A stretch of DNA of 64,000 nucleotides, taken from positions 310,001 through 374,000 of the forward strand of contig NZ_FOBV01000004.1 in NCBI RefSeq assembly GCF_900109935.1. The letters run 5' to 3'. Below the pieces are notes generated by a model. The model saw only the letters and a list, made by a program, of their open reading frames with translations, searched no databases and was not told the DNA's origin. The position numbers and the translations under genes were made by a program. Position 1 is the stretch's first letter; each line of letters starts with the position of its first letter. Positions 1 through 64,000 of this stretch are shown one piece after another. The DNA is from Chryseobacterium taichungense. GTDB taxonomy: Bacteria > Bacteroidota > Bacteroidia > Flavobacteriales > Weeksellaceae.

Positions 1-25
1 GGTAATGGTAAAAAACAGAGATTAA
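1..25 (+). CDS. C-terminal tail of a T9SS type B sorting-domain protein (5' end outside window)
   Basis: From base 2 the frame reads V-M-V-K-N-R-D followed by TAA at 23-25. This matches the last residues of the four complete paralogs downstream, which end WVLVKN(R/I)(D/E). It is therefore the extreme C-terminus of a further member of the same tandem family, whose body lies upstream of the window. It is followed directly by an intrinsic terminator. Nothing can be said about its N-terminal domains. Confidence 0.8.
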
Positions 26-43
26 ATTAATTACTAGTGAAAT

Positions 44-70
44 AAAACCGCTTTTTCAGGCGGTTTTTTT
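44..70 (+). terminator. Intrinsic terminator
   Basis: An 8-bp stem (AAAACCGC at 44-51 with GCGGTTTT at 60-67), an 8-nt loop and a T tract. It ends transcription of the upstream paralog and lies 30 bp before the next gene. Confidence 0.85.
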
Positions 71-100
71 CACATAACAATAAATAATAAATCATTTCTA

Positions 101-2446
101 ATGAAGAAACTAATACTACTGATTGTTTTATTTTTCTCACAAATAATCTTTTCGCAGTCGGATTGTACTTCAGCAATTGCGGTTTGTGGAAATTCCGGAC
201 AGTCCTATACACCAAGTGGACATGGGACCGTACAGGAAAGTCCCTTAGGGGGATGTTTAGGGTCAGAACATTTCTCTGTATGGTATAAATTTACCATCGC
301 CACTTCCGGAACATTAACATTTGTAATTGACCCGAATGTTTTTGAAGATGATTACGATTGGGCTGTGTATGGTCCAAATCCGACATGCGGCAGCTTGGGA
401 ACTCCAATAAGATGTAACTTTTCCGGAGCAGATGGCCCTACAGGACTTAATATGACTGCAACAAATACTTCAGAACCCGCAGGAGGGCCTACTTTTTGTT
501 CATATATGGATGTTGTTGCCGGTGAAACCTATTATCTTATCGTTGACAACTTCTTATCTACTGCCAATGGTTTCGATTTAACATGGGGAGGAACTGCTAC
601 TCTGGCATCGCCATTTACAGATCCCAATTTAACACCGAATCCTTTTGTACCACCTGGCACTCCAAGTGCAACACCTGACGGGCCAAATCAAATCGTGCAG
701 TGTCAGTTGCCAACAACATTTGATTTCAGCACTCTTACTGCAGGAATCGTTAATGGAAATCCTAATTTCCAGGTAACTTATCATTACAATGTAAATGATG
801 CCATTACTTTATCTAGCCCTATTACAACACCGATTACAATAAACGGGACAACTATTTATTATTATAGCATCCATTATCAGGATCCTACAAACCCTAATAA
901 CCCTATCAATAGCTGTACACAGATTGGATCAATAAAATTTGTGCCGGGAAATATTACACCCAATAATGCTACACTGACCAGCTGTAATTACAACAATTCA
1001 GGTACAGGTATTTTTGATCTGACTTCGGCCAGCGTTTATACGCCGACCGCAGGAGTTACAAAAAAATACTACCCTTCTTTGGCAGATATGAATGCAGGAA
1101 CCAATGAAATTACGAATCCTGGTGCATATTCATCAGCAGCTCCGAAAACGATTTATGTAAAAATAACCACGGATCAGGGATGTTACGGGAATGCACAAAT
1201 CCAGCTGCAGTTCTTTGCACCGCTTCCTGCCGTAAATATTACATTAAAAGCCTGTAACAACAACAATGCAGGTACTGGTCTTTATGATCTGACATCAGCA
1301 AACGTATATCCTCCGGGTAACGTTACTAAGAAATACTACCTGAGTGTTGCAGATATGAATGCGGGAATCAACGAAATTGCGAATCCTGCAAGCTATACCT
1401 CAGCAGCTCCTAAAACAATTTATGTACGAGTAACTAATCCACAAGGATGTACAGGACAGTCGGAAATTTCTTTACAATATTTCCCTGTTGTCACAGTAAC
1501 TGAAGCAACATTAGAATCATGCTTTATTGAGACAGCTACCAATACGGCTACTTTTGATCTTACGCAAGCAAATGTTACTTCTCAGACCGGAGTGGTAAAA
1601 GCTTACTTTACAACACAGGCTGATGCACTGGCAGGAACCAATCCTATTGCAAACCCTTCAAATTATATATCAACTACTACGACAATCTATATAAGGGTAA
1701 GTAATGCAAATGATTGCTTTGCTATCGCAAAAGTTAATCTTAAAGTGTTACCTCCTGTACAATCCAGCGTTCTTAAAGATAAAATTATCTGTATAGAAGA
1801 TAAAACAACTTTAGACGCAGGACCAGGCTTCGATGCCTACGAATGGAGCACGGGGGCTACCACCCAATCTATTTCCAATGTTGGAGCAGGTGCATACTGG
1901 GTTAGACTGAAAACTGGAAAATGCTGGACATTACAGTTGGTAAAAGTAAATGCTTCTGTACAACCTGTAATCACCAATATTGACATCAATAATGATTCAT
2001 TTACGATAACCGTTAATGGAGGTAAAGGACCTTATCAATACTCACTTGACGGAATCAACTGGCAGGATTCAAACGTATTCACAGGGCTTCCGAGAGGAGA
2101 GAACAAAGTTTATGTAAAAGACTCTTATGACTGTAATCCGATCAGCGTTCAGGTAACGGTTCCTAATCTACTTAATGCCATTACACCGAACGGAGACAAC
2201 AAAAATGATTATATCGATTATTCTGCGTTGTCTTACAAGAAAAATGTGGTATTCACAGTATACGACAGATATGGAAACATGATGTACCGTGCAGACAAAA
2301 TCAGAAATTACACATGGGATGGTACTTCCAACGGAAAGAAAATCATGACCGGAACGTATTGGTATACGATCACATGGACTGAAAACGATAAAAACAATAC
2401 CGAAACCAAATACAGCGGCTGGGTATTGGTAAAAAATATCGATTAA
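101..2446 (+). CDS. T9SS type B sorting domain (gliding-motility C-terminal) surface protein, non-lectin head
   Basis: A 781-aa secreted protein. Residues 1-18 form a signal peptide (MKKLILL...IIFS). The head, about 20-170, has a disulfide-type beta-sandwich look (DCTSAIAVCG, VWYKFTIATSGTLTFVI) resembling PPC/CUB-like ligand-binding domains. Roughly residues 285-550 hold three copies of an ~87-aa repeat (motifs TSCNYNNSGTGIFDLT, KKYYPSLADM, TIYVK). An Ig-like module (TTLDAGPGFDAYEWSTGA) follows, and residues about 692-781 are the CHU_C/TIGR04131 domain (AITPNGDNKNDYIDY...WDGTSNGKK...GWVLVKN), the type B signal for T9SS export and surface attachment. Its last domain is closest to that of the 4915-7167 protein. 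Ligand unknown; probably an adhesin. Confidence 0.9.
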   Translation: MKKLILLIVLFFSQIIFSQSDCTSAIAVCGNSGQSYTPSGHGTVQESPLGGCLGSEHFSVWYKFTIATSGTLTFVIDPNVFEDDYDWAVYGPNPTCGSLGTPIRCNFSGADGPTGLNMTATNTSEPAGGPTFCSYMDVVAGETYYLIVDNFLSTANGFDLTWGGTATLASPFTDPNLTPNPFVPPGTPSATPDGPNQIVQCQLPTTFDFSTLTAGIVNGNPNFQVTYHYNVNDAITLSSPITTPITINGTTIYYYSIHYQDPTNPNNPINSCTQIGSIKFVPGNITPNNATLTSCNYNNSGTGIFDLTSASVYTPTAGVTKKYYPSLADMNAGTNEITNPGAYSSAAPKTIYVKITTDQGCYGNAQIQLQFFAPLPAVNITLKACNNNNAGTGLYDLTSANVYPPGNVTKKYYLSVADMNAGINEIANPASYTSAAPKTIYVRVTNPQGCTGQSEISLQYFPVVTVTEATLESCFIETATNTATFDLTQANVTSQTGVVKAYFTTQADALAGTNPIANPSNYISTTTTIYIRVSNANDCFAIAKVNLKVLPPVQSSVLKDKIICIEDKTTLDAGPGFDAYEWSTGATTQSISNVGAGAYWVRLKTGKCWTLQLVKVNASVQPVITNIDINNDSFTITVNGGKGPYQYSLDGINWQDSNVFTGLPRGENKVYVKDSYDCNPISVQVTVPNLLNAITPNGDNKNDYIDYSALSYKKNVVFTVYDRYGNMMYRADKIRNYTWDGTSNGKKIMTGTYWYTITWTENDKNNTETKYSGWVLVKNID

Positions 2447-2471
2447 TTATTAATTTAATTTTCAACTACTT

Positions 2472-2502
2472 AAATCACCTCTTATTAGGGGTGATTTTTT
2501 TA
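2472..2502 (+). terminator. Intrinsic terminator
   Basis: Stem AAATCACC (2472-2479) with GGTGATTT (2490-2497), then a T tract, 26 bp after the preceding stop codon. Confidence 0.85.
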
Positions 2503-2597
2503 TTCACATCAACACAAAACTGCATCATTAGTATATTGACGTACCACTGTGTTCATAAATTGTTGAATACTATTTTTTAATTGCTTATCAAAAAAAC

Positions 2598-2605
2598 TAT
2601 CTTTG
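2598..2605 (+). promoter_or_regulatory. -7 promoter element of dnaB (TATCTTTG)
   Basis: It matches the Bacteroidetes -7 consensus TAnnTTTG and ends only 7 nt before the dnaB ATG at 2613, so the transcript should start at or within a few bases of the start codon. A clear TTTG -33 box is missing; a T run lies at the expected distance. Confidence 0.55.
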
Positions 2606-2612
2606 CAGAACT

Positions 2613-4205
2613 ATGGCGCAGAAAGAAACACTATCTTCATTGACGAACGGAAACTTTGCAAAAGAACTCTCTATTGCAGATGGTAAAATGCCACCAAATG
2701 CACTGGATTTCGAAAGACTGGTTATCGGAACTTTTTTGATCGACAAAAAAGGTCTTGATCATTCTATTGACTTACTGACACCGGAAGTTTTTTATGATCC
2801 GAGACATCAGGTAATTTTTTCTACCATTTTAAAACTTTACGAAGGCAATCAACCTGTGGATTTAATGACCATTATTCAGGATCTGAAGAAGGATGGCAAA
2901 TTGAATTTGGCAGGAGGAGACAGCTATATTATTGATCTTACAATGGGAGTAAGTTCATCTGCACACATTGAATATCACGTTCGTGTTATTCTGGAAAAAT
3001 ATATCTTAAGAAGCTTAATTAATGTTTCGGCAAATGTTATCGATGCGGCCTATAAAGAAGCTACCGATGTTTTTGAACTTTTAGATAAAGCCGAACAGTC
3101 ATTCTTTGAGATTACCAACGGAACAATTAAAAAGGGGTTTGATACAGCTAACTCATTAGTGAAACAAGCTATTGACACCATTAAATCACTTAAAGATAAA
3201 GAAGGTCTTTCCGGAGTTCCTTCAGGATTCCGTGACGTGGATAAAGAAACCGGCGGATGGCAGAATTCCGACCTTATCATTATTGCGGCACGTCCGGCGA
3301 TGGGAAAAACAGCATTTCTTCTTTCCATGGCAAGAAATATTGCGGTAGGACACAAAATTCCGATGGCACTGTTCTCTCTCGAGATGGCTTCCGTACAGCT
3401 TATCACGAGGATGATTGCCTCTGAAACAAGAATTTCTTCAGAAAAATTAAGAAAAGGAACCCTGGACGATGAAGAATGGCAAAGACTATTCTCCAACGTT
3501 TCAGAACTGGAAAATGCTCCTTTATATATTGATGAAACCCCTTCCCTTTCCATATTCGACTTCCGTGCAAAGTGCAGACGACTGGTAATGCAACATGGAG
3601 TCAGACTCATCATGGTCGACTACCTTCAGCTGATGACCGCCGGCGGTGGAGGAAAAGGAACCGGAAACCGTGAACAGGAGATTTCCATGATCTCACGTTC
3701 CCTGAAAGCGATTGCAAAAGAACTTAACGTTCCTGTGATTGCCCTTTCCCAGCTTTCGCGTAGTGTGGAAACCCGTCCCGGGAAAAGACCTCAGCTTTCC
3801 GACCTTAGGGAATCAGGAGCGATTGAGCAGGACGCGGATATCGTATCATTCATCTTCCGTCCGGAATACTATAAAATTACCGTTTGGGATAATGACGAAG
3901 AAGGCCAGGAAACCTCCACCGAAAACCAGGCCGAACTTATCATTGCCAAGCACAGAAATGGAGCAACAGCTGACGTAAGATTATCTTTCTTAAAACATTT
4001 TGCCAAATTCGGCGATATCGAGGCAGCTTTTGACGGAGGAATGGGAGGCGGATACCCTTCAAATTTCGGATCCGGAGAACCGAGCGGCTTTGATAAAATC
4101 AAAACAACCATTCAGCCGGGGGCGGCATTTGACCTGCCAAATAATTCCCAGGTATCAGGATCTTCCATGAACGATTTTGATGATGATGACGATTTTCCAT
4201 TTTAA
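2613..4205 (+). CDS. dnaB: Replicative DNA helicase DnaB
   Basis: 530 aa; the hexameric 5'-3' helicase that unwinds DNA at the replication fork and recruits primase. The N-terminal DnaB domain (about residues 26-130, starting PPNALDFERLVIGTFLID) is followed by the RecA-like motor: Walker A ARPAMGKTAF near residue 226 and Walker B RLIMVDYLQLM near 331, then LSQLSRSVETRPGKRPQLSDLRESGAIEQDAD. The C-terminus carries a Gly/Ser-rich linker and an acidic tail (NDFDDDDDFPF), a tail resembling those through which single-stranded DNA-binding proteins contact partners. It is somewhat longer than E. coli DnaB (471 aa). It stands alone with rnhA inside an array of surface-protein genes. Confidence 0.97.
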   Translation: MAQKETLSSLTNGNFAKELSIADGKMPPNALDFERLVIGTFLIDKKGLDHSIDLLTPEVFYDPRHQVIFSTILKLYEGNQPVDLMTIIQDLKKDGKLNLAGGDSYIIDLTMGVSSSAHIEYHVRVILEKYILRSLINVSANVIDAAYKEATDVFELLDKAEQSFFEITNGTIKKGFDTANSLVKQAIDTIKSLKDKEGLSGVPSGFRDVDKETGGWQNSDLIIIAARPAMGKTAFLLSMARNIAVGHKIPMALFSLEMASVQLITRMIASETRISSEKLRKGTLDDEEWQRLFSNVSELENAPLYIDETPSLSIFDFRAKCRRLVMQHGVRLIMVDYLQLMTAGGGGKGTGNREQEISMISRSLKAIAKELNVPVIALSQLSRSVETRPGKRPQLSDLRESGAIEQDADIVSFIFRPEYYKITVWDNDEEGQETSTENQAELIIAKHRNGATADVRLSFLKHFAKFGDIEAAFDGGMGGGYPSNFGSGEPSGFDKIKTTIQPGAAFDLPNNSQVSGSSMNDFDDDDDFPF

Positions 4206-4217
4206 AAAATAAAAACT

Positions 4218-4256
4218 AAGATTTAGATTAAGGATATAAACCTTAGCCTCAATCTT
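4218..4256. repeat. Imperfect inverted repeat in the dnaB-rnhA gap
   Basis: Arms at 4218-4233 and 4241-4256 (AAGATT...AAGG against CCTT...AATCTT) match at their ends and mismatch in the middle. There is no T tract. It may be an mRNA hairpin or a small dispersed repeat; function unknown. Confidence 0.4.
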
Positions 4257-4275
4257 AACCTCATCCTTAAGCCTA

Positions 4276-4752
4276 ATGAAAATTGAAATATACACCGATG
4301 GAGCGTGCAGCGGAAATCCTGGAAAAGGCGGATATGGAATTCTCATGCGGGTACCCGAAAAAAAATATCAGAAAACATTTTCGAAAGGTTTCAGGAAAAC
4401 AACCAACAACCGGATGGAGCTTCTTGCAGTCATTACTGCTTTGGAAAAGCTGAAATCTCCGGAAAATGATATTCATATATACACCGACAGCAAATATGTT
4501 GCAGATGCCATTAATCAGAACTGGCTCGCCGGTTGGATCAAAAGAGGCTGGAAAAATGTCAAAAACCCCGACCTTTGGCAAAGATTTGTGGTATTATATA
4601 ATTTATACAAGCCAAAGATGCACTGGATCAAAGGGCACGCAGGCCATTTCGAGAACGAACTTTGTGATAAACTTGCCGTAACTGCCGCAGCATCAGCTGA
4701 TTTGGAAATCGATTCCTATTTTGAAAATCAGGAAAACAATTCTTTATTTTAA
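4276..4752 (+). CDS. rnhA: Ribonuclease HI
   Basis: 158 aa, the usual length of bacterial RNase HI, which cuts the RNA strand of RNA-DNA hybrids such as R-loops and Okazaki primers. All four acidic metal-binding residues are visible: D8 (IYTDGACSGNPG), E48 (NNRMELLAV), D71 (IYTDSKYV) and D131 (ENELCDKLA). The handle region (WIKRGWKNVKNPDLW) and KGHAGH are also present. There is no signal peptide, so it is cytoplasmic. It follows dnaB in the same direction after 70 bp and may be co-transcribed, which suits a replication role. Confidence 0.97.
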   Translation: MKIEIYTDGACSGNPGKGGYGILMRVPEKKYQKTFSKGFRKTTNNRMELLAVITALEKLKSPENDIHIYTDSKYVADAINQNWLAGWIKRGWKNVKNPDLWQRFVVLYNLYKPKMHWIKGHAGHFENELCDKLAVTAAASADLEIDSYFENQENNSLF

Positions 4753-4914
4753 TTTATATTGAAACTAAATATTGCTGACAACTTTTCAGTATTTCATGTT
4801 TTAACTTATCATTTATTACAATATCACCATCAATTCCAGTAAAATTAATATTAAATATATATTTATTGATTAGGATTTAATATCTTTGACACGTCTAATT
4901 TAAGTGTCTAATAA

Positions 4915-7167
4915 ATGAGTAAAAAAATCTACCTTCTTTTATTTCTGAATTTACTGCTGTGCTTTCCGCAACATTTTTTCGCCCAAACCTATCAGCTTAC
5001 AGGAAACCCTGTAAATACCACGGGTTGGACGATGGTTGCACCCACTGTAGTGAATACAGATTTTGTACAGCTGACCCCGGACACCAACAATCAATCCGGA
5101 TCTATACGGCTTAACGAACCTATAAACCTTAAGTATTGTGATAAATGGAGAGTGGAATTCGATTTCAGAATGGATTCTAACCAGACTGCAAACGGTGACG
5201 GTATTGCTTTCTGGTACCTTGCCAATCCGCCGGTTGCCAGTGTACTGGGCTCCGGTTTAGGTGTATCACAGAATGCAGTGGGCTTTATTGTAGGATTTGA
5301 TACCTATAACAACACCACGACTGCCGTAATGAGTAAAGTTCACGTAGCATACGGACAGGTTGCCAATACAACGGATAACAACAATGTTGAATTTTTCAAT
5401 GTTGCCGGAAGTTCTTTCCACTCACCGGATATGAATACCACCCTTCCTTTCCAGGGAACAACGTATAAGCATGTCGAGGTAACTGCGCAGGTAGATCCTG
5501 CTGCCCCGGCCAACTGGATCGTAAAAATTACCATAGATGGAAATTTGATCTGTAGCCAGTCTTTTGCACCATCTGGAACGGCAGCTGGAATGACAGTAGG
5601 CTATTTCGGATTCTCTGCTTCTACCGGAGGGAACAGATCCAGACATTCGATTAAAAATGTAAAGGTTTATATTGATAAAGTAGCGATTAATCAGGCTACC
5701 GTAACAGATACTTTTTGTCCAAATCCTTCTACCGGACAGGGAACTGTAAACTTAACGAATTATCAAAGCCAGTTTGTAACCAATCCTGCTAATTACACGT
5801 TTTCATACAGTGTATCAGGAACACCGATTACAAATCCTAATAATTTTCAATTCAGTGCCAATACTACGGTGTCAGTGCTAATTAAGGATAATTCGGGAAT
5901 TCTGTGCGATAACCCGGATGGTAAAATACAACTTAATCTTTCGCCATTTACGGCAACACCGGCAACGCTTACTGCATGTAACAATAATAACGCAGGAACG
6001 GCAACCTTCAATCTGACTCAGGCTAACGTTAATGAGCCCGCCGGATCAACAAAAAAATACTATAAAACACTGGAAAACCTGAATAACGGGGTCAATGAAA
6101 TCACAAATTTTGCAAATTATGTATCTGCTCCGGGAATTGTCTATGTAAAAGTAACTACACCGTTAGGATGCGTGGGTTCTGCGCCGATCACTTTGGCATT
6201 TTTCCCACCGATTGTGTCGAATGATGCGACGATAGAATCATGTTTTATAGAGGGAGCGCCTACTACAGCTTCTTTTGACCTGACACAGGCCAATGTAACT
6301 TCAGCGTCTGGCGTTACTAAAAAGTATTACAAAACTGAAGCTGATGCACTTGCCGAAACCAACGAAATTGTACCAGCCAACAACTATATTTCGACATCAT
6401 CAACAGTTTATGTGAGAATTACCAATCTTGCAGGATGTTACATTATCGTTAAAATAACCCTTAAAGTTTTACCTCCAATCTATTCTTCAGTACTGATGGA
6501 CAAAACCATCTGTATTGATGACAAGACAACTCTTGATGCAGGTGCCGGATTTGATACTTACTTGTGGAGTACGGGAGAAAACACCCAGACTATTCAGGAT
6601 GTAACCCCTGGTTTATATTGGGTTCAACTGAAGTCAGGAAGATGTACTACCATGCAGATGGTAAGAGTAAATCCTGCTCCTCAGCCAGTTATTTCAAATA
6701 TTGACATTACCAACAATACGATTACAGTAAACGTAAAAGGAGGAAAAGCTCCGTATCAGTATTCTCTTGACGGTGTTAACTGGCAGGATTCCAATATCTT
6801 CACGGGTCTTGCGAGGGGCGAAGTGGTTGTTTATGTAAAAGACGCTTATGACTGTACGCCAATTCATGTACAGATCACCGTTCCAAATCTTATCAATGCT
6901 ATTACGCCGAATGGAGATAACAAAAATGATTATATCGATTATTCCGCATTGGCATATAAGAAAAATCTTGTCTTCACGATCTATGACAGATATGGAAACA
7001 AACTGTATGAAGCAGACAAACTTAGAAACTACAAATGGGACGGAACCACCGGAGGCAAAAAAGTGATCACCGGAACCTACTGGTATACCATCACCTGGAA
7101 CGAAAATGACAAAAACAATACACAGACAACCTATAATGGATGGGTATTGGTAAAAAACAGAGAATAA
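4915..7167 (+). CDS. Lectin-like T9SS type B sorting domain surface protein (paralog 1)
   Basis: 750 aa. Signal peptide 1-24 (...CFPQHFFAQ). Residues 25 to about 255 resemble an L-type (legume-like) lectin sandwich: TGWTMVAPTVVNTDFVQLT, WRVEFDFRMDS, GDGIAFWYLANPP, VGFIVGFDTYNN, and the closing IKNVKVYIDK. Repeats with CNNNNAGTATFNLT and KKYYKT follow, then an Ig-like module (TTLDAGAGFDTYLWSTGE) and the CHU_C/TIGR04131 domain at about 660-750 (ITPNGDNKNDYIDY...GWVLVKNRE). The lectin part is nearly identical to that of the 9722-11716 protein, while the C-terminal domain is closest to the 101-2446 protein. It is probably a carbohydrate-binding surface adhesin; the sugar is unknown. Confidence 0.88.
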   Translation: MSKKIYLLLFLNLLLCFPQHFFAQTYQLTGNPVNTTGWTMVAPTVVNTDFVQLTPDTNNQSGSIRLNEPINLKYCDKWRVEFDFRMDSNQTANGDGIAFWYLANPPVASVLGSGLGVSQNAVGFIVGFDTYNNTTTAVMSKVHVAYGQVANTTDNNNVEFFNVAGSSFHSPDMNTTLPFQGTTYKHVEVTAQVDPAAPANWIVKITIDGNLICSQSFAPSGTAAGMTVGYFGFSASTGGNRSRHSIKNVKVYIDKVAINQATVTDTFCPNPSTGQGTVNLTNYQSQFVTNPANYTFSYSVSGTPITNPNNFQFSANTTVSVLIKDNSGILCDNPDGKIQLNLSPFTATPATLTACNNNNAGTATFNLTQANVNEPAGSTKKYYKTLENLNNGVNEITNFANYVSAPGIVYVKVTTPLGCVGSAPITLAFFPPIVSNDATIESCFIEGAPTTASFDLTQANVTSASGVTKKYYKTEADALAETNEIVPANNYISTSSTVYVRITNLAGCYIIVKITLKVLPPIYSSVLMDKTICIDDKTTLDAGAGFDTYLWSTGENTQTIQDVTPGLYWVQLKSGRCTTMQMVRVNPAPQPVISNIDITNNTITVNVKGGKAPYQYSLDGVNWQDSNIFTGLARGEVVVYVKDAYDCTPIHVQITVPNLINAITPNGDNKNDYIDYSALAYKKNLVFTIYDRYGNKLYEADKLRNYKWDGTTGGKKVITGTYWYTITWNENDKNNTQTTYNGWVLVKNRE

Positions 7168-7175
7168 TCAGCATT

Positions 7176-7211
7176 AAAAAAGATCACCCGCAAACCGGAG
7201 TGATCTTTTTT
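7176..7211 (+). terminator. Intrinsic terminator
   Basis: Stem AAAAAGATCAC (7176-7186) with GTGATCTTTTT (7200-7210), immediately after the stop codon. Confidence 0.85.
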
Positions 7212-7295
7212 AAAACCTCATCAGAATATCATATAGATATCAGCTAAAAACACAAATGACCAGTAAAACTTATTAATTAAACAATTAACCACTTC

Positions 7296-9551
7296 ATGAA
7301 AAACAATGGTTTTTATTATCTTTTCCTGATTCTCTTATTTTTATCTTGCAAGTTTTCTGCGCAAACGTATCAGCTTGCCGGCAACCCTGTCGTTACTACA
7401 GGGTGGGATCTCGTTTCCAGTGCCACTGTAAATACGGATTTCATACAACTTACCCAGGATGTTGGAAATCAATATGGCGCCATAAAACTTCAGGATCCTA
7501 TCAACTTAAAATATTGTGACAAATGGAAAGTGGAATTCGATTTCAGAATTGACGGAAACGGAACTGCGCAATATGGAAGAGGTGACGGCTTTACATTCTG
7601 GTATCTCGCCAATCCGCCAACAGGCTTCGTATCGGGAGGAGGACTGGGAATTCCGGCTAATGCCAGCGGACTGATGGTCGGTTTTGATATTTTCAACAAT
7701 TCAACGGAAGGACAGATGAGTAAAATTCATGTCTTATACGGAACGAATAACGGGCTGAACAATAATATCGAATACAATAATACAGCGGGAAGCACATTCC
7801 ACTCCCAGGATCTTAATCCTACCCAACCATTTGTAGGAGCCACTTATAAACACGTGGAAGTGAATGGGGAAACAGATCCAGCCAATCCCACCAGCTGGAT
7901 CATTAAGATAAAAATAGATGGTGTACAGATTGTAGATCAATCTTTTGCACCTTCCGGAGGGGCAATAGGAATGACGACCGGCTATTTTGGTTTTTCTGCG
8001 GCAACCGGAGGGGCAAGCGCAAGGCATTCCATTAAAAATGCAAAAATCTATATCGACAAGGTTCCGATCTTAACGAATACTATTAATCCTTTTGTCTGCG
8101 TAAATCCTGCAACAGGTAACGGAACAGTAGATTTAACTTCTTTCCAGAACCAATTTGTGACCAATCCAGCAAACTATACTTTTTCTTATTTTGGGCCCGG
8201 AGGAACACCAATCTCCAACCCTTCCAATTATCAGTATGCTACAGGAACAACCACTATTACCGTCGTTGTGAAAGATCCTTCTTCCACTTTATGCGACAAT
8301 GGTGACGGAAAGATCGTTCTTACACCAAGTCCTTTTGCTGCAAATGATGTAACGCTGACGGGATGTAACAACAATAATGCGGGAGGTGCTGTATTTGATC
8401 TTACTTCAGCTGCGGTGTCATCAGTTCCCGGAAGTACCTCCATATTCTACAATACGATGTATGATCTCAATAATCACATCAATCCTATTACCAGTCCTTC
8501 GGCCTATCTTTCGCCTGCAGCTACCATTTACGCTCAGGTGACTACCCCACAGGGATGTACGGATGTTGCTCAGATCACACTGGCTTTATTTCCAGTGGTA
8601 GAGGTTCAGGAAGCGACTTTAAGAGCTTGTGCTATTGAAAGTAATCCTTCAACTGGATTATTTAATCTTACTACTGCACCTGTTAACTCGCAAAGTGGTA
8701 TAACCAAAAAATATTATCCTTCTTTAGCAGATGCCCAGAACGGAGTCAATGAAATTTTGACCTTTAATTCTTACATTTCTCCAAACGGAGTCATTTATAT
8801 AAAAGTTACCAACACAAACGGATGTTATGCGATTGCCAAGGTGAATCTCGTTGTTATCCCTCAGGTTTTCTCTACCACACTGGATGACAAGATCATCTGT
8901 ATGGAAGACACTACAATCCTTGATGCAGGTCCCGGATTTACGGCGTACGAATGGAGCACCGGCGCAACTTCCAGAACAATAACGGCTGGAGTAGGTTTAT
9001 ATTGGGTAAAATTAAAAACAGGAGACTGTGTAGTTACCCAGACCGTAAAAGTCTATGCTTCAGAACAACCTGTGATAACCAGTGTTGATATTTCAAATAC
9101 AACGGTTACCGTATATGTAAATGGTGGAGCTGCTCCTTACCAGTATTCTACAGACGGGATCAACTGGCAGGAGTCTAATGAATTTAAGAACATGCCGAGA
9201 GGTGATAGTCACATTTTCGTAAAAGATGCCTATGACTGTAACCCGATTGAAATTACCATTGTAGTACCAAATATTATTAATGTAATCACCCCGAACGGAG
9301 ATGGAATAAATGATGCCGTAGATTATTCAGCGCTTGCCGGAAAACAGAATTTAATATTTAATGTCTATGATAGGTATGGTGCTAAAATTCACCAGGCAGA
9401 CAAATCCAACCGATACAAATGGGACGGAACTGTAGCAGGTAGAAAAGTACCTACAGGAAATTACTGGTATTCCGTTTCATGGAATGAAAATGACAAAAAG
9501 AACACTCCTGTAAAATATTCAGGATGGATTCTTGTGAAAAACAGAGATTAA
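7296..9551 (+). CDS. Lectin-like T9SS type B sorting domain surface protein (paralog 2)
   Basis: 751 aa. Signal peptide 1-23 (...LSCKFSAQ; the internal Cys is not in a good lipobox). The lectin-like domain, about 24-255, keeps the family pattern (WKVEFDFRIDGNG, GDGFTFWYLANPP, GFDIFNNS) but is clearly diverged from the other two copies. Three repeat modules, an Ig-like module (DTTILDAGPGFTAYEWSTGA) and the CHU_C domain (VITPNGDGINDAVDY...GWILVKNRD) follow. Its C-terminal half is closest to that of the 9722-11716 protein. It sits between two intrinsic terminators, so it is a separate transcription unit. Role inferred: exported surface lectin or adhesin. Confidence 0.88.
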   Translation: MKNNGFYYLFLILLFLSCKFSAQTYQLAGNPVVTTGWDLVSSATVNTDFIQLTQDVGNQYGAIKLQDPINLKYCDKWKVEFDFRIDGNGTAQYGRGDGFTFWYLANPPTGFVSGGGLGIPANASGLMVGFDIFNNSTEGQMSKIHVLYGTNNGLNNNIEYNNTAGSTFHSQDLNPTQPFVGATYKHVEVNGETDPANPTSWIIKIKIDGVQIVDQSFAPSGGAIGMTTGYFGFSAATGGASARHSIKNAKIYIDKVPILTNTINPFVCVNPATGNGTVDLTSFQNQFVTNPANYTFSYFGPGGTPISNPSNYQYATGTTTITVVVKDPSSTLCDNGDGKIVLTPSPFAANDVTLTGCNNNNAGGAVFDLTSAAVSSVPGSTSIFYNTMYDLNNHINPITSPSAYLSPAATIYAQVTTPQGCTDVAQITLALFPVVEVQEATLRACAIESNPSTGLFNLTTAPVNSQSGITKKYYPSLADAQNGVNEILTFNSYISPNGVIYIKVTNTNGCYAIAKVNLVVIPQVFSTTLDDKIICMEDTTILDAGPGFTAYEWSTGATSRTITAGVGLYWVKLKTGDCVVTQTVKVYASEQPVITSVDISNTTVTVYVNGGAAPYQYSTDGINWQESNEFKNMPRGDSHIFVKDAYDCNPIEITIVVPNIINVITPNGDGINDAVDYSALAGKQNLIFNVYDRYGAKIHQADKSNRYKWDGTVAGRKVPTGNYWYSVSWNENDKKNTPVKYSGWILVKNRD

Positions 9552-9568
9552 CTATTAATTTATAAACG

Positions 9569-9600
9569 AAGATCACTTCATTCTTTTGGAGTGATCTTTC
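9569..9600 (+). terminator. Intrinsic terminator
   Basis: Stem AAGATCAC (9569-9576) with GTGATCTT (9591-9598), followed by a short T-containing stretch. Confidence 0.7.
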
Positions 9601-9721
9601 ATTAAGAATAATATAAATTCCGGTACACATTATCTACTCATCAGTATGACATAAAAGGAAGGCACCACAAATGCTTTTATAATTTAACTACATTTACAAT
9701 CATAAACTAATACTTTATTAT

Positions 9722-11716
9722 ATGAAGAAAAACTACCTTTTTTTATTTTTTATTTTCGTACTTGTATTCTACAACAAGGCAGCTTCACAAACCTACCAGC
9801 TTACAGGAAATCCTGTAAATACTACAGGTTGGACGATGGTTGCCCCCACTGTAGTGAATACAGATTTTGTACAGCTGACCCCGGACACCAACAATCAGTC
9901 CGGATCTATACGCCTTAACGAACCTATCAACCTTAAGTATTGCGATAAATGGAGAGTAGAATTCGATTTCAGAATGGATTCTAACCAGACCGCAAACGGA
10001 GACGGTATTGCTTTCTGGTATCTTGCCAATCCGCCGGTGGCCAGCGTGCTGGGTTCTGGGCTCGGGGTATCACAGAATGCAGTAGGTTTCATTGTAGGAT
10101 TTGATACCTACAACAACACCACGACTGCCGTAATGAGTAAAGTTCACGTAGCATACGGACAGGTTGAAAACACAACAGACAGCAACAACGTTGAATTCTT
10201 CAATATCCCGGGAAGCTCTTTCCACTCACCGGATATGAATACCACCCTTCCTTTCCAGGGAACAACGTATAAGCATGTCGAGGTAACTGCAGAAGTAGAT
10301 CCTGCCGCCCCGGCCAACTGGATCGTAAAAATTACCATAAATGGAAATTTGATCTGTAACCAGTCTTTCGCGCCGTCAGGAACCGCAGCCGCAATGACGG
10401 TAGGTTATTTCGGATTCTCTGCTTCTACCGGAGGAAACAGATCAAGACATTCGATCAAAAATGTAAAGGTTTATGTAGATAAAATTCCGTTGCTGGTTTC
10501 GACAATTACAAAGAATATTTGTCCGGATGTAACGGGTATGGCGAGTATTGATTTAACTTCATTAAACTCCCAGTTTACTGCTACTCCAAGCAATTATAAC
10601 TTTACGTATTATGTGACAGGAAGCGGAACACCGATTGCCAACCCTACTAATTTCCAGTATACCGCGGATACCAATATTTCAGTAGTTATTAAAGACCCGT
10701 CTTCGGTGTTGTGCGATAATAATGATGCGACAATCGCATTGAAAGTTGCCCCTACCGTTACAACAACTGATGCTTCTTTAAGAACATGCTTCCTGGAAAC
10801 CAATCCTGCTACAGGGCATTTTGATCTTACGACTGCGGCAGTTATCGGCACATCGGGTGGTATCACGAAAAAATATTATCCTTCTTTAACGGATGCCCAG
10901 AATCAAACCAATGAAATTCCGAATCCGAGCAACTACATTGCTCCAAATGGTGTTATCTACATCAGGGTAAGCAATTCATTCGGGTGCTTTGATATTGCAA
11001 AAGTGACACTGGAAGTTATTCCACCAGTCTTCTCTAGCGTGCTTGAGGATAAGATCATTTGCATGGAAAGCACAACAACCCTGGATGCGGGACCTGGATT
11101 TGCAGCGTATGAGTGGAGCACAGGAGCCAACACCAGAACCATTTCTAATGTTGGAGTAGGTACCTACTGGGTAAAACTGAAAACAGGAAACTGTGTGGCT
11201 ACGCAAACCGTAAAAGTATATGCCTCTGAACAACCTGTGATTTCAAGTGTTGATATTTCCAATAATGTGGTTACAGTGTATGCGATCGGAGGAACTGCAC
11301 CTTATAAATACTCTACAGACGGAATCAACTGGCAGGATTCTAATGAATTTAAGAATGTGCCGAGAGGGGATTTAAAAATTTATGTAAAAGATGCCTACGA
11401 TTGTGAGCCTATTGACATCACCGTGGTCGTTCCGAATATCATCAATGTGATCACCCCTAATGGTGACGGCGTAAATGACGGAATCGATTATTCAGCGCTT
11501 GCCGGAAAACAAAACCTTGTTTTCAATGTGTTTGACCGTTATGGAGCGATGATTCACAAAGCCGATAAAACGAATCGTTACAGATGGGACGGAACTATGG
11601 GCGGAAGAAAAGTTTCTACAGGAAGCTACTGGTATTCCATTTCCTGGAATGAGAATGATAAGAAGAATACCCCTGTAAAATATTCTGGATGGGTATTGGT
11701 TAAAAACAGGGATTAA
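9722..11716 (+). CDS. Lectin-like T9SS type B sorting domain surface protein (paralog 3, one repeat shorter)
   Basis: 664 aa. Signal peptide 1-23 (...YNKAASQ). The lectin-like domain to about residue 255 differs from that of the 4915-7167 protein at only about ten positions, and the DNA there is also nearly identical. After this point the sequence switches and tracks paralog 2 through the Ig-like module and CHU_C domain (VITPNGDGVNDGIDY...GWVLVKNRD). It has one fewer ~80-aa repeat than the other copies. The gene thus looks like a mosaic of its two neighbours. Export by T9SS and surface anchoring are inferred from the C-terminal domain. Confidence 0.88.
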   Translation: MKKNYLFLFFIFVLVFYNKAASQTYQLTGNPVNTTGWTMVAPTVVNTDFVQLTPDTNNQSGSIRLNEPINLKYCDKWRVEFDFRMDSNQTANGDGIAFWYLANPPVASVLGSGLGVSQNAVGFIVGFDTYNNTTTAVMSKVHVAYGQVENTTDSNNVEFFNIPGSSFHSPDMNTTLPFQGTTYKHVEVTAEVDPAAPANWIVKITINGNLICNQSFAPSGTAAAMTVGYFGFSASTGGNRSRHSIKNVKVYVDKIPLLVSTITKNICPDVTGMASIDLTSLNSQFTATPSNYNFTYYVTGSGTPIANPTNFQYTADTNISVVIKDPSSVLCDNNDATIALKVAPTVTTTDASLRTCFLETNPATGHFDLTTAAVIGTSGGITKKYYPSLTDAQNQTNEIPNPSNYIAPNGVIYIRVSNSFGCFDIAKVTLEVIPPVFSSVLEDKIICMESTTTLDAGPGFAAYEWSTGANTRTISNVGVGTYWVKLKTGNCVATQTVKVYASEQPVISSVDISNNVVTVYAIGGTAPYKYSTDGINWQDSNEFKNVPRGDLKIYVKDAYDCEPIDITVVVPNIINVITPNGDGVNDGIDYSALAGKQNLVFNVFDRYGAMIHKADKTNRYRWDGTMGGRKVSTGSYWYSISWNENDKKNTPVKYSGWVLVKNRD

Positions 11717-11739
11717 AAATTAATTTATATCTTTAAAGA

Positions 11740-11768
11740 GCGGCTGTATCAACACAGTCGCTTTTTTT
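11740..11768 (+). terminator. Intrinsic terminator
   Basis: Stem GCGGCTGT (11740-11747) with ACAGTCGC (11754-11761, one G-T pair), then a 7-T tract. It ends the surface-protein array. Confidence 0.85.
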
Positions 11769-11850
11769 ATGCTTAAAAGGATACAGTCTTAGTGAATGTT
11801 GAGATAATAACTGATGTTGAGATTTAGGCAGGCTTCAAAGAAAACTTATA

Positions 11851-12092
11851 AAAAAAAGTAGTCAGACTTAGACTACTTTTTCTGAGACAAATGTAAACAA
11901 ATTATCATTACTTCCAAATAATAATCTGTTGTTTTTTAATAGGTTAATTAATTCGAAACCCCAATTATCCTTAAAAATTGGCCGTTTTAGAGCAAAATAA
12001 ATCATCCCCTTTTTCACCTTAAAAAAAGAAAACCTCATTGATTCTTAAATCGTTGATGTTAAAAATAGTCTAAGTCTGACTACCTTTTTTTA
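11851..12092. repeat. Inverted pair of 17-bp palindromic motifs bracketing a gene-free stretch
   Basis: TAGTCAGACTTAGACTA occurs at 11859-11875 and as its exact reverse complement at 12066-12082; both copies are flanked by A and T runs. Each copy is itself a hairpin (TAGTC/GACTA). The left one extends to a perfect 10-bp stem (AAAAGTAGTC/GACTACTTTT) and could act as a bidirectional terminator. The right one ends in a T run just before the ATG at 12097. The ~190 bp between them show no ORF or other recognisable signal. It could be a MITE-like element, a pair of operators or tandem terminators. Confidence 0.6.
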
Positions 12093-12096
12093 CACA

Positions 12097-12657
12097 ATGA
12101 AAAAACAAATGATGCCCCTTTCTCAGCTCCCTTATTTTCTGCGTTTTAGCTTAAGGATGCTGTGTTTGCAGGTATTTTTCATTGCTATTTTCATCAGTTC
12201 CCAGACTTCCTTTTCTTATTCCGACTCAACACTTTTTATTTCCGAAGATTCTTATCTCTATGTTGAATCACCGATTGAAACATCGTCTTCACAGTCTCTT
12301 TCGGAAAAAAATAAGATCGTAAAACAGTTTAACGCAAACAAGCGTAAAGTTCTCTTTAAGCTAAAACTGCCGTCCAGTGGCAAAAATGTTAACCTATCAA
12401 ATCAAGTCAGCTTTATAATTCCGAAGAGTTCCCATTATGTTGGAAACTCAAGCAATCCTTCATCAATTGCCATTTTGGGAAATACTTTTCCGATAAAGCT
12501 AAATCATAAAATAACAGGCTTTGACTTTTGTGTTTTGTCAAATGTGATTGTCTCAGAAAAGAAACTTCTATATAAACATATTAACCATTTAAACCTTTTA
12601 GAAATTATCACCAACCATTTTAGTCGCCCTCCTCCCATATTTGCAACATTTTATTAA
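12097..12657 (+). CDS. Orphan secreted or membrane-anchored protein of unknown function
   Basis: 186 aa. I do not recognise the family. An N-terminal hydrophobic stretch (about residues 14-34, FLRFSLRMLCLQVFFIAIFI) suggests a long signal peptide or anchor. A Ser-rich region (SSFSYSDSTLFIS, ETSSSQSLSEKNK), a basic stretch (NANKRKVLFKLKLPS) and a Ser/Asn/Ile-rich end ending in SRPPPIFATFY follow. There is no sorting domain. The start is supported only by the ATG 14 nt after the hairpin at 12066-12082, which should hinder transcription from upstream. Composition fits a real but lineage-restricted gene; a spurious ORF is not excluded. Confidence 0.5.
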   Translation: MKKQMMPLSQLPYFLRFSLRMLCLQVFFIAIFISSQTSFSYSDSTLFISEDSYLYVESPIETSSSQSLSEKNKIVKQFNANKRKVLFKLKLPSSGKNVNLSNQVSFIIPKSSHYVGNSSNPSSIAILGNTFPIKLNHKITGFDFCVLSNVIVSEKKLLYKHINHLNLLEIITNHFSRPPPIFATFY

Positions 12658-12705
12658 ACACAAATGACACGAATTATTTAAACACAAATGAGCACAAATA
12701 CCTAT

Positions 12706-12814
12706 GCACTAATTTCACAAATGCTTTAATACGACAGGACACCTTTTCACTCCGTTTGTCATCCCGTAGGGATCTCAAGCAAAGATTTTCACACAACATT
12801 TGTGAAATTAGTGC
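12706..12814. repeat. Perfect 18-bp inverted repeat in the 12658-12970 gap
   Basis: GCACTAATTTCACAAATG (12706-12723) and its exact reverse complement (12797-12814) enclose 73 bp that contain CATCCCGTAGGGAT, another palindrome. Outside lie related words (TTTAAACAC plus A/G plus AAT) in opposite orientation on each side. This layout is typical of short dispersed intergenic repeats in Bacteroidetes. The 313-bp gap holds no convincing ORF. Confidence 0.6.
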
Positions 12815-12970
12815 CTAACCAGTAGTGCCATTCGTGTTTAAAGAACCAGCTTAGCGGACTCTTTTTAAGTAGAACGCCTTTGTGAAACTCAAAAGCATAT
12901 CACAGATAAGAAACCTCAGTGCACTTCGTGTTCACAATTAAAAATACAACAACAACCTAAATACAAAACA

Positions 12971-14566
12971 ATGAAACATTTATTTACAACCATTGCCCTG
13001 CTGTTCAGCATGACCGCATTCGCTCAGGTGGGGATTAATAATACCTCTCCTAAAGCCACCCTCGATATTACCGCTAAATCTACAGGCAGCACCACCGCCG
13101 AAGGACTTATTGCCCCAAGATTAGAGGGGGTTGATATTAAAGGAAAAGACGCAAATTACGACACTGCTCAGAAAGGAGCTATTGTCTATGCTCTTTCAGC
13201 GGTTGCTTCTCCCAGCACAAAAACGGCTAATATTACCGCTGAAGGATACTATTATTTTGATGGAAGTGTCTGGCAGAAACTTTCCAACTCTTCCGTTCCG
13301 TCCGTAGTGGTAACGTCTTCGGCCCTTAACGGAACTTACAAAGCAGGGACGGCCATGACCGCTTCTAACACATTTACAGTAACTTTAACCAATAATTCCT
13401 TCAGCACGGCTACCATTGCTTTCAGTACGTCAGACCTTGCGCTCTCAGGCGTTACCGGTCTTTCAGTCGCTTCTGTAAGTCCTACCTCCAGTACTTTGAT
13501 AGCGGGAGGAACGGTGACGGTAACTTATACATTATCCGGGACTCCTGCGGCATGTGGAACGCTCAGTGCAACATGGAGCAAGCTTACGCTGAGTTCGGTT
13601 AAAACTTCCACAGTAATGCCTAATTTTACCTGCAGTGCAGGATCATGGGGAAGCGTATCACCTGAATATAGGCTCAATGGGCTGATCAACGGAACATCTT
13701 ATTCAGGAACCTATACATTGCCATACACGGCAGGGGGAAGCTCATGTGCTTACACAGGGGAAACGCTTACTCAAAGTGGACTCACCCTAACGCTTACCGC
13801 AGGAAACTACAGCATCAGCGGAAATCTTACCTATACCTTATCAGGAACTTACACCGGTGCAACCAATGGAGCGGTAACCTTTACGACTGCTGGCGGATGT
13901 ACCATCTATCTGGGACCTTGTGCAAGCTGTAAGGAAATTAAAGATAAAGGATTGACAACAGCAGACGGAGTTTATTATGTAGATATCGATCAGGCAGGAG
14001 CTACATATGCACCGATGAAGGCGCAATGTGATATGACAACCGACGGAGGAGGCTGGACCTTAATCAGCAACTATACACGGACAGCAAACAATGGAACAAT
14101 GGGGACTCAGCTTGCTTATTTCCCTTTGATTCAAGGAAGCCTAGGAGCCAATGAAGCTTCAAATACAATAACTTGGGGACAGATAAATTCTTCCATTTTG
14201 AATACGATTTCTTTTACGGAAGTACGTTGGAGAGCAGAAGGAGGTTATTATAGCTCAAGTGATATTTTGGATATAAAGACAAGTTTAGTTGCGAATATAA
14301 GCGCATTGAAGGCCAATACAGCACTTACAAACAATTTCAGTAAGCTTCCTGCTCATAATATCTTAAACTATCCTGAATCTTTTACTGGATTTGGTAATAC
14401 GCCAATGGTTATTTCAGCTAATAGAAGTGTCGCGGGAGGATGTAGCGGAATAGTACTCTATAGAATGTTTGGATATGGAGTTATCAATTCTGAATACCAT
14501 TCCGATTGTGGTGGAACTTATACGAGCAATGGTACATCATCATTGATAAGGACTTATGTACGATAA
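12971..14566 (+). CDS. Secreted protein with C-terminal fibrinogen-like domain
   Basis: 531 aa. Signal peptide 1-18 (MKHLFTT...MTAFA). Residues 19 to about 115 form the module common at the start of flavobacterial secreted proteins (VGINNTSPKATLDIT, GLIAPRLEGVDIKG, GYYYFDGSVWQKL). A Thr/Ser/Gly-rich region of beta-sandwich-like repeats runs to about 310. From about 315 (LGPCASCKEIKDKG) it resembles a fibrinogen-like C-terminal domain, with the hallmark CDMTTDGGGWT. Such domains bind glycans or glycoproteins in animals; in bacteria the role is uncertain. It ends LIRTYVR without a recognisable T9SS tail, so its export beyond the periplasm is unclear. Confidence 0.8.
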   Translation: MKHLFTTIALLFSMTAFAQVGINNTSPKATLDITAKSTGSTTAEGLIAPRLEGVDIKGKDANYDTAQKGAIVYALSAVASPSTKTANITAEGYYYFDGSVWQKLSNSSVPSVVVTSSALNGTYKAGTAMTASNTFTVTLTNNSFSTATIAFSTSDLALSGVTGLSVASVSPTSSTLIAGGTVTVTYTLSGTPAACGTLSATWSKLTLSSVKTSTVMPNFTCSAGSWGSVSPEYRLNGLINGTSYSGTYTLPYTAGGSSCAYTGETLTQSGLTLTLTAGNYSISGNLTYTLSGTYTGATNGAVTFTTAGGCTIYLGPCASCKEIKDKGLTTADGVYYVDIDQAGATYAPMKAQCDMTTDGGGWTLISNYTRTANNGTMGTQLAYFPLIQGSLGANEASNTITWGQINSSILNTISFTEVRWRAEGGYYSSSDILDIKTSLVANISALKANTALTNNFSKLPAHNILNYPESFTGFGNTPMVISANRSVAGGCSGIVLYRMFGYGVINSEYHSDCGGTYTSNGTSSLIRTYVR

Positions 14567-14705
14567 AACTTGCTAGTGCGAGCATTCGCTAAAATATAAA
14601 GAGATTTAGGCTCGTACCAATAGTCAGATAACAACTATAATAATTAATTCTAACTCTAAACCTTGAAGGTTTTTAATACCAACGATAATTTTAAAACCAA
14701 TACTT

Positions 14706-15440
14706 ATGTCAAAAATTCTTCACCGCATCAAAGCGTATCTGTACGATAACGTTTTAACGAAAGACAACCCCAATGATTTCATTGCCCGTACGGCAAGTGA
14801 GCGTTCCCTTTCTGTAAAGCAGATATGTGAAGCCGCCGCCAGCCGTGGTGGTGCAGATGTTTCCGCTTCGGCTATGGAGCATGCGACCGAGCTTTTCCTT
14901 AAAGAAATGGCCTACCAGCTTTGTGATGGCTTTTCAGTGAATACCGGGTATTTTACCGCAAGCACTACTATTCGTGGGGTGTTCGACAGTCCTTCGGAGA
15001 CTTTTAATAAAGACAAGCACAGCATTATCTTCCAGTTCAATCAGGGAGAAAAACTACGGGCAGAGATTCCCAACATTGAGGTTAATATTCTGGGGGTAGC
15101 AGAAGCTTCTGCGGTCATCTTACAGGTAACCGATGTGAAGAGCGGTTCAGTGAATGATCTTTTGACTCCGGGAAGAAACCTGAAGATCGTGGGCAGCAAG
15201 ATCAAAGTCGCTGGCGAAGATTCTTCGGTAGGGATCTATTTTGTAGACACTGCAACACAGGAAAGAACCAAAGTAGAGCAGAGTGATATTGTCACGAATA
15301 ACCCTTCGGAGGTTATGGTGGTAATTCCTCAATTAGCAGCAGGCACCTATAATCTGGAAGTGGTAACGCAGTTCACCCAGGGCGCTCTTCTGAAAGAAGT
15401 GCGAACGGCTACCCTTGATAAAGTACTTACTGTGGTGTAA
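14706..15440 (+). CDS. HU-like DNA-binding domain plus DUF4469 protein
   Basis: 244 aa, no signal peptide. The N-terminal ~120 residues (ARTASERSLSVKQICEAAASRGG, EMAYQLCDGFSVNTGYF, FDSPSETFNKDKHSI) fit the Bacteroidetes HU/IHF-like DNA-binding family. The remainder (LTPGRNLKIVGSKIKVAGED, GIYFVD, PQLAAGTYNLEVVTQ) is an Ig/TIG-like fold known as DUF4469. Proteins of this architecture are abundant in Bacteroidetes, and their role is not established; nucleoid association is inferred only from the HU-like half. A 23-bp tandem array begins 20-30 bp after its stop codon. Confidence 0.8.
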   Translation: MSKILHRIKAYLYDNVLTKDNPNDFIARTASERSLSVKQICEAAASRGGADVSASAMEHATELFLKEMAYQLCDGFSVNTGYFTASTTIRGVFDSPSETFNKDKHSIIFQFNQGEKLRAEIPNIEVNILGVAEASAVILQVTDVKSGSVNDLLTPGRNLKIVGSKIKVAGEDSSVGIYFVDTATQERTKVEQSDIVTNNPSEVMVVIPQLAAGTYNLEVVTQFTQGALLKEVRTATLDKVLTVV

Positions 15441-15459
15441 GGGAAAAAGAAGCGCTACA

Positions 15460-15555
15460 GTCAACACCGTGTTGACCGCCCGATCAAGGGTGCGTTGACC
15501 GCTCGGTCAAGGGTGTGTTGACCGCCCGAGTGTGGGTGTGTTGACCGTACGGAGG
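15460..15555 (+). repeat. Tandem array with 23-bp period
   Basis: The core GTTGACC starts at 15471, 15494, 15517 and 15540, a spacing of exactly 23 bp each time. Units read roughly GTGYGTTGACCGCYCGRTCAAGG, and the last two are degenerate at their ends. The first core is also the right arm of a palindrome, GTCAACAC-C-GTGTTGAC (15460-15476). The array is more GC-rich than its surroundings. Confidence 0.75.
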
Positions 15556-15639
15556 TTATTTAGTACCATAGTAAGGCTCAACCTCAACGCAAGAACAAGC
15601 TATCATTCCATCGTAAAGATGGGTATTTTCATCAGTGTG

Positions 15640-16029
15640 TTACTCCGGTTGGGAACTTTTCCCGGCCGGAGTTTTGGCTTCGGCTCCGCTCAGCCACCGT
15701 TGTGTTGGAGGGTTTGAGAGTTTTAGAGTAGGAGCGTTCCCTTCGGTTAGGATATATAGACTTCTACGGAGCGACAAAAGTAGTCGAGTGGCGGCGCCTG
15801 GCTCTCGAAGGCCCGCATTACTCTGGAAGGACTGGTGGCTTCGAGCTACCTCAGCCGCCATTAAACGGATGTCATCATTTCCATCATCATGGCAACTACA
15901 AAGTTCAGCGTTAGAAAACAGTAGGGAAAATTCCCCTCAATGGAGGGGTGGCGAAAATTCGAAAGAATTTTTGACGGGGTGGTTTAAGAAATATTCCGAG
16001 ATTGGTGGCTGAGCGCAGCCGAAGCCACC
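15640..16029. repeat. Cluster of REP-like palindromes in a 786-bp gene-free region
   Basis: Visible words: TGGCTTCGGCTCCGCTCAGC with CACC (15675-15698); a near-palindrome of the same sequence at 16004-16029 with arms GGTGGCT and AGCCACC; and a stretch at 15931-15985 containing CCCCTC...GAGGGG and GACGGGGTGGTT. The GAGCGCAGCCGAAG and GACGGGGTGGTT words resemble short dispersed intergenic repeats of Bacteroidetes. Local base composition is far more GC-rich than the flanks. Open frames here (longest 125 codons) are Arg/Ser/Trp-rich, overlap one another and look like by-products of the repeats. Confidence 0.6.
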
Positions 16030-16214
16030 TTTTGTTTTCAAATTCTATATATAACTGACTAATTCAATTATTCATTACTTATATATCGAAAAGATGATCT
16101 TTTAATTCAAAGAGATTTTTGCATTTGGTCATCAAAAATTAACTTTTTGCATATAAAAGAATGTTTTAATACAAAAAGGATGTTTTTAGGCTCAGTTAAT
16201 TCACACTCAATTCT

Positions 16215-16222
16215 TAAATTTG
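16215..16222 (+). promoter_or_regulatory. -7 promoter element (TAAATTTG)
   Basis: It matches TAnnTTTG and ends 4 nt before the ATG at 16227, implying a leaderless or nearly leaderless mRNA. No clear TTTG is found at the -33 distance. Confidence 0.45.
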
Positions 16223-16226
16223 TCAT

Positions 16227-16853
16227 ATGAATTATTTGGAAGCTTTAAGCAGAAGATATTCTGTGAAAAAATTTAATGCCGAAATTATACCCCGGGAAAC
16301 ATTGCAGAACATTCTGGAATCCGGAAAATTATCGGCAAGCTCTCTGGGTCTTCAGCCTTACAAAATCATCGTCGTGGAAAGTAAGGAAATGAAAGAAAAA
16401 CTGATTCCGGCATTTTATAATCCGTCGCAGATTTCCACGTGCTCACATCTGATCGTTATTATTTCAAAGAAAATCTTAGACGAAAGCTATGTAAACGGAT
16501 ACTTCCGCCATATTTCAGAAGTGAGGGAAACCCCGCCTGAGAAACTTGATCTTTTCAGAAACAGCATCAATCAGCATATTAACCAAAAAACCCAGGATGA
16601 AATATTCAACTGGGCAGAAAAGCAGTCTTATATAGTCTTGGCCAACCTCATGTATACGGCAGCTATTGAAAGTGTAGACACCTGCCCGATGGAAGGCTTC
16701 CGCCAGGATCTTATCGAAAAGATTTTAGATATAGATCCCGAATCCGAAAAGGTAACCGTGACCCTCGCTTTAGGCTACCGCTCGGAAGAAGATCATTTCC
16801 AGCACATGAAAAAAGTAAGAAAACCAAACGAAAAATTGTTTAAATTTATTTAA
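16227..16853 (+). CDS. Nitroreductase family NAD(P)H-dependent flavoprotein (NfsB-like)
   Basis: 208 aa, normal for the family: cytoplasmic FMN dimers that reduce nitroaromatics, quinones or related electron acceptors. The start MNYLEALSRRYSVKKFN, the FMN-contacting SASSLGLQPYKIIVV, and CPMEGF near residue 153 match the NfsB/YodC type. The ATG is fixed by the promoter motif just upstream. nadB follows after 30 bp in the same direction, so co-transcription is possible. The natural substrate cannot be told from sequence. Confidence 0.9.
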   Translation: MNYLEALSRRYSVKKFNAEIIPRETLQNILESGKLSASSLGLQPYKIIVVESKEMKEKLIPAFYNPSQISTCSHLIVIISKKILDESYVNGYFRHISEVRETPPEKLDLFRNSINQHINQKTQDEIFNWAEKQSYIVLANLMYTAAIESVDTCPMEGFRQDLIEKILDIDPESEKVTVTLALGYRSEEDHFQHMKKVRKPNEKLFKFI

Positions 16854-16883
16854 TTATTTAGACGATTGTCTTAAACTAAGGAT

Positions 16884-18455
16884 ATGATAAAAGCGGATGT
16901 ATTAGTAATCGGTTCCGGGATTTCGGGACTTTCCTATGCCATTAAAGTTTCTGAGCAGCTACCTGATGCCAAAATAATTATCGTAACAAAATCTGACGAA
17001 GATGAAAGCAATACCAAATACGCACAGGGCGGTCTTGCAGTGGTTACGGATTCTAAAAATGATAATTTCGACAAACATATTGAAGACACCATGCGTGCCG
17101 GTGACGGCGAAAACAAACGCGATGTCGTAAAAATGGTCGTCACAGAAGCTCCCGCAAGATTCAACGAAATTGTGGAATGGGGTGCCAACTTCGACATGAA
17201 AAACGGGGAATTTGCTTTAGGAAGAGAAGGCGGACACACGGAAAACCGGATTGTACATCACAAGGATATCACAGGTTTCGAGATCGAAAGAGCACTGTTG
17301 GAAACAGCCAATAAAAGTGAAAATATTGAAATCTTGGATCATCATTATGTCATCGACATTATCACCCAGCACCACGTTCCGGGAAAAGAGCTGAATGAAG
17401 GAGACATCCACTGTTATGGAGCTTATATTTTAGATGAAAAGTCTAAAAAAATAAAAAAGATCACTTCAAAGATAACCCTGGTAGCTACAGGTGGTGCCGG
17501 ACATGTTTACAAAAACACCACCAATCCTACGATTGCAACCGGTGATGGAATCGCTTTTGTGGCGAGAGCAAAAGGAAAGGTCTCGAATATGCAGTACTAC
17601 CAGTTCCACCCTACTGCTTTATACAGTAAGATCGACGGAATGCTGTTCCTGATCTCCGAAGCAGTACGTGGAGACGGTGCAAAATTAAGAACCAAAAGAG
17701 GAGAAAAATTCATGCACAAATATGATGAGCGTGAAGAACTAGCCTCGAGAGATATCGTAGCAAGAGCCATTGACGCCGAAATGAAAATTACTGGTGATGA
17801 ATATGTAGGGCTAGACTGCCGCGAAATGAATCATGAGAAATTCCTTGAGCATTTCCCGAATATTTATAAAAAATGTAAAGATGAAGGAATTGATCCTTTC
17901 ACACAGCTGATTCCCGTGGTACCGGCCTGCCATTATCTGATGGGTGGTATTGAAGTTGATAAAGACGGGCAGTCTTCCATAAGAAACTTGTTTGCCGTGG
18001 GAGAGTGTACCAATTCAGGGCTTCATGGGGCTAACAGACTGGCTTCAAATTCATTGCTCGAAGGACTCGTTTTCGGTCATAATGCCGCTATGAAAACCGT
18101 TGAGCTTTTAAATGAAAACAATTTTAATTTCGACGATTTAAAAGCCGTTCCGGAATGGAATGAAGAAGGAATGAAGATCATGGATGAAATGGTAATTGTT
18201 TCTTATCTAAGAAAACAACTTCAGGAAATGATGAGCGACCTTGTAGGAATCGTAAGAAGCAACCGCCGTCTGAATATGGCGCTTCAGAAACATCAGGAAA
18301 TCGCGGCTGCCGTAAATGAAATTTACCACTACTCTATTCTTTCCCCACAACTTTCGGAACTGAGAAATTTAACAACCGTTGCTCACCTCATCATTACCCA
18401 ATCGATGGAAATGAAGGAGAATAAAGGAGCATTTTACAATAAAGATTTAGCCTAA
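16884..18455 (+). CDS. nadB: L-aspartate oxidase
   Basis: 523 aa, the usual length. It oxidises L-aspartate to iminoaspartate with FAD, the first step of de novo NAD synthesis. The N-terminal FAD-binding GSGISGLSYAIK lies at residues 10-21. Other family signatures are TKYAQGGLAVV, EGGHTENRIVHHKDITG, YYQFHPTAL, and ACHYLMGGIEVD...GECTNSGLHGANRLASNSLLEGLVFG; the last separates NadB from fumarate reductase only in combination with context. nadC follows after 12 bp. NadA (quinolinate synthase) is not in the window. Confidence 0.96.
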   Translation: MIKADVLVIGSGISGLSYAIKVSEQLPDAKIIIVTKSDEDESNTKYAQGGLAVVTDSKNDNFDKHIEDTMRAGDGENKRDVVKMVVTEAPARFNEIVEWGANFDMKNGEFALGREGGHTENRIVHHKDITGFEIERALLETANKSENIEILDHHYVIDIITQHHVPGKELNEGDIHCYGAYILDEKSKKIKKITSKITLVATGGAGHVYKNTTNPTIATGDGIAFVARAKGKVSNMQYYQFHPTALYSKIDGMLFLISEAVRGDGAKLRTKRGEKFMHKYDEREELASRDIVARAIDAEMKITGDEYVGLDCREMNHEKFLEHFPNIYKKCKDEGIDPFTQLIPVVPACHYLMGGIEVDKDGQSSIRNLFAVGECTNSGLHGANRLASNSLLEGLVFGHNAAMKTVELLNENNFNFDDLKAVPEWNEEGMKIMDEMVIVSYLRKQLQEMMSDLVGIVRSNRRLNMALQKHQEIAAAVNEIYHYSILSPQLSELRNLTTVAHLIITQSMEMKENKGAFYNKDLA

Positions 18456-18467
18456 GCCTCACAAAAT

Positions 18468-19328
18468 ATGAAAAGACCCGCATACGTCACAGATAAAGCT
18501 TTAAAACAATTCATCAAAAATGCGTTGGAAGAAGATATTCAGGATGGAGATCACTCTACCCTTTCCACTATTCCAAAAGACCTTGAACAAAAAGCAAAAC
18601 TTCTTGTAAAGCAAGACTGCATCATTGCAGGAGTTGAATTGGCAAAAATTATCTTTAAAACATTTGACAAAAGCCTTAAGGTTGAAACATTTGTTAAAGA
18701 TGGAGACGCTGTAAAAATCGGTGATATTGCGTTCATCGTAACAGGAAACGCAAGGTCTATATTATCAACCGAAAGACTTGTTCTGAACTGTATGCAGCGA
18801 ATGAGCGGGATCGCAACCCTTACCCACGACTGGGATTCGCGACTGATAGGAACCAAGACCAAACTTTTAGATACCAGAAAAACGACTCCTAATTTCAGGA
18901 TTTGTGAAAAGTGGGCGGTAGCTATTGGCGGAGGAACCAATCACCGGTATGGACTTTATGATATGATCATGCTAAAAGATAATCACATTGACTACAATGG
19001 AAGCATTACCAATGCTGTAAAAATGGCGAAGGATTATATTAAAAAACATAAAAAGAAATTGAAGATCGAGGTGGAAACCAGAAATCTTGAAGAAGTACAG
19101 GAAGCCATCAACGCAAAAGTCGACAGAATCATGCTTGACAATATGGATGTTGCAACAATGAAGAAAGCTGTAAAGATGGTTAATGGCTCTTGTGAGACAG
19201 AAGCTTCCGGCGGAATTACCCGTGATCAGCTTAAAGAAATCGCTTCCACAGGCGTTACTTACATCTCGGCCGGAGCCTTAACCCACTCCGCAGAAAATAT
19301 GGATCTCAGCCTTAAGGCCATTAAATAA
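18468..19328 (+). CDS. nadC: Nicotinate-nucleotide diphosphorylase (carboxylating), quinolinate phosphoribosyltransferase
   Basis: 286 aa. It converts quinolinate and PRPP to nicotinate mononucleotide, CO2 and PPi. The signature run is intact: LLDTRKTTPNFR, ICEKWAVAIGGGTNHRYGL, YDMIMLKDNHI, then VETRNLEEVQEA, DRIMLDNM and EASGGITRDQL. It is operonic with nadB (12-bp gap). An inverted repeat follows its stop codon. Confidence 0.96.
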   Translation: MKRPAYVTDKALKQFIKNALEEDIQDGDHSTLSTIPKDLEQKAKLLVKQDCIIAGVELAKIIFKTFDKSLKVETFVKDGDAVKIGDIAFIVTGNARSILSTERLVLNCMQRMSGIATLTHDWDSRLIGTKTKLLDTRKTTPNFRICEKWAVAIGGGTNHRYGLYDMIMLKDNHIDYNGSITNAVKMAKDYIKKHKKKLKIEVETRNLEEVQEAINAKVDRIMLDNMDVATMKKAVKMVNGSCETEASGGITRDQLKEIASTGVTYISAGALTHSAENMDLSLKAIK

Positions 19329-19330
19329 CG

Positions 19331-19373
19331 TTGAATTTTTAATAAAAACAAGGGCTTTTTGTTAAAAATTCAA
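19331..19373. repeat. 12-bp inverted repeat after nadC
   Basis: TTGAATTTTTAA (19331-19342) and TTAAAAATTCAA (19362-19373) form a perfect stem that could end the nadBC transcript, although no T tract follows on the + strand. Confidence 0.5.
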
Positions 19374-19538
19374 TAATGTGATTTTTTTCATATGAAATGT
19401 CGATTATTATTCAACGCATTGTAAATCAGAAATATAATACTTATTAAGATCGAGTAAAAATTAACATACAGTTAATATTAGTTAAATTTTATTTTACCAA
19501 TTTTGCAGAAAATTTAAATCTAACTATTACTAACGATT

Positions 19539-22145
19539 ATGAAATTAATCAACAAATCAATACTGACTGTAGCTATTACGCTATCTACAGCTAGTGTTTA
19601 TTACGCTCAACAGGTTCAGGACACTGTAAAAGACACAAGGTCCAAAGATATTGAGGAGGTAATTTTACAAGGTGTAACCGATATCGCGAAGGATAGAAAG
19701 ACACCGGTTGCTGCATCAACTATTAAGGCAGCACAGATTATAGAAAGATTGGGAAATCAAGAAATTACCGAGATCCTAAACACAACCCCTTCAGTTTATG
19801 CGACTAAATCGGGTGGAGGTTTTGGAGATGGTAGTATTACTATGAGAGGTTTCGAATCCAGAAACATTGCTGTAATGGTAAATGGTATGCCGGTAAATGA
19901 TATGGAAGGAGGTACTGTATACTTCTCAAACTGGACAGGTTTACAAGATGTAACAAGTACTATTCAAACACAAAGAGGTTTAGGATCATCCAAATTAGCA
20001 ATTGCTTCTGTTGGTGGAACAATTAATTATCTTACCCGTTCTGCTGATATGAAAAAAGGAGGAGTTATAAGATTGGGAGTTGGAAACAATGATTATCTAA
20101 AAACATCTTTTGCATATAATACTGGTAAAAGTGACAAAGGATGGTCTTCTTCAATTTTAATGAGCAGAATCTCAGGAGGAACTTATATAGAAAATACAGA
20201 TTTTGAAGCATATGCATATTACTTTGCTTTAGGATGGGAGCCAAATAAAAAACATAACTTCCAGTTTACACTTACTTCTGCTCCTCAATGGCATGATCAA
20301 AGAACATTTGCTCCAACAATCGGCAATTACATCAGATATAATCCTGATAAAGATGGTACACCATACAGACAATACAATTCAGATTTTGGATATTATACTG
20401 ATACAAATGGTGATCGTGTAGCATTAGCCAACAGATCCAATTATTATGCTAAGCCTGTAATGATGCTAAACTGGGACTGGAACATGAGTGAAAAGTCAAA
20501 ACTAAGTACTGTACTTTATATGTCGAATGGTAGAGGCGGTGGAACAGGTGATTTAGGAAGAGTAAATAACCAGACCTTAGTAAATAATTTTACAGACAAT
20601 ACAGGACATTTTAATTATGACGCTGTTTTTGCTGCCAATGCAGCGGTTAATCCTTATGCACCAACTTCTCCAAATGGTGGAACACTTATCAGAAGAGCTA
20701 GTATAAACTCTCACAACTGGTATGGTATCTTAGCGAATTTCCAACATAAAATCAATGACAACTGGAATTTTTCAGTAGGTACTGACGATAGATATTATTA
20801 TGGCTATCATTATCAAGTAGTATCTGATTTGTACGGAGCTACCGGTTATAAAGAAGGAGGAAATGCTAACGAGGCGCCTTATGTTGTTAGCAAAGCATAT
20901 GACTACAAAAAGTTATCATGGAATCCGTTTGGAGGTTCAATTGCACCTCTAAATGAGCAGATTGGCTACAGTAATGATGGAGAAGTTTTGTGGTATAGTG
21001 GTTTTGGTCAATTAGAATATACAAATGATAAACTATCAGCATTTGTACAAGGATCAGTATCCAATCAAAGCTATCAGAGAATTGATAATTTTGTAAAAGA
21101 TGGAAGTATTTTAAAAGGACAAACTGTAAATACAAAAACTGGATTTAAAGATCTTTTCGGGTTTAATATCAAAGGAGGAGCTAACTACAACATTAATGAG
21201 AATCATAATGTCTTTGCTAATATTGGATATTATAGTAGACAACCATTCTTAAATTCAGTTTATCCGAATAACCAGCAATTATTAAACCCTAATCTTACTA
21301 ATGAAAAAGTATTTTCTACAGAGATTGGTTATGGATTCAGATCTCCTAAACTAAGTGCGAACATTAACTTATACCGAACTGAATGGGCTGATAGATGGCT
21401 AAGAAGATCAAATGTCCAATTCCAAGTTCCAGATGCTTCAACTCCTACAGGAACAAGAACTGTGAACGGATATACTGAGATTAATGGAATCACACAACTT
21501 CATATGGGAATTGAATTTGATGGAGTATATAAGCCTGTCTCTTTCCTAGACATAAATGCAATGGTTTCTATCGGCGATTATAAATATAAAGGTAATGCTA
21601 CTGGTACAAACTTTGATGACAATAATAATCCTATTGATGGAGCAGCTAACACAACTTTATATTTAGATGGTGTGAAAGTAGGAGGAAGTAGTAACAATAG
21701 TATTCCACAATTTACTGCGTCTTTAGGAGCAACAGTAAGGCCAGTAAAAGACCTTAATATCTATGGAACTTGGAGATACGTTGGTGAAGTTTATTCAACG
21801 ATCGATGCACAAACGTTCTCAAATGTGGCAAATCAGGAAAGAGGAACACTTAAATTACCAGATTTTAATCTTTTTGATATAGGTGCTTCTTATAAAATCA
21901 GATTAAGAAATCATGATCAGTATTTTACAGTTGGATTTAATATCTACAACTTATTAGATACAACCTATATTTCTGACGGTGCAACAAACATCTTTGGAAG
22001 TGATACTATTACTGCTAATAACGACCCTGATAAAGGTAAAACTTACGAGCAGGCAGGAAGAATGTATAAAGGAATTGCTGATGGTAACAGAGTATTCTTC
22101 GGATTCGGAAGAACTTGGGCAGCCAACCTTTCATTCAACTTCTAA
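19539..22145 (+). CDS. TonB-dependent outer-membrane receptor
   Basis: 868 aa. Signal peptide 1-23 (...LSTASVYYAQ). A plug domain follows (IEEVILQGVTDIAKDRKTPVAASTIKAAQI, ITEILNTTPSVYATKSGGGFGDGSITMRGFESRNIAVMVNG), then a long beta-barrel and a terminal Phe (AANLSFNF) as expected for BamA-folded porins. There is no carboxypeptidase-like domain in front of the plug, so this is not SusC-like. There is no SusD partner; the next gene is a small membrane protein after a terminator. The barrel has many Tyr/Asn/Gly strands and no feature that fixes a substrate. Its codon usage is slightly more AT-rich than that of its neighbours. Confidence 0.93.
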   Translation: MKLINKSILTVAITLSTASVYYAQQVQDTVKDTRSKDIEEVILQGVTDIAKDRKTPVAASTIKAAQIIERLGNQEITEILNTTPSVYATKSGGGFGDGSITMRGFESRNIAVMVNGMPVNDMEGGTVYFSNWTGLQDVTSTIQTQRGLGSSKLAIASVGGTINYLTRSADMKKGGVIRLGVGNNDYLKTSFAYNTGKSDKGWSSSILMSRISGGTYIENTDFEAYAYYFALGWEPNKKHNFQFTLTSAPQWHDQRTFAPTIGNYIRYNPDKDGTPYRQYNSDFGYYTDTNGDRVALANRSNYYAKPVMMLNWDWNMSEKSKLSTVLYMSNGRGGGTGDLGRVNNQTLVNNFTDNTGHFNYDAVFAANAAVNPYAPTSPNGGTLIRRASINSHNWYGILANFQHKINDNWNFSVGTDDRYYYGYHYQVVSDLYGATGYKEGGNANEAPYVVSKAYDYKKLSWNPFGGSIAPLNEQIGYSNDGEVLWYSGFGQLEYTNDKLSAFVQGSVSNQSYQRIDNFVKDGSILKGQTVNTKTGFKDLFGFNIKGGANYNINENHNVFANIGYYSRQPFLNSVYPNNQQLLNPNLTNEKVFSTEIGYGFRSPKLSANINLYRTEWADRWLRRSNVQFQVPDASTPTGTRTVNGYTEINGITQLHMGIEFDGVYKPVSFLDINAMVSIGDYKYKGNATGTNFDDNNNPIDGAANTTLYLDGVKVGGSSNNSIPQFTASLGATVRPVKDLNIYGTWRYVGEVYSTIDAQTFSNVANQERGTLKLPDFNLFDIGASYKIRLRNHDQYFTVGFNIYNLLDTTYISDGATNIFGSDTITANNDPDKGKTYEQAGRMYKGIADGNRVFFGFGRTWAANLSFNF

Positions 22146-22170
22146 TAAAACATAGATTTTATAAATATCA

Positions 22171-22195
22171 ATCCCGGCTTTTCGCCGGGATTTTT
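22171..22195 (+). terminator. Intrinsic terminator
   Basis: Stem ATCCCGGC (22171-22178) with GCCGGGAT (22184-22191) and a T tract. A -7-like TATCTTTG begins only 3 nt later. Confidence 0.9.
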
Positions 22196-22197
22196 GT

Positions 22198-22205
22198 TAT
22201 CTTTG
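22198..22205 (+). promoter_or_regulatory. -7 promoter element (TATCTTTG)
   Basis: It matches TAnnTTTG and lies 27 nt before the ATG at 22233, directly behind the terminator of the receptor gene. Confidence 0.45.
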
Positions 22206-22232
22206 CCACTAGAAAACAAGAAAAAATAGACT

Positions 22233-22670
22233 ATGGACTTTTACAACATTTTGCTTAATGCTCACAAAGGATTCGGATATCTGGAAATACTTTTAGTGAC
22301 CTTATTTGTTATCGCACTTTTAGCAACCATGTTTGGCTACAGCGGAAAAGTGAATAATTTCCTTAAGAAAACAACACTTTTCACAATGATCTTTTTCCAT
22401 GTTCAGTTCTTGGCTGGGCTTGCTTTATTGCTTGTATCGCCAGGAGTAAAGACCGCTTTATCCGCAGGAACCTTAATGAGTGATTCTTATGCAAGATTCC
22501 AGTATGTAGAACATCCGTTTTCGATGCTGATCGCGGCTATTCTAATGACCGTTGTAAACAAAAAAGTAAAAACCAATCCTACCCTATCTCTGGGAGTGGT
22601 GATCATGGGACTGATCGCAGTAGGTTTATTTGCATTCGCGTTCCCGTGGGCCAGAGTCTTCGGGGCATAA
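22233..22670 (+). CDS. Small four-helix integral membrane protein, function unknown
   Basis: 145 aa, with hydrophobic segments at about 17-38, 48-72, 90-108 and 117-137. Histidines occur near the first two helices and in YVEHPFSM (H11, H53, H89). Flavobacterial proteins of this look are often labelled cytochrome b-like, but I see no proven haem-ligand pattern and do not claim it. asd follows after 33 bp in the same direction; the two may be co-transcribed from the TATCTTTG promoter. Confidence 0.75.
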   Translation: MDFYNILLNAHKGFGYLEILLVTLFVIALLATMFGYSGKVNNFLKKTTLFTMIFFHVQFLAGLALLLVSPGVKTALSAGTLMSDSYARFQYVEHPFSMLIAAILMTVVNKKVKTNPTLSLGVVIMGLIAVGLFAFAFPWARVFGA

Positions 22671-22703
22671 ATATATTAACATAAACAATTTTTAATTAAA
22701 TCA

Positions 22704-23696
22704 ATGAAAGTAGCTGTAGTAGGTTCAACAGGAATGGTTGGACAAGTTATGCTTAAAGTTCTCGAGGAGAGAAACTTCCCTGTCACAGAATTAATCCCGG
22801 TAGCATCCGAAAAATCTGTTGGTAAGAAGGTGAAGTATAAACAGGAAGAATTTACGATTGTAAGCATGAAAGACGCTATAGCTGCCAAACCTGATATCGC
22901 CATCTTCTCTGCCGGAGGTGCCACTTCACTAGAATTTGCTCCTCTTTTTGCCGAAGCGGGAACTACCGTGATCGACAATTCTTCTGCATGGAGAATGGAT
23001 CCTGATAAGAAACTGGTCGTGCCGGAAATCAATGCAGATGTATTGACTAAAGAAGATAAGATCATTGCCAACCCGAACTGTTCTACCATTCAGCTTGTGA
23101 TGGTTTTAGGGCCTTTAAATAAAAAATATGATCTGAAAAGAGTAATTGTTTCTACCTATCAGTCGGTTACAGGTACCGGAAAAGCTGCCGTAGATCAGCT
23201 GAATTCTGAGATCAGTGGTGATGAAACCATTGCCAAAGTATATCCTTATCAGATCTTTAAGAATGCTCTTCCTCACTGTGATGTTTTTGCAGATGATGAT
23301 TATACCAAAGAAGAAATTAAACTGATGAAAGAACCTAAGAAAATTTTAGGTGATGACACATTTAATCTTACGGCAACAGCAGTAAGAGTACCGGTTCAGG
23401 GAGGCCATTCGGAAAGTGTAAACATTGAGTTTGAAAACGAATTCGACCTGGATGAAGTAAGAAAAATATTATCTGAAACCCCAGGAGTCGTGGTAGTAGA
23501 TAATGTTAAGAACAATGAATACCCAATGCCGTTGTACTCGGAGGGTAAAGATGAGGTCTTTGTTGGGAGGATAAGACGGGATCTTTCACAACCCAAGACC
23601 CTGAATCTATGGATCGTGGCAGACAATCTTCGGAAAGGAGCCGCAACCAACGCAGTACAGATCGCAGAATATCTTGCAGCCAACAACTTAGTGTAA
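22704..23696 (+). CDS. asd: Aspartate-semialdehyde dehydrogenase
   Basis: 330 aa. It reduces aspartyl phosphate to aspartate semialdehyde with NADPH, feeding lysine/diaminopimelate, threonine and methionine synthesis. The N-terminal NADP loop is VVGSTGMVGQ, the catalytic Cys is C126 in NPNCSTIQ, and the active-site QSVTGTGKA and the later VPVQGGHSESVN are present. It is the usual dimeric ASADH type. A terminator follows. Confidence 0.96.
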   Translation: MKVAVVGSTGMVGQVMLKVLEERNFPVTELIPVASEKSVGKKVKYKQEEFTIVSMKDAIAAKPDIAIFSAGGATSLEFAPLFAEAGTTVIDNSSAWRMDPDKKLVVPEINADVLTKEDKIIANPNCSTIQLVMVLGPLNKKYDLKRVIVSTYQSVTGTGKAAVDQLNSEISGDETIAKVYPYQIFKNALPHCDVFADDDYTKEEIKLMKEPKKILGDDTFNLTATAVRVPVQGGHSESVNIEFENEFDLDEVRKILSETPGVVVVDNVKNNEYPMPLYSEGKDEVFVGRIRRDLSQPKTLNLWIVADNLRKGAATNAVQIAEYLAANNLV

Positions 23697-23711
23697 ACTA
23701 ACAAAACATAA

Positions 23712-23741
23712 AAGAGTCTCAGAATTGAGATTCTTTTTTTT
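23712..23741 (+). terminator. Intrinsic terminator
   Basis: Stem AGAGTCTCA with TGAGATTCT (one G-T pair) and an 8-T tract, between asd and the CDF gene. Confidence 0.8.
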
Positions 23742-23750
23742 ATCAAACCT

Positions 23751-24752
23751 ATGAACGTTCAGAAAAATAATAATAAAGATAAATTAGCCTTCCAGAAGCT
23801 TATTGCCGCATTTGGGGTTATTCTTTTTATCGGAAAGCTCATTGCATGGAAGCTTACCAGCTCAGATGCCGTATTTTCTGATGCCATGGAAAGTATCGTT
23901 AATGTCATCAGTGCTTTTATGGGATTATATTCTCTCTATTTAGCAGCAAAACCTAAAGATGAAGACCATCCTTACGGACACGGAAAAGTAGAGTTCGTTA
24001 CTTCCGGTATCGAAGGTGCGCTGATTGCTATTGCCGGCATCATGATCATTTATGAAGGTATCAACAGCCTTATTACGGGCAAAATACTCCAGAAACTTGA
24101 CTGGGGAATTGCCATTATTGCAGCCACAGCCGTTATTAATTATCTTTTAGGATATATCTCCATTAAAAAAGGAAAACAGGAGAACTCACATGTACTGATT
24201 TCATCCGGCAAACATCTTCAGTCGGATACCATTACGACATTAGGTGTTGTTATCAGTTTAGTGGTGGTTTATTTCACCAAAATTTACTGGCTGGATTCTG
24301 TTGTGGCGCTTTTCTTCGGATTTTACATCATCATTATCGGATATAAGATCATCCGAAAATCCCTGAGCGGTATTATGGATGAGCAGGATCCTGATCTTTT
24401 GAATCAGATCATTAAAGTGCTGGAAAACAACCGCCGAACGGAATGGATTGATGTACACAATATGAAAATCCAGCAATTCGGAGCGAATTTACATATCGAT
24501 GCCCATATTACTCTGCCCTGGTATTACAGTCTGCGCGATGCCCATAATGAAATGGAAAAAATGATCATTCTTCTTGCTAAGAATACCAAAAGAAGTATTG
24601 AGTTCAACTTTCATATGGATGACTGCAAACCTATCTCCTGCCCTATCTGCCAGATCGCAGACTGCCCCGTACGTGAAAGGGATTTTGTAAAAAGAGTAAC
24701 ATGGACACCGGAAAATGTAACCTGTGTGGATAAACATACTGCTGAGGAATAA
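23751..24752 (+). CDS. Cation diffusion facilitator (CDF) metal transporter
   Basis: 333 aa, inner membrane. CDF proteins export divalent metals (Zn, Fe, Mn, Cd, Co) against protons. The metal site is visible as FSDAMESIVNV in helix 2 and KHLQSDTITT in helix 5, with the linker HPYGHGKVEFVTSGIEGALIA. The cytoplasmic C-terminal ferredoxin-like domain (WIDVHNMKIQQFGANLHIDAHITLP) ends in an unusual Cys-rich tail (CKPISCPICQIADCP...VTCVDKH), possibly an extra metal-sensing site. The start lies 9 bp after a terminator, so its promoter must overlap that hairpin or read-through occurs. Confidence 0.92.
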   Translation: MNVQKNNNKDKLAFQKLIAAFGVILFIGKLIAWKLTSSDAVFSDAMESIVNVISAFMGLYSLYLAAKPKDEDHPYGHGKVEFVTSGIEGALIAIAGIMIIYEGINSLITGKILQKLDWGIAIIAATAVINYLLGYISIKKGKQENSHVLISSGKHLQSDTITTLGVVISLVVVYFTKIYWLDSVVALFFGFYIIIIGYKIIRKSLSGIMDEQDPDLLNQIIKVLENNRRTEWIDVHNMKIQQFGANLHIDAHITLPWYYSLRDAHNEMEKMIILLAKNTKRSIEFNFHMDDCKPISCPICQIADCPVRERDFVKRVTWTPENVTCVDKHTAEE

Positions 24753-24780
24753 AGTATTTAATTACACTCTGTTAACGGCT

Positions 24781-25143
24781 TTATTGTTTAATTCCCAAGG
24801 CACTTTTATAAATGTTGATTTCTTTCTGAAGGTCGGCAATCAGCTTTGTTTTTTCATCCAGCTCTGCTATCACTTTAGAATCGGGATTAAGAATTAATTC
24901 GGGAGGATAATAATTAGTAAGTTCTGTAAGAAAATCATATTCCATAGCAATTCCGAGATTCCAGAGGATTCCGAACTGGAGGGAAGGTTGTTTGAAATAA
25001 TTGGCGAGAGAAGAGGGGCTGATCGTCATTCGTCTTGCCACCTCAGCCTGGCTGAGCTTTTTATCCCGCATCACCTTTTTTACCAATTGCCCTATATGAG
25101 TATGTGGATGATTGCTTTTCCGAAGATATGTTCTATTGATCAT
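24781..25143 (-). CDS. XRE/Cro-type helix-turn-helix regulator with C-terminal coiled coil
   Basis: 120 aa. The HTH lies at about residues 17-52 (HIGQLVKKVMRDKKLSQAEVARRMTISPSSLANYF), the classic SQAEVA-x-SPSSL pattern. The C-terminal 35 residues (IAELDEKTKLIADLQKEINIYKSAL) form a predicted coiled coil, probably for dimerisation. Regulators of this short form are frequent in Chryseobacterium. A 21-bp-period repeat array lies directly upstream of its start, between it and the exosortase operon, and is a natural candidate for its own binding sites (inference). Confidence 0.88.
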   Translation of the reverse strand: MINRTYLRKSNHPHTHIGQLVKKVMRDKKLSQAEVARRMTISPSSLANYFKQPSLQFGILWNLGIAMEYDFLTELTNYYPPELILNPDSKVIAELDEKTKLIADLQKEINIYKSALGIKQ

Positions 25144-25188
25144 AATATTTATTTTTCTTAATGGTTAGGTTTATAAATAGGTCGATTG

Positions 25189-25376
25189 ACGTTGAGGACA
25201 CCTCGCTATACGTCTTAGATATATCCATTGACGTTTAATATAGATAGAGACACGTCTTAAATATATCTGTCTGCGTCTTATAATAATACGTATACGTTTA
25301 AGATGTATAATTACATATGTTAAACGTATACGGATGGGTCTTAAACGTCTAAATATCTTTCTCAGACGTATACCGA
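25189..25376. repeat. Tandem array with 21-bp period upstream of the XRE regulator
   Basis: The core ACGTYTTA-AYATA recurs at 25189, 25210, 25231, 25252, 25273 and 25294, exactly 21 bp apart. Degenerate units continue in phase at 25315 and 25336, and a related AGACGTATACC lies at 25364, inside the 3' end of the neighbouring gene. Unit bodies diverge outside the core. The period is two helical turns, so the cores lie on one face of the DNA. It occupies nearly all of the gap between 25144 and 25348. Confidence 0.75.
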
Positions 25377-25786
25377 CGGTAATAAAACATCGGTATAATA
25401 AGTAAAAGAATCAGTGGCTGTATCACAAACCGTCTCAAATAAAATGAAAAGAGATATCCTATCTCAAATTGTGCATATATACAATATAAATAAACCGGAA
25501 ATACAACTACAAAGACGATACACATCAATATGATGCCCTGAAAAGTCCATACTTTATTTTTAAACCAAAAAAAGATGATCATCGCTGAAAAGAAAAGGTT
25601 TAACCCAAATCTGAAAATATAGCTTAGAATCATTTTTCCCCATTCAAAGTGCGGAAAAGCAATATTCTTATTTGCTTCATGGAAATATTCAAGAAAAGGA
25701 TCGTAAAAAATCCTGTCCTCAAATGCCCGTACTGCAATAAGTCCTGCAATTCCCACTAAAACAAAGAACCAGTTAAGTATTTTCAT
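25349..25786 (-). CDS. Exosortase F-associated membrane protein
   Basis: 145 aa. Four or more hydrophobic segments (LNWFFVLVGIAGLIAVRAF; ILSYIFRFGLNLFFSAMIIFFWF; GIILMCIVFVVVFPVYLYCIYAQF; FVIQPLILLLIIPMFYY). Position, length and the FYDPFLEYF motif fit the XrtF-associated protein family (TIGR04127 type). I chose the Met at 25786 (MKILNWFF) over one four codons earlier because it matches the usual start; either way it overlaps the end of xrtF (14 nt here), implying translational coupling. Its role in the exosortase system is not known. Confidence 0.8.
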   Translation of the reverse strand: MKILNWFFVLVGIAGLIAVRAFEDRIFYDPFLEYFHEANKNIAFPHFEWGKMILSYIFRFGLNLFFSAMIIFFWFKNKVWTFQGIILMCIVFVVVFPVYLYCIYAQFEIGYLFSFYLRRFVIQPLILLLIIPMFYYRRYTSEKDI

Positions 25787-26303
25787 ATTGTAACGCAAAA
25801 AATTTAATCCATATCAACCAAAGAAGCACAACGGTACCATAAATAACAGCCGGAAATATGTAATCGTGGGCGATCTTGCCATACTGACTGTAATCGGTCA
25901 TTACCAAATTAAGTCCTACAATTCTCAAGACATTCATAAGATACAATATCAGAAGACCGGCCATTACAAAAAAGAAAGTTTTTTTACCCTTATAAAAAGC
26001 AAAAACAAAAGATACAAAAAGAATCATCACGGATATTGCATTGCATCCTTCCACCATTCTTGTCGCGTATATACCTTTCACTTTAAAATATACCTGCTCC
26101 CCTTTGATATCGTCAAAAAGCTCAGTAGGATATCCCAAATAGTTCTGAATATCCCTCACCTGCTCAGCAATGAAATGAGAAAATGAATCTAACCCTAGCT
26201 GTGCGAAACTGTTCAAATAAAATTGGTATACTAAAAGCAACACCACATAAACTGTGATGAAGCGTAATAAAATACTCAGTACCGGTTTGAAATCCTTTAA
26301 CAT
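25773..26303 (-). CDS. xrtF: Exosortase family protein XrtF
   Basis: 176 aa, multi-pass inner-membrane protein. Exosortases are transpeptidase-like enzymes thought to cut a C-terminal sorting signal during cell-surface attachment. The catalytic triad is visible: C87 in TRMVEGCNAISVM, R127 in LMNVLRIVGL and H146 in KIAHDYIFPAVIYG. The short length and pairing with a second small membrane protein are characteristic of the Bacteroidetes XrtF branch. The gene is divergent from the kinase gene at 26352. No protein in this window carries an obvious PEP-CTERM-like tail. Confidence 0.88.
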   Translation of the reverse strand: MLKDFKPVLSILLRFITVYVVLLLVYQFYLNSFAQLGLDSFSHFIAEQVRDIQNYLGYPTELFDDIKGEQVYFKVKGIYATRMVEGCNAISVMILFVSFVFAFYKGKKTFFFVMAGLLILYLMNVLRIVGLNLVMTDYSQYGKIAHDYIFPAVIYGTVVLLWLIWIKFFALQYENT

Positions 26304-26307
26304 AATG

Positions 26308-26315
26308 CAAAGATA
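26308..26315 (-). promoter_or_regulatory. -7 promoter element of xrtF (TATCTTTG on minus strand)
   Basis: It ends 4 nt before the xrtF ATG, so the mRNA would be leaderless. It forms a divergent pair with the + strand element at 26336-26343. Confidence 0.5.
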
Positions 26316-26335
26316 AAAATTAGACTGTAATTTAC

Positions 26336-26343
26336 TATATTTG
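26336..26343 (+). promoter_or_regulatory. -7 promoter element of the kinase operon (TATATTTG)
   Basis: It matches TAnnTTTG and ends 8 nt before the ATG at 26352, again giving almost no 5' leader. Confidence 0.5.
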
Positions 26344-26351
26344 TTTCGAAT

Positions 26352-27371
26352 ATGAATTTTGAAAACGCGAAACAGTTTTTTGAAAATACTACAGGAAAGA
26401 AATCTTCTGAGTTTATCACGTTAGCTCAAAGCGGTTCTGCGAGGGTGAATTTTCTGGCAGTCACCGAAGACAACAAATACATCGTTACCTGTAACGAAAA
26501 TATAAGGGAAAATGAAGTTTTTTTATACTATTCAAAAATTTTCTCAGGTCTCCATCTAAATACTCCTTCCATTTGTGAAATTTCAAAGGACAGAAAAATG
26601 TACATCCAGGAATTTCTGGGAGAACAAACGCTTTCCGACATTATCGAAAAAGAAGGACTTTCGGAGAATGTAAAAAATTTGGTCAGACAGACTCTAGAAA
26701 AACTTTACCAGCTACAGTCTCTCACCCAGAATAAAATTGATTATGAAAAAGCTTTTGAATACGAACGGTATGATGAGCTTCCGGTAATTCACGATCTGTA
26801 TTATTTTAAAAATTTCATCGCTGATGTTCTTGAGCTGGAATATCACAAATCTTCTTTACTGAAAGAATTTAAAAAAATAGCTGCACTGATTGAAAATTTA
26901 CAACCTAAGGGTTTAATGATCCGTGATTTTCAGGCAAGAAACATTATGGTGAACGAATACAATAAAGTTTCATTCATTGATTACCAGTCTGCTATGGAAG
27001 GTCCTTTCATGTATGATGTAATCTCTTTTTTGTTTCAGGCTAAAGCTAATTTCCCTGAAGATTTTAAAAATGAAATGCTCGATTACTATATCAATCAGTT
27101 TGATGATAATGAGAAAAAGCTTCAACTAAGAGAATCGGTAAAACCGTTGCAGCTGATGAGATTTCTTCAGGTACTGGGCGCTTACGGTTTCAGAGGTTTG
27201 ATACAGAGAAAACAACATTTCATAATAAGTCTCGAAAAAGGAATCAAAAACATTACTGCATTTGCTGAAACATGGGACGATATGAGAGACTACCCGGAAC
27301 TGAAGAGAGTAATTGAACAATTAAGCCTGGATCGTACAAAATTTAAAATTGAGGAAATTTTGAACCATTAA
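26352..27371 (+). CDS. Aminoglycoside-phosphotransferase-fold sugar kinase (AmgK-like)
   Basis: 339 aa, cytoplasmic. The APH/choline-kinase fold shows a catalytic loop MIRDFQARNIMV at about 190-200 (the usual His before Arg-Asp is Ile here) and a metal-binding FIDYQSAMEGPFMYDVISFLFQA at about 208-230. The latter resembles AmgK, the anomeric kinase for N-acetylmuramate/N-acetylglucosamine in cell-wall recycling. A MurU-like nucleotidyltransferase lies two genes downstream, as expected for AmgK-MurU. Function is inferred from motif and context. The last two codons and the stop lie in the left arm of an inverted repeat (27363-27403). Confidence 0.82.
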   Translation: MNFENAKQFFENTTGKKSSEFITLAQSGSARVNFLAVTEDNKYIVTCNENIRENEVFLYYSKIFSGLHLNTPSICEISKDRKMYIQEFLGEQTLSDIIEKEGLSENVKNLVRQTLEKLYQLQSLTQNKIDYEKAFEYERYDELPVIHDLYYFKNFIADVLELEYHKSSLLKEFKKIAALIENLQPKGLMIRDFQARNIMVNEYNKVSFIDYQSAMEGPFMYDVISFLFQAKANFPEDFKNEMLDYYINQFDDNEKKLQLRESVKPLQLMRFLQVLGAYGFRGLIQRKQHFIISLEKGIKNITAFAETWDDMRDYPELKRVIEQLSLDRTKFKIEEILNH

Positions 27372-27403
27372 GATTTTGTTTTAAGAAGTTAAGTTTAATT
27401 AAG
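27363..27403. repeat. Left arm of inverted repeat flanking the GxxExxY gene
   Basis: It is made of AACCATTAAG (27363-27372), an 8-nt gap and a 23-bp block (27381-27403, beginning TTAAGAAGTTAAG). Both blocks recur as exact reverse complements at 27829-27866. The arm overlaps the kinase stop codon. Confidence 0.85.
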
Positions 27404-27407
27404 CTTT

Positions 27408-27812
27408 ATGACGAAAAAAGAAGTTACACAACTATCTTATGAGATAACAGGTTTTGCTATAAAAGTTCATAAAACTCTTGAGCCAGGCTTACTTGAAAGC
27501 ATCTATGAAGAATGTCTGAAAATTGAACTTATAAAAAATGGATATAATGTAAAGCAACAACTTTATACTACAATCAATTATGAAGGCATTGATATAGAAA
27601 CTAAATTAGTTGTTGATTTGCTTGTAAACGATATTGTTATTGTAGAATTAAAAGCCATTGAAGAAGTTCTTCCTATTCATGAAGCTCAATTATTGACATA
27701 CATGAAGGTATTGAAAAAACCGCAAGGATTATTGATCAACTTCTTTACTGATAATATTACAAAATCTTTAAAACCTTTTATTAATGAGTATTTTAAAGGA
27801 CTGCCAAACTGA
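27408..27812 (+). CDS. GxxExxY protein (PD-(D/E)XK nuclease-like)
   Basis: 134 aa. The family hallmark GLLESIYEECL is present near residue 25. The core VVDLLVNDIVIVELKAIE (D at about 75, ELK at about 84) has the spacing of a PD-(D/E)XK nuclease active site, and HEAQLLTYMKVL follows. The family is widespread in Bacteroidetes and cyanobacteria, with no established function. The gene is enclosed by long inverted repeats and interrupts an otherwise coherent sugar-recycling operon, so it looks like a mobile cassette. Its AT content is similar to or higher than that of its neighbours. Confidence 0.85.
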   Translation: MTKKEVTQLSYEITGFAIKVHKTLEPGLLESIYEECLKIELIKNGYNVKQQLYTTINYEGIDIETKLVVDLLVNDIVIVELKAIEEVLPIHEAQLLTYMKVLKKPQGLLINFFTDNITKSLKPFINEYFKGLPN

Positions 27813-27828
27813 ATTTGATTTATCAAAT

Positions 27829-27866
27829 CTTAATTAAACTTAACTTCTTAATAGACCTTAATGGTT
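27829..27866. repeat. Right arm of inverted repeat flanking the GxxExxY gene
   Basis: Exact reverse complement of the left-arm blocks: a 23-bp block at 27829-27851, a 5-nt gap and CTTAATGGTT (27857-27866). A small hairpin (ATTTGAT/ATCAAAT, 27812-27827) lies just inside it. I saw no target-site duplication outside the arms. Confidence 0.85.
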
Positions 27867-27891
27867 AAATAAAAAAATAAATTAAAAAGAA

Positions 27892-28311
27892 ATGCTACAC
27901 ATCGACATACACAGTTTTTCATACAAAAAAGGAGGAATTCCTAAAGACACAACAGGCAACGGCGGCGGCTTTACATTCGACTGCCGTGGAATTCTTAATC
28001 CCGGAAGAATTGAAGAATATAAGATCCAGACCGGAAATGATATCGGTGTTCAGGAATACCTGGAAACAAAAACCGATATGCCTAAATTTTTAGAACTAAT
28101 CAAAAGCCTGATCTCGATTAATATTGATAATTATCTGGAAAGGGGCTTTGAGAATCTTCAGATCAACTTCGGATGTACGGGAGGACAGCACCGATCTGTA
28201 TATTCTGCTATAAAAATAGCACATTTCATCGAAGAGAAATACGATAATAAAGTTGAAATTAGCCTTCATCACGATGAACAGCACCAACTTAATATAAGTA
28301 ATAAGCAATAG
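27892..28311 (+). CDS. Stand-alone RapZ C-terminal-domain protein
   Basis: 139 aa. It aligns by eye with the C-terminal half of RapZ (YvcJ family): IHSFSYKKGGIP, GGFTFDCRGILNPG, GNDIGVQEYL, and the hallmark FGCTGGQHRSVYSA. The N-terminal P-loop ATPase half of RapZ is absent. In E. coli the RapZ C-terminal domain senses glucosamine-6-phosphate and controls GlmS through RNA binding and decay. Here the domain lies between an AmgK-like kinase and a MurU-like nucleotidyltransferase, so an amino-sugar sensing or enzyme role is plausible but not shown. Confidence 0.82.
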   Translation: MLHIDIHSFSYKKGGIPKDTTGNGGGFTFDCRGILNPGRIEEYKIQTGNDIGVQEYLETKTDMPKFLELIKSLISINIDNYLERGFENLQINFGCTGGQHRSVYSAIKIAHFIEEKYDNKVEISLHHDEQHQLNISNKQ

Positions 28312-28403
28312 GTAATAAGTAATATTTTTAACTTCGTTAAATTATTATCTATTACCTATATTTTACATCATCATTGATTACACATTACCAATTACTTATT
28401 ACC
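28311..28403. repeat. 13-bp inverted repeat in AT-rich gap
   Basis: GGTAATAAGTAAT (28311-28323) and its reverse complement (28391-28403), with further TATTACC words between them. It begins at the end of the preceding CDS and stops 9 bp before the next ATG. It looks like a dispersed AT-rich intergenic repeat. Confidence 0.55.
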
Positions 28404-28411
28404 CATAAAAT

Positions 28412-29125
28412 ATGAAGGCTTTAATTTTTGCGGCGGGAAAGGGAACCCGGCTGAAACCATTTACCGATCATCATCCTAAAGCTTTGGCGAAGGTAAATGA
28501 TATTCCGCTTCTGGAAAGAAATATTAAATATTTAAAAAATTTCGGAATAAATGACTTTGTCATCAATATTCATCATTTTGGAAATCAAATAGTTGATTTT
28601 TTAAAGCGAAATGACAATTTTGGATGTAAAATAGAGATATCAGACGAATCCAATGAACTGTTGGAAACAGGTGGCGGCTTAATTTTTGCTAGAAAATTTC
28701 TCGATCATGGTGAAGATTTTCTGATCATGAACGCCGATATTCTTACAGATATGAACATCACCCATTTTGTAGAATACCACAAAAAGATAAAAGATTTTGC
28801 TACATTAGCTGTTTCGGACAGAGAAAGTTCGAGAAAACTGCTTTTCAATGATGAAATGATTTTAAGGGGCTGGCTTAATGTGCAAACCGGTGAACAGAGA
28901 CTCGCGGAGTTCAATAAAGGTTTCAAAGCTCTTGCTTTCAGCGGAATTCACTGCATTAATCCTTTTATCTTTGAAAAAATTAAAAGAACAGGCAAATTTT
29001 CAGTGATGGAAGAATACCTTGATCTGATGCAGACTGAGCAGATTCATGGTTTTGTGCATGAAAGCATCCTTATTGATGTCGGAAAACCGCAATCCATAAC
29101 AGAAGCCGAAAAATATTTTAAATAA
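28412..29125 (+). CDS. Sugar nucleotidyltransferase, MurU-like
   Basis: 237 aa, the length of MurU-type enzymes. It has the nucleotidyltransferase signature AAGKGTRLKPFTDHHPKALAKV at residues 7-28, EISDESNELLETGGG, a metal-binding MNADILTDM, and the ending GKPQSITEAEKYF. MurU transfers UMP to N-acetylmuramate-1-phosphate, letting recycled wall sugars re-enter as UDP-MurNAc. The AmgK-like kinase in the same cluster supports this over a generic mannose or glucose nucleotidyltransferase. Substrate remains an inference. Confidence 0.82.
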   Translation: MKALIFAAGKGTRLKPFTDHHPKALAKVNDIPLLERNIKYLKNFGINDFVINIHHFGNQIVDFLKRNDNFGCKIEISDESNELLETGGGLIFARKFLDHGEDFLIMNADILTDMNITHFVEYHKKIKDFATLAVSDRESSRKLLFNDEMILRGWLNVQTGEQRLAEFNKGFKALAFSGIHCINPFIFEKIKRTGKFSVMEEYLDLMQTEQIHGFVHESILIDVGKPQSITEAEKYFK

Positions 29126-29131
29126 TTTGTA

Positions 29132-29884
29132 ATGGGAATTGAAGGAACCAGAGACGAAAGTTTGGTAAATCCTGAACTTGATATTAATGAAACAAAGCTC
29201 CAGAATAGTCTGCGTCAGAAGACCTGGGACGAAACCATCACCAAAGACAGCTGGATGGTTTTCAAAGTAATGGCGGAATTTGTGGATGGTTATGAAAAAT
29301 TGGCTAAGATAGGCCCGTGTGTTTCTATTTTTGGATCTGCAAGACTGAAACCTCAGAGCAAATATTATAAAATGGCGGTGGAAATCGCAGAGAAAATCAC
29401 AAAAATCGGTTTCGGAATTATTACAGGAGGAGGCCCAGGAATTATGGAAGCAGGAAATAAAGGGGCTTTTAATGTTCAGGGCAAATCTATAGGCCTTAAT
29501 ATCGATCTTCCTTTTGAACAGCACTTCAATCCTTATATCAATAAATCATACTCCATGAACTTCGACTATTTCTTTGTAAGAAAGGTCATGTTTGTAAAAT
29601 ATTCCCAAGGATTTGTCGTGATGCCGGGAGGTTTCGGAACGTTGGATGAATTTACAGAGGCATTAACTTTAATTCAGACCAATAAAATAGGAAGATTCCC
29701 TATTGTGTTAGTAGGAACTGAATTCTGGAGTGGCTTGCTGGATTGGTTTAAAGCAACTTTACTTAAAGAAAAAATGATTCATGAAGAAGATCTCGATCTT
29801 TACCGTGTGGTAGATACCGCTGATGAAGCAGTCGCGCATATCAAAGCATTTTATGATAAGTATTCTGTAAATGTGAACTTTTAA
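29132..29884 (+). CDS. LOG-family (TIGR00730) Rossmann-fold protein
   Basis: 250 aa. Motifs GGGPGIMEAGN and PGGFGTLDEFTEALTLIQT are those of the LOG/lysine-decarboxylase-like family, whose characterised members cleave ribose-5-phosphate from cytokinin or purine nucleoside monophosphates. An N-terminal extension (about 40 residues, IEGTRDESLVNPELDINE) is typical of the Bacteroidetes variant. It starts 6 bp after the nucleotidyltransferase gene and is therefore probably in the same operon, although a functional link is not obvious. Confidence 0.88.
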   Translation: MGIEGTRDESLVNPELDINETKLQNSLRQKTWDETITKDSWMVFKVMAEFVDGYEKLAKIGPCVSIFGSARLKPQSKYYKMAVEIAEKITKIGFGIITGGGPGIMEAGNKGAFNVQGKSIGLNIDLPFEQHFNPYINKSYSMNFDYFFVRKVMFVKYSQGFVVMPGGFGTLDEFTEALTLIQTNKIGRFPIVLVGTEFWSGLLDWFKATLLKEKMIHEEDLDLYRVVDTADEAVAHIKAFYDKYSVNVNF

Positions 29885-29942
29885 TTGGCATATTATTTGT
29901 CACCTTTAATAAACAATCATGATTGTAACTATATTATCTAAG

Positions 29943-30413
29943 ATGAAAAATTATTTTTATATATCAGGAATATTAGCACTTTGTGTGTTAATGAGTTTCA
30001 TGTATGTAGACTTTTTCTCTTCAATGACAAAAGTGGACTATATCGAAGGAAGCAAAACATTGAAGTTTACCACAAAAATGAATACCAATCATATTTCCGA
30101 TGCTATTAAAATAAACCCTAATACGGCAGCTTTTGAGGCAGAAGTAAAAAAATATGTAAACAATAATTTTGATGTGTATGTCAATGGCTCTCCGAAAACG
30201 GTAACTTTCACGGGAAGTCAGGTAAGCGGAGAAACAGTATGGGTATATTTTGAGACCGGAGGCGTTTCAGATATCAATACCTTAAAAATTAAAAACACCA
30301 TCCTTCTGAATGCTTTTCCAAAACAGATTAACCTTGTCAATATTGCTTATAAAGGAAAACAAAGGACAATGAATTTCCAACGGGGAAAAGAAGTGAATGA
30401 GGTTTCTTTTTAA
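29943..30413 (+). CDS. DUF6702 family periplasmic or exported protein
   Basis: 156 aa from the Met at 29943 (MKNYFYISGILALCVLMSFMYVDFF), preferred because it gives a proper signal sequence; an in-frame Met eight codons earlier is also possible. The body shows the family pattern MTKVDYIEGSKTLKFTTKM, ...NNFDVYVNGSPKTVTFTG, ...IKNTILLNAFPKQINLVNI. Members are common in Flavobacteriia and of unknown function. It is followed by a strong terminator. Confidence 0.75.
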   Translation: MKNYFYISGILALCVLMSFMYVDFFSSMTKVDYIEGSKTLKFTTKMNTNHISDAIKINPNTAAFEAEVKKYVNNNFDVYVNGSPKTVTFTGSQVSGETVWVYFETGGVSDINTLKIKNTILLNAFPKQINLVNIAYKGKQRTMNFQRGKEVNEVSF

Positions 30414-30431
30414 AATTAAATAAATAATATC

Positions 30432-30458
30432 AACCACTGCTGATGCGGTGGTTTTTTA
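30432..30458 (+). terminator. Intrinsic terminator
   Basis: Stem AACCACTGC (30432-30440) with GCGGTGGTT (30445-30453), then a T tract. Confidence 0.85.
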
Positions 30459-30470
30459 TTTTAATGTAAA

Positions 30471-30502
30471 CTTAAAGCTGCCTTTTTCAGACAGCTTTAA
30501 AG
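30471..30502 (-). terminator. Hairpin at the end of the DUF5689/TonB operon
   Basis: CTTAAAGCTG (30471-30480) with CAGCTTTAAAG (30492-30502). It lies 20 bp after the minus-strand stop codon and back to back with the + strand terminator. Confidence 0.55.
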
Positions 30503-30521
30503 ATTAATATTGCAACAATGA

Positions 30522-31940
30522 TTATTGAACCGTGATATCATCTAATTGAACGGTTGTAGTAATTCCTGAACTGTTCCCCTGATATTTAAATACAATAAAT
30601 CCATTTCCTGTAAGGTTAACCGGAAGGCTGAATGTACCCGCCGAAACGAAAGTTCCATATCCACTTGCAGGAGCGGTAGGAAATGTAAAATTTGATGTGA
30701 TTTCATTCAATGTAGCAGTAGAGATATCTGAACCCGGAGTATAATTTGTTGTCGTATAAACTTTTAGGGCTACTCCATTGTAATATCCTACATTTACTCT
30801 GAATGAAAGAGAATTGGCAGCCGTAAAATCTACAGGAACCATAAAAAAAGTATCATAGGCTGTACCCGCTGTTCCACCGTTAGCCGAAAGCTGAATGTAT
30901 TTATTGCTGCTAAAAGATCTTACTTCCCAATATCTGGATCCTGTATATGCATAATTTAAGTATTTAGGAAATGTATTGAAATACGGAGAAGAAGTATTGG
31001 CCGGATAACTTTCAAAATTTTCTGTAAATGATCCTGAATAAGAAATAGTAGTACCTCCTAAAACACCTTCTGCAAAACGTGATCTGGTAAAATTAATATC
31101 ACTAATTCCTCTGATTATATTTTGGTAAGGAGTTGCTCCGGTTCCATATTTGCTCACAACGAAAGTAATATCTCCGCTTTTATCAGGAATAACATAAGAA
31201 GTTGGTTTGAAGAAACCATCAGTTCTTAAAATACCCGTGTTTCCGGCAGCATCAACCAAAGTCCTGTTTGTATCGACAAAAGCTCCGGATGCATCTTTAT
31301 TCATTAAAGGTAAACCTACTTCATTTTTTACAAACTGAACATTTTTAACAGTTGCCAATGTATTTACATACTTCGGATCCTTGATCTGAGCCAATGTCAG
31401 TTCCTGAGGAACTATGTTTGCGATATCAAGGCCTGCTCCATTACAAACACCTGAAATATATCTGCTGATAATAGATTCAGGAATTCTACCGATTGCATAA
31501 TCAGGATCTTTAACTCCCAAAGTGATTACATCGCTTGATTTCCCGATTACCATTCCGTTTGCCCGGATTCTGATGTGTGATCCGACAGGAAAATCAGCAT
31601 AGTTCAGGGATTTATTGATCCCCACAACCAATCCTACCGTTGGATTTTGTGGTTTATCCTGGAAAACAAGTGTTTTATAAAAGTTTCCATTCCCATCAGA
31701 AGAAACAACATATCCGTCAAAAATTACTTCAGGGTGTGTGCCGTCCTGAGCAGGAACCGTGTATACACCGGAAGCCGGCGATAGTGCCACAAACTCAGCC
31801 ATCGTCATGGTAGGAGCATTAAATTTATTATTACATACAATTTCCGGTGCATCCCATTTATCGTCATGAATGCAGGAAAGCTGGACAGCTCCTAATACGG
31901 CTATTCCCAAACTGATTTTTAAGAAATTTTTTATATTCAT
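30522..31940 (-). CDS. DUF5689 domain lipoprotein
   Basis: 472 aa. Lipoprotein signal ending AVQLSC (Cys 23) followed by IHDD, so it is likely outer-membrane anchored and surface exposed. Residues about 45-265 (PTMTMAEFVAL, GYVVSSDGNGNFYKTLVFQD, LNYADFPVGSHIRIRANGMVIGK) fit DUF5689, an OB-fold-like domain related to those attached to extracellular nucleases. The C-terminal part (SFTENFESYPANTSSPYF..., VQLDDITV) is a jelly-roll of the choice-of-anchor-J type. It lies 25 bp after the TonB receptor gene, forming a SusC/SusD-like pair without a SusD homologue. Confidence 0.82.
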   Translation of the reverse strand: MNIKNFLKISLGIAVLGAVQLSCIHDDKWDAPEIVCNNKFNAPTMTMAEFVALSPASGVYTVPAQDGTHPEVIFDGYVVSSDGNGNFYKTLVFQDKPQNPTVGLVVGINKSLNYADFPVGSHIRIRANGMVIGKSSDVITLGVKDPDYAIGRIPESIISRYISGVCNGAGLDIANIVPQELTLAQIKDPKYVNTLATVKNVQFVKNEVGLPLMNKDASGAFVDTNRTLVDAAGNTGILRTDGFFKPTSYVIPDKSGDITFVVSKYGTGATPYQNIIRGISDINFTRSRFAEGVLGGTTISYSGSFTENFESYPANTSSPYFNTFPKYLNYAYTGSRYWEVRSFSSNKYIQLSANGGTAGTAYDTFFMVPVDFTAANSLSFRVNVGYYNGVALKVYTTTNYTPGSDISTATLNEITSNFTFPTAPASGYGTFVSAGTFSLPVNLTGNGFIVFKYQGNSSGITTTVQLDDITVQ

Positions 31941-31965
31941 TTTTTTATGTTTCTGTGATTAATTT

Positions 31966-34851
31966 TTAGAATCTAAGCTGTAGATTTACGAAATAAGAGC
32001 GTCCTTGCGTATACCAGTATTTTGGAGCGAAATTAGGATATCTGCTATTGTAGTCATTTTCAAAATCTACATTACCATTTGCACTTCTTATTTGTTCAAA
32101 ACCACCGGTAATATATTTCCTGTTATCCAATATATTATTCACTGAACCGGAGATCATAACATAATATTTGCCTGCAATCCAGGATTTTCCGACGTTTGCA
32201 TTTACGAAGAATGATGAAGGAAGCTTTACCTGTTGCATGTATCGCTCTATTTTCGGATCATCAAGATTAATAAAAGGCGTACTGCTGCTATTGTTTTGAA
32301 TGAATTCATCTGTTCTGAGAATCGCAGAAGGATCGAGATTATTATCATCAAGATAATTCCAGTTAGCTCCAAACCACCAATATTTCGGAGAACTGTATCT
32401 GAATCCTGCAGAGAAAGCTTTTTGGGCAGTTCCTCCAACTTTAAAATCTTTTATATAGGCAGTTCCTAAGTTTGCATAAGGAGCCGCCATTACATCTGAA
32501 GAAATATATACATCCGGATTGTTTGTATATTTATATTCTCCCCAGCTTGCAACACCCTGTAATGAAAGAGTGGGTAATACTTTTATGTCAACCCCCAATT
32601 CTGCCCCCATGCTTCTCTTATTTACATTAGACATGGTCTGCGTAACAAATGCGCTGGCTGTTTTATCCTCTGTTCCTGCATCTGCCTCGGAAATATTAAT
32701 CACTAAGCCGTCTGCAAAGAACCGCTGAACACTGGTGTCATTTTGTGTATTTACAAGATATCCTGTAGCTCTTAATTTCAGCAAAGGCGTTGAGATAACA
32801 TAACTTAAATCATTTGCGATGACAACAGAACTTTTAATATTTGGGACGGAATAATTGTTTACTCTTGGATTGATAAAGATATCTTCTAAGAAAGGCGCCT
32901 GAGAAAAATAGGCTCCATTGTAGACAAAGAAATTTCTCCCGTTAAGCCTATAAACAGCCTGCCCTTTTACACCATAATTCCAATAATCGTAATCCTTGCT
33001 TTTTCCGAAAGAGTTGTTCTGGTAAAGATAATTTTTAAAAAGACCTTCTCTGTTTGATGTAGAATAGCCTAAAAGAGCACTAACGAATATATCAAATTGT
33101 CCGGATGATAATTTCACTTCGGGATTTACTTTTACATCCTGTCTTCTAAGAATATAATCATAATTGATCTTATCGCTAACATGTTTCGCCAATTGTGAAT
33201 CATTTATATTATAAAATCCGGAAGATCCTGCTTTATTAGAATCCGCATACGGATCGACATTCAGTGCAAAATCAGCTCCCAAAAGATCATTAACCTCTCT
33301 ATAATATTCTGATTTGAAATTCTGATAAGAAACGTTTAATAAAAATTTTGTCTTATCGTTTAAATTATAAGTGTAATGTGTTGTTGCATTTAAAATTTTA
33401 TCATCACTTACATCATTGACTAAAAAATATTTAGCTCTTCTTCCTGTAAGACCGTATCTTGTTGACATTTCTGCCTGATCAACAGCATCATTTGCCTGAT
33501 TTGCCGCGTACAATGCGTTCCAGTTGATCTGAGTAAAGTCCTGATTATTATTGAGCCAATTATCATTTGCTGCCTGATATGCTTCGAATAGTTTTTCATA
33601 GTTAACAGCCGGTGTATTATTATGATATTGACTATAGATAATACTGTTCAGATAATAACTAGGCAATTTTTTGTAGTAAGTCGGTGAAGGATTCTGGGCA
33701 TTCTGCCAGTCTAATCTAGAACCTTTATCTTTTCCGAATTGGTAAGAGATTGTAGTCCACAAATTTGATTTACTATTGATTTTCAGGAAATCCTGTAACT
33801 GGAAAATAGGCTGAAAGCCTTTTCTCACCCGTTCATTTCTCTTTTCTCCATCCTGCCATCCCCAGTAAGAATTGTAGTGTACCCCTCTGTAATCGTAAAC
33901 TTCCTGAGTACTTGGACTTGATGTTGATCTTCTGTAAGGTGAAGCAAAAGCATTAAAAGTAATGCTATGATTGTCATTGATTTTCTTTTCAATACCTAAA
34001 TAAGTTCCATACGCATCATAAAAAGTTCCTTCCTGAATCCCTTCTTCAGCCCATCTTTTAGCACCCATAACCGTAAATGCCCAGCCTTTTCTGTTCATCC
34101 CCGAAGTATATCGTAAAGAAACTCTTTGACGATAATTCCTGTTGGTAACGGAATATGTAGCCTGAAATCCTTTTCTGTACTCGCTGGCTTTCGTATTTTT
34201 ATAAATGATCCCATTAGCACCACCAAAAGCATATTCAGAGGGAGAATGGTTGGCAGAAATTTCCGGATATCTTACAATTTCATTAAGACCTCCCCAATTA
34301 GAAAAATCAACATTGCCATTATCTGATTTTACCATTGAAGCACCGTTCAATATATTTTCAGAAGTTCTGCCGTCAATTCCTCTTGGTCGGAACCAGTAAA
34401 ATCCCAAATCAAACGCAGAAATTCTGTTGAATACATCTTGAGAAGATTGAAGTAAGCCTACAGTAGAAACCTGATTGCTGGTTTCACCATCATCTCCGCC
34501 CGTGTCGATAATTGCTAAACCCTGATCTGCAGCTGTAAGTACAGAATAGAGGGTAATCACTCCAAGATTCTTCTGCTTCTCATTGTCCATCACATCAAAC
34601 TCCATTATTTTTGTTTCGTAATTTGGTTTTGTGATTACAATTTGGTAGTGTCCTGGCATCAGATCAACAAATTGGAAATATCCGATTTTGTCCGCCGTCA
34701 CATCATTGTCTTTCCCTTTAATATCTACCTCTGCCCTTTCGACAGGTTTCCCATTATCATCCTTAATATACGCAAATACAGTACTCTGCGCAAAATAATA
34801 TGAAGCTGGAAACAGAGTAAATAAAGAGACTAATGATAATTTTTTCATCAT
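31966..34851 (-). CDS. SusC-like TonB-dependent receptor with carboxypeptidase-like N-terminal domain
   Basis: 961 aa. Signal peptide (MMKKLSLVSLFTLFPASYYFAQ; the second Met is also possible). Residues about 23-105 are a carboxypeptidase-regulatory-like domain (VFAYIKDDNGKPVERAEVDIKG...GYFQFVDLMPGHYQI). A plug (...FDLGFYWFRPRGIDGRTSENILNGASMV) and a large barrel follow, ending in SYFVNLQLRF with terminal Phe. The paired DUF5689 lipoprotein and the divergent secreted nuclease suggest uptake of nucleic-acid breakdown products; this is context-based. Confidence 0.9.
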   Translation of the reverse strand: MMKKLSLVSLFTLFPASYYFAQSTVFAYIKDDNGKPVERAEVDIKGKDNDVTADKIGYFQFVDLMPGHYQIVITKPNYETKIMEFDVMDNEKQKNLGVITLYSVLTAADQGLAIIDTGGDDGETSNQVSTVGLLQSSQDVFNRISAFDLGFYWFRPRGIDGRTSENILNGASMVKSDNGNVDFSNWGGLNEIVRYPEISANHSPSEYAFGGANGIIYKNTKASEYRKGFQATYSVTNRNYRQRVSLRYTSGMNRKGWAFTVMGAKRWAEEGIQEGTFYDAYGTYLGIEKKINDNHSITFNAFASPYRRSTSSPSTQEVYDYRGVHYNSYWGWQDGEKRNERVRKGFQPIFQLQDFLKINSKSNLWTTISYQFGKDKGSRLDWQNAQNPSPTYYKKLPSYYLNSIIYSQYHNNTPAVNYEKLFEAYQAANDNWLNNNQDFTQINWNALYAANQANDAVDQAEMSTRYGLTGRRAKYFLVNDVSDDKILNATTHYTYNLNDKTKFLLNVSYQNFKSEYYREVNDLLGADFALNVDPYADSNKAGSSGFYNINDSQLAKHVSDKINYDYILRRQDVKVNPEVKLSSGQFDIFVSALLGYSTSNREGLFKNYLYQNNSFGKSKDYDYWNYGVKGQAVYRLNGRNFFVYNGAYFSQAPFLEDIFINPRVNNYSVPNIKSSVVIANDLSYVISTPLLKLRATGYLVNTQNDTSVQRFFADGLVINISEADAGTEDKTASAFVTQTMSNVNKRSMGAELGVDIKVLPTLSLQGVASWGEYKYTNNPDVYISSDVMAAPYANLGTAYIKDFKVGGTAQKAFSAGFRYSSPKYWWFGANWNYLDDNNLDPSAILRTDEFIQNNSSSTPFINLDDPKIERYMQQVKLPSSFFVNANVGKSWIAGKYYVMISGSVNNILDNRKYITGGFEQIRSANGNVDFENDYNSRYPNFAPKYWYTQGRSYFVNLQLRF

Positions 34852-34909
34852 GAGTAATTTATTTAAATTTTTTTTCTTCTTAGTTTTCGAGCTTAAAAGT
34901 TTAGGGCGA

Positions 34910-34917
34910 CAAATTTA
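34910..34917 (-). promoter_or_regulatory. Possible -7 element (TAAATTTG, minus strand)
   Basis: It matches TAnnTTTG 58 nt upstream of the receptor start; no TTTG was found at the -33 distance, so confidence is limited. The rest of the 246-bp divergent gap is very AT-rich without other clear signals. Confidence 0.35.
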
Positions 34918-35097
34918 AATAAAGTTTACATTTTATCATAAAAACAGTCGTTTTTTTTATTAATATTGCAATAAACAAAACCAAAACCACAAGTTACAGT
35001 CAAACAAAACGCGTTTAATTTAATGATTAATCAAAGTATTATAATTATAAATAATTAAATTTTAAGATTAAATAATTATTAATGATAATTTAAAATA

Positions 35098-36288
35098 ATG
35101 AAGAAATTTTCGAGTTTATTGGCCGTCATTTTTTCGGTCATGACATTCTCTCAACAGCACGGAACACTGAGAAAAGTTGCAACAGTAGGATTTTTGAATG
35201 TTGAAAACCTTTGGGACACGATTCGCTCAGCAGATTATATTGATGGAACAAGAGACATTAAAAATCCTGCATTTCACAGGAGTATCCCTTTGGATTCTAT
35301 TAAATTTTTAGAGGCAGAAAAATATGACGGCATATGGAGTGACGGAGCATTAATCGACAAAAAAGTAATAAGATATCAAACCGGATCTGATGAATTTACT
35401 CCGAAAAGTGCAAAAAATTATAACACTAAGGTTTATAAAACAAAACTTGCCAACGAAGCAAAAGTCATTTCAGAAATGGGCGCTCAGTACACAAAAACTG
35501 CTCCGGCAGTAGTAGGACTCATTGAAGTTGAAAACAGGCAGGTAATTGAAGATCTCATTAAAGAACCTGCATTAAAGAAATATGACTACGGTATTATTCA
35601 TTACAATTCTTACGATTATCGGGGAATTGATGTCGCGCTTATTTATCACAAGAGAAGATTTACGCCCACCAACTCATTAAAAAAAGAACTTAAAATTTTC
35701 GGCGACAATGGAAAAAGGGAGTATACCAGAGATATTTTGGTAGTTACCGGTTTTCTTGATAATGAAAAAGTAGCATTTTTCATGAATCACTGGCCGTCCA
35801 GGAGAGGAGGTGAAGCAGTTTCACTTCCTAAAAGAAATGCTGCTGCAGCCTTATTGAAACAGCAAATGGACAGTGTACGAGCAGCAGATCCTGACACAAA
35901 GTTATTTGCTATGGGTGATTTTAATGACGATCCGGTAAGTTCAAGCTTAAAAAATTACCTTAAAGCCCAGCCAAGTCCGAAGGAATTAAGCCAAACAACT
36001 CCTTATCTTAATTTAATGTATCCTTTGTACAAAAAGGGCGTAGCATCTCTGGCCTATCAGGATGCACCCAATTTATTTGATCAGATCATTGTTTCTAAAA
36101 ACCTGATATCCGATCAGGTAACAAAAGAATATTCAGTATACAAAGCAGAAATTTTCGCTCCTGCTTATCTTATAAACAAAGAAGGGAACTACAGAGGTTA
36201 TCCCTTCAGATCCTGGAACGGCGATCAGTTTACAGGAGGATACAGTGACCACTTTCCGGCATTCGTAGTTCTCCAGAAAGAGCCATAA
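35098..36288 (+). CDS. Secreted endonuclease/exonuclease/phosphatase (EEP) family protein
   Basis: 396 aa. Signal peptide 1-18 (...VMTFSQ). The DNase I-like metal-dependent hydrolase fold is shown by FLNVENLWDT (Asn site), VVGLIEVENRQV (metal-binding Glu), MNHWPSRRGGE (catalytic His), MGDFNDDPVSS (Asp/Asn pair) and GYSDHFPAFV (final Asp-His). There is no T9SS tail, so it is probably periplasmic or released. Divergent from the TonB/DUF5689 operon. Likely a nuclease or phosphodiesterase acting on extracellular DNA or RNA; a lipid or inositol phosphatase is the main alternative. Confidence 0.88.
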   Translation: MKKFSSLLAVIFSVMTFSQQHGTLRKVATVGFLNVENLWDTIRSADYIDGTRDIKNPAFHRSIPLDSIKFLEAEKYDGIWSDGALIDKKVIRYQTGSDEFTPKSAKNYNTKVYKTKLANEAKVISEMGAQYTKTAPAVVGLIEVENRQVIEDLIKEPALKKYDYGIIHYNSYDYRGIDVALIYHKRRFTPTNSLKKELKIFGDNGKREYTRDILVVTGFLDNEKVAFFMNHWPSRRGGEAVSLPKRNAAAALLKQQMDSVRAADPDTKLFAMGDFNDDPVSSSLKNYLKAQPSPKELSQTTPYLNLMYPLYKKGVASLAYQDAPNLFDQIIVSKNLISDQVTKEYSVYKAEIFAPAYLINKEGNYRGYPFRSWNGDQFTGGYSDHFPAFVVLQKEP

Positions 36289-36332
36289 AATTAAGGTACT
36301 CATTTGAGTATTTTTTGTATAACTTTATGTCT

Positions 36333-36755
36333 ATGAAAAATTTAGTTGTAATATGTATCCTTTCTCTTCTATCATTTAACTGTTCGGCCCAGACTGATCA
36401 TAAAAATGACAAAGAGAAATCCGAAATGAAACCTTCAAAAAATGAAGATGGCGAATGGGATCTTACCGTAATTGATACACAATTCGATTATTTTCTGAAT
36501 GCTGTTGCAAAGCCAATCAACCAGTATTCTGAATCTTATTTAAAGAGCAGAAATATATTATTGGTTTCCGAATGGAATTCCTATTATACATCAGGAAAGT
36601 ACAGAAACATTATCGAATCTTCCATCGATTATGATCCCAAAGAAAAATACGGATTAAAATTTGAATACAAGCTGTATCAGGTTTTCGCCTATGTAAACTG
36701 GAAATACGGTTTGAGAATGAATGGATTGTCAGGAAGCGACGCAACACGATATTAA
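36333..36755 (+). CDS. DUF6146 family secreted protein
   Basis: 140 aa from the Met at 36333 (MKNLVVICILSLLSFNCSAQ), chosen because it gives a compact signal peptide; two Met codons upstream are in frame. The charged linker KNDKEKSEMKPSKNED precedes the conserved body EWDLTVIDTQFDYFLNAVAKPINQYSESYLKSRNILLVSEWN...YDPKEKYGLKFEYKLYQVF, matching DUF6146. Function unknown. It is convergent with the superoxide dismutase gene and shares a terminator with it. Confidence 0.78.
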   Translation: MKNLVVICILSLLSFNCSAQTDHKNDKEKSEMKPSKNEDGEWDLTVIDTQFDYFLNAVAKPINQYSESYLKSRNILLVSEWNSYYTSGKYRNIIESSIDYDPKEKYGLKFEYKLYQVFAYVNWKYGLRMNGLSGSDATRY

Positions 36756-36786
36756 AAAAGGTTCAGAGCAATTCTGAACCTTTTTC
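36755..36786. terminator. Bidirectional intrinsic terminator
   Basis: A perfect 13-bp stem (36755-36767 with 36773-36785, AAAAAGGTTCAGA/TCTGAACCTTTTT) whose A and T ends serve both converging genes. Confidence 0.9.
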
Positions 36787-36807
36787 ATTTTTATAAATAG
36801 TTTTAAA

Positions 36808-37404
36808 TTATTTGTTGAATAATTCCTCAACTTTATCCCAGTTTACCACATCAAAAAATGCAGCTACATAGTCGGGTCTTCTGTTTTGGTAGTTCAGGTA
36901 ATAAGCATGTTCCCAAACGTCAAGTCCTAGAACCGGAGTTCCTTTTACGTCCGCAACAGGCATTAAAGGATTATCCTGATTCGGTGTTGACGTTACGACA
37001 ACAGAACCGTCACCATTTTTTACCAGCCAAGCCCATCCTGAACCGAATCTTGTTTTTGCAGCATCAGAAAAATCAGTTTTGAATTTTTCGAAACCACCGA
37101 ATGCTTCAATAGCAGCTTTTACATTTCCTACAGGCTCTTTGCTTCCTCCAGGGGTAAGGATTTCCCAGAATAAAGTATGATTAAAATGTCCTCCTCCGTT
37201 GTTTCTTACAGCAGGTTTATCAGTTCCTGTCTGGCATATTTCTTCAATGCTTTTTCCTTCAAGATCAGTTCCTTTAATAGCATTGTTTAAGTTGTCGATA
37301 TATGCCTGATGATGTTTTGTATGGTGGATTTCCATTGTTTTTGCATCAATAGTAGGCTCTAATGCATCGTACGCATATCCTAGTTTTGGTAATTCAAATG
37401 ACAT
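36808..37404 (-). CDS. Superoxide dismutase, Fe/Mn type
   Basis: 198 aa. It dismutates superoxide to H2O2 and O2. Ligand regions: [18 protein letters not shown] (His), [14 protein letters not shown] (His), [22 protein letters not shown] (Asp and His). No signal peptide, so cytoplasmic. Iron or manganese preference cannot be settled from sequence by eye. A well-formed promoter lies upstream. Confidence 0.96.
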
Positions 37405-37429
37405 AATTTTATTTTTAATGTTATTAACC

Positions 37430-37461
37430 CAAATTTAACCATAAATAAGCCGATATTCAAA
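37430..37461 (-). promoter_or_regulatory. Promoter of superoxide dismutase (TTTG-N20-TAAATTTG)
   Basis: On the minus strand the -33 TTTG is at 37461-37458 and the -7 TAAATTTG at 37437-37430, separated by 20 nt. This is close to the flavobacterial consensus, 25 nt upstream of the ATG. Confidence 0.65.
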
Positions 37462-37565
37462 AAACAGGTATTACTTTAATAAATCTTTAACATTGATATA
37501 TTGATTTAGAATGAATTAATTTTTAATTCAGTAATGAAGTCAGAAGTTCAAGCGTATATAAAACA

Positions 37566-37600
37566 AAAGCACGAACCAATTGATCCGTGCTTTCTATTTA
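37566..37600 (-). terminator. Intrinsic terminator of rho
   Basis: Stem AAAGCACG/CGTGCTTT (37566-37573 with 37586-37593), with a T-rich run following on the minus strand. Confidence 0.75.
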
Positions 37601-37617
37601 ACAAAATAAATTAATTA

Positions 37618-39429
37618 TTATTTATTCATCGACATCAGGAATTCTTCATTATTTAAAGTTCCTTTGATGTTTTTATCAACAAATTCCATTGCTTCGATAG
37701 GATTCATTTCAGAAAGATATTTTCTTAAAATCCACATTCTCTGCGAAGTAACCTCATCAAGGAGTAAATCATCTCTACGCGTGCTTGACGCAACGAGATC
37801 AATGGCCGGATAAATTCTTCTGTTGGCAATTTTCCTGTCAAGCTGAAGTTCCATATTTCCTGTTCCTTTGAATTCTTCAAAGATTACTTCATCCATTTTA
37901 GACCCTGTATCAATAAGCGCTGTTGCAATGATCGTTAAAGAACCGCCTCCTTCAATTTTTCTGGCTGCCCCGAAAAATCTTTTCGGCTTGTGAAGAGCAT
38001 TAGCATCCACCCCTCCGGAAAGCACTTTCCCAGATGCCGGTGTTACCGTATTATAAGCTCTTGCTAATCTTGTAATAGAATCTAACAAAATTACAACATC
38101 ATGCCCACATTCTACCATTCTCTGAGCTTTTGCCAGGACTAGGTTAGCCACCTTTACGTGTTTCTCTGCTGCTTCATCAAAGGTTGATGCGATAACTTCC
38201 GCATTTACACTTCTTTCCATGTCGGTAACTTCTTCAGGACGTTCGTCGATCAGTAGTACCATCATGTAAACTTCAGGATGATTGGCAGCAATAGAGTTCG
38301 CAATATCCTTCAACAACATGGTTTTACCTGTTTTCGGCTGGGCAACGATCATCGCTCTCTGTCCTTTCCCGATCGGCGCGAATAAATCAACTACCCTGGT
38401 GGAAATTGTGGAACCTTTTCCTGCCAGATTAAATTTTTCCTGTGGGAAAAGCGGAGTTAAATATTCAAAGGCTACACGGTCTTTGATAAAAGCCAGATCA
38501 CGTCCGTTGACTTCAGTTGGTCTTAATAAAGAAAAATATTTTTCACCTTCTTTAGGTAATCTTACGATTCCTTTTACGGTATCCCCAGTCTTCAGACCGA
38601 AATTTCTGATCTGAGCCGTAGAAACATACACATCGTCCGGCGAAGAAATATAACTGAAATCTGATGAACGTAAAAATCCGTAATTATCCGGTAAAATCTC
38701 CAGAACACCTTCAATGCTAACCATTCCGTCGAAACTGAATTCTTTTTTCTGTTCCTGCTGGTCATCGTTTTTCTCAGAATGCTGCTGTTGCTGCTTATTC
38801 TGGTTCTGGTTTTGATTCTGGTGATTGTTTTTATTTTGATTTCCGTTGTTATGCGGATTGTTGTTTTGTCCTTTCTGAGGTCTGGCCTGATGATTTTGAG
38901 GGATATTTGGCCTTTCTTCTGCCGGAGCAGGTTCTTGAGATTCTGTGTTTTTTTGGGTTTCAGGTTTTTCCGGTTGAGCTTCTGCAGTAGCAGTATTGGT
39001 TGCCGGAACCCTTTTCCTTTTTTTCTTCGCTGTAGAGGCAGGGTTTTCTTCTGCTGCGGTTGCCGTTTCGGCTTTTATTTCCTCTTGTTGAGGTTCTTCA
39101 GAAGGTTTTTCTTCTGTCTCTATCTTTTCTTCAGCCTTTGGTTGTTCTGCTTTTGCCTCCGCTTTGGGTTTAGCTGTCGTTTTCTTGGGAGCAGCTTTTC
39201 TGGCAGGTGCTTTTGCGGGTTTTTCCGCGGCTTTTTCTTCAGCAGTTATACTGGTTTCTGTAGTGTTGAAATATTCTTTCGCCACTTTTGGATTTGAAGC
39301 CTGAAAGTCAAGAATTGCAAAGATTTTGTCATTTTCAGTGCTGTTTCTTGCAACTTTAACGCCCAAATCCTTTAAGATTTTAGTCAGCTCCGTTACGGAT
39401 TTTGACCTTAACGTTTCAATGTTAAACAT
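37618..39429 (-). CDS. rho: Transcription termination factor Rho with long disordered insert
   Basis: 603 aa from the ATG at 39429 ([19 protein letters not shown]). This start is preferred because the promoter lies between it and an in-frame Met 37 codons earlier. Domains: SAP/Rho_N at 1-50; a Lys/Glu/Ala/Pro-rich then Asn/Gln-rich low-complexity segment at about 58-230; the cold-shock RNA-binding domain ([21 protein letters not shown]) from about 236; and the RecA-like ATPase with AQPKTGKT near 363 and [14 protein letters not shown]. coli Rho (419 aa) lacks the insert. In Bacteroides thetaiotaomicron a disordered Rho insert drives condensate formation, so a similar role is plausible here. 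Confidence 0.95.
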
Positions 39430-39510
39430 ATTTAATGTAAAAAATGTAATTAATTGTGAGTAAGAAAAGTAAGTCCGGTGACTTTTGTTTTCAAGTACAT
39501 TTGTATAATG

Positions 39511-39541
39511 CAAATCTACACTTATTTTTGAATTGTGCAAA
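39511..39541 (-). promoter_or_regulatory. rho: rho promoter (TTTG-N19-TAGATTTG, minus strand)
   Basis: -33 TTTG at 39541-39538 and -7 TAGATTTG at 39518-39511 with a 19-nt spacer. The ATG lies about 80 nt downstream, leaving a leader long enough for autoregulation. It overlaps the opposing promoter at 39527-39557. Confidence 0.75.
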
Positions 39542-39557
39542 ATTTATGTTATTTTTG
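39527..39557 (+). promoter_or_regulatory. Promoter of the DUF4293 gene (TTTG-N19-TATTTTTG)
   Basis: -33 TTTG at 39527-39530 and -7 TATTTTTG at 39550-39557, 19-nt spacer. It shares 39527-39541 with the divergent rho promoter, so RNA polymerase can probably occupy only one at a time. Confidence 0.75.
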
Positions 39558-39574
39558 CAAGGAATTTAATTGTA

Positions 39575-39964
39575 ATGATACAAAGAATACAGACGATATG
39601 GACATTTCTGGCAGTTTTAGCTGCTGTATTTCTGTTCATTACGGGACAGGATGTTATCATTTCAGAAGATATCCCTGTACTGGATATTGCTTGTGTAATC
39701 CTTGTTTTAATAGGTTTATTGAGTGTATTCAGTTATAAAAACAGAAAAAGACAAATTTTGCTGAATAACATCAGCATCATTATAAACGTTTTGTTGGTTG
39801 GTGTATTGACGTACTGGTTACTAAAATTATCCGGAGGAATTCATTTTCCTGAGAAGGGTATTGAGCCAATATTTCCGTTGATTGCGATTATATGTTTGTT
39901 TATATCAAATATATACATCAAAAAAGATGAGAGGCTCGTAAAATCTGTAGACAGACTTCGATAA
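39575..39964 (+). CDS. DUF4293 family membrane protein
   Basis: 129 aa from the ATG at 39575 (MIQRIQTIWTFLAVLAAV). An upstream TTG in the same frame is rejected because the promoter -7 box falls inside that extension. Four hydrophobic segments (WTFLAVLAAVFLFIT; IACVILVLIGLLSVFSY; ISIIINVLLVGVLTYWLL; IFPLIAIICLFISNIYI) and the basic C-terminus match DUF4293, typically found next to rho in Bacteroidetes. Function unknown. Confidence 0.85.
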   Translation: MIQRIQTIWTFLAVLAAVFLFITGQDVIISEDIPVLDIACVILVLIGLLSVFSYKNRKRQILLNNISIIINVLLVGVLTYWLLKLSGGIHFPEKGIEPIFPLIAIICLFISNIYIKKDERLVKSVDRLR

Positions 39965-39988
39965 CCTTACAACGATTTTTTGAGTGAG

Positions 39989-40020
39989 AACAGCTTCTTT
40001 TGGAGCTGTTTTTTATTTTT
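39989..40020 (+). terminator. Intrinsic terminator
   Basis: Stem AACAGCT (39989-39995) with AGCTGTT (40004-40010), followed by a T-rich tract. Confidence 0.75.
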
Positions 40021-40198
40021 CCCTACTGATTCCAAAGATCTAATGTTTAATTTTTTATCTAAATAAAATATACACAATTAATTCTACGGAAATCTAAATT
40101 AATTATTTTGCAGATTAAAAGCTGAGGAATAAAAGCAAATTTAAATGCAACATTTCCGTTTAAATAACGACAGATCACCATAAATAAATAGTATTCAT

Positions 40199-41119
40199 AT
40201 GAAAAAACTTACCTACCTTGCCTTTTCGATGTTCTCCATTGTTACTTTCGCACAGGATGTTTCGAAAGAAAGAATTCAGACCGTACTTTCAACACTGGCA
40301 TCAGATGAAATGAAAGGACGCGAAATCGGAACCGCAGAAAATGAAAATGCGGCCAATTACATCGCAAAACTTTTTAAAGAAAACAATTTAGAATATTGTA
40401 CAGGAAATTCTTATCTCGTTCCTTTTGAATACAAAGGAAAAACAGCATACAACGTTTGCGGTATCAAAAAAGGAAAAGCCGATAAATTTTTAGGATTCTC
40501 GGGGCATTTTGATCACATCGGAACCAGCAACAATCCGAAAGACAATATCTATAACGGCGCAGATGATGATGCAAGCGGAATCACAACACTTGTAGGAATT
40601 GCAGATTATTTTAAAAATAAAAAGCCTGAATTTTCGATGGTATTCATGGCGTTCAACGGCGAAGAAAAAGGAATGCTCGGATCAAGAGCTATTTCTACTG
40701 ATAAAAACCTGGATAAAATTTACAATAATATGACAGCACTTTTCAACTTCGAAATGGTAGCTACAGAATCAGCTTTTGGGAAAAATGCTCTCTTTATGAC
40801 GGGTGATCAGTTTTCAGATCTTGATGAGCTTTTCAACCAGAATGCAGCAAACGGATTAAAAATCAATCCAGATCCCTATGCGGCTCAACAACTGTTTTAC
40901 CGCTCTGATAATGTAAGCTTTGTAAAAAAGAAAATCATTGCCCACTCTTTTTCAACTGTTGATATGACAAAAGCGACGCATTATCACAATGAAAGCGATG
41001 ATGTAAAAATTGTAGATTTCGACAACCTCACGCAAATCGTTAATAATTTCGGAAAAACACTTGAGAAGCTATCACCTTCTAATTTTAATCCGCAATACAA
41101 CGATACTGTTAAGTTTTAA
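40199..41119 (+). CDS. M28 family zinc aminopeptidase, exported
   Basis: 306 aa. Signal peptide 1-18 (...SIVTFAQ). The co-catalytic zinc site of clan MH peptidases is visible: SGHFDHIG (His), YNGADDDASG (bridging Asp), FNGEEKGMLGS (Glu base and Glu ligand), LFNFEMV and a late HYHNESDD (His). M28 enzymes of this kind remove N-terminal residues or dipeptides from peptides in the periplasm. There is no T9SS tail. The substrate cannot be predicted. Confidence 0.9.
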   Translation: MKKLTYLAFSMFSIVTFAQDVSKERIQTVLSTLASDEMKGREIGTAENENAANYIAKLFKENNLEYCTGNSYLVPFEYKGKTAYNVCGIKKGKADKFLGFSGHFDHIGTSNNPKDNIYNGADDDASGITTLVGIADYFKNKKPEFSMVFMAFNGEEKGMLGSRAISTDKNLDKIYNNMTALFNFEMVATESAFGKNALFMTGDQFSDLDELFNQNAANGLKINPDPYAAQQLFYRSDNVSFVKKKIIAHSFSTVDMTKATHYHNESDDVKIVDFDNLTQIVNNFGKTLEKLSPSNFNPQYNDTVKF

Positions 41120-41250
41120 TCAGATACGACCATCGGGAAACTGGTGGTTTTTTATTTTCCGAAAGCTAAACTTTGTAACAAAAGCTCAGGGAATGAAACA
41201 TATTAGATAAAGTATAAGGCTATAAAAAACGTCTTATCATTTAAATTGTG

Positions 41251-41258
41251 TAATTTTG
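41251..41258 (+). promoter_or_regulatory. -7 promoter element (TAATTTTG)
   Basis: It matches TAnnTTTG and ends 20 nt before the ABC transporter ATG. No TTTG at the -33 distance. Confidence 0.45.
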
Positions 41259-41278
41259 CTATCCAATTTTTTCATTGA

Positions 41279-43117
41279 ATGAATCAATACATTAAAATAC
41301 TTAAGTTCGCAAGACCTCATCAAAAATACATCTACGGAAGTTTATTTTTCAATCTGATGTATTCTGTATTTCAGATTGCTTCCTTAGGGACCATTCTGCC
41401 GGTTTTGGGAATGCTTTTCGGAACAATTGAGGCTAAGAAATACAGCACACCGCCGGTATATTCAGGGGAAATCCTGGATTTTTTCTCTTATGCAAAAGAA
41501 TATGCCAATTATTATGTTCAGAGCCTGGTAACAGAATACGGTGCCCTTACCGTTTTGGCGTGGCTATGCGTAATAACAGCATTTATGTTTCTGTTAAGGA
41601 ACCTTTTCAGATATCTCGGATCTTTTTTGCTGATCAATTACCGTGTGGGTGTTACCAAAGACCTTCGCGGAGCGATGTACAGAAAAATACTCTCTCTGCC
41701 TGTAGCATTTTTTACGGAAAGCAGAAAAGGAGATCTGATGTCGCGTATGTCTAATGATGTAGGCGAAGTGGAAGGAAACATCCTGGGAAGCCTTGTTGAG
41801 CTTATCAATGCGCCTTTCATGCTGATCAGTACGTTGATAACGTTGTTTTTCTTAAGTACGGAAATGACACTTTTCTCGCTTCTGGTGTTACCGGTAATGG
41901 GAACGATGATCGCCCTGATCGGAAAAAGCCTTAAAAAAGATTCTCATAAAGCACAGAACGAAATGGGAAATATTTTCTCTATTGTGGACGAAACTCTGAA
42001 ATCCACGAAAGTGATCAAGATCTTCAGTGCTGAAAAAATAATGGATAACCGCTTTATGCAGTCGATGCAACGATGGATCAACAGTTCCATAAGCCTGGGA
42101 AGAAAAAAAGAACTGGCTTCCCCAATGAGCGAGTTTTTAGGCTCTGTGACTTTCCTCATTATTGCCTGGTACGGAGGAAAGCAAATTATCGTAGACCAGA
42201 GTATCTCTCCTGCTGATTTCCTTGTGTTTTTAGGAATTTTCTTCCAGATTTTGCCTCCGGTAAAGAGTTTATCTCAATCCATTTCAAATGTTCAGAAAGG
42301 AGAAGCATCGTTGGAAAGAGTACTGGAAATCCTGGACGCCGATGTGAAAATTGACGAAGTTCCGAATCCGGTAAGCATTTCAACCCTTAATAACTCAATA
42401 GAATTTAATAATATTGGTTTTTATTACGATAAAGACCATACGATTCTTAAGAACTTCTCACTGAGCATTCCAAAAGGAAAAACAGTAGCCCTTGTCGGAC
42501 AAAGTGGAAGTGGAAAAACAACCATAGCTAACCTTTTAGCTAGATTTTATGATGTTTCCGAAGGTGAAATCCTAATCGACGGACAAAACATTAAAAATTT
42601 AAAATTAAAAGAATACCGCAAACTATTAGGAATGGTTACCCAGGAATCCGTTTTATTCAACGATACGGTGTATAATAACATTCTGATGGGTAAACCTGAT
42701 GCAACACGTGAAGAAGTAATTGCAGCCGCAAAAATAGCGAACGCCGATTCATTCATTTCACAGCTTCCGGAAGGGTATGATTCTAATATCGGAGATGATG
42801 GTGGAAAACTGTCAGGAGGACAGAAGCAAAGAGTTTCTATTGCAAGAGCGGTCTTGAAAAACCCTCCGATCATGATTCTGGATGAAGCAACATCTGCATT
42901 GGATACAGAATCTGAAAGATTTGTGCAGGATGCCCTTGAAAAAATGATGGAAAACAGAACTTCACTGGTTATCGCTCACCGTCTTTCAACCATTCAGAAG
43001 GCCGACTGGATTGTCGTAATGGAGAAAGGAAATATTATGGAACAGGGAACACATCACGAACTTATTGCCAAACGAGGTGTTTACCATAAACTAGTGGAGC
43101 TTCAAAATTTTGATTAA
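41279..43117 (+). CDS. ABC transporter, fused permease and ATPase (MsbA-like exporter)
   Basis: 612 aa half-transporter expected to dimerise. The six-helix membrane domain (to about 330) is followed by the nucleotide-binding domain: Walker A GQSGSGKT near 407, Q-loop MVTQESVLFND, signature LSGGQKQR, Walker B PIMILDEATSALD and the H-loop IAHRLSTIQ. Size and the ending (GTHHELIAKRGVYHKLVELQNF) fit the MsbA/lipid-flippase and multidrug exporter group. A role in lipid A transport is possible but unproven. Confidence 0.93.
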   Translation: MNQYIKILKFARPHQKYIYGSLFFNLMYSVFQIASLGTILPVLGMLFGTIEAKKYSTPPVYSGEILDFFSYAKEYANYYVQSLVTEYGALTVLAWLCVITAFMFLLRNLFRYLGSFLLINYRVGVTKDLRGAMYRKILSLPVAFFTESRKGDLMSRMSNDVGEVEGNILGSLVELINAPFMLISTLITLFFLSTEMTLFSLLVLPVMGTMIALIGKSLKKDSHKAQNEMGNIFSIVDETLKSTKVIKIFSAEKIMDNRFMQSMQRWINSSISLGRKKELASPMSEFLGSVTFLIIAWYGGKQIIVDQSISPADFLVFLGIFFQILPPVKSLSQSISNVQKGEASLERVLEILDADVKIDEVPNPVSISTLNNSIEFNNIGFYYDKDHTILKNFSLSIPKGKTVALVGQSGSGKTTIANLLARFYDVSEGEILIDGQNIKNLKLKEYRKLLGMVTQESVLFNDTVYNNILMGKPDATREEVIAAAKIANADSFISQLPEGYDSNIGDDGGKLSGGQKQRVSIARAVLKNPPIMILDEATSALDTESERFVQDALEKMMENRTSLVIAHRLSTIQKADWIVVMEKGNIMEQGTHHELIAKRGVYHKLVELQNFD

Positions 43118-43154
43118 CATTAATTATTTCATTTAACCCATAATCATATACCAT

Positions 43155-43188
43155 AAAAGCATCTTTAATAAAAAGATGCTTTTTTTAT
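43155..43188 (+). terminator. Intrinsic terminator
   Basis: A 12-bp stem AAAAGCATCTTT/AAAGATGCTTTT (43155-43166 with 43172-43183) and a T tract. Confidence 0.9.
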
Positions 43189-43390
43189 TAAATATAAAAC
43201 ATAATTAATTTATTTAAATAATAACAAAACCCAAAATAAAAATTAAATAAACTTATAAATAAGTATAAAATTATTTAAATAATATATTAATTTGCTGTTT
43301 TAATATAAATTATATATTTTTGATTGTCTTATAAAAAATCTTGGATAATCACTATAACAACACTTTGATTGATTATAGGAAAATAAAAAG

Positions 43391-43448
43391 ATTAGCCAAA
43401 GTAGAATAAACCTGAGACAGGCTAGAAAGATCCTAATCTCGCCCCTTC
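43391..43448 (+). other. Possible folded leader in the 43190-43517 gap
   Basis: GATTAGCC (43391 on) can pair with CTAATC (43433-43438) on the outside and GGCT on the inside, giving a two-part stem. The surrounding 330 bp are extremely AT-rich, and this patch (CCTGAGACAGGCTAG, CTCGCCCC) is the only GC-containing part before the small peptide gene at 43518. It does not match any riboswitch I know. Confidence 0.3.
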
Positions 43449-43517
43449 TTGTGAAGAAAATAAATATTGATAGTGACAATATTTATAAATATTAGGATAA
43501 TAAAAATATATTAAATC

Positions 43518-43751
43518 ATGAAAAAAATTTTTTTTATCTTAACCTTAGTTTCTGTAACAGCTTTAGCAAAAGAAACCAAACAAACTTATAATTTAGAAAG
43601 TTCAAAAAAACTGACTTTTATAAAAATGCATTGTCAATGGTACACATTTATGACGAGTGATGGTGAAGTTTTTAATGTTTATGCAAATTCGCAAAGCGAG
43701 GCTAGAGATGAAGTAATAAGAATGCTTATTGATAGAGAATTAGGCGTTTGA
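43518..43751 (+). CDS. Small secreted protein, unknown function
   Basis: 77 aa. Signal peptide MKKIFFILTLVSVTALA (1-17), leaving a ~60-aa mature protein with one Cys (KMHCQWYTFMTSDGEVFNVYANSQSEARDEVIRMLIDREL). The C-terminal half looks like a small alpha/beta domain. I do not recognise the family. It precedes a GLPGLI gene in the same direction, separated by a strong palindrome. Confidence 0.7.
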   Translation: MKKIFFILTLVSVTALAKETKQTYNLESSKKLTFIKMHCQWYTFMTSDGEVFNVYANSQSEARDEVIRMLIDRELGV

Positions 43752-43773
43752 ATTTAAGAAGTAATTAAATTTA

Positions 43774-43798
43774 CAACCTACCTCACTGAGGTAGGTTG
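43774..43798. repeat. Strong palindrome between two secreted-protein genes
   Basis: CAACCTACCTC (43774-43784), a 3-nt loop and GAGGTAGGTTG (43788-43798), an 11-bp perfect stem ending 14 bp before the ATG at 43813. It lacks a T tract, so it may be an attenuating or stabilising mRNA hairpin rather than a terminator. Confidence 0.7.
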
Positions 43799-43812
43799 AT
43801 ATAAAAAGAAAC

Positions 43813-44568
43813 ATGAAACATTACATCAATTTACTTTTAATTTTTTTTGTAGCTCTGGTAAAGGCACAAGCTTTACAATTACAAAAATTCAAATACGAAG
43901 CAATATATAATTTTATCTCAATTCCCGATTCCCTTAAGGCGGATAGTATAGAGCAGAAAATGGCTTTATATATTAATAATGATGAGTCCCTTTACCAAAA
44001 CCTGTATAAAAAGTCTATTGATTCAATGACTCAACAGAAAATAATTACTGGAGATATTTCTTACATCGATTTAAATAAAATAAAAATTCCGAAATCAACG
44101 ATTTCAATCTATAAAAAATACGACGAAAATAAAATTATTTTTACGGACAGAATAGGAACTTCTAATATTGGATATAATGATACTTTTAACGATTTTGATT
44201 GGCAAATAACCAATGAAAACAAGAAATTGTCTGGATATAATGCAACAAAAGCTTTTTTAAAATTTAGAGGACGACAATATACTGCCTGGTTTACCGATGA
44301 AATTCCATTTCAGGATGGCCCGTACAAATTTTCAAAATTACCCGGTTTAATCTTAGAATTGTATGATAATAAAAAATATTTCCATTTCGTATTGCTGAGT
44401 TTTAAAAAAACAGAAAACAATGTCTATTATAATTCAAAGTTTATTGATATCGACAGAGAAAAATATTACGAAAAAAAAATAGATTATCACAATAGCCTGC
44501 TCGCTAATCCTGTTCACAAAGGCAAAATAAAGAAGATAGACACTTACAACCCTATAGAATTAAAATAG
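43813..44568 (+). CDS. GLPGLI family exported protein
   Basis: 251 aa. Signal peptide 1-19 (...FVALVKAQ). The motif PYKFSKLPGLILELYDNKKYFHFVLLSFKK near residue 170 is the name-giving KLPGLI pattern of this Bacteroidetes family (TIGR01200), and AWFTDEIPFQDGPYKF precedes it. Function is unknown; members are often found in families of paralogs. Confidence 0.9.
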   Translation: MKHYINLLLIFFVALVKAQALQLQKFKYEAIYNFISIPDSLKADSIEQKMALYINNDESLYQNLYKKSIDSMTQQKIITGDISYIDLNKIKIPKSTISIYKKYDENKIIFTDRIGTSNIGYNDTFNDFDWQITNENKKLSGYNATKAFLKFRGRQYTAWFTDEIPFQDGPYKFSKLPGLILELYDNKKYFHFVLLSFKKTENNVYYNSKFIDIDREKYYEKKIDYHNSLLANPVHKGKIKKIDTYNPIELK

Positions 44569-44657
44569 GAGATACAGTCGGATTACAATTGCCAAACAGA
44601 GATATAAGGTGAAAAATAGGCAATATAAATGACCATCTCTTTTTTATTGCATTAAAA

Positions 44658-44733
44658 ACGTCTCGACATTTTACCAAAAACGTTTCGACGTTTTATACAA
44701 AAGGTCCCGACGTTTTCCTGAAGACGTCGGGAC
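44658..44733. repeat. Tandem array with 22-bp period ending in a long hairpin
   Basis: Units start at 44658, 44680 and 44702 with the core RYGTYYCGACRTTTT, exactly 22 bp apart. The third unit pairs with a downstream inverted copy: GTCCCGACGT (44704-44713) with ACGTCGGGAC (44724-44733). The stem can extend through the T and A runs to leave a 4-nt CCTG loop. It lies in the gap between the convergent GLPGLI and PNGase F-like genes and could act as a terminator. Confidence 0.7.
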
Positions 44734-44795
44734 TATTTATCAGCAATCTTAAAATAAGAGGAATATAATCAATGATAAGCCTCTCTATTAGTTCT

Positions 44796-46124
44796 TTATT
44801 TCTTTATTATTTTATGTTTAAACTGAATTCCACCCTCAAGGATAATATACAGCATGTATACTCCAGCCGGATAGGCTGAAAGATCAACTTTAGAGTCTTT
44901 CACTTCATTCAATTTTCTTCCTTCTGCAGAGTACACTGTAATACTTCTTGTCTTTTTATCTGAACGGATATTCACAAAGTCTGTGGTAGGATTAGGGAAA
45001 ACAGATACATCTACCGTTGAAACATCTTTCACAGACAGTTGCTGGCTGGTGCTTTGCATATACATTGATAGAACGATTCTTCCGTCCTGTCCGTAAAACA
45101 CGGCACTCGGCACCTCATATTTAATTGTGTGATTTCCTGCCGATAAAGAAGCAGTTGTAAAGCTTCTTATAGGTACAGCATTACCGGGACACCAGTTATT
45201 CCAGGATGTCCACCATGATGTAGAATGAACAGATGTTCCGTAGATACCATTTCCCTGGGTGTTATAAACCCTAAAAGGCTCACAAGAAATTCCTCCCGGT
45301 GTGAAAGTCAGCACCTGATTATTATCCAGTGATACAAAATTCTGTCTTCTCACATATTCTTCTCCGTTAGTATTCGCTCCATGTGGAGTGGAAACGATGA
45401 AAAATTTAGCGTTGGTTGCGCTTTGTGTAAGATTAAAATTAACCAGTCTTACTGTTTGCCCTGCCTGATCTGTATTGTTGTAATTATTTAATTCATTAGA
45501 ATCTAAAAGCGGAAGAATGTTATTATAAGTTGTGTTGACCGAAGAGTCATTATAAGTAACAAAGCTAAGTGTTCCGGCGAATACATCATTTCTTCCTGCA
45601 CATCCGCTAACCTGTGTATTTGCTGCATACGGCACCCCGAAAACATCCAGCTCTATCCAGATATCATATGCTGCGCGAATAGCAGTATTGCTGAAAACCG
45701 AATAAAGATTATCTACCTGGTAGCTATAAGGAACTTCTGTAGGAGACAGATTTTTATTCATGAAGGGGGTAATATATCGTCCTATTTCTATTCTTTTTAC
45801 ACCGGTGTCATTTAATGTATAGGATGCCTGGCCCTTCGGAACTAATGCCAGGTGAACACCTCCAATCCTGTCGTAATTATCGCAAAGTGCCCCGATCGTT
45901 ACATTCATCTGGATCTTATTCTGAAACGAATTCAGTTCGGTATCGCTCAGCTTTTTGGTATATCTGTAATTTGCTAATCTGATCGTGTTGGCAGGAACCG
46001 GCTCGGAAACATTTGCTGCATAGCCATCATAGAAAACTATTTGTGAAAATACATTCACGGTTGTTTGGGCCGCAGTTTTGCAAAATCCTGTAAAGATCAT
46101 TAAATAAAGTAGAGATTTTTTCAT
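44796..46124 (-). CDS. PNGase F-like secreted protein with T9SS type A sorting domain
   Basis: 442 aa. Signal peptide 1-19 (...CKTAAQ). The body to about residue 355 resembles peptide:N-glycosidase F of Elizabethkingia, which removes N-linked glycans from glycoproteins. Anchors: LCDNYDR (D85, matching the essential Asp60 of mature PNGase F) with EIGRYITPF, AYDIW (D154 where PNGase F has Glu118), GEEYVRR (Glu near 256, matching Glu206) and NWCPGNAVPIR (311-320). Residues about 370-442 (VDVSVFPNPTTDFVNI...SAYPAGVYMLYI...FKHKIIKK) are a type A T9SS tail, absent from PNGase F itself. Enzymatic activity is an inference. Confidence 0.8.
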   Translation of the reverse strand: MKKSLLYLMIFTGFCKTAAQTTVNVFSQIVFYDGYAANVSEPVPANTIRLANYRYTKKLSDTELNSFQNKIQMNVTIGALCDNYDRIGGVHLALVPKGQASYTLNDTGVKRIEIGRYITPFMNKNLSPTEVPYSYQVDNLYSVFSNTAIRAAYDIWIELDVFGVPYAANTQVSGCAGRNDVFAGTLSFVTYNDSSVNTTYNNILPLLDSNELNNYNNTDQAGQTVRLVNFNLTQSATNAKFFIVSTPHGANTNGEEYVRRQNFVSLDNNQVLTFTPGGISCEPFRVYNTQGNGIYGTSVHSTSWWTSWNNWCPGNAVPIRSFTTASLSAGNHTIKYEVPSAVFYGQDGRIVLSMYMQSTSQQLSVKDVSTVDVSVFPNPTTDFVNIRSDKKTRSITVYSAEGRKLNEVKDSKVDLSAYPAGVYMLYIILEGGIQFKHKIIKK

Positions 46125-46152
46125 GAAGATTAAAGTTAATTCATCAAAAATA

Positions 46153-46160
46153 CAAATTTA
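46153..46160 (-). promoter_or_regulatory. -7 promoter element (TAAATTTG, minus strand)
   Basis: It matches TAnnTTTG 28 nt upstream of the PNGase F-like gene, with a TTTG 17 nt further upstream (46181-46178). Confidence 0.45.
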
Positions 46161-46257
46161 ACTACCATTACATACCACAAAGTATCTAATAAGTATCAAA
46201 ATAATGACAATAATATCAATATTGATACAGATTTCTCAATAACTTTTGAGTGTAAAT

Positions 46258-46288
46258 AAAAAAAGGCCGTTCTTTTAAGAAACGGCCC
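46258..46288 (-). terminator. Intrinsic terminator of the psd operon
   Basis: GGCCGTT...AACGGCC hairpin (around 46265-46287) followed by a T run on the minus strand. Confidence 0.85.
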
Positions 46289-46307
46289 GCTATATTTTAA
46301 TAACATT

Positions 46308-46961
46308 TTAGTCTTTCATTTTCGCGATCACATCAAGTCCCCCTTTTGTAATATCACCGATCTTACAGATAATTTCTGTATCAAGAGGAAGAAAAACGTC
46401 CATTCTTGAACCAAATTTAATAAAGCCGAATTCATGTCCTGCTTTCGCTTCATCTCCTTCATTACAATAGAAAACAATTCTTCTGGCAACATATCCTGCA
46501 ATCTGACGGAAAACAACCTTATGATTTGTTAAGCTTTCCACAGCAACGGTAGTCCTTTCGTTCTCGGTAGAAGATTTCTCATGCCACGCGACAAGATATT
46601 TTCCGGGATGATATTTTTTGTAAATAACCTTTCCGGATACCGGATATCTGCAGATATGAACATTTAAAGGTGACATGAAGATAGAAACCTGAATCGCTTT
46701 TCCTTTGATAAATTCATCTTCTTCCACTTCTTTGATCATTACCACTTTCCCGTCAACCGGAGCAATTACATTCTCCCTGTGTTCAAGAATATCACGATTC
46801 GGCACCCGGAAGAACCAAAATACAAGACTGTAAACGACCAGCAAAGGCAGAATGATCACCAGTGACCACATTTCAAGAAAATAAATGGCCAATGCACTTA
46901 GAATGATGAATAATAAGGATGCAACGGTGATTGTTCCTTTCGATTCTCTGTGTAATTTCAT
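46308..46961 (-). CDS. psd: Phosphatidylserine decarboxylase family protein
   Basis: 217 aa, the short soluble-core type with two N-terminal hydrophobic segments (about 11-30 and 32-50). It makes phosphatidylethanolamine from phosphatidylserine. The self-cleavage site that yields the pyruvoyl group is FGSRMDVFLP (G184-S185). Also typical are NVIAPVDGKVV, FMSPLNVHICRYPVSG and YCNEGDEAKAGHEFGFIKFG. It starts 4 bp after cdsA, so the two phospholipid genes are co-transcribed. Confidence 0.93.
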   Translation of the reverse strand: MKLHRESKGTITVASLLFIILSALAIYFLEMWSLVIILPLLVVYSLVFWFFRVPNRDILEHRENVIAPVDGKVVMIKEVEEDEFIKGKAIQVSIFMSPLNVHICRYPVSGKVIYKKYHPGKYLVAWHEKSSTENERTTVAVESLTNHKVVFRQIAGYVARRIVFYCNEGDEAKAGHEFGFIKFGSRMDVFLPLDTEIICKIGDITKGGLDVIAKMKD

Positions 46962-46965
46962 GAGA

Positions 46966-47838
46966 TTAAATAAATTTTTCTAAAATAAAGTACAAATATA
47001 CGACAGGAACGCAGATTAAAAAACTGTCAAGCCGATCTAATACTCCGCCATGCCCCGGAATGATGTTTCCACTGTCTTTAACACCGAAATTTCTTTTCAG
47101 CTGACTTTCCACCAAATCCCCTACAGGAGCAAAAGCGGCAACCAGAAATCCTACGACCATCCAATTTCCACGAAGATCCGGCTGATATCGTTCAATAAAA
47201 TATGATAAAACCAAGGTAAGAACTACACCTCCTATATAACCCTCCCAAGTCTTCTTAGGCGAAATTTTAGGTGCCATTTTATGCTTTCCGAAAAACTTTC
47301 CGGTAAGATAAGCAAATGTATCACTGCTCCAGATCAGAATGAAAAGAAAAAGTACCTCGAGGGAAAACCTGTCATCAAATCTTGAAAATTTCGGTAATCC
47401 TAAGGCAAAACTGAAAGGAAGCGCCACATAAATAACGGTAAAAATCAGTTTCCCACTGTCATAATACAATTCATTCGGGTATTTGAATAGCGTAACTACA
47501 GCAATAACTATTAAGAGTAAGGCAAGAATCTCACTGATCCTGAAATCGAAAAAGAAATCAAAGTGGAAGTATCTTTTAGAGAAAATATAAAAAATAAAAA
47601 TGATCAGCGGGAGAACGATCCATCTTTCGTATCCGTTTCCAAACTTCATGATCTTAAAACATTCCCACGAACCTACTCCGAGAAGAAGGGTGATTAACCC
47701 ATAATATAAGTACTCCTGCTTTACAAGATCGGGCACAATACTGTTGATCAACTTCGCCCCCAACGGTGTTGTACATAGAACGATAACTGCTACATAAACA
47801 ATTCCCGATAGAGTTCTTTGAATGAGATTTTTGTCCAA
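46966..47838 (-). CDS. cdsA: Phosphatidate cytidylyltransferase
   Basis: 290 aa starting at a TTG (47838, reading (M)DKNLIQRTLSGIVYVAVIVL). The only in-frame ATG is 33 codons earlier, deep inside the LUD gene, and its extension is unlike the family. The enzyme makes CDP-diacylglycerol from phosphatidate and CTP in the inner membrane. Signatures: SSDTFAYLTGKFFGKHKM, ISPKKTWEGYIGG, VESQLKRNFGVKDSGNIIPGHGGVLDRLDS. Several transmembrane segments are evident. Confidence 0.93.
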   Translation of the reverse strand: MDKNLIQRTLSGIVYVAVIVLCTTPLGAKLINSIVPDLVKQEYLYYGLITLLLGVGSWECFKIMKFGNGYERWIVLPLIIFIFYIFSKRYFHFDFFFDFRISEILALLLIVIAVVTLFKYPNELYYDSGKLIFTVIYVALPFSFALGLPKFSRFDDRFSLEVLFLFILIWSSDTFAYLTGKFFGKHKMAPKISPKKTWEGYIGGVVLTLVLSYFIERYQPDLRGNWMVVGFLVAAFAPVGDLVESQLKRNFGVKDSGNIIPGHGGVLDRLDSFLICVPVVYLYFILEKFI

Positions 47839-47863
47839 GATTTTAAAGTTTATAAGTTGACGC

Positions 47864-48445
47864 TTAGTCTTCAAGCAACAGTAAAAATAGTTTGGTGTTG
47901 CTATTGGAAGATGGGTCCAGTTTTGACTGAGCTCCACTGATGGAAGTAAGATTTTTTATATTTCCGTTTCTTTTGATCTTCCCCATAGCATCATTCAGAT
48001 TGTTTACAATCTGTGAAACATTTGCCATAACGATGATCTTATTCGGTAATCTTGACGAATGATAGTGAAGGATATTATTGTGGGAAAGCATAATTCTTCC
48101 GTCGTAAGCAATAAGATATTCACAAGTGATAAAACTTGCATCATTATCACTCTGCAGTTCTGATGTATAAGGTGTTTTTACGACATTTAAAAAATTCTGA
48201 AGATCTTTGTCCCAGCAGAAAACATTGCTGATACCTTCTATTTTGATGATCTGATTTAAGGTCTGTAAAGCCTCAGCTTCATCTGCACAGTAATTGAAAA
48301 ATCCTCCTGAATGAGTAAACAATTGGGCAAATTTGTAGTCAAGATCCGCATTTTTAAGCGAATCTCCTAGCTTTTCCAGACTTGGTTTTTCTTCTTCTTC
48401 AGGCTGGTTGGTAAGTTTGCTAACAATCCTCTTGAATAAACTCAA
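47864..48445 (-). CDS. LUD domain protein (LutC/YkgG-like)
   Basis: 193 aa, cytoplasmic. An N-terminal basic segment (SLFKRIVSKLTNQPEEEEKP) is followed by the LUD-type fold: GISNVFCWDKDLQNFL, DASFITCEYLIAYDGRIMLSHNN, LPNKIIVMANVSQIVNNLNDAMGKIK. LutC proteins take part in lactate oxidation, but this gene stands between ftsH and cdsA with no lutA/lutB, so the role is open. The stop lies 25 bp before the TTG of cdsA. Confidence 0.82.
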   Translation of the reverse strand: MSLFKRIVSKLTNQPEEEEKPSLEKLGDSLKNADLDYKFAQLFTHSGGFFNYCADEAEALQTLNQIIKIEGISNVFCWDKDLQNFLNVVKTPYTSELQSDNDASFITCEYLIAYDGRIMLSHNNILHYHSSRLPNKIIVMANVSQIVNNLNDAMGKIKRNGNIKNLTSISGAQSKLDPSSNSNTKLFLLLLED

Positions 48446-48525
48446 TTTAATTTATTTTTAGTCACTTTATACAAAAATATAAAATTAATCATTTGGAATT
48501 CCAAAAACATGCCGATAAATATGAA

Positions 48526-48557
48526 AAAACCTGACAATTCAAAGACTGTCAGGTTTT
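48526..48557 (-). terminator. Intrinsic terminator of ftsH
   Basis: An 11-bp stem (AAAACCTGACA at 48526-48536 with TGTCAGGTTTT at 48547-48557), U-rich on the minus strand. The LUD gene must have its own start signal or depend on read-through. Confidence 0.85.
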
Positions 48558-48579
48558 CTTTATCTGATTTTAAAAATAT

Positions 48580-50592
48580 TTAAAGCTGTGTCGGACTTTC
48601 AGGTGCCTGAATTTCACTTTCTTCCTCTTTATCTTTAATGATGATCTCTTCACTTGGCTCCTTTGCCGTCGGAATTGTATTGGTAACAGGTTTTTCCGTT
48701 AATTCCGGATCCCATGCTCTTTTTCCGAAAACTTCTTCCAGGTCTTCCCTGAAAATAACTTCTTTTTCCAAAAGCTTATTGGCAAGCGCATCCAGCTTAT
48801 CTTTGTTCTCCGTTAAAATCTGAACAGCCCTTTCATATTGAGTTTCAATAATTCCTTTGATCTCAATATCAATTTTCTTGGCTGTTTCTTCAGAATATGG
48901 TTTTCCGAAGTTGTATTCTGACTGGCCTGAGCTGTCGTAGTAAGAAATATTACCGATATTCGGGCTTAATCCATATATCGTAACCATCGCCTGAGCTCTT
49001 TTCGTTACACTTTCAAGATCAGATAGCGCTCCAGTTGAAATATTATTGAAGATTACCTGTTCTGCGGCTCTACCTCCTAATGTGGCGCACATTTCATCAA
49101 GCATTTGTTCAGTAGTTGTCAGCTGTCTTTCTTCCGGAAGATACCAGGCTGCCCCTAAAGAACGTCCTCTCGGCACGATTGTCACTTTCAACAGTGGTGA
49201 CGCATGTTCTACCAACCAGGAGATTGTTGCATGCCCTGCTTCATGATAAGCTACTCTTTTCTTTTCAGAAGGTTTGATGGCTTTATTTTTCTTTTCAAGA
49301 CCGCCAATGATACGATCTACCGCATCAAGGAAATCCTGTTTCGTTACCGATGCATGATTGTTACGTGCTGCAATTAAAGCGGCTTCATTACAAACATTGG
49401 CAATATCAGCTCCACTGAAACCAGGAGTTTGTTTTGCTAAAAACTCACGGTCTACATTTTCATCAAGCTTGATTTTCTTTAAATGCACGTCAAAAATCTG
49501 TCTTCTTTCATGTAATTCCGGAAGATCTACATAGATTGAACGGTCAAAACGACCTGCTCTCATTAATGCTTTATCTAGAATGTCTGCTCTGTTAGTTGCT
49601 GCCATTACGATAACATTCGTATCAGTGCCAAAGCCATCCATTTCTGTAAGAAGCTGGTTTAATGTATTTTCTCTTTCGTCATTTCCTCCTGAGAAATTAC
49701 TTTTCCCTCTTGCGCGTCCGATTGCATCAATCTCGTCGATAAATATAATGGCAGGAGATTTGGCTTTAGCCTGGGCAAAAAGGTCTCTTACCCTTGAAGC
49801 ACCAACTCCTACAAACATTTCTACGAAATCTGAACCGGATAATGAGAAAAAAGGCACTTTAGCTTCACCCGCTACCGCTTTAGCCAATAAAGTTTTACCA
49901 GTTCCCGGAGGCCCTACTAAAAGAACTCCCTTAGGAATTTTACCTCCCAATTTTGTATACTTTTCTGAGTTTTTAAGGAAATCAACAACTTCCTGAACCT
50001 CTTCTTTTGCACCCTCCAATCCCGCAACATCTTTGAATGTTACCTGAATTCTTTCTTTTTCATCAAAAAGCTTGGCTTTGGATTTTCCAATGGAGAAAAT
50101 TTGTCCTCCTGGACCTCCTCCGCTTCCCATTTTTCTGAAAAGAAGGAAATAAAATAATCCTAAAATCGTGATCCAGATCAGAGCCTGAATAAGAATACTC
50201 ATCAATGGGCTTTCTCCTTCAGCATAATCTTTCGAGGTCGTAATTTGTGGATTTTGTTGTTTTAAAGCATCAAATTTTTCCAGGAATAGTCTAAGGTCTC
50301 CGTATTTAAGCGTATAATCTGCTTTTGGAGCCATTACCAGATTTGAAAAAGGGTTTGCTTTATCGTCTTTTTTCACCGTAGCCGTTTTAGCATTCTGTGT
50401 TAAAAACACATCAGCCTTCTGGGCTTGTTTATCTATCAAAACTCTCTGGATTTTTCCTGCCTGCATTTCTTTAAAGAAACCATCCTCATCAATAGATTTT
50501 GCACTATTATCTCCTAAAAAATTAGGGACAAAGAATAACAAAAGAGCTATGATCGCAATCGGAAAAAACCAGTTAAATCCTTTATTGTTCAT
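48580..50592 (-). CDS. ftsH: ATP-dependent zinc metalloprotease FtsH
   Basis: 670 aa inner-membrane AAA+ protease that degrades misfolded membrane proteins and selected regulators. Transmembrane helices at about 7-25 and 132-152; Walker A GPPGTGKT at 227-234; Walker B AIIFIDEIDAIG near 281; the second region of homology ATNRADILDKALMRAGRFD; the zinc-binding HEAGH at 450-454; and a C-terminal coiled region. The acidic tail (PSEEIIIKDKEEESEIQAPESPTQL) is longer than in E. coli. It follows rsfS by 15 bp. Confidence 0.97.
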   Translation of the reverse strand: MNNKGFNWFFPIAIIALLLFFVPNFLGDNSAKSIDEDGFFKEMQAGKIQRVLIDKQAQKADVFLTQNAKTATVKKDDKANPFSNLVMAPKADYTLKYGDLRLFLEKFDALKQQNPQITTSKDYAEGESPLMSILIQALIWITILGLFYFLLFRKMGSGGGPGGQIFSIGKSKAKLFDEKERIQVTFKDVAGLEGAKEEVQEVVDFLKNSEKYTKLGGKIPKGVLLVGPPGTGKTLLAKAVAGEAKVPFFSLSGSDFVEMFVGVGASRVRDLFAQAKAKSPAIIFIDEIDAIGRARGKSNFSGGNDERENTLNQLLTEMDGFGTDTNVIVMAATNRADILDKALMRAGRFDRSIYVDLPELHERRQIFDVHLKKIKLDENVDREFLAKQTPGFSGADIANVCNEAALIAARNNHASVTKQDFLDAVDRIIGGLEKKNKAIKPSEKKRVAYHEAGHATISWLVEHASPLLKVTIVPRGRSLGAAWYLPEERQLTTTEQMLDEMCATLGGRAAEQVIFNNISTGALSDLESVTKRAQAMVTIYGLSPNIGNISYYDSSGQSEYNFGKPYSEETAKKIDIEIKGIIETQYERAVQILTENKDKLDALANKLLEKEVIFREDLEEVFGKRAWDPELTEKPVTNTIPTAKEPSEEIIIKDKEEESEIQAPESPTQL

Positions 50593-50607
50593 TTATACTT
50601 TTTAAAA

Positions 50608-50976
50608 TTAAAATTCATTTTCAATTCTGGTAATGACAGCGTCACCCCAGAGTTCCTCTATATCGTAGTACTCCCGTACCTGTTTCTGGAAAATGTGTAC
50701 GACTACCGAAACGTAATCTACTAACACCCACATTGCGTTTTCTGTTCCTTCTACGTGCCAAGGTCTTTCTTTTAATTCGTTTCTTACCTTCTTCTCGACA
50801 CTTCCTGCTAATGCAGCAACCTGTGTATTGGAGTTTCCGCTGCATATCACAAAGGTTTCAGCGACAGAGTTTTCGATGTTTGAAAGATCGAAGATCATGA
50901 TATCTTCACCTTTTACATCCTGAATTGCCTCAACGATTTTATCTAATAATTCTTGTTTTTCTGCTGTTTTATTCAT
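50608..50976 (-). CDS. rsfS: Ribosomal silencing factor RsfS
   Basis: 122 aa. It binds ribosomal protein uL14 and blocks subunit joining during starvation. Family residues: VEAIQDVKGEDIMIFDLSNIENSVAETFVICSGNSNTQVAALAGSVEKKV, then WHVEGTENAMWVLVDYVSVVVHIFQKQVREYYDIEELWGDA. It is the first gene of the rsfS-ftsH unit and divergent from birA. Confidence 0.95.
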   Translation of the reverse strand: MNKTAEKQELLDKIVEAIQDVKGEDIMIFDLSNIENSVAETFVICSGNSNTQVAALAGSVEKKVRNELKERPWHVEGTENAMWVLVDYVSVVVHIFQKQVREYYDIEELWGDAVITRIENEF

Positions 50977-50995
50977 TAAAAAATACTATAATCTG

Positions 50996-51003
50996 CAAAT
51001 TTA
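50996..51003 (-). promoter_or_regulatory. -7 promoter element of rsfS-ftsH (TAAATTTG, minus strand)
   Basis: It matches TAnnTTTG, 19 nt upstream of the rsfS ATG. No clear -33 TTTG. Confidence 0.5.
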
Positions 51004-51062
51004 TTGTTTTTCTTTCACTTTAGCCTTACTTTTAGCCCCCGAAAGTCTTAAAGTTTTCTTAA

Positions 51063-51779
51063 ATGAGTCAACTATTCTACCTGAAAGAATGTTCTTCTAC
51101 TAATGACGAAATTTCAAAGTTTTTACTTTATGAAAATTCTGATTTTGTTGCGTTACATACATTTAATCAAACCAGAGGCAGGGGTCAGTATGGAAATACA
51201 TGGTTATCAGCTGCTGAAAAAAATTTAGCTTATACACTGGCTGTAAAGACGGAAAATTTTTCGCTGTCCGATTTCATGTTCAATTATTATACCGCAATTA
51301 CAATCAGTGATTTCCTTGCCAATTTGACTGAAAATATGGTGAAAATCAAGTGGCCGAATGATATTATCCTTAAAAATAAAAAAATCGCCGGAATTCTGAT
51401 AGAAAAGAAAAAAATTAATCAAAACAATTATTTCATTATTGGAATGGGTCTTAATATTCTTCAGGAGAAATTTAATGAAATATCAAATGCGGGATCTCTT
51501 GCAACACAGACCGGAAGGTATTTTGAGCTTAATGACCTCACCTGTTCTCTTCATGATTTTTTTGTTGAAAAATTGAGAAAAATTCCTTCAGAGAATGAAA
51601 TTCTGGATTGTTTTAATGACAATTTATTCCGAAAAGATCAGATTTCTGTTTTTGAATTGAATGGAACGCGACAAAATGGCATTATAAAAAATGCTGACAA
51701 AAACGGAGAGATCTGGATTGACCTCGAAAATGACGGCTTAAAGTCTTTTTACCACAAAGAAATAAAGCTCCTTTACTGA
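51063..51779 (+). CDS. birA: Biotin--[acetyl-CoA-carboxylase] ligase, no regulatory domain
   Basis: 238 aa. It attaches biotin to carboxyl-carrier proteins through biotinyl-AMP. The N-terminal helix-turn-helix of E. coli BirA is absent, so this is the class I catalytic-only type. Motifs: ECSSTNDEISKFL, HTFNQTRGRGQYGNTWLSAAEKNLAYTL (the GRGQYG biotinyl-AMP loop), VKIKWPNDIILKNKKIAGILIE and YFIIGMGLNI. Its stop overlaps the end of the convergent LptF/G gene by 7 nt. Confidence 0.94.
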   Translation: MSQLFYLKECSSTNDEISKFLLYENSDFVALHTFNQTRGRGQYGNTWLSAAEKNLAYTLAVKTENFSLSDFMFNYYTAITISDFLANLTENMVKIKWPNDIILKNKKIAGILIEKKKINQNNYFIIGMGLNILQEKFNEISNAGSLATQTGRYFELNDLTCSLHDFFVEKLRKIPSENEILDCFNDNLFRKDQISVFELNGTRQNGIIKNADKNGEIWIDLENDGLKSFYHKEIKLLY

Positions 51780-52885
51780 TTAGCTCTTTTTAGATATAAG
51801 AATAAAGCCAGCGGTGAGAAAACAATATTTGGAAACCACATTGCCAATGCCGGCGACATGCTTTTGTTTTCTGATACCACTTTTAACGCTTCAAAGGAGA
51901 ATACGAAAACGAATGCCAGTGAAATCCCTAAAGCAAGATTAATCCCCAATCCTCCTCTTTTTTTCTGTGACGAAAGAGAAAGTGCCAGAAAGGTAAGAAT
52001 TACAATGGAAACAGGCATAGAGGTCCTCTGATAAAGCTCATTTAAGTGAGCGTTAAGATTACTGTTACCCTTTTCAGTTTCTCTTTTGATGAATTTTATG
52101 AGTTCAGGTGTTGTTTTGTTCTGCCCTAACAGTTCATTCGGAAAAAGTTCTTCCGGGTCATGACCGTAACTTTTCTTCAGATCAAAACCGTTTGCTAGTT
52201 TTTCCGTATCATCTTTATTGATCGTCTTTTCAGTGTAGGAATTAAGAACAAAAAGCTTTTTATCTTTATCCCAGGAAACATCAGAGGCTTTAAGCTCGTA
52301 GGTCATTTTCCTGTTTTTATCAAACTTCTGATAAATAAATCCGGAACCTCTTTTTTCGCGTTTGTTCCATGAGTTAATAAAAATATATTCTGTTTTGCTT
52401 AGCTGTGCAGAAACAGGAGCCGTTCCCAATACCTTTTCCTTATTAGCTGCATTATAGGTATAAGCTTCCAGCTGGTTTTTCTGAATATTGGCCCATGGCA
52501 GGATAAAATGGTTAATCCCTAAGGATATTACAGCAATGAAAAGAGACGTCAGCAAATAAGGCCTGGCAAAGCGGTGAAAACTCGCTCCACTACTGATAAT
52601 CGCCACGATTTCCGTATTATTTGCCATTCTGGAAGTAAAATAAATCACTGAAATAAAAACCAGAATGGAAAGGAATGTCATCACGAGATTAACAATCCAG
52701 AAAGGGTAGAAATGCACCAGAAAGTAGGTAACATTTAGCTTCGGATCAATTGCGGTTGCATTTTCAATTCTTGGAATCTTCTGCTGAACGTCGATCACCA
52801 AAACCACTATAGACAAGAGTATCAGCATGAAACTGAACGTTCCAAGGTATTTTCTAATAATATATCTGTCTATAATTTTCAGCAT
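51773..52885 (-). CDS. LptF/LptG family permease (YjgP/YjgQ)
   Basis: 370 aa. The inner-membrane permease subunit of the lipopolysaccharide transporter LptB2FG. Three N-terminal helices (FMLILLSIVVLVIDV; WIVNLVMTFLSILVFISVIYF; PYLLTSLFIAVISLGINHF), a periplasmic beta-jellyroll (about 130-270) and three C-terminal helices. DVQQKIPRI near the N-terminus and RMANNTEIVAIISSGASFHRFARP, a coupling helix for LptB, fit the family. Whether it is LptF or LptG is not decided here. Last gene of the dpm1-DUF4296-tgt group. Confidence 0.9.
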   Translation of the reverse strand: MLKIIDRYIIRKYLGTFSFMLILLSIVVLVIDVQQKIPRIENATAIDPKLNVTYFLVHFYPFWIVNLVMTFLSILVFISVIYFTSRMANNTEIVAIISSGASFHRFARPYLLTSLFIAVISLGINHFILPWANIQKNQLEAYTYNAANKEKVLGTAPVSAQLSKTEYIFINSWNKREKRGSGFIYQKFDKNRKMTYELKASDVSWDKDKKLFVLNSYTEKTINKDDTEKLANGFDLKKSYGHDPEELFPNELLGQNKTTPELIKFIKRETEKGNSNLNAHLNELYQRTSMPVSIVILTFLALSLSSQKKRGGLGINLALGISLAFVFVFSFEALKVVSENKSMSPALAMWFPNIVFSPLALFLYLKRANQ

Positions 52886-53022
52886 TATCCTAATTTTTAA
52901 TGCGTTTTATATTTAATTGAAAATGATTACCCATTTTCTGTTAATTGTTTTAAATCTAATAGGATTACATCCTATCCTTTTTTAGGTCGTCCCTTCGGGA
53001 CTCCCAAACTCTGCGTTTAATC

Positions 53023-54156
53023 TTACAACCTCTGACGAAGAACCGGAACTACAGAATTTTTCCACTGATAGAAATCTCCTGCTAAAATATGTTCTCTTGC
53101 CACTTTTACCAAGTCTAAATAAAATGCTAAGTTATGAATCGAAGCAATTTGTTTCGCCAAATATTCTTTAGAAACAAATAAATGTCTTACGTAAGCTTTT
53201 GAATATTCTCTGTCGACGAAACTTGTTCCAAACTCATCAAGGGGAGAAAAGTCTTTTTTCCACTTTTCATTTTTCATGTTCATCACCCCTTTCCAGGTGA
53301 AGAGCATGGCGTTTCTGGCGTTTCGTGTAGGCATTACACAATCCATCATATCAATTCCCAGTCCGATAGATTCCAGAATATTCCACGGAGTTCCTACGCC
53401 CATCAGATACCTTGGTTTTTCTTTTGGTAAAATATCCGTTACTTCATCGGTGATTCTGTACATTTCCTCTTCAGGTTCTCCTACAGAAAGGCCTCCGATC
53501 GCGTTTCCTTCTGCGGCGGCTTCTGCGATAACTTCTGCTGAAATTTTCCTTAAATCCGAAAAAGTAGATCCCTGTACAATTGGGAAAAGCCTTTGTTTAT
53601 AACCGTATAATTCAGGATTATTTTCTGTCCATTCGATACATCTTTTCAACCAACGGTGTGTAAGTTCCATCGATGTTTTTGCCTGGTTGTATTCGCAGGG
53701 ATAAGCCACACATTCATCAAAAGCCATAAAAATATCAGCTCCGATCTGTCGTTGGATTTCCATGGATTTTTCCGGAGAAAACATGTGGTAACTTCCGTCG
53801 ATATGGGATTTGAATCGGGCACCTTCTTCCGACATTTTCCTGCTGCTGGCGAGTGAAAACACCTGAAAACCTCCTGAATCCGTCAAAATAGGAAGATCCC
53901 AATTCATAAATTTATGCAAACCTCCGGCTTCCTGCATTACTTCCATTCCCGGACGAAGGTATAGGTGATAGGTATTACCCAAAATAATCTGGGCTTTTAT
54001 ATCTTCTTTTAATTCTCTTTGGTGAACTGTTTTTACACTTGCAACAGTTCCTACAGGCATAAAAATAGGAGTCTGAATTTTACCGTGATCTGTGGTAAGC
54101 TCTCCTGCTCTTGCCTTTCCCTCCGAGGTTTTTTCTATATTAAAAAATTTTTGCAT
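53023..54156 (-). CDS. tgt: tRNA-guanine transglycosylase lacking the usual zinc cysteines
   Basis: 377 aa. It exchanges guanine 34 for a queuosine precursor in Asp, Asn, His and Tyr tRNAs. Active-site parts are intact: LTDSGGFQVFSL, GGLSVGEPEEEM, GIDMMDCVMPTRNAR. In E. coli Tgt the zinc site reads SPLDSECDCYTC...IHNL. Here the same stretch is SPLDEFGTSFVDREYSKAYVRHL...IHNL, so all three Cys ligands are replaced while the His remains. It lies 6 bp after the DUF4296 gene. Confidence 0.95.
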   Translation of the reverse strand: MQKFFNIEKTSEGKARAGELTTDHGKIQTPIFMPVGTVASVKTVHQRELKEDIKAQIILGNTYHLYLRPGMEVMQEAGGLHKFMNWDLPILTDSGGFQVFSLASSRKMSEEGARFKSHIDGSYHMFSPEKSMEIQRQIGADIFMAFDECVAYPCEYNQAKTSMELTHRWLKRCIEWTENNPELYGYKQRLFPIVQGSTFSDLRKISAEVIAEAAAEGNAIGGLSVGEPEEEMYRITDEVTDILPKEKPRYLMGVGTPWNILESIGLGIDMMDCVMPTRNARNAMLFTWKGVMNMKNEKWKKDFSPLDEFGTSFVDREYSKAYVRHLFVSKEYLAKQIASIHNLAFYLDLVKVAREHILAGDFYQWKNSVVPVLRQRL

Positions 54157-54162
54157 CTTAAA

Positions 54163-54540
54163 TTATCTCGATAAAACGGGAGCATTCTGAAGATTTTCCG
54201 TTTTATCTTTTTTATCCTTTACATATTTCTCCGCTTTCGGATCTTTTTTTAATAATATTTCCTGTGCATCTTCAGTGATAGCGCTCATTTTCTCTTTTAC
54301 AATGTAATATTTGAAGCTGTCAATATAGTCTGCAGACTTTACGTTGTGTGTTTTAAGAACATATCTTGTCCCTGCCTCCAGATTTGAATTCGGATACATG
54401 ATAGTCGCCTGATCATTGATCGCGAGGTCAGCCATGATTTCAGCCATTTTATCTTCCGGGATCAGATTTTTAGGTTTATCAATATAATCCCCACAGGAAA
54501 AAAGGCTCATGAAAACGAAAATGAAGATCAGTTTTTTCAT
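54163..54540 (-). CDS. DUF4296 lipoprotein
   Basis: 125 aa from the ATG at 54540 (MKKLIFIFVFMSLFSCGDYIDKP), which overlaps the stop of the mannosyltransferase gene as ATGA, a sign of translational coupling. The lipobox LFSC places Cys at 16. The conserved body NLIPEDKMAEIMADLAINDQATIMYP...YVLKTHNVKSADYIDSFKYYI matches DUF4296. Function unknown; it sits in a group linked to the cell envelope. Confidence 0.88.
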   Translation of the reverse strand: MKKLIFIFVFMSLFSCGDYIDKPKNLIPEDKMAEIMADLAINDQATIMYPNSNLEAGTRYVLKTHNVKSADYIDSFKYYIVKEKMSAITEDAQEILLKKDPKAEKYVKDKKDKTENLQNAPVLSR

Positions 54541-55253
54541 AATCTGTTGATGATGGATTTCCATTTTAAATTTAAAACTCCAAAAACCGCTTCATGAATG
54601 ATTCCGCCATTCATTTTGCTTTCTCCCAGGATTCTGTTGGTAAAAATAATTGGTACTTCCACAATTCTGAATCCTTTCTTAAAGGCTCTGAATTTCATTT
54701 CAATCTGAAATCCGTATCCTTTTAATCTTACATTATCCAAGCCAATTTCTTCAAGCACTTTTCTCGAAAAGCAGACAAAACCCGCTGTTGTATCATGAAT
54801 CGGAAGTCCTAATACAAATCTTACATATTTCGAAGCGAAATAAGAAAGCAGTACTCTTCCCATCGGCCAATTGACCACATTTACTCCTTTTGAATACCGT
54901 GAACCGATAGCCATATCAGCATTCAGGCAGGCTTCAAAAAGTTTTGGCAGATCGTTTGGGTTGTGTGAAAAATCTGCATCCATTTCAAAAATATAATCGT
55001 AATTATTTTCGATCGCCCATTTGAATCCATGGATATAGGCTTTTCCCAGACCGTCTTTGACTCTCCTTACAGACAAATGCAGGAAATGCGGATGTTTTTC
55101 CTGAAGATCCTTTACCAGTTCTGCTGTTCCGTCCGGAGATGAGTCATCCACAACCAGGATATGAAAGTCATCTTCCAATGCAAAAACTGCGGAAATAATA
55201 TTTTCAATATTTTCCTTTTCGTTATATGTGGGAATAATGACGAGTTTTTTCAT
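54537..55253 (-). CDS. Polyprenol monophosphomannose synthase-like glycosyltransferase (GT2)
   Basis: 238 aa from the ATG at 55253 (MKKLVIIPTYNEKENI), preferred over an in-frame Met 15 codons earlier because a promoter motif lies between. GT2 signatures: VVDDSSPDGTAELV, EMDADFSHNPNDLP, IGSRYSKGVNVVNWPMGRVLLSYFASKYVRFVLGLPIHDTTAGF, GYGFQIEMKFRAFKKG. It resembles dolichol-phosphate mannose synthases, which load mannose onto a lipid carrier for protein or glycan mannosylation. The real sugar is not certain. Confidence 0.88.
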   Translation of the reverse strand: MKKLVIIPTYNEKENIENIISAVFALEDDFHILVVDDSSPDGTAELVKDLQEKHPHFLHLSVRRVKDGLGKAYIHGFKWAIENNYDYIFEMDADFSHNPNDLPKLFEACLNADMAIGSRYSKGVNVVNWPMGRVLLSYFASKYVRFVLGLPIHDTTAGFVCFSRKVLEEIGLDNVRLKGYGFQIEMKFRAFKKGFRIVEVPIIFTNRILGESKMNGGIIHEAVFGVLNLKWKSIINRL

Positions 55254-55262
55254 TTCAGTTTG

Positions 55263-55270
55263 CAAAGATA
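55263..55270 (-). promoter_or_regulatory. -7 element of the glycosyltransferase operon (TATCTTTG, minus strand)
   Basis: It matches TAnnTTTG and ends 9 nt before the ATG at 55253, giving a very short leader. It is divergent from the element at 55308. Confidence 0.55.
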
Positions 55271-55307
55271 GTTTATTTAACCTTTTTATTTTATACAAAA
55301 TAATCTA

Positions 55308-55315
55308 TAATTTTG
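55308..55315 (+). promoter_or_regulatory. -7 element of the DUF4271-hemD unit (TAATTTTG)
   Basis: It matches TAnnTTTG 14 nt before the TTG I take as the DUF4271 start. An in-frame ATG at 55228 would place the promoter inside the gene. Confidence 0.5.
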
Positions 55316-55329
55316 CAAAAAATACTCGT

Positions 55330-55998
55330 TTGCCGTTATCACAACATTTTACAAATCAAGTAAGAGTACCTGAGAATAATGATTGGGTGATCTTTATATT
55401 GCTTGGCTGCATCTTTTTATATCTTTTCATGATGAATATCGTTGAGAGGGAAGCAAATCTGAGAGACTTTCTGATCCAGAAATATTATGATGCCAGCAAT
55501 AATCTTCCAAGTTGGGTTATTACCTCCTGTGTAACTGCACTTACCTTATCTGTTCTGATTTCGCAGTATATTCCTACAGTACCAAAGTTTGTGGCAGACC
55601 TGCAGGTTTTGGGATATCAGCTGAACAAATTCGGATTTTGTCTGATTGCCGTTATCCTTTTTTACCTTATAAGAACCAGTCTGGGATTTTTATTTTTCCA
55701 AAGTATCGGCGACGGAAAAAAGTGGACAACTTTTTATTTTACTGCTACAAAATTTTACTTTATCCTGTCTTTTCTGTTAATAATTTTATGTGTCATCCAC
55801 TATTATTTCCCGATCGACAGAAATAAAATGTTTTTGTATTATCTGTTCTTTTTCTCTTTTGTGTTCATTTTCAAGCTTTTTTTCTATTTATTTCACAAGA
55901 ACAACATCTTACCTGAAAAATGGTATTATAAATTTTTGTATATTTGCACCCTCCAAATTGCACCTCTTTTGTTGCTTTGGAAATTATTATTTTTTTAA
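55330..55998 (+). CDS. DUF4271 family membrane protein
   Basis: 222 aa if it starts at the TTG at 55330, placed by the promoter; the alternative ATG at 55228 adds 34 residues and overlaps the opposing gene. Multi-pass membrane protein with about six helices (WVIFILLGCIFLYLFMM; ITSCVTALTLSVLISQYI; FGFCLIAVILFYLIRTSLGFLF; FYFILSFLLIILCVIHYYF; FLYYLFFFSFVFIFKLFFYLF; IAPLLLLWKLLFF). It fits DUF4271, usually placed just before hemD in Flavobacteriia. Function unknown. Confidence 0.82.
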   Translation: MPLSQHFTNQVRVPENNDWVIFILLGCIFLYLFMMNIVEREANLRDFLIQKYYDASNNLPSWVITSCVTALTLSVLISQYIPTVPKFVADLQVLGYQLNKFGFCLIAVILFYLIRTSLGFLFFQSIGDGKKWTTFYFTATKFYFILSFLLIILCVIHYYFPIDRNKMFLYYLFFFSFVFIFKLFFYLFHKNNILPEKWYYKFLYICTLQIAPLLLLWKLLFF

Positions 55999-56010
55999 TA
56001 ACTGTCAGTG

Positions 56011-56751
56011 ATGAGAATAAAGTCTATATTGGTTTCTCAACCAGCGCCAAGTGAGTCGTCTCCGTACCTGGATATTGCAAAGAAGGAAAAGATAAAAATA
56101 GATTTCCGCCCTTTTATCCACGTCGAAGGAGTTGACAATAAAGAACTGAGAACACAGAAGATCGATCTTACGCAATATACCGGAATTATTTTCACGAGTA
56201 AGAATGCGATTGATCATTACTTCAGATTAGCCGAAGAGCTGCGTTTTGCGGTTCCTGACACGATGAGATACATCTGCCAGTCGGAAGCGATCGCCAATTA
56301 TCTTCAGAAACATATTGTTTACAGAAAAAGAAAGATCAGCTTCGGGGAAAAGAACTTCTCTGACCTTCTTCCTTTATTCAAAAAATTCCCGACAGAAAAA
56401 TATCTGTTGCCTTCATCAGACGTTTTAAGTCCGGATATTGTGAAAACAATGGAGGCTTCTAATGTAGACTGGAAAAGAGCCATTATGTACAGAACGGTAT
56501 GCAGCGATCTTACAGATATTAATGTGAAAGATTATGACATGCTGATATTCTTCAGTCCACAGGGAATAAAATCTTTACAGCAGAATTTCCCAGACTTTAA
56601 ACAGGAAGAGACAAAAATCGGTGTTTTCGGAACAACTACGCTGGCAGCCGCGGAAGAAGCCGGATTAAAGGTAGATCTTATGGCGCCTACAAAGGAAACT
56701 CCGTCTATGACAATGGCACTTGAAAAGTATATTAAAGCACTTCATAAGTAA
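56011..56751 (+). CDS. hemD: Uroporphyrinogen-III synthase-like protein
   Basis: 246 aa from the ATG at 56011 (a GTG directly before is possible). HemD closes and isomerises hydroxymethylbilane to uroporphyrinogen III for haem synthesis. The fold is recognisable from ILVSQPAPSESSPYLDIA, YTGIIFTSKNAIDHYF, YLLPSSDVLSPDIVKTMEASNVDWKRAIMYRTV, YDMLIFFSPQGIKSL and IGVFGTTTLAAAEEAGLKVDLMAP. Sequence conservation in this family is low, so the call rests on the general pattern and the DUF4271 neighbour. Confidence 0.85.
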   Translation: MRIKSILVSQPAPSESSPYLDIAKKEKIKIDFRPFIHVEGVDNKELRTQKIDLTQYTGIIFTSKNAIDHYFRLAEELRFAVPDTMRYICQSEAIANYLQKHIVYRKRKISFGEKNFSDLLPLFKKFPTEKYLLPSSDVLSPDIVKTMEASNVDWKRAIMYRTVCSDLTDINVKDYDMLIFFSPQGIKSLQQNFPDFKQEETKIGVFGTTTLAAAEEAGLKVDLMAPTKETPSMTMALEKYIKALHK

Positions 56752-56775
56752 GCTTTAAGGATAAAAATATAAAGC

Positions 56776-56811
56776 AACCGTCTTTTCATAAAGGAAAGAT
56801 GGTTTTTTTTT
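56776..56811 (+). terminator. Intrinsic terminator
   Basis: AACCGTCTTT pairs with AAAGATGGTT (one G-T pair) and is followed by an 8-9 T tract, after hemD. Confidence 0.8.
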
Positions 56812-56840
56812 AACTAAATTTGAACAAGAATTAATATTGA

Positions 56841-58883
56841 ATGGAAGCTCCAAAGGCAAAAAAAATAGAAAAAATACTTGAAACACACGGTGATAAAAGA
56901 ATTGACAATTATTTCTGGCTCAACGAAAGGGAAAATCCGGAGGTTATAAAATATCTTGAAGAAGAAAACGCTTACGCAGATTTCATCATGAAAGATACGG
57001 AACAGCTCCAGGAAGAACTTTTTGAAGAAATGAAAGCCCGTTATAAAAAGGACGACGAATCATTGCCGTATTTCTTCAACGGATATTGGTACATCGTACG
57101 TTATGAAGAAGGAAAAGAATATCCTATTTTCTGCAGAAAGAATCAAAGCTTAGAGAATGAAGAAGAAATCATTCTTGATGTCAATATTCTGGCGGAAGGG
57201 CAGGATTATTTTGAAGTCGGAAGCGTCGCGGTGGCTCCAAATAATGAGCTGGCTTCTTTTTCTACTGATAACGTGAGCCGAAGAATTTACAGCATCAATT
57301 TTAAAAATCTTAAAACTGGAGAAATTCTTCCTGATAAAATAGAAAATACTACCGGAAAAGCAGTCTGGGCAAATGATAACGAACATGTTTTCTATATTAG
57401 AAAAGATGAAAGCTTAAGAGCTTTTCAGGTGTTCAGACATAAGCTCGGAACTGATCCTTCGGAAGATGTTTTAATTTTCCATGAAAAGGATGATACTTTT
57501 GATGTGAATGTTTTCAAAACAAAATCTTTAGAATATATTTTCATCGCAAGCTCCAGCACGATTTCGGATGAGCACCGGTTTATTCCTTCTGATAATGTTT
57601 TTGCAGACTGGACGATCATTCAGCCAAGAATGGATGACCTGGAATATTCAGTAGAACATTATGAAGACGAATTTTACATCATCACCAACGCTGACGATGC
57701 CTTCAACTTTAAAATCGTAAAAACAAAGATCAATAACTGCGGCATGGAAAACTGGGTAGATGTTATCCCTCACCGTCCGGAAGTTCTGTTGGAAGGTTTT
57801 GAAATATTTAAAAACTATCTGGTTCTCGAAGAAAGAGAAGAAGGTCTTCTGCAGATTAAAATTATTGATGAAAAAACGCAGGAATCGCATTATCTGCCGT
57901 TTTCAGATCCAACTTATACTGCTTATATCGGGGTAAATCTTGAATTTGATACGGAAGTGCTGCGGTACGGTTATACTTCTTTGACACAGCCAAGTTCAAC
58001 ATACGAATATAATATGAAGGAAAAAACCACCAGACTTTTAAAACAGCAGGAAGTTTTGGGTGGAAAATTCTTTGCTGAAAATTATATTTCCGAAAGAATC
58101 TGGGCCGATTCGAGAGATGGAGAAACCAAAATTCCCATTTCTTTAGTTTATCATAAAGACACAAAAAAATCTTCAGATACCCCATTACTTTTGTACGGAT
58201 ACGGAAGTTATGGACATACCGTGGATGCAAGCTTTTCAAATGTAAGATTATCGATTCTTGACAGGGGCTTTATTTATGCTATTGCCCATATCAGGGGTGG
58301 TGAATATTTAGGAAGAGAATGGTACGAAGACGGGAAAATGCTGTTTAAGAAAAATACGTTTTTCGACTTTATTGATGCCGGAAAGTTTTTGATTAAAGAG
58401 AATTATACCTCTTCAAAACATTTGTACGCGATGGGCGGAAGCGCGGGTGGATTGCTGGTAGGTGCCGTGATGAATTATGAGCCGAATTTATTTAATGGCA
58501 TTGTAGCACAGGTTCCTTTTGTGGATGTTGTGACAACGATGCTGGATGAGACTATTCCTTTAACCACAGGAGAATACGACGAATGGGGAAATCCGAATGA
58601 CAAAGAATATTACCATTACATGAAAGAATATTCACCGTATGACAATGTAGAAGAAAAGAATTATCCCAATATACTGATTACAACAGGATTACACGACTCC
58701 CAGGTTCAGTATTGGGAACCTGCAAAATGGACAGCAAAGTTGAGAGAATTGAAAACCGATGATAATATCCTTATTTTCAAAACAGATATGAGTGCAGGAC
58801 ATGGCGGAGCAAGCGGAAGATTTGAATCACTTAAAGAAGATGCGCTGGAATATGCATTTCTTCTGATGATCGATAAAAGATAA
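56841..58883 (+). CDS. ptrB: Oligopeptidase B (prolyl oligopeptidase family S9)
   Basis: 680 aa, near the E. coli PtrB length (686). A serine peptidase cutting after Arg or Lys in short peptides. The N-terminal beta-propeller begins KIEKILETHGDKRIDNYFWL. The catalytic domain has S534 in MGGSAGGLLVG, the Asp in TTGLHDSQVQYWEPAKW and the His in AGHGGASGRF. The run QVPFVDVVTTMLDETIPLTTGEYDEWGNP is a hallmark of oligopeptidase B. No signal peptide, so cytoplasmic. Confidence 0.94.
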   Translation: MEAPKAKKIEKILETHGDKRIDNYFWLNERENPEVIKYLEEENAYADFIMKDTEQLQEELFEEMKARYKKDDESLPYFFNGYWYIVRYEEGKEYPIFCRKNQSLENEEEIILDVNILAEGQDYFEVGSVAVAPNNELASFSTDNVSRRIYSINFKNLKTGEILPDKIENTTGKAVWANDNEHVFYIRKDESLRAFQVFRHKLGTDPSEDVLIFHEKDDTFDVNVFKTKSLEYIFIASSSTISDEHRFIPSDNVFADWTIIQPRMDDLEYSVEHYEDEFYIITNADDAFNFKIVKTKINNCGMENWVDVIPHRPEVLLEGFEIFKNYLVLEEREEGLLQIKIIDEKTQESHYLPFSDPTYTAYIGVNLEFDTEVLRYGYTSLTQPSSTYEYNMKEKTTRLLKQQEVLGGKFFAENYISERIWADSRDGETKIPISLVYHKDTKKSSDTPLLLYGYGSYGHTVDASFSNVRLSILDRGFIYAIAHIRGGEYLGREWYEDGKMLFKKNTFFDFIDAGKFLIKENYTSSKHLYAMGGSAGGLLVGAVMNYEPNLFNGIVAQVPFVDVVTTMLDETIPLTTGEYDEWGNPNDKEYYHYMKEYSPYDNVEEKNYPNILITTGLHDSQVQYWEPAKWTAKLRELKTDDNILIFKTDMSAGHGGASGRFESLKEDALEYAFLLMIDKR

Positions 58884-58942
58884 ATGATTTTTCATAAGAC
58901 GCTGATCTTATTGAAGAAAACGATAAAAACGAATTATAATTT

Positions 58943-59284
58943 ATGAATGAAGCAGAATACTGGCAGAAAATACAACAATTTTTTATTGAAAATTTTGACA
59001 CTGAAAAAGATGCACCTATAGAAACATATCTGTTTTTAATTGGTCTTCAGGAGCTGGGAAGCGGTCAGCAGAAATATACGAAAGACGACAAGGTTAATTT
59101 GATTCATATTGCAGTTTGCAGATTATTGGAACCTTTCGGATATTATAAATTTTCGCATTACGATGAAGACGGATATCCGCATTTTGAAAAACTGGAAGAT
59201 CTTCCTGAACTTAAACCGAATGAACAGCAACTTTTAATGAAAAAAGCTATTATTCAATATTTCCAGGAAGAGGAATTAATTTGA
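58943..59284 (+). CDS. Conserved hypothetical protein
   Basis: 113 aa, acidic and soluble, no signal peptide. The text MNEAEYWQKIQQFFIENFDTEKDAPIETYLFLIGLQELG...NLIHIAVCRLLEPFGYY...HFEKLEDLPEL is mostly helical. I recognise it only as a lineage protein without known function. Codon use and the well-formed terminator after it support a real gene. Confidence 0.75.
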   Translation: MNEAEYWQKIQQFFIENFDTEKDAPIETYLFLIGLQELGSGQQKYTKDDKVNLIHIAVCRLLEPFGYYKFSHYDEDGYPHFEKLEDLPELKPNEQQLLMKKAIIQYFQEEELI

Positions 59285-59311
59285 ATATAAAATTAAGTTT
59301 GAGTATAAAAT

Positions 59312-59345
59312 AAAAATGGAAGGTAACTTTACTTTCCATTTTTTA
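59312..59345 (+). terminator. Intrinsic terminator
   Basis: AAAAATGGAAGGTA pairs with TACTTTCCATTTTT (one G-T pair); T tract at the end. Confidence 0.75.
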
Positions 59346-59353
59346 TGTGATTC

Positions 59354-59398
59354 GGCTAAAGCCAATTGATCTACCTTTATTGAAGACGAGCTAAAGCC
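59354..59398. repeat. Duplicated GCTAAAGCC word
   Basis: GGCTAAAGCC (59354-59363) and AGCTAAAGCC (59389-59398), 35 bp apart. The first is a near-palindrome. Similar GGCTAAAGCC words form short dispersed repeats in Bacteroidetes genomes. Confidence 0.45.
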
Positions 59399-59440
59399 TG
59401 CCTTTTATTGATAAACTATTATGCTCATATTTAGAAAAAA

Positions 59441-59926
59441 TTAATTCAGAATTTCTTCCAATTGATTTAATCCCGTTTTAAAACCTTCTTCAAAACCCAT
59501 TTCTAACAATTGATTCATGGCGGGTTCAGATGCAAAATGGATATTTACGGTAACTTTTGTACCTTCTTCAACTCCTGTAAAGCCAAAAAGCCACTGAGCT
59601 TCAGGAAAATCAGGATTACTGTTTCCTTTGTCATCACAGAAAGTATCTGTGCCGTCAAAACTTCGATGTTCCATTATTTCACCATATTTCACCTGGGCAT
59701 AATGTTTTTCACCTTCTGGGCTTACCATTGAATATAGCCATACTCCTCCGCTCTTAAATTCCTGAGATACCGTTTCGCATTTCCAGGGCTTTGGTGCCCA
59801 CCACTGATCCAGCAATTCAGATTTTGTAAAATAGTCCCATACTTTGGAAACATCAGTATTGTAAATTTTCATCACATATACACTGGCTGCATCCAAATCT
59901 TTATTAAAAATGATATCAGATTTCAT
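59441..59926 (-). CDS. SRPBCC (AHSA1-like) family protein
   Basis: 161 aa, cytoplasmic. Family pattern: DVSKVWDYFTKSELLDQWWAPKPWKCETVSQEFKSGGVWLYSMVSPEG, then GFTGVEEGTKVTVNIHFASEPAMNQLLEMGFEEGFKTGLNQLEEIL. These START-like domains bind hydrophobic ligands or, in AHA1, Hsp90; bacterial members are mostly uncharacterised. Start supported by TAAATTTG (59944-59951 on the minus strand) 17 nt upstream. Confidence 0.88.
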   Translation of the reverse strand: MKSDIIFNKDLDAASVYVMKIYNTDVSKVWDYFTKSELLDQWWAPKPWKCETVSQEFKSGGVWLYSMVSPEGEKHYAQVKYGEIMEHRSFDGTDTFCDDKGNSNPDFPEAQWLFGFTGVEEGTKVTVNIHFASEPAMNQLLEMGFEEGFKTGLNQLEEILN

Positions 59927-60120
59927 ATTAATTGTTGTTTACCCAAATTTACTTTTTTTTATTTTACATCACGATAATCTTATGCCAAGCATTTTATAAT
60001 TTATAAATAAATGTTAAAAAGCGGATTTTTAAGAAAAATTATACAATTTTTTGGCGCGTTTTTTGTTTATGAAGTCATAAAATATTTAATTTTAACATTC
60101 TATTTTTTAAAAAAGAAAAT

Positions 60121-61668
60121 ATGAATAATAAATTCATCCCAATAATATCGGTGTTTATGACGATCTCACTGATTGTATTCGTCACACTCCAATTTTATTG
60201 GCTGAAACGTTATTATAGTGCATTGGATCAGGATTTCTCTTCGAAAGTATATTCGGCGCTGGAAAATACTTCAAAGATCATTGGTGAGGCTGAAGTTGAC
60301 AAATACCTCAATGTTGAGAATAAAGATTTCAGAAATACCATTCTTGCAAACGGCAATCAACCTTCTTTAACCACCATCCAGCAGGTAGAAGATTCCGGGA
60401 CGCAGCGGCAAATCGTTTATTCGAAAAGTATTATCGAGAAAAATCAGCTTCCGATTTCCCCAAAAGGAGATTCGCTGAACCTTACTACTTTATATTCCGA
60501 TGAAGCTACCTACAAAATAAAACGAGACACCACCAACCGGGAGCTGCTTACGTCGGAAATCAATAAAGACATTGAAAATGGCGATTATGCGATGAAGGAG
60601 TTCGTTAAAGTTAATGGAAACAATCTTCCCATTACCCGCAGAGTCGATGAAAAAGTCCTCGATTCTGTGATCACCAAAGAACTGAGAATAAGAGGAATAT
60701 CAGCAACTTTCGGCTATGGAATCACCGATAAAAACAACAAACTTACGAGTGTTGTTAATCAATTGTTCAAAGAAAAAAAGGACAACAATACCTATAGCTA
60801 TCCTCTTTTTACGGATTCAAAGGAAAGAACATTATATACGCTGGCGTTGGTTTTTCCTAAAAAAGAATATTCCCTGGCCATGAATAATTGGCCGATGCTG
60901 TTGGGAACATTTCTTTCTCTGCTCACCATTCTCGGAATTTATATCATTTCCATCAATTATATGATGAGGCAGAAAAAGCTTGCTGAAGTGAAAACCGACT
61001 TTATCAACAATATGTCTCATGAATTTAAAACTCCACTAGCAACGATTTCCGTTGCTACAGATTCTTTGGCAAATGATAAGATCGCGACAAATCCTGATAA
61101 GGTAAAATATTATTCAGAACTGATAAAACAGGAAAACCTGAGAATGAAAAAACAGGTAGAAAATGTGCTGAACATGTCGAAGCTGGAGCGAAATGAAGTA
61201 AAATTATTTTTAAAGGAGGCAAATGTCAGAGAGCTAATTAAAAAAACAACAGAATCCTTTAATCTGATTGTGCAGCAAAGAAACGGATCTCTCACCCAGG
61301 AATTCAATGCTACTGAATATAATTTTAAGATCGATGAATTTCACATTTCCAATATGCTGGTGAATCTTTTGGATAACGCCAATAAGTATTCACCGGAAGC
61401 ACCTGAAATCACGATTAAAACAAGAAACGAAGGACATTGGTATGTCATTGAAGTCTCTGATAAAGGAATGGGAATGGAAACCCAGAATAAAACGAAAATT
61501 TTCGAAAAATTCTTCAGAGAAGAAACCGGGAATATTCATAATGTGAAAGGCCAGGGACTAGGACTTTCTTATGTGAAAAAAATTGTAGAGCTTCATAAAG
61601 GCCAGATTATAGTGGACTCCCATAAAGGAAAAGGAAGTACATTTACGATCAAACTGCCAATGAGCTGA
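60121..61668 (+). CDS. Membrane sensor histidine kinase
   Basis: 515 aa. Helix 1 at about 6-28, a periplasmic sensor region of ~225 residues without a recognised domain, helix 2 at about 258-282 (MLLGTFLSLLTILGIYIISINYMM). No HAMP domain is obvious. HisKA with the phospho-acceptor H300 (NNMSHEFKTPLATISV), then the ATPase: LVNLLDNANKYS (N box), SDKGMGMETQNKTKIFEKFFR (G1/F), GQGLGLSYVKKIVELHKG (G2). The cognate response regulator follows after 91 bp. Confidence 0.95.
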   Translation: MNNKFIPIISVFMTISLIVFVTLQFYWLKRYYSALDQDFSSKVYSALENTSKIIGEAEVDKYLNVENKDFRNTILANGNQPSLTTIQQVEDSGTQRQIVYSKSIIEKNQLPISPKGDSLNLTTLYSDEATYKIKRDTTNRELLTSEINKDIENGDYAMKEFVKVNGNNLPITRRVDEKVLDSVITKELRIRGISATFGYGITDKNNKLTSVVNQLFKEKKDNNTYSYPLFTDSKERTLYTLALVFPKKEYSLAMNNWPMLLGTFLSLLTILGIYIISINYMMRQKKLAEVKTDFINNMSHEFKTPLATISVATDSLANDKIATNPDKVKYYSELIKQENLRMKKQVENVLNMSKLERNEVKLFLKEANVRELIKKTTESFNLIVQQRNGSLTQEFNATEYNFKIDEFHISNMLVNLLDNANKYSPEAPEITIKTRNEGHWYVIEVSDKGMGMETQNKTKIFEKFFREETGNIHNVKGQGLGLSYVKKIVELHKGQIIVDSHKGKGSTFTIKLPMS

Positions 61669-61759
61669 ATGAAAATCAAACCAAATAACAAAATATAGGA
61701 AGAAAAGAGTGATATGTTCATTCTTATTATTAAAATTTTAATTCTAAATTATTAAAATT

Positions 61760-62446
61760 ATGAGCAACAGAATATTATTAGTAGAAGACGATCAGAGTTT
61801 CGGGGCGGTATTAAAAGATTATTTAACGATAAATAATTTTGAGGTTACTCTTGCCACTGATGGAGAGCAGGGATTAAAAGAATTTACAGAAAACGAATTC
61901 GATATCTGTATTTTTGATGTGATGATGCCAAAGAAAGACGGATTTTCATTAGCTGAAGACGTAAAAAAAATTGATAAAAACACACCCATTATTTTCCTGA
62001 CAGCCAGAAATATGAGGGAAGACATTCTGAAGGGTTATCAGCTGGGTGCCGATGATTATATTACAAAACCTTTTGATACTGAGCTTCTTTTATACAAAAT
62101 AAAAGCCATTCTCCAGAGAAGTTCTACCCTGGAAAATGAAGAGCAGGAACAGTTTAAAATCAGCAATATTTTCTTTGATTCTATGTTGAGACAATTAAGA
62201 GTCGGTGACAACGAATACAAACTTTCACCTAAAGAAAACGAGCTGCTGAAACTTCTTTGCATCCACAGAAACGACTTTATGCCGAGAGATCTTGCCTTGA
62301 GAAAAATCTGGAAAAAAGAAAATTACTTCACCGCAAGAAGTATGGACGTATATATCGCAAAGCTTCGTAAATTACTTAAAGATGACGAAGGCCTGGAGAT
62401 TATCAATGTTCACGGGGAAGGATTCAGACTTTTAGTTAAAAATTAA
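61760..62446 (+). CDS. OmpR/PhoB-type response regulator
   Basis: 228 aa. The receiver domain has the acidic pair E9-D10-D11, the phospho-acceptor D53 (ICIFDVMMPKKDG) and ITKPF. The winged-helix DNA-binding domain (about 125-228) shows YKLSPKENELLKLLC and ARSMDVYIAKLRKLLKDDEGLEIINVHGEGFRLLV. It partners the upstream kinase. The adjacent metal-related genes downstream are candidate targets (inference). Confidence 0.95.
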   Translation: MSNRILLVEDDQSFGAVLKDYLTINNFEVTLATDGEQGLKEFTENEFDICIFDVMMPKKDGFSLAEDVKKIDKNTPIIFLTARNMREDILKGYQLGADDYITKPFDTELLLYKIKAILQRSSTLENEEQEQFKISNIFFDSMLRQLRVGDNEYKLSPKENELLKLLCIHRNDFMPRDLALRKIWKKENYFTARSMDVYIAKLRKLLKDDEGLEIINVHGEGFRLLVKN

Positions 62447-62470
62447 ATACAAAATATCCTTATCAACTAT

Positions 62471-62514
62471 AAAATTAGCAAAGCAATTCAAAATGTTTTG
62501 CTAATTTTGTTTTA
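62471..62514 (+). terminator. Terminator overlapping the next promoter
   Basis: A 12-bp stem AAAATTAGCAAA (62471-62482) with TTTGCTAATTTT (62497-62508), then TGTTTTAT. The -7 box TAATTTTG (62502-62509) of the following gene lies inside the right arm. Confidence 0.8.
62502..62509 (+). promoter_or_regulatory. -7 promoter element (TAATTTTG)
   Basis: It ends 6 nt before the ATG at 62516, implying a leaderless mRNA for the repeat lipoprotein; it overlaps the upstream terminator arm. Confidence 0.55.
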
Positions 62515-62515
62515 T

Positions 62516-63154
62516 ATGAAGAATACAATTTTTGGCTTAATCACTATTTCCATACTGACGATTTCATGTAAAAAAGATGAGAGAGCAACCTATTTAAAAG
62601 AAGAAGCGGGCGTTCAGCCACCGTCGCTTGCGGTAAATCAAACCCCAAAACCGTCGCTTTTGGATCAGGCAGGAATTCAGACAGCACAGAATACACCGAC
62701 TGCAACAGTTACTCCTCCGGGAATGAACCCGCCTCACGGCCAACCGGGACACCGATGTGATATTCCTGTGGGGCAGCCTTTGAACAGCAAGCCTGCTCCT
62801 GTGTCACAAAATTCAGCTCCAGCACAGAACAATACCCAGACGATACAGATCGATCCCAACGCTTTACAGCCTGGGAAATTCACTGTAGACAATAATGGAA
62901 AATCAAAGAATATCAAAACACCTAAGGGTATGAACCCTCCACACGGAGAGCCAGGCCACCGATGTGATATTCCGGTAGGGCAGCCACTGAACAGCAAACC
63001 TGCTCCTACAGCACAGCCAACACAAGTTATTGCCCAAAACACGCCGGCCCCGAATCCAACACCAGCGCCGACAGGTCCTAAACCCGCCTTAAATCCGGCC
63101 CATGGTGAGCCTTGGCATAATTGCGGCGTAAAAGTTGGCGAACCTTTACCATAA
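62516..63154 (+). CDS. Proline-rich lipoprotein with three His/Cys repeats
   Basis: 212 aa from the ATG at 62516. Lipobox ISILTISC (Cys 18), then a Pro/Ala/Gln/Thr-rich, probably disordered chain that carries a module three times: GMNPPHGQPGHRCDIPVG, GMNPPHGEPGHRCDIPVG and LNPAHGEPWHNCGVKVG. Each has the pattern H-G-x-P-x-H-x-C, which could bind a soft metal. Two copies are followed by QPLNSKPAP. I do not know a characterised homologue. Neighbouring Cys-rich and HMA proteins support a metal-handling role at the outer membrane; this is inference. Confidence 0.8.
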   Translation: MKNTIFGLITISILTISCKKDERATYLKEEAGVQPPSLAVNQTPKPSLLDQAGIQTAQNTPTATVTPPGMNPPHGQPGHRCDIPVGQPLNSKPAPVSQNSAPAQNNTQTIQIDPNALQPGKFTVDNNGKSKNIKTPKGMNPPHGEPGHRCDIPVGQPLNSKPAPTAQPTQVIAQNTPAPNPTPAPTGPKPALNPAHGEPWHNCGVKVGEPLP

Positions 63155-63160
63155 TTTTCG

Positions 63161-63168
63161 TACTTTTG
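63161..63168 (+). promoter_or_regulatory. -7 promoter element (TACTTTTG)
   Basis: It matches TAnnTTTG and ends 5 nt before the GTG at 63174. A TTG lies 23 nt upstream (63135-63137). This argues for the GTG start and a leaderless transcript. Confidence 0.5.
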
Positions 63169-63173
63169 TGGTA

Positions 63174-63542
63174 GTGAAACTGGCTCAGATCATAACAATT
63201 ATTTTTTGCCTAGGAATTTTTCTGATTCCTAAAGATAATTTTTATGCTCAAAATATGCAGGAAACATGCTGTAAGGAAAGCTCCGGAAGTGATTGCTGCA
63301 AAAAACAGCACAAAGAACATTCGAAAGAAAATCACAACAAAAAGCAAAAAACTTCCTCGTGTAATGACAACTGCTGTTCGTATTGTGCCACCTGCTACAG
63401 TTTTATAGAAACTCCTTTTTCCAGAAGCCTAAAACTGGATATTTCTTTTTACAAAGCCAATAAAAATTTATATTTCCAATATTCAGACCCATATCTTCCG
63501 GGACGGCTGAAGGAGATCTGGCAACCGCCGAAAATAGGTTAA
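63174..63542 (+). CDS. Cys/His-rich exported protein
   Basis: 122 aa from the GTG at 63174 (read as M-KLAQIITIIFCLGIFLIPKDNFYAQ, a signal peptide). An ATG 13 codons earlier overlaps the lipoprotein gene and gives a poor N-terminus. The mature part is dense in possible metal ligands: MQETCCKESSGSDCCKKQHKEHSKENHNKK then SSCNDNCCSYCATCYSF, nine Cys and several His within ~50 residues. The rest (LDISFYKANKNLYFQYSDPYLPGRLKEIWQPPKIG) ends in a motif often seen in short Bacteroidetes proteins coded ahead of copper-linked TonB receptors. Confidence 0.75.
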   Translation: MKLAQIITIIFCLGIFLIPKDNFYAQNMQETCCKESSGSDCCKKQHKEHSKENHNKKQKTSSCNDNCCSYCATCYSFIETPFSRSLKLDISFYKANKNLYFQYSDPYLPGRLKEIWQPPKIG

Positions 63543-63549
63543 TTAATTA

Positions 63550-63624
63550 AAAATAAATGTAACAATGTTGCAGTTTATCAATCTGCTAATGATTGTTAAA
63601 TTATCACATTGTTAAATCGTTACA
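63550..63624. repeat. Inverted repeat before the HMA gene
   Basis: AATGTAACAATGT (around 63556-63568) is mirrored by ACATTGTTA (63606-63614) and GTTACATT (63618-63625). It looks like an AT-rich dispersed intergenic repeat; the 111-bp gap has no other visible signal. Confidence 0.45.
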
Positions 63625-63653
63625 TTAATTGAATTAATCTAATTTTAAACAAT

Positions 63654-64000
63654 ATGAAATCATATATTTCCAGGATTATTCTTGGTCTATTCTTATTATT
63701 TACATCATTTGTATTTGCGCAAAATCTTTCTCAAAACCAGTTTAAAGTAAAAGGAAACTGTGATTTGTGTAAAGATCGAATCGAAACTACTGCGAAAAAA
63801 TCCGGCGCCAAAAAAGCAAGCTATTCCGTTGATTCGCAAACCTTAACATTAGAGACTGATGACACTGTTTCTACAGACGATATTTTAAAAGAAATTGCAA
63901 AAGCAGGGCACGACAACGAAAAATTTAACGCTTCAGAAGCTGATTACAATGCCCTTCCAGCCTGCTGTCATTATGAAAGAGATCAATTGACCGCAAATGA
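63654..64000 (+). CDS. Heavy-metal-associated (HMA) domain protein, 3' end outside window
   Basis: The frame is open for 115 codons to the window edge. Signal peptide 1-22 (MKSYISRIILGLFLLFTSFVFA). The HMA domain follows with the metal-binding pair C36-x-x-C39 in FKVKGNCDLCKDRIE, and then TLETDDTVSTDDILKEIAKAGHDNE. A second Cys pair with His (LPACCHYER) follows. HMA domains carry Cu(I) or similar ions. In relatives such proteins precede a copper-linked TonB receptor, which would lie beyond the window. Confidence 0.85.
   Translation, partial: MKSYISRIILGLFLLFTSFVFAQNLSQNQFKVKGNCDLCKDRIETTAKKSGAKKASYSVDSQTLTLETDDTVSTDDILKEIAKAGHDNEKFNASEADYNALPACCHYERDQLTAN

Follow-up and report, generated by a model that had tools for sequence, protein, structure and literature searches.

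The window analysed in the present study, a stretch of 64,000 nucleotides from Chryseobacterium taichungense, carries a gene of the GxxExxY family enclosed by long inverted repeats (Table 1). Upstream of the gene is an APH-type sugar kinase; the genes downstream encode first a RapZ C-terminal domain protein and then an NTP transferase. An earlier note on this DNA had described a 134-aa PD-(D/E)XK-like GxxExxY gene bracketed by exact inverted arms (a 10-bp and a 23-bp block on each side) within a kinase / RapZ-C / nucleotidyltransferase cluster, and all of these features were found. It had also proposed that the left arm encodes the last two codons and stop of the kinase; the left tip AACCATTAAG indeed supplies the final two codons (N-H), the stop codon and one further base.

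Table 1. Features of the kinase/RapZ-C locus (positions are those of the window)
Feature	Position	Strand	Remarks
APH-type sugar kinase, upstream flank	26352-27371	+	ORF and domain match
Left arm	27363-27403	+	AAC and word CATTAAG, then repeated TTAAG; runs into kinase C-terminus and stop
Left arm, tip	27363-27372		AACCATTAAG; 8 nt before the next block
Left arm, 23-bp block	27381-27403		TTAAGAAGTTAAGTTTAATTAAG
GxxExxY / PDDEXK_3 nuclease gene, 134 aa	27408-27812	+	Profile matches
Right arm, inverted copy of left arm	27829-27866	-	
Right arm, 23-bp block	27829-27851		
Right arm, 10-bp tip	27857-27866		CTTAATGGTT
RapZ C-terminal domain protein, downstream flank	27892-28311	+	ORF and domain match
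Further gene-less palindrome	28293-28407		TAATAAG/CAATAGG words
NTP transferase	28412-29125		Same direction as the kinase, GxxExxY and RapZ-C genes

The 23-mer match is beyond chance expectation: with up to 3 mismatches allowed, the window has only two occurrences of the 23-mer, and 100 shuffles had none. This arm type recurs in 26 orthologues of the genus. In the sister species the same site has the inner unit GTTAAGAATATTAAG at the left and GTTAAGTTTAATTAAG at the right, and the exact 23-bp match is thus specific to the lineage of the window. Since the arms of the sister species are unequal, the perfect match in the window reflects later homogenisation and not a fresh insertion. Left and right arms of one species resembled each other more than arms of different species did (p below 0.001 by permutation, with relatedness not removed), and we give little weight to this sign of co-evolution at the site. 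A search of four loci against Rfam returned zero matches, and the reading as an RNA element was dropped for this reason. The palindrome in the gap between RapZ-C and the NTP transferase has arms of 31 nt that are 81% complementary, and two different repeat families therefore lie within one operon, one in each gap.

The nuclease gene and the age of its insertion

The protein encoded in the window belongs fully to the GxxExxY family, with matches to PF13366 (8.8e-36; 123 bits, cut-off 22) and TIGR04256 (2.4e-38; 131 bits, cut-off 35). The name-giving motif reads GLLESIY, and the PD-(D/E)XK motif is complete (E30, D70, E80-x-K82, Q94). In an alignment of 48 sequences, E80 and K82 were invariant and D70 nearly so, and the columns of the GxxExxY and (D)-ExK motifs were invariant or almost. 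The median dN/dS among the surviving copies was 0.044, with dS saturated, which indicates that the gene is under strong purifying selection.

The AlphaFold2 model of the protein reached a pLDDT of 96.4. Its top fold match in the PDB was Cas4 SSO0001 (E 4e-4, TM 0.5-0.58); lambda exonuclease was also among the nearest folds, as were, with weaker matches, the archaeal Hjc Holliday-junction resolvases, and the best viral match by TM-score was a halovirus PD-(D/E)XK nuclease. No solved structure of any sequence homologue was found. The modelled fold thus suggests a PD-(D/E)XK core shared with Cas4, lambda exonuclease and Hjc. Unlike Cas4, which has four Fe-S cluster cysteines, the protein has 134 aa and a single cysteine; Cas4 profiles matched it only weakly and in part, and its neighbours are the kinase, RapZ-C and NTP transferase genes instead of cas genes.

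The gap between kinase and RapZ-C was inspected in all 118 genomes of the genus having a RapZ-C match. The full gene was present in 26 of them, a partial gene in 6 and a tip remnant only in 36, while 50 had no trace; remnants of either kind were thus seen in 42 genomes beyond the 26. Adjacency of kinase and RapZ-C is conserved throughout the genus, and in most of its genomes the two genes adjoin without the cassette, in agreement with the cassette structure suggested earlier. The right tip CTTAATGGTT before RapZ-C often outlasts the loss of the gene, as if kept (36 genomes, for example loci L016, L032 and L033). Genomes of Halpernia, Frigoriflavimonas and Kaistella carry the gene at the same kinase/RapZ-C site. 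The use of one site across genera of the Weeksellaceae, together with the remnants, indicates that the insertion is old, vertically inherited and often lost, and a recent transposition into the site was rejected on the same grounds. Hence, of the proposal that the cassette is a mobile element, the part that stood is a cassette with gene-less relatives, and mobility at this site at present did not; the insertion is ancient, vertical and mostly decaying (26/6/36/50).

GxxExxY genes as a whole were found in 110 of the 118 genus genomes and in 101 of 198 genomes sampled across the phylum. They were absent from all 50,697 phage records searched, and were seen in 5 of 72,556 plasmid records, all typed as non-mobilizable, and at one locus in IMG/VR. 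The PADLOC defence search gave nothing beyond weak Cas4-type matches. This distribution fits a gene resident in the chromosome; the reading as a defence or phage gene was therefore rejected. The cargo had been suggested to be either its own mobility factor or a defence factor; the former is the best-supported reading, and the latter was given up in view of the phage, plasmid and PADLOC results.

Palindromes with and without the gene

When the 4.48-Mb genome was searched with the 23-mer (up to 3 mismatches), seven places were found, namely the two arms and five others. At three of these (L003, L006 and L007) a second, inverted arm was found by pattern, forming palindromes of 126-128 bp without a gene; the remaining two (L004 and L005) also have inverted halves, which are more degraded. 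In the same genome PF13366 is represented by four intact genes and a degraded fifth. Inverted repeats bracket all four intact genes, with arms that differ between genes: the others are of a 47-nt CGCAAAGGCGTTTCACTCAGC type (L008), a AACCACAAAAGTCACAAAAG type (L009) and a TTTAAACATTAAGAATTTAAG type (L010). The check that had been advised, for the same arms around other GxxExxY genes, thus returned arms of the same kind and, in addition, gene-less copies. The degraded fifth copy (L012, 1501-1850) has a stop codon and a frame change. In the loci examined, the only gene found between TTAAG arms was GxxExxY.

Gene-less elements with arms of the window type, 98-148 bp long, are dispersed in the genomes of the genus. 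The type A pattern (AACCATTAAG..TTAAG) gave 0-58 matches per genome, compared with 0-2 per strand for a reversed control pattern, and the type C pattern (AACCACAAAAGTCACAAAAG) gave 0-87. With a clade-A gene the median type A count was 19 versus 8 without it (p=0.0009; own arms subtracted), and the type C count was the same with or without this gene (p=0.74). After phylogeny was included by regression on the kinase/RapZ/NTase tree, the clade-A gene was associated with a 1.45-fold type A count (p=0.021) and a 1.04-fold type C count (p=0.80). The effect of the cognate gene on copy number is therefore modest. Carriers of clade C had higher type C counts (p=0.004) and also higher type A counts (p=0.004), so the clade-C comparison is not specific. 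In genomes without any GxxExxY gene the type C count was 0.31-fold (p=1e-5, with phylogeny), and type A showed no significant drop with phylogeny (p=0.22). Elements are nevertheless present in some genomes that have no GxxExxY gene at all (G040 and G097).

Turnover of the elements was followed in the genomes of two species, G092 and G096, which are 96% identical at the kinase/RapZ-C locus. Of 11 alignable element sites, 5 were shared and 6 were occupied in G092 only, with conserved sequence on either side, a pattern in which gain and loss are not distinguished. Neither a target-site duplication nor a clean insertion product was visible at the flanks of gene-less copies or in comparison with empty sites. 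As single-strand DNA, three of the gene-less copies form better hairpins than shuffled sequences do (z -5.7, -3.7 and -2.5). The GTAG tetranucleotide is absent from the window arms and is not conserved in the gene-less copies.

Arm words and protein clades across the Bacteroidota

For the survey of arms, 123 loci from the genus were joined by another 110 from the phylum (233 in total), and inverted repeats were scored on oriented loci with other genes of the same loci as controls. A flank score of at least 34 was reached by 62 of the 110 phylum GxxExxY loci, compared with 1 of 326 control genes. The arms consist of one short word repeated at intervals of 8-12 bp; such a periodic word was found in 152/233 loci and in 0/233 when the letters were reversed. 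In a further test that used no preset word list, the same 5-mer was chained in both flanks of 101/233 loci and of 0/326 control genes, the latter being the valid control for this test, for which reversed letters are not. The words include CATTAAG, CACAAAG, CACAGAG, CACAGAT, CGCAAAG and CACAAAT, and to judge from their letters they look like variants of a single heptamer behind an AAC tip.

The most informative feature is the correspondence between protein clade and word. On the tree of 63 representative proteins the word changed 7 times, versus 28.4 times with shuffled labels, and none of 200 shuffles was as low. All proteins with the TTAAG word (92/92) fall on one side of one branch. This clade includes Flavobacteriaceae, Weeksellaceae, Pedobacter, Cyclobacteriaceae, Chitinophagaceae and Dysgonomonadaceae, and it occupies about 28 distinct genomic sites, so that arms and gene occur together beyond what a shared position would give.

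Arms on one side only occur in some clades and in Sphingomonas. Clade K (L044-L073 and relatives), the largest GxxExxY clade of the genus with 41 rows, had no paired arms in the loci examined; in the six loci that were read out, the gene lies just upstream of a similar gene resembling a glycoside hydrolase, and a palindrome of the CGGCAAAGCCGCTGATGAAG.. type is on the upstream side only. Outside the genus, single loci suggest the same arrangement. In Gemmatirosa (Gemmatimonadota; L404, 1-2759) a complete AACC(GCAGAGGAC)n palindrome lies on each side of a GxxExxY coding region whose reading frame appears broken. A Bernardetia locus has the CACAGAG word, and in Sphingomonas parapaucimobilis (L405, 1-2772) the gene lies between fabD and fabG, with a single arm of the CGCGAAG word directly 5' of its ATG.

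A model for the elements and its alternatives

We propose, with a probability of roughly 0.6, that the window cassette is the gene-bearing 'master' of a family of short palindromic elements, in which GxxExxY cuts at the word of its own arms and so gives rise to, or preserves, copies at other places. The nuclease thus probably maintains or spreads this family of tiny repeats. Each element consists of a pair of inverted arms, and an arm has an AAC tip and two to four copies of a heptamer-like word, here CATTAAG/TTAAG, with a spacing near one turn of the helix. Between the arms is encoded the GxxExxY protein, a small PD-(D/E)XK nuclease. Its target is most likely the word of its own arms, in duplex form or in the hairpin or cruciform that the arms can adopt, and it would cut at the arms so recognised. 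The break may then be repaired or strand-transferred, by which short gene-less copies would be made or maintained elsewhere in the chromosome. The data establish the architecture of the elements, the match of clade and word, the dispersed copies without a gene, their higher number beside a cognate gene, their turnover between related species and the long vertical descent, under strong constraint, of a gene with a complete active site; we infer both the binding and cutting of the arms and the spread of the elements through cutting. Against the proposal stand the lack of a visible target-site duplication or clean insertion product, the elements kept in some genomes without a GxxExxY gene, the modest size of the copy-number effect, the unspecific clade-C comparison and the clade K loci examined, where paired arms were not found. 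In addition, the usual reaction of PD-(D/E)XK-fold nucleases is hydrolysis of DNA and not strand joining, and the proposed copying would call for a recombination or repair partner from the host.

This proposal has to be weighed above all against the view that the repeats came first and were moved by an IS or a RAYT-type HUH transposase, GxxExxY being a passenger or a factor that restrains or repairs the repeats, for example by resolution of cruciforms. We consider this second view unlikely. It agrees with the presence of four to six Y1 (HUH) transposase genes in the genome, with the Holliday-junction resolvase among the nearest folds of the GxxExxY model and with the persistence of elements in some genomes without the gene. 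However, the palindromes next to the Y1 genes are different ones that lack both TTAAG and CACAAAAG words, and mobilisation by the resident Y1/RAYT transposases was rejected because of these different repeats. Moreover, the word tracks the GxxExxY clade over about 28 sites, cognate copies rise and do not fall when the gene is present, and TTAAG arms enclosed no other gene in the loci examined.

The arms could also be read as an operator or mRNA hairpin of the GxxExxY gene, with the dispersed copies as coincidental relatives and the protein in unrelated housekeeping or repair. Strong purifying selection, vertical inheritance, near-absence from phages and plasmids and the one-sided arms of some clades and Sphingomonas would all suit such a role, but it predicts no genome-wide copy number tied to the gene, and it is quite improbable given that the arms are symmetric at both ends, that the same arms build gene-less palindromes and that these are present or absent between close species. 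We regard it as very improbable that the cassette is a common MITE or IS-like element that took up a nuclease gene in the past, has become inactive and now decays wherever it occurs. The 42 genomes with footprints or a partial gene at the site and the lack of a visible target-site duplication point in this direction, but a dN/dS of about 0.04 with an intact active site, the matching of clade and word throughout the phylum and the speed with which gene-less copies turn over between closely related species argue against it.

The gene-bearing master with its own arm word, which we prefer, resembles the REPIN/RAYT systems, in which REP-associated tyrosine transposases occur with REP doublets (Bertels & Rainey 2011, PMC3116915). 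RAYTs are single-copy and vertically inherited, and genomes carrying them hold more REPINs (PMC8049555; PMC3116915); they are HUH enzymes, and each of their REPs has a tetranucleotide of the GTAG type at its base (PMC8266576). In both cases a few-copy, vertically inherited chromosomal gene goes with matching short palindromic, non-autonomous repeats, groups of genes pair with groups of repeats, genomes with the gene hold more repeats (here the 1.45-fold, p=0.021) and the dispersed inverted doublets are able to form hairpins. Unlike REPIN/RAYT, the partner here is a PD-(D/E)XK nuclease and not a Y1/HUH tyrosine transposase, the arms lack the GTAG tetranucleotide and are strings of a repeated word instead of single REP stems, and the copy number is lower (0-58 type A pattern matches per genome). 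As in MITEs and IS, short inverted-repeat elements have a gene-bearing relative, but no target-site duplication was seen, the gene copy seldom moves and, in the loci examined, the gene-bearing form had no DDE or HUH transposase.

In a broader and still tentative form, to which we give somewhat less than an even chance, GxxExxY nucleases may be widespread selfish or domesticated systems, in which a stand-alone PD-(D/E)XK nuclease recognises the clade-specific heptamer arrays that terminate palindromic elements and causes these elements to be copied. This would be a nuclease-based counterpart of REPIN/RAYT in Bacteroidota with a readable protein-to-word specificity code, and the single loci in Gemmatimonadota and Pseudomonadota suggest a reach wider than this phylum. 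The clade-to-word rule offers a concrete and cheap hypothesis for a common family without assigned function, namely that each protein recognises and cuts its own word. If this is true, many intergenic CACAGAG, CACAAAG and TTAAG palindromes would belong to one family of nuclease-linked mobile repeats, and the REPIN lifestyle, in which a tame enzyme is accompanied by a few repeats resident in the genome, would have arisen with an unrelated enzyme chemistry. The open-access literature searched yielded no link of the GxxExxY family to flanking repeats and no assigned function; the family is mentioned in passing (PMC8934634).

Other proteins of these genomes are also accompanied by repeats. The Y1 (HUH) genes of the same genome (L408-L411) are flanked by the palindromes CCGAAGGG, GGCTTTAGCC and ATTCCGT, which are possibly classical RAYT/REPIN-like repeats in Chryseobacterium. 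Four-helix-bundle genes of PF05635, considered as a second user of the GxxExxY arms, were rejected as such because their words differ. Of 59 genomes of the genus 58 have such genes, at 1-18 copies each, and they may represent another protein family, unrelated to GxxExxY, that is organised in the same way: the genes (L414-L443) often lie between inverted words of their own, TTAGA, TTAGG and TTGGC, at a spacing of 7-8 bp.
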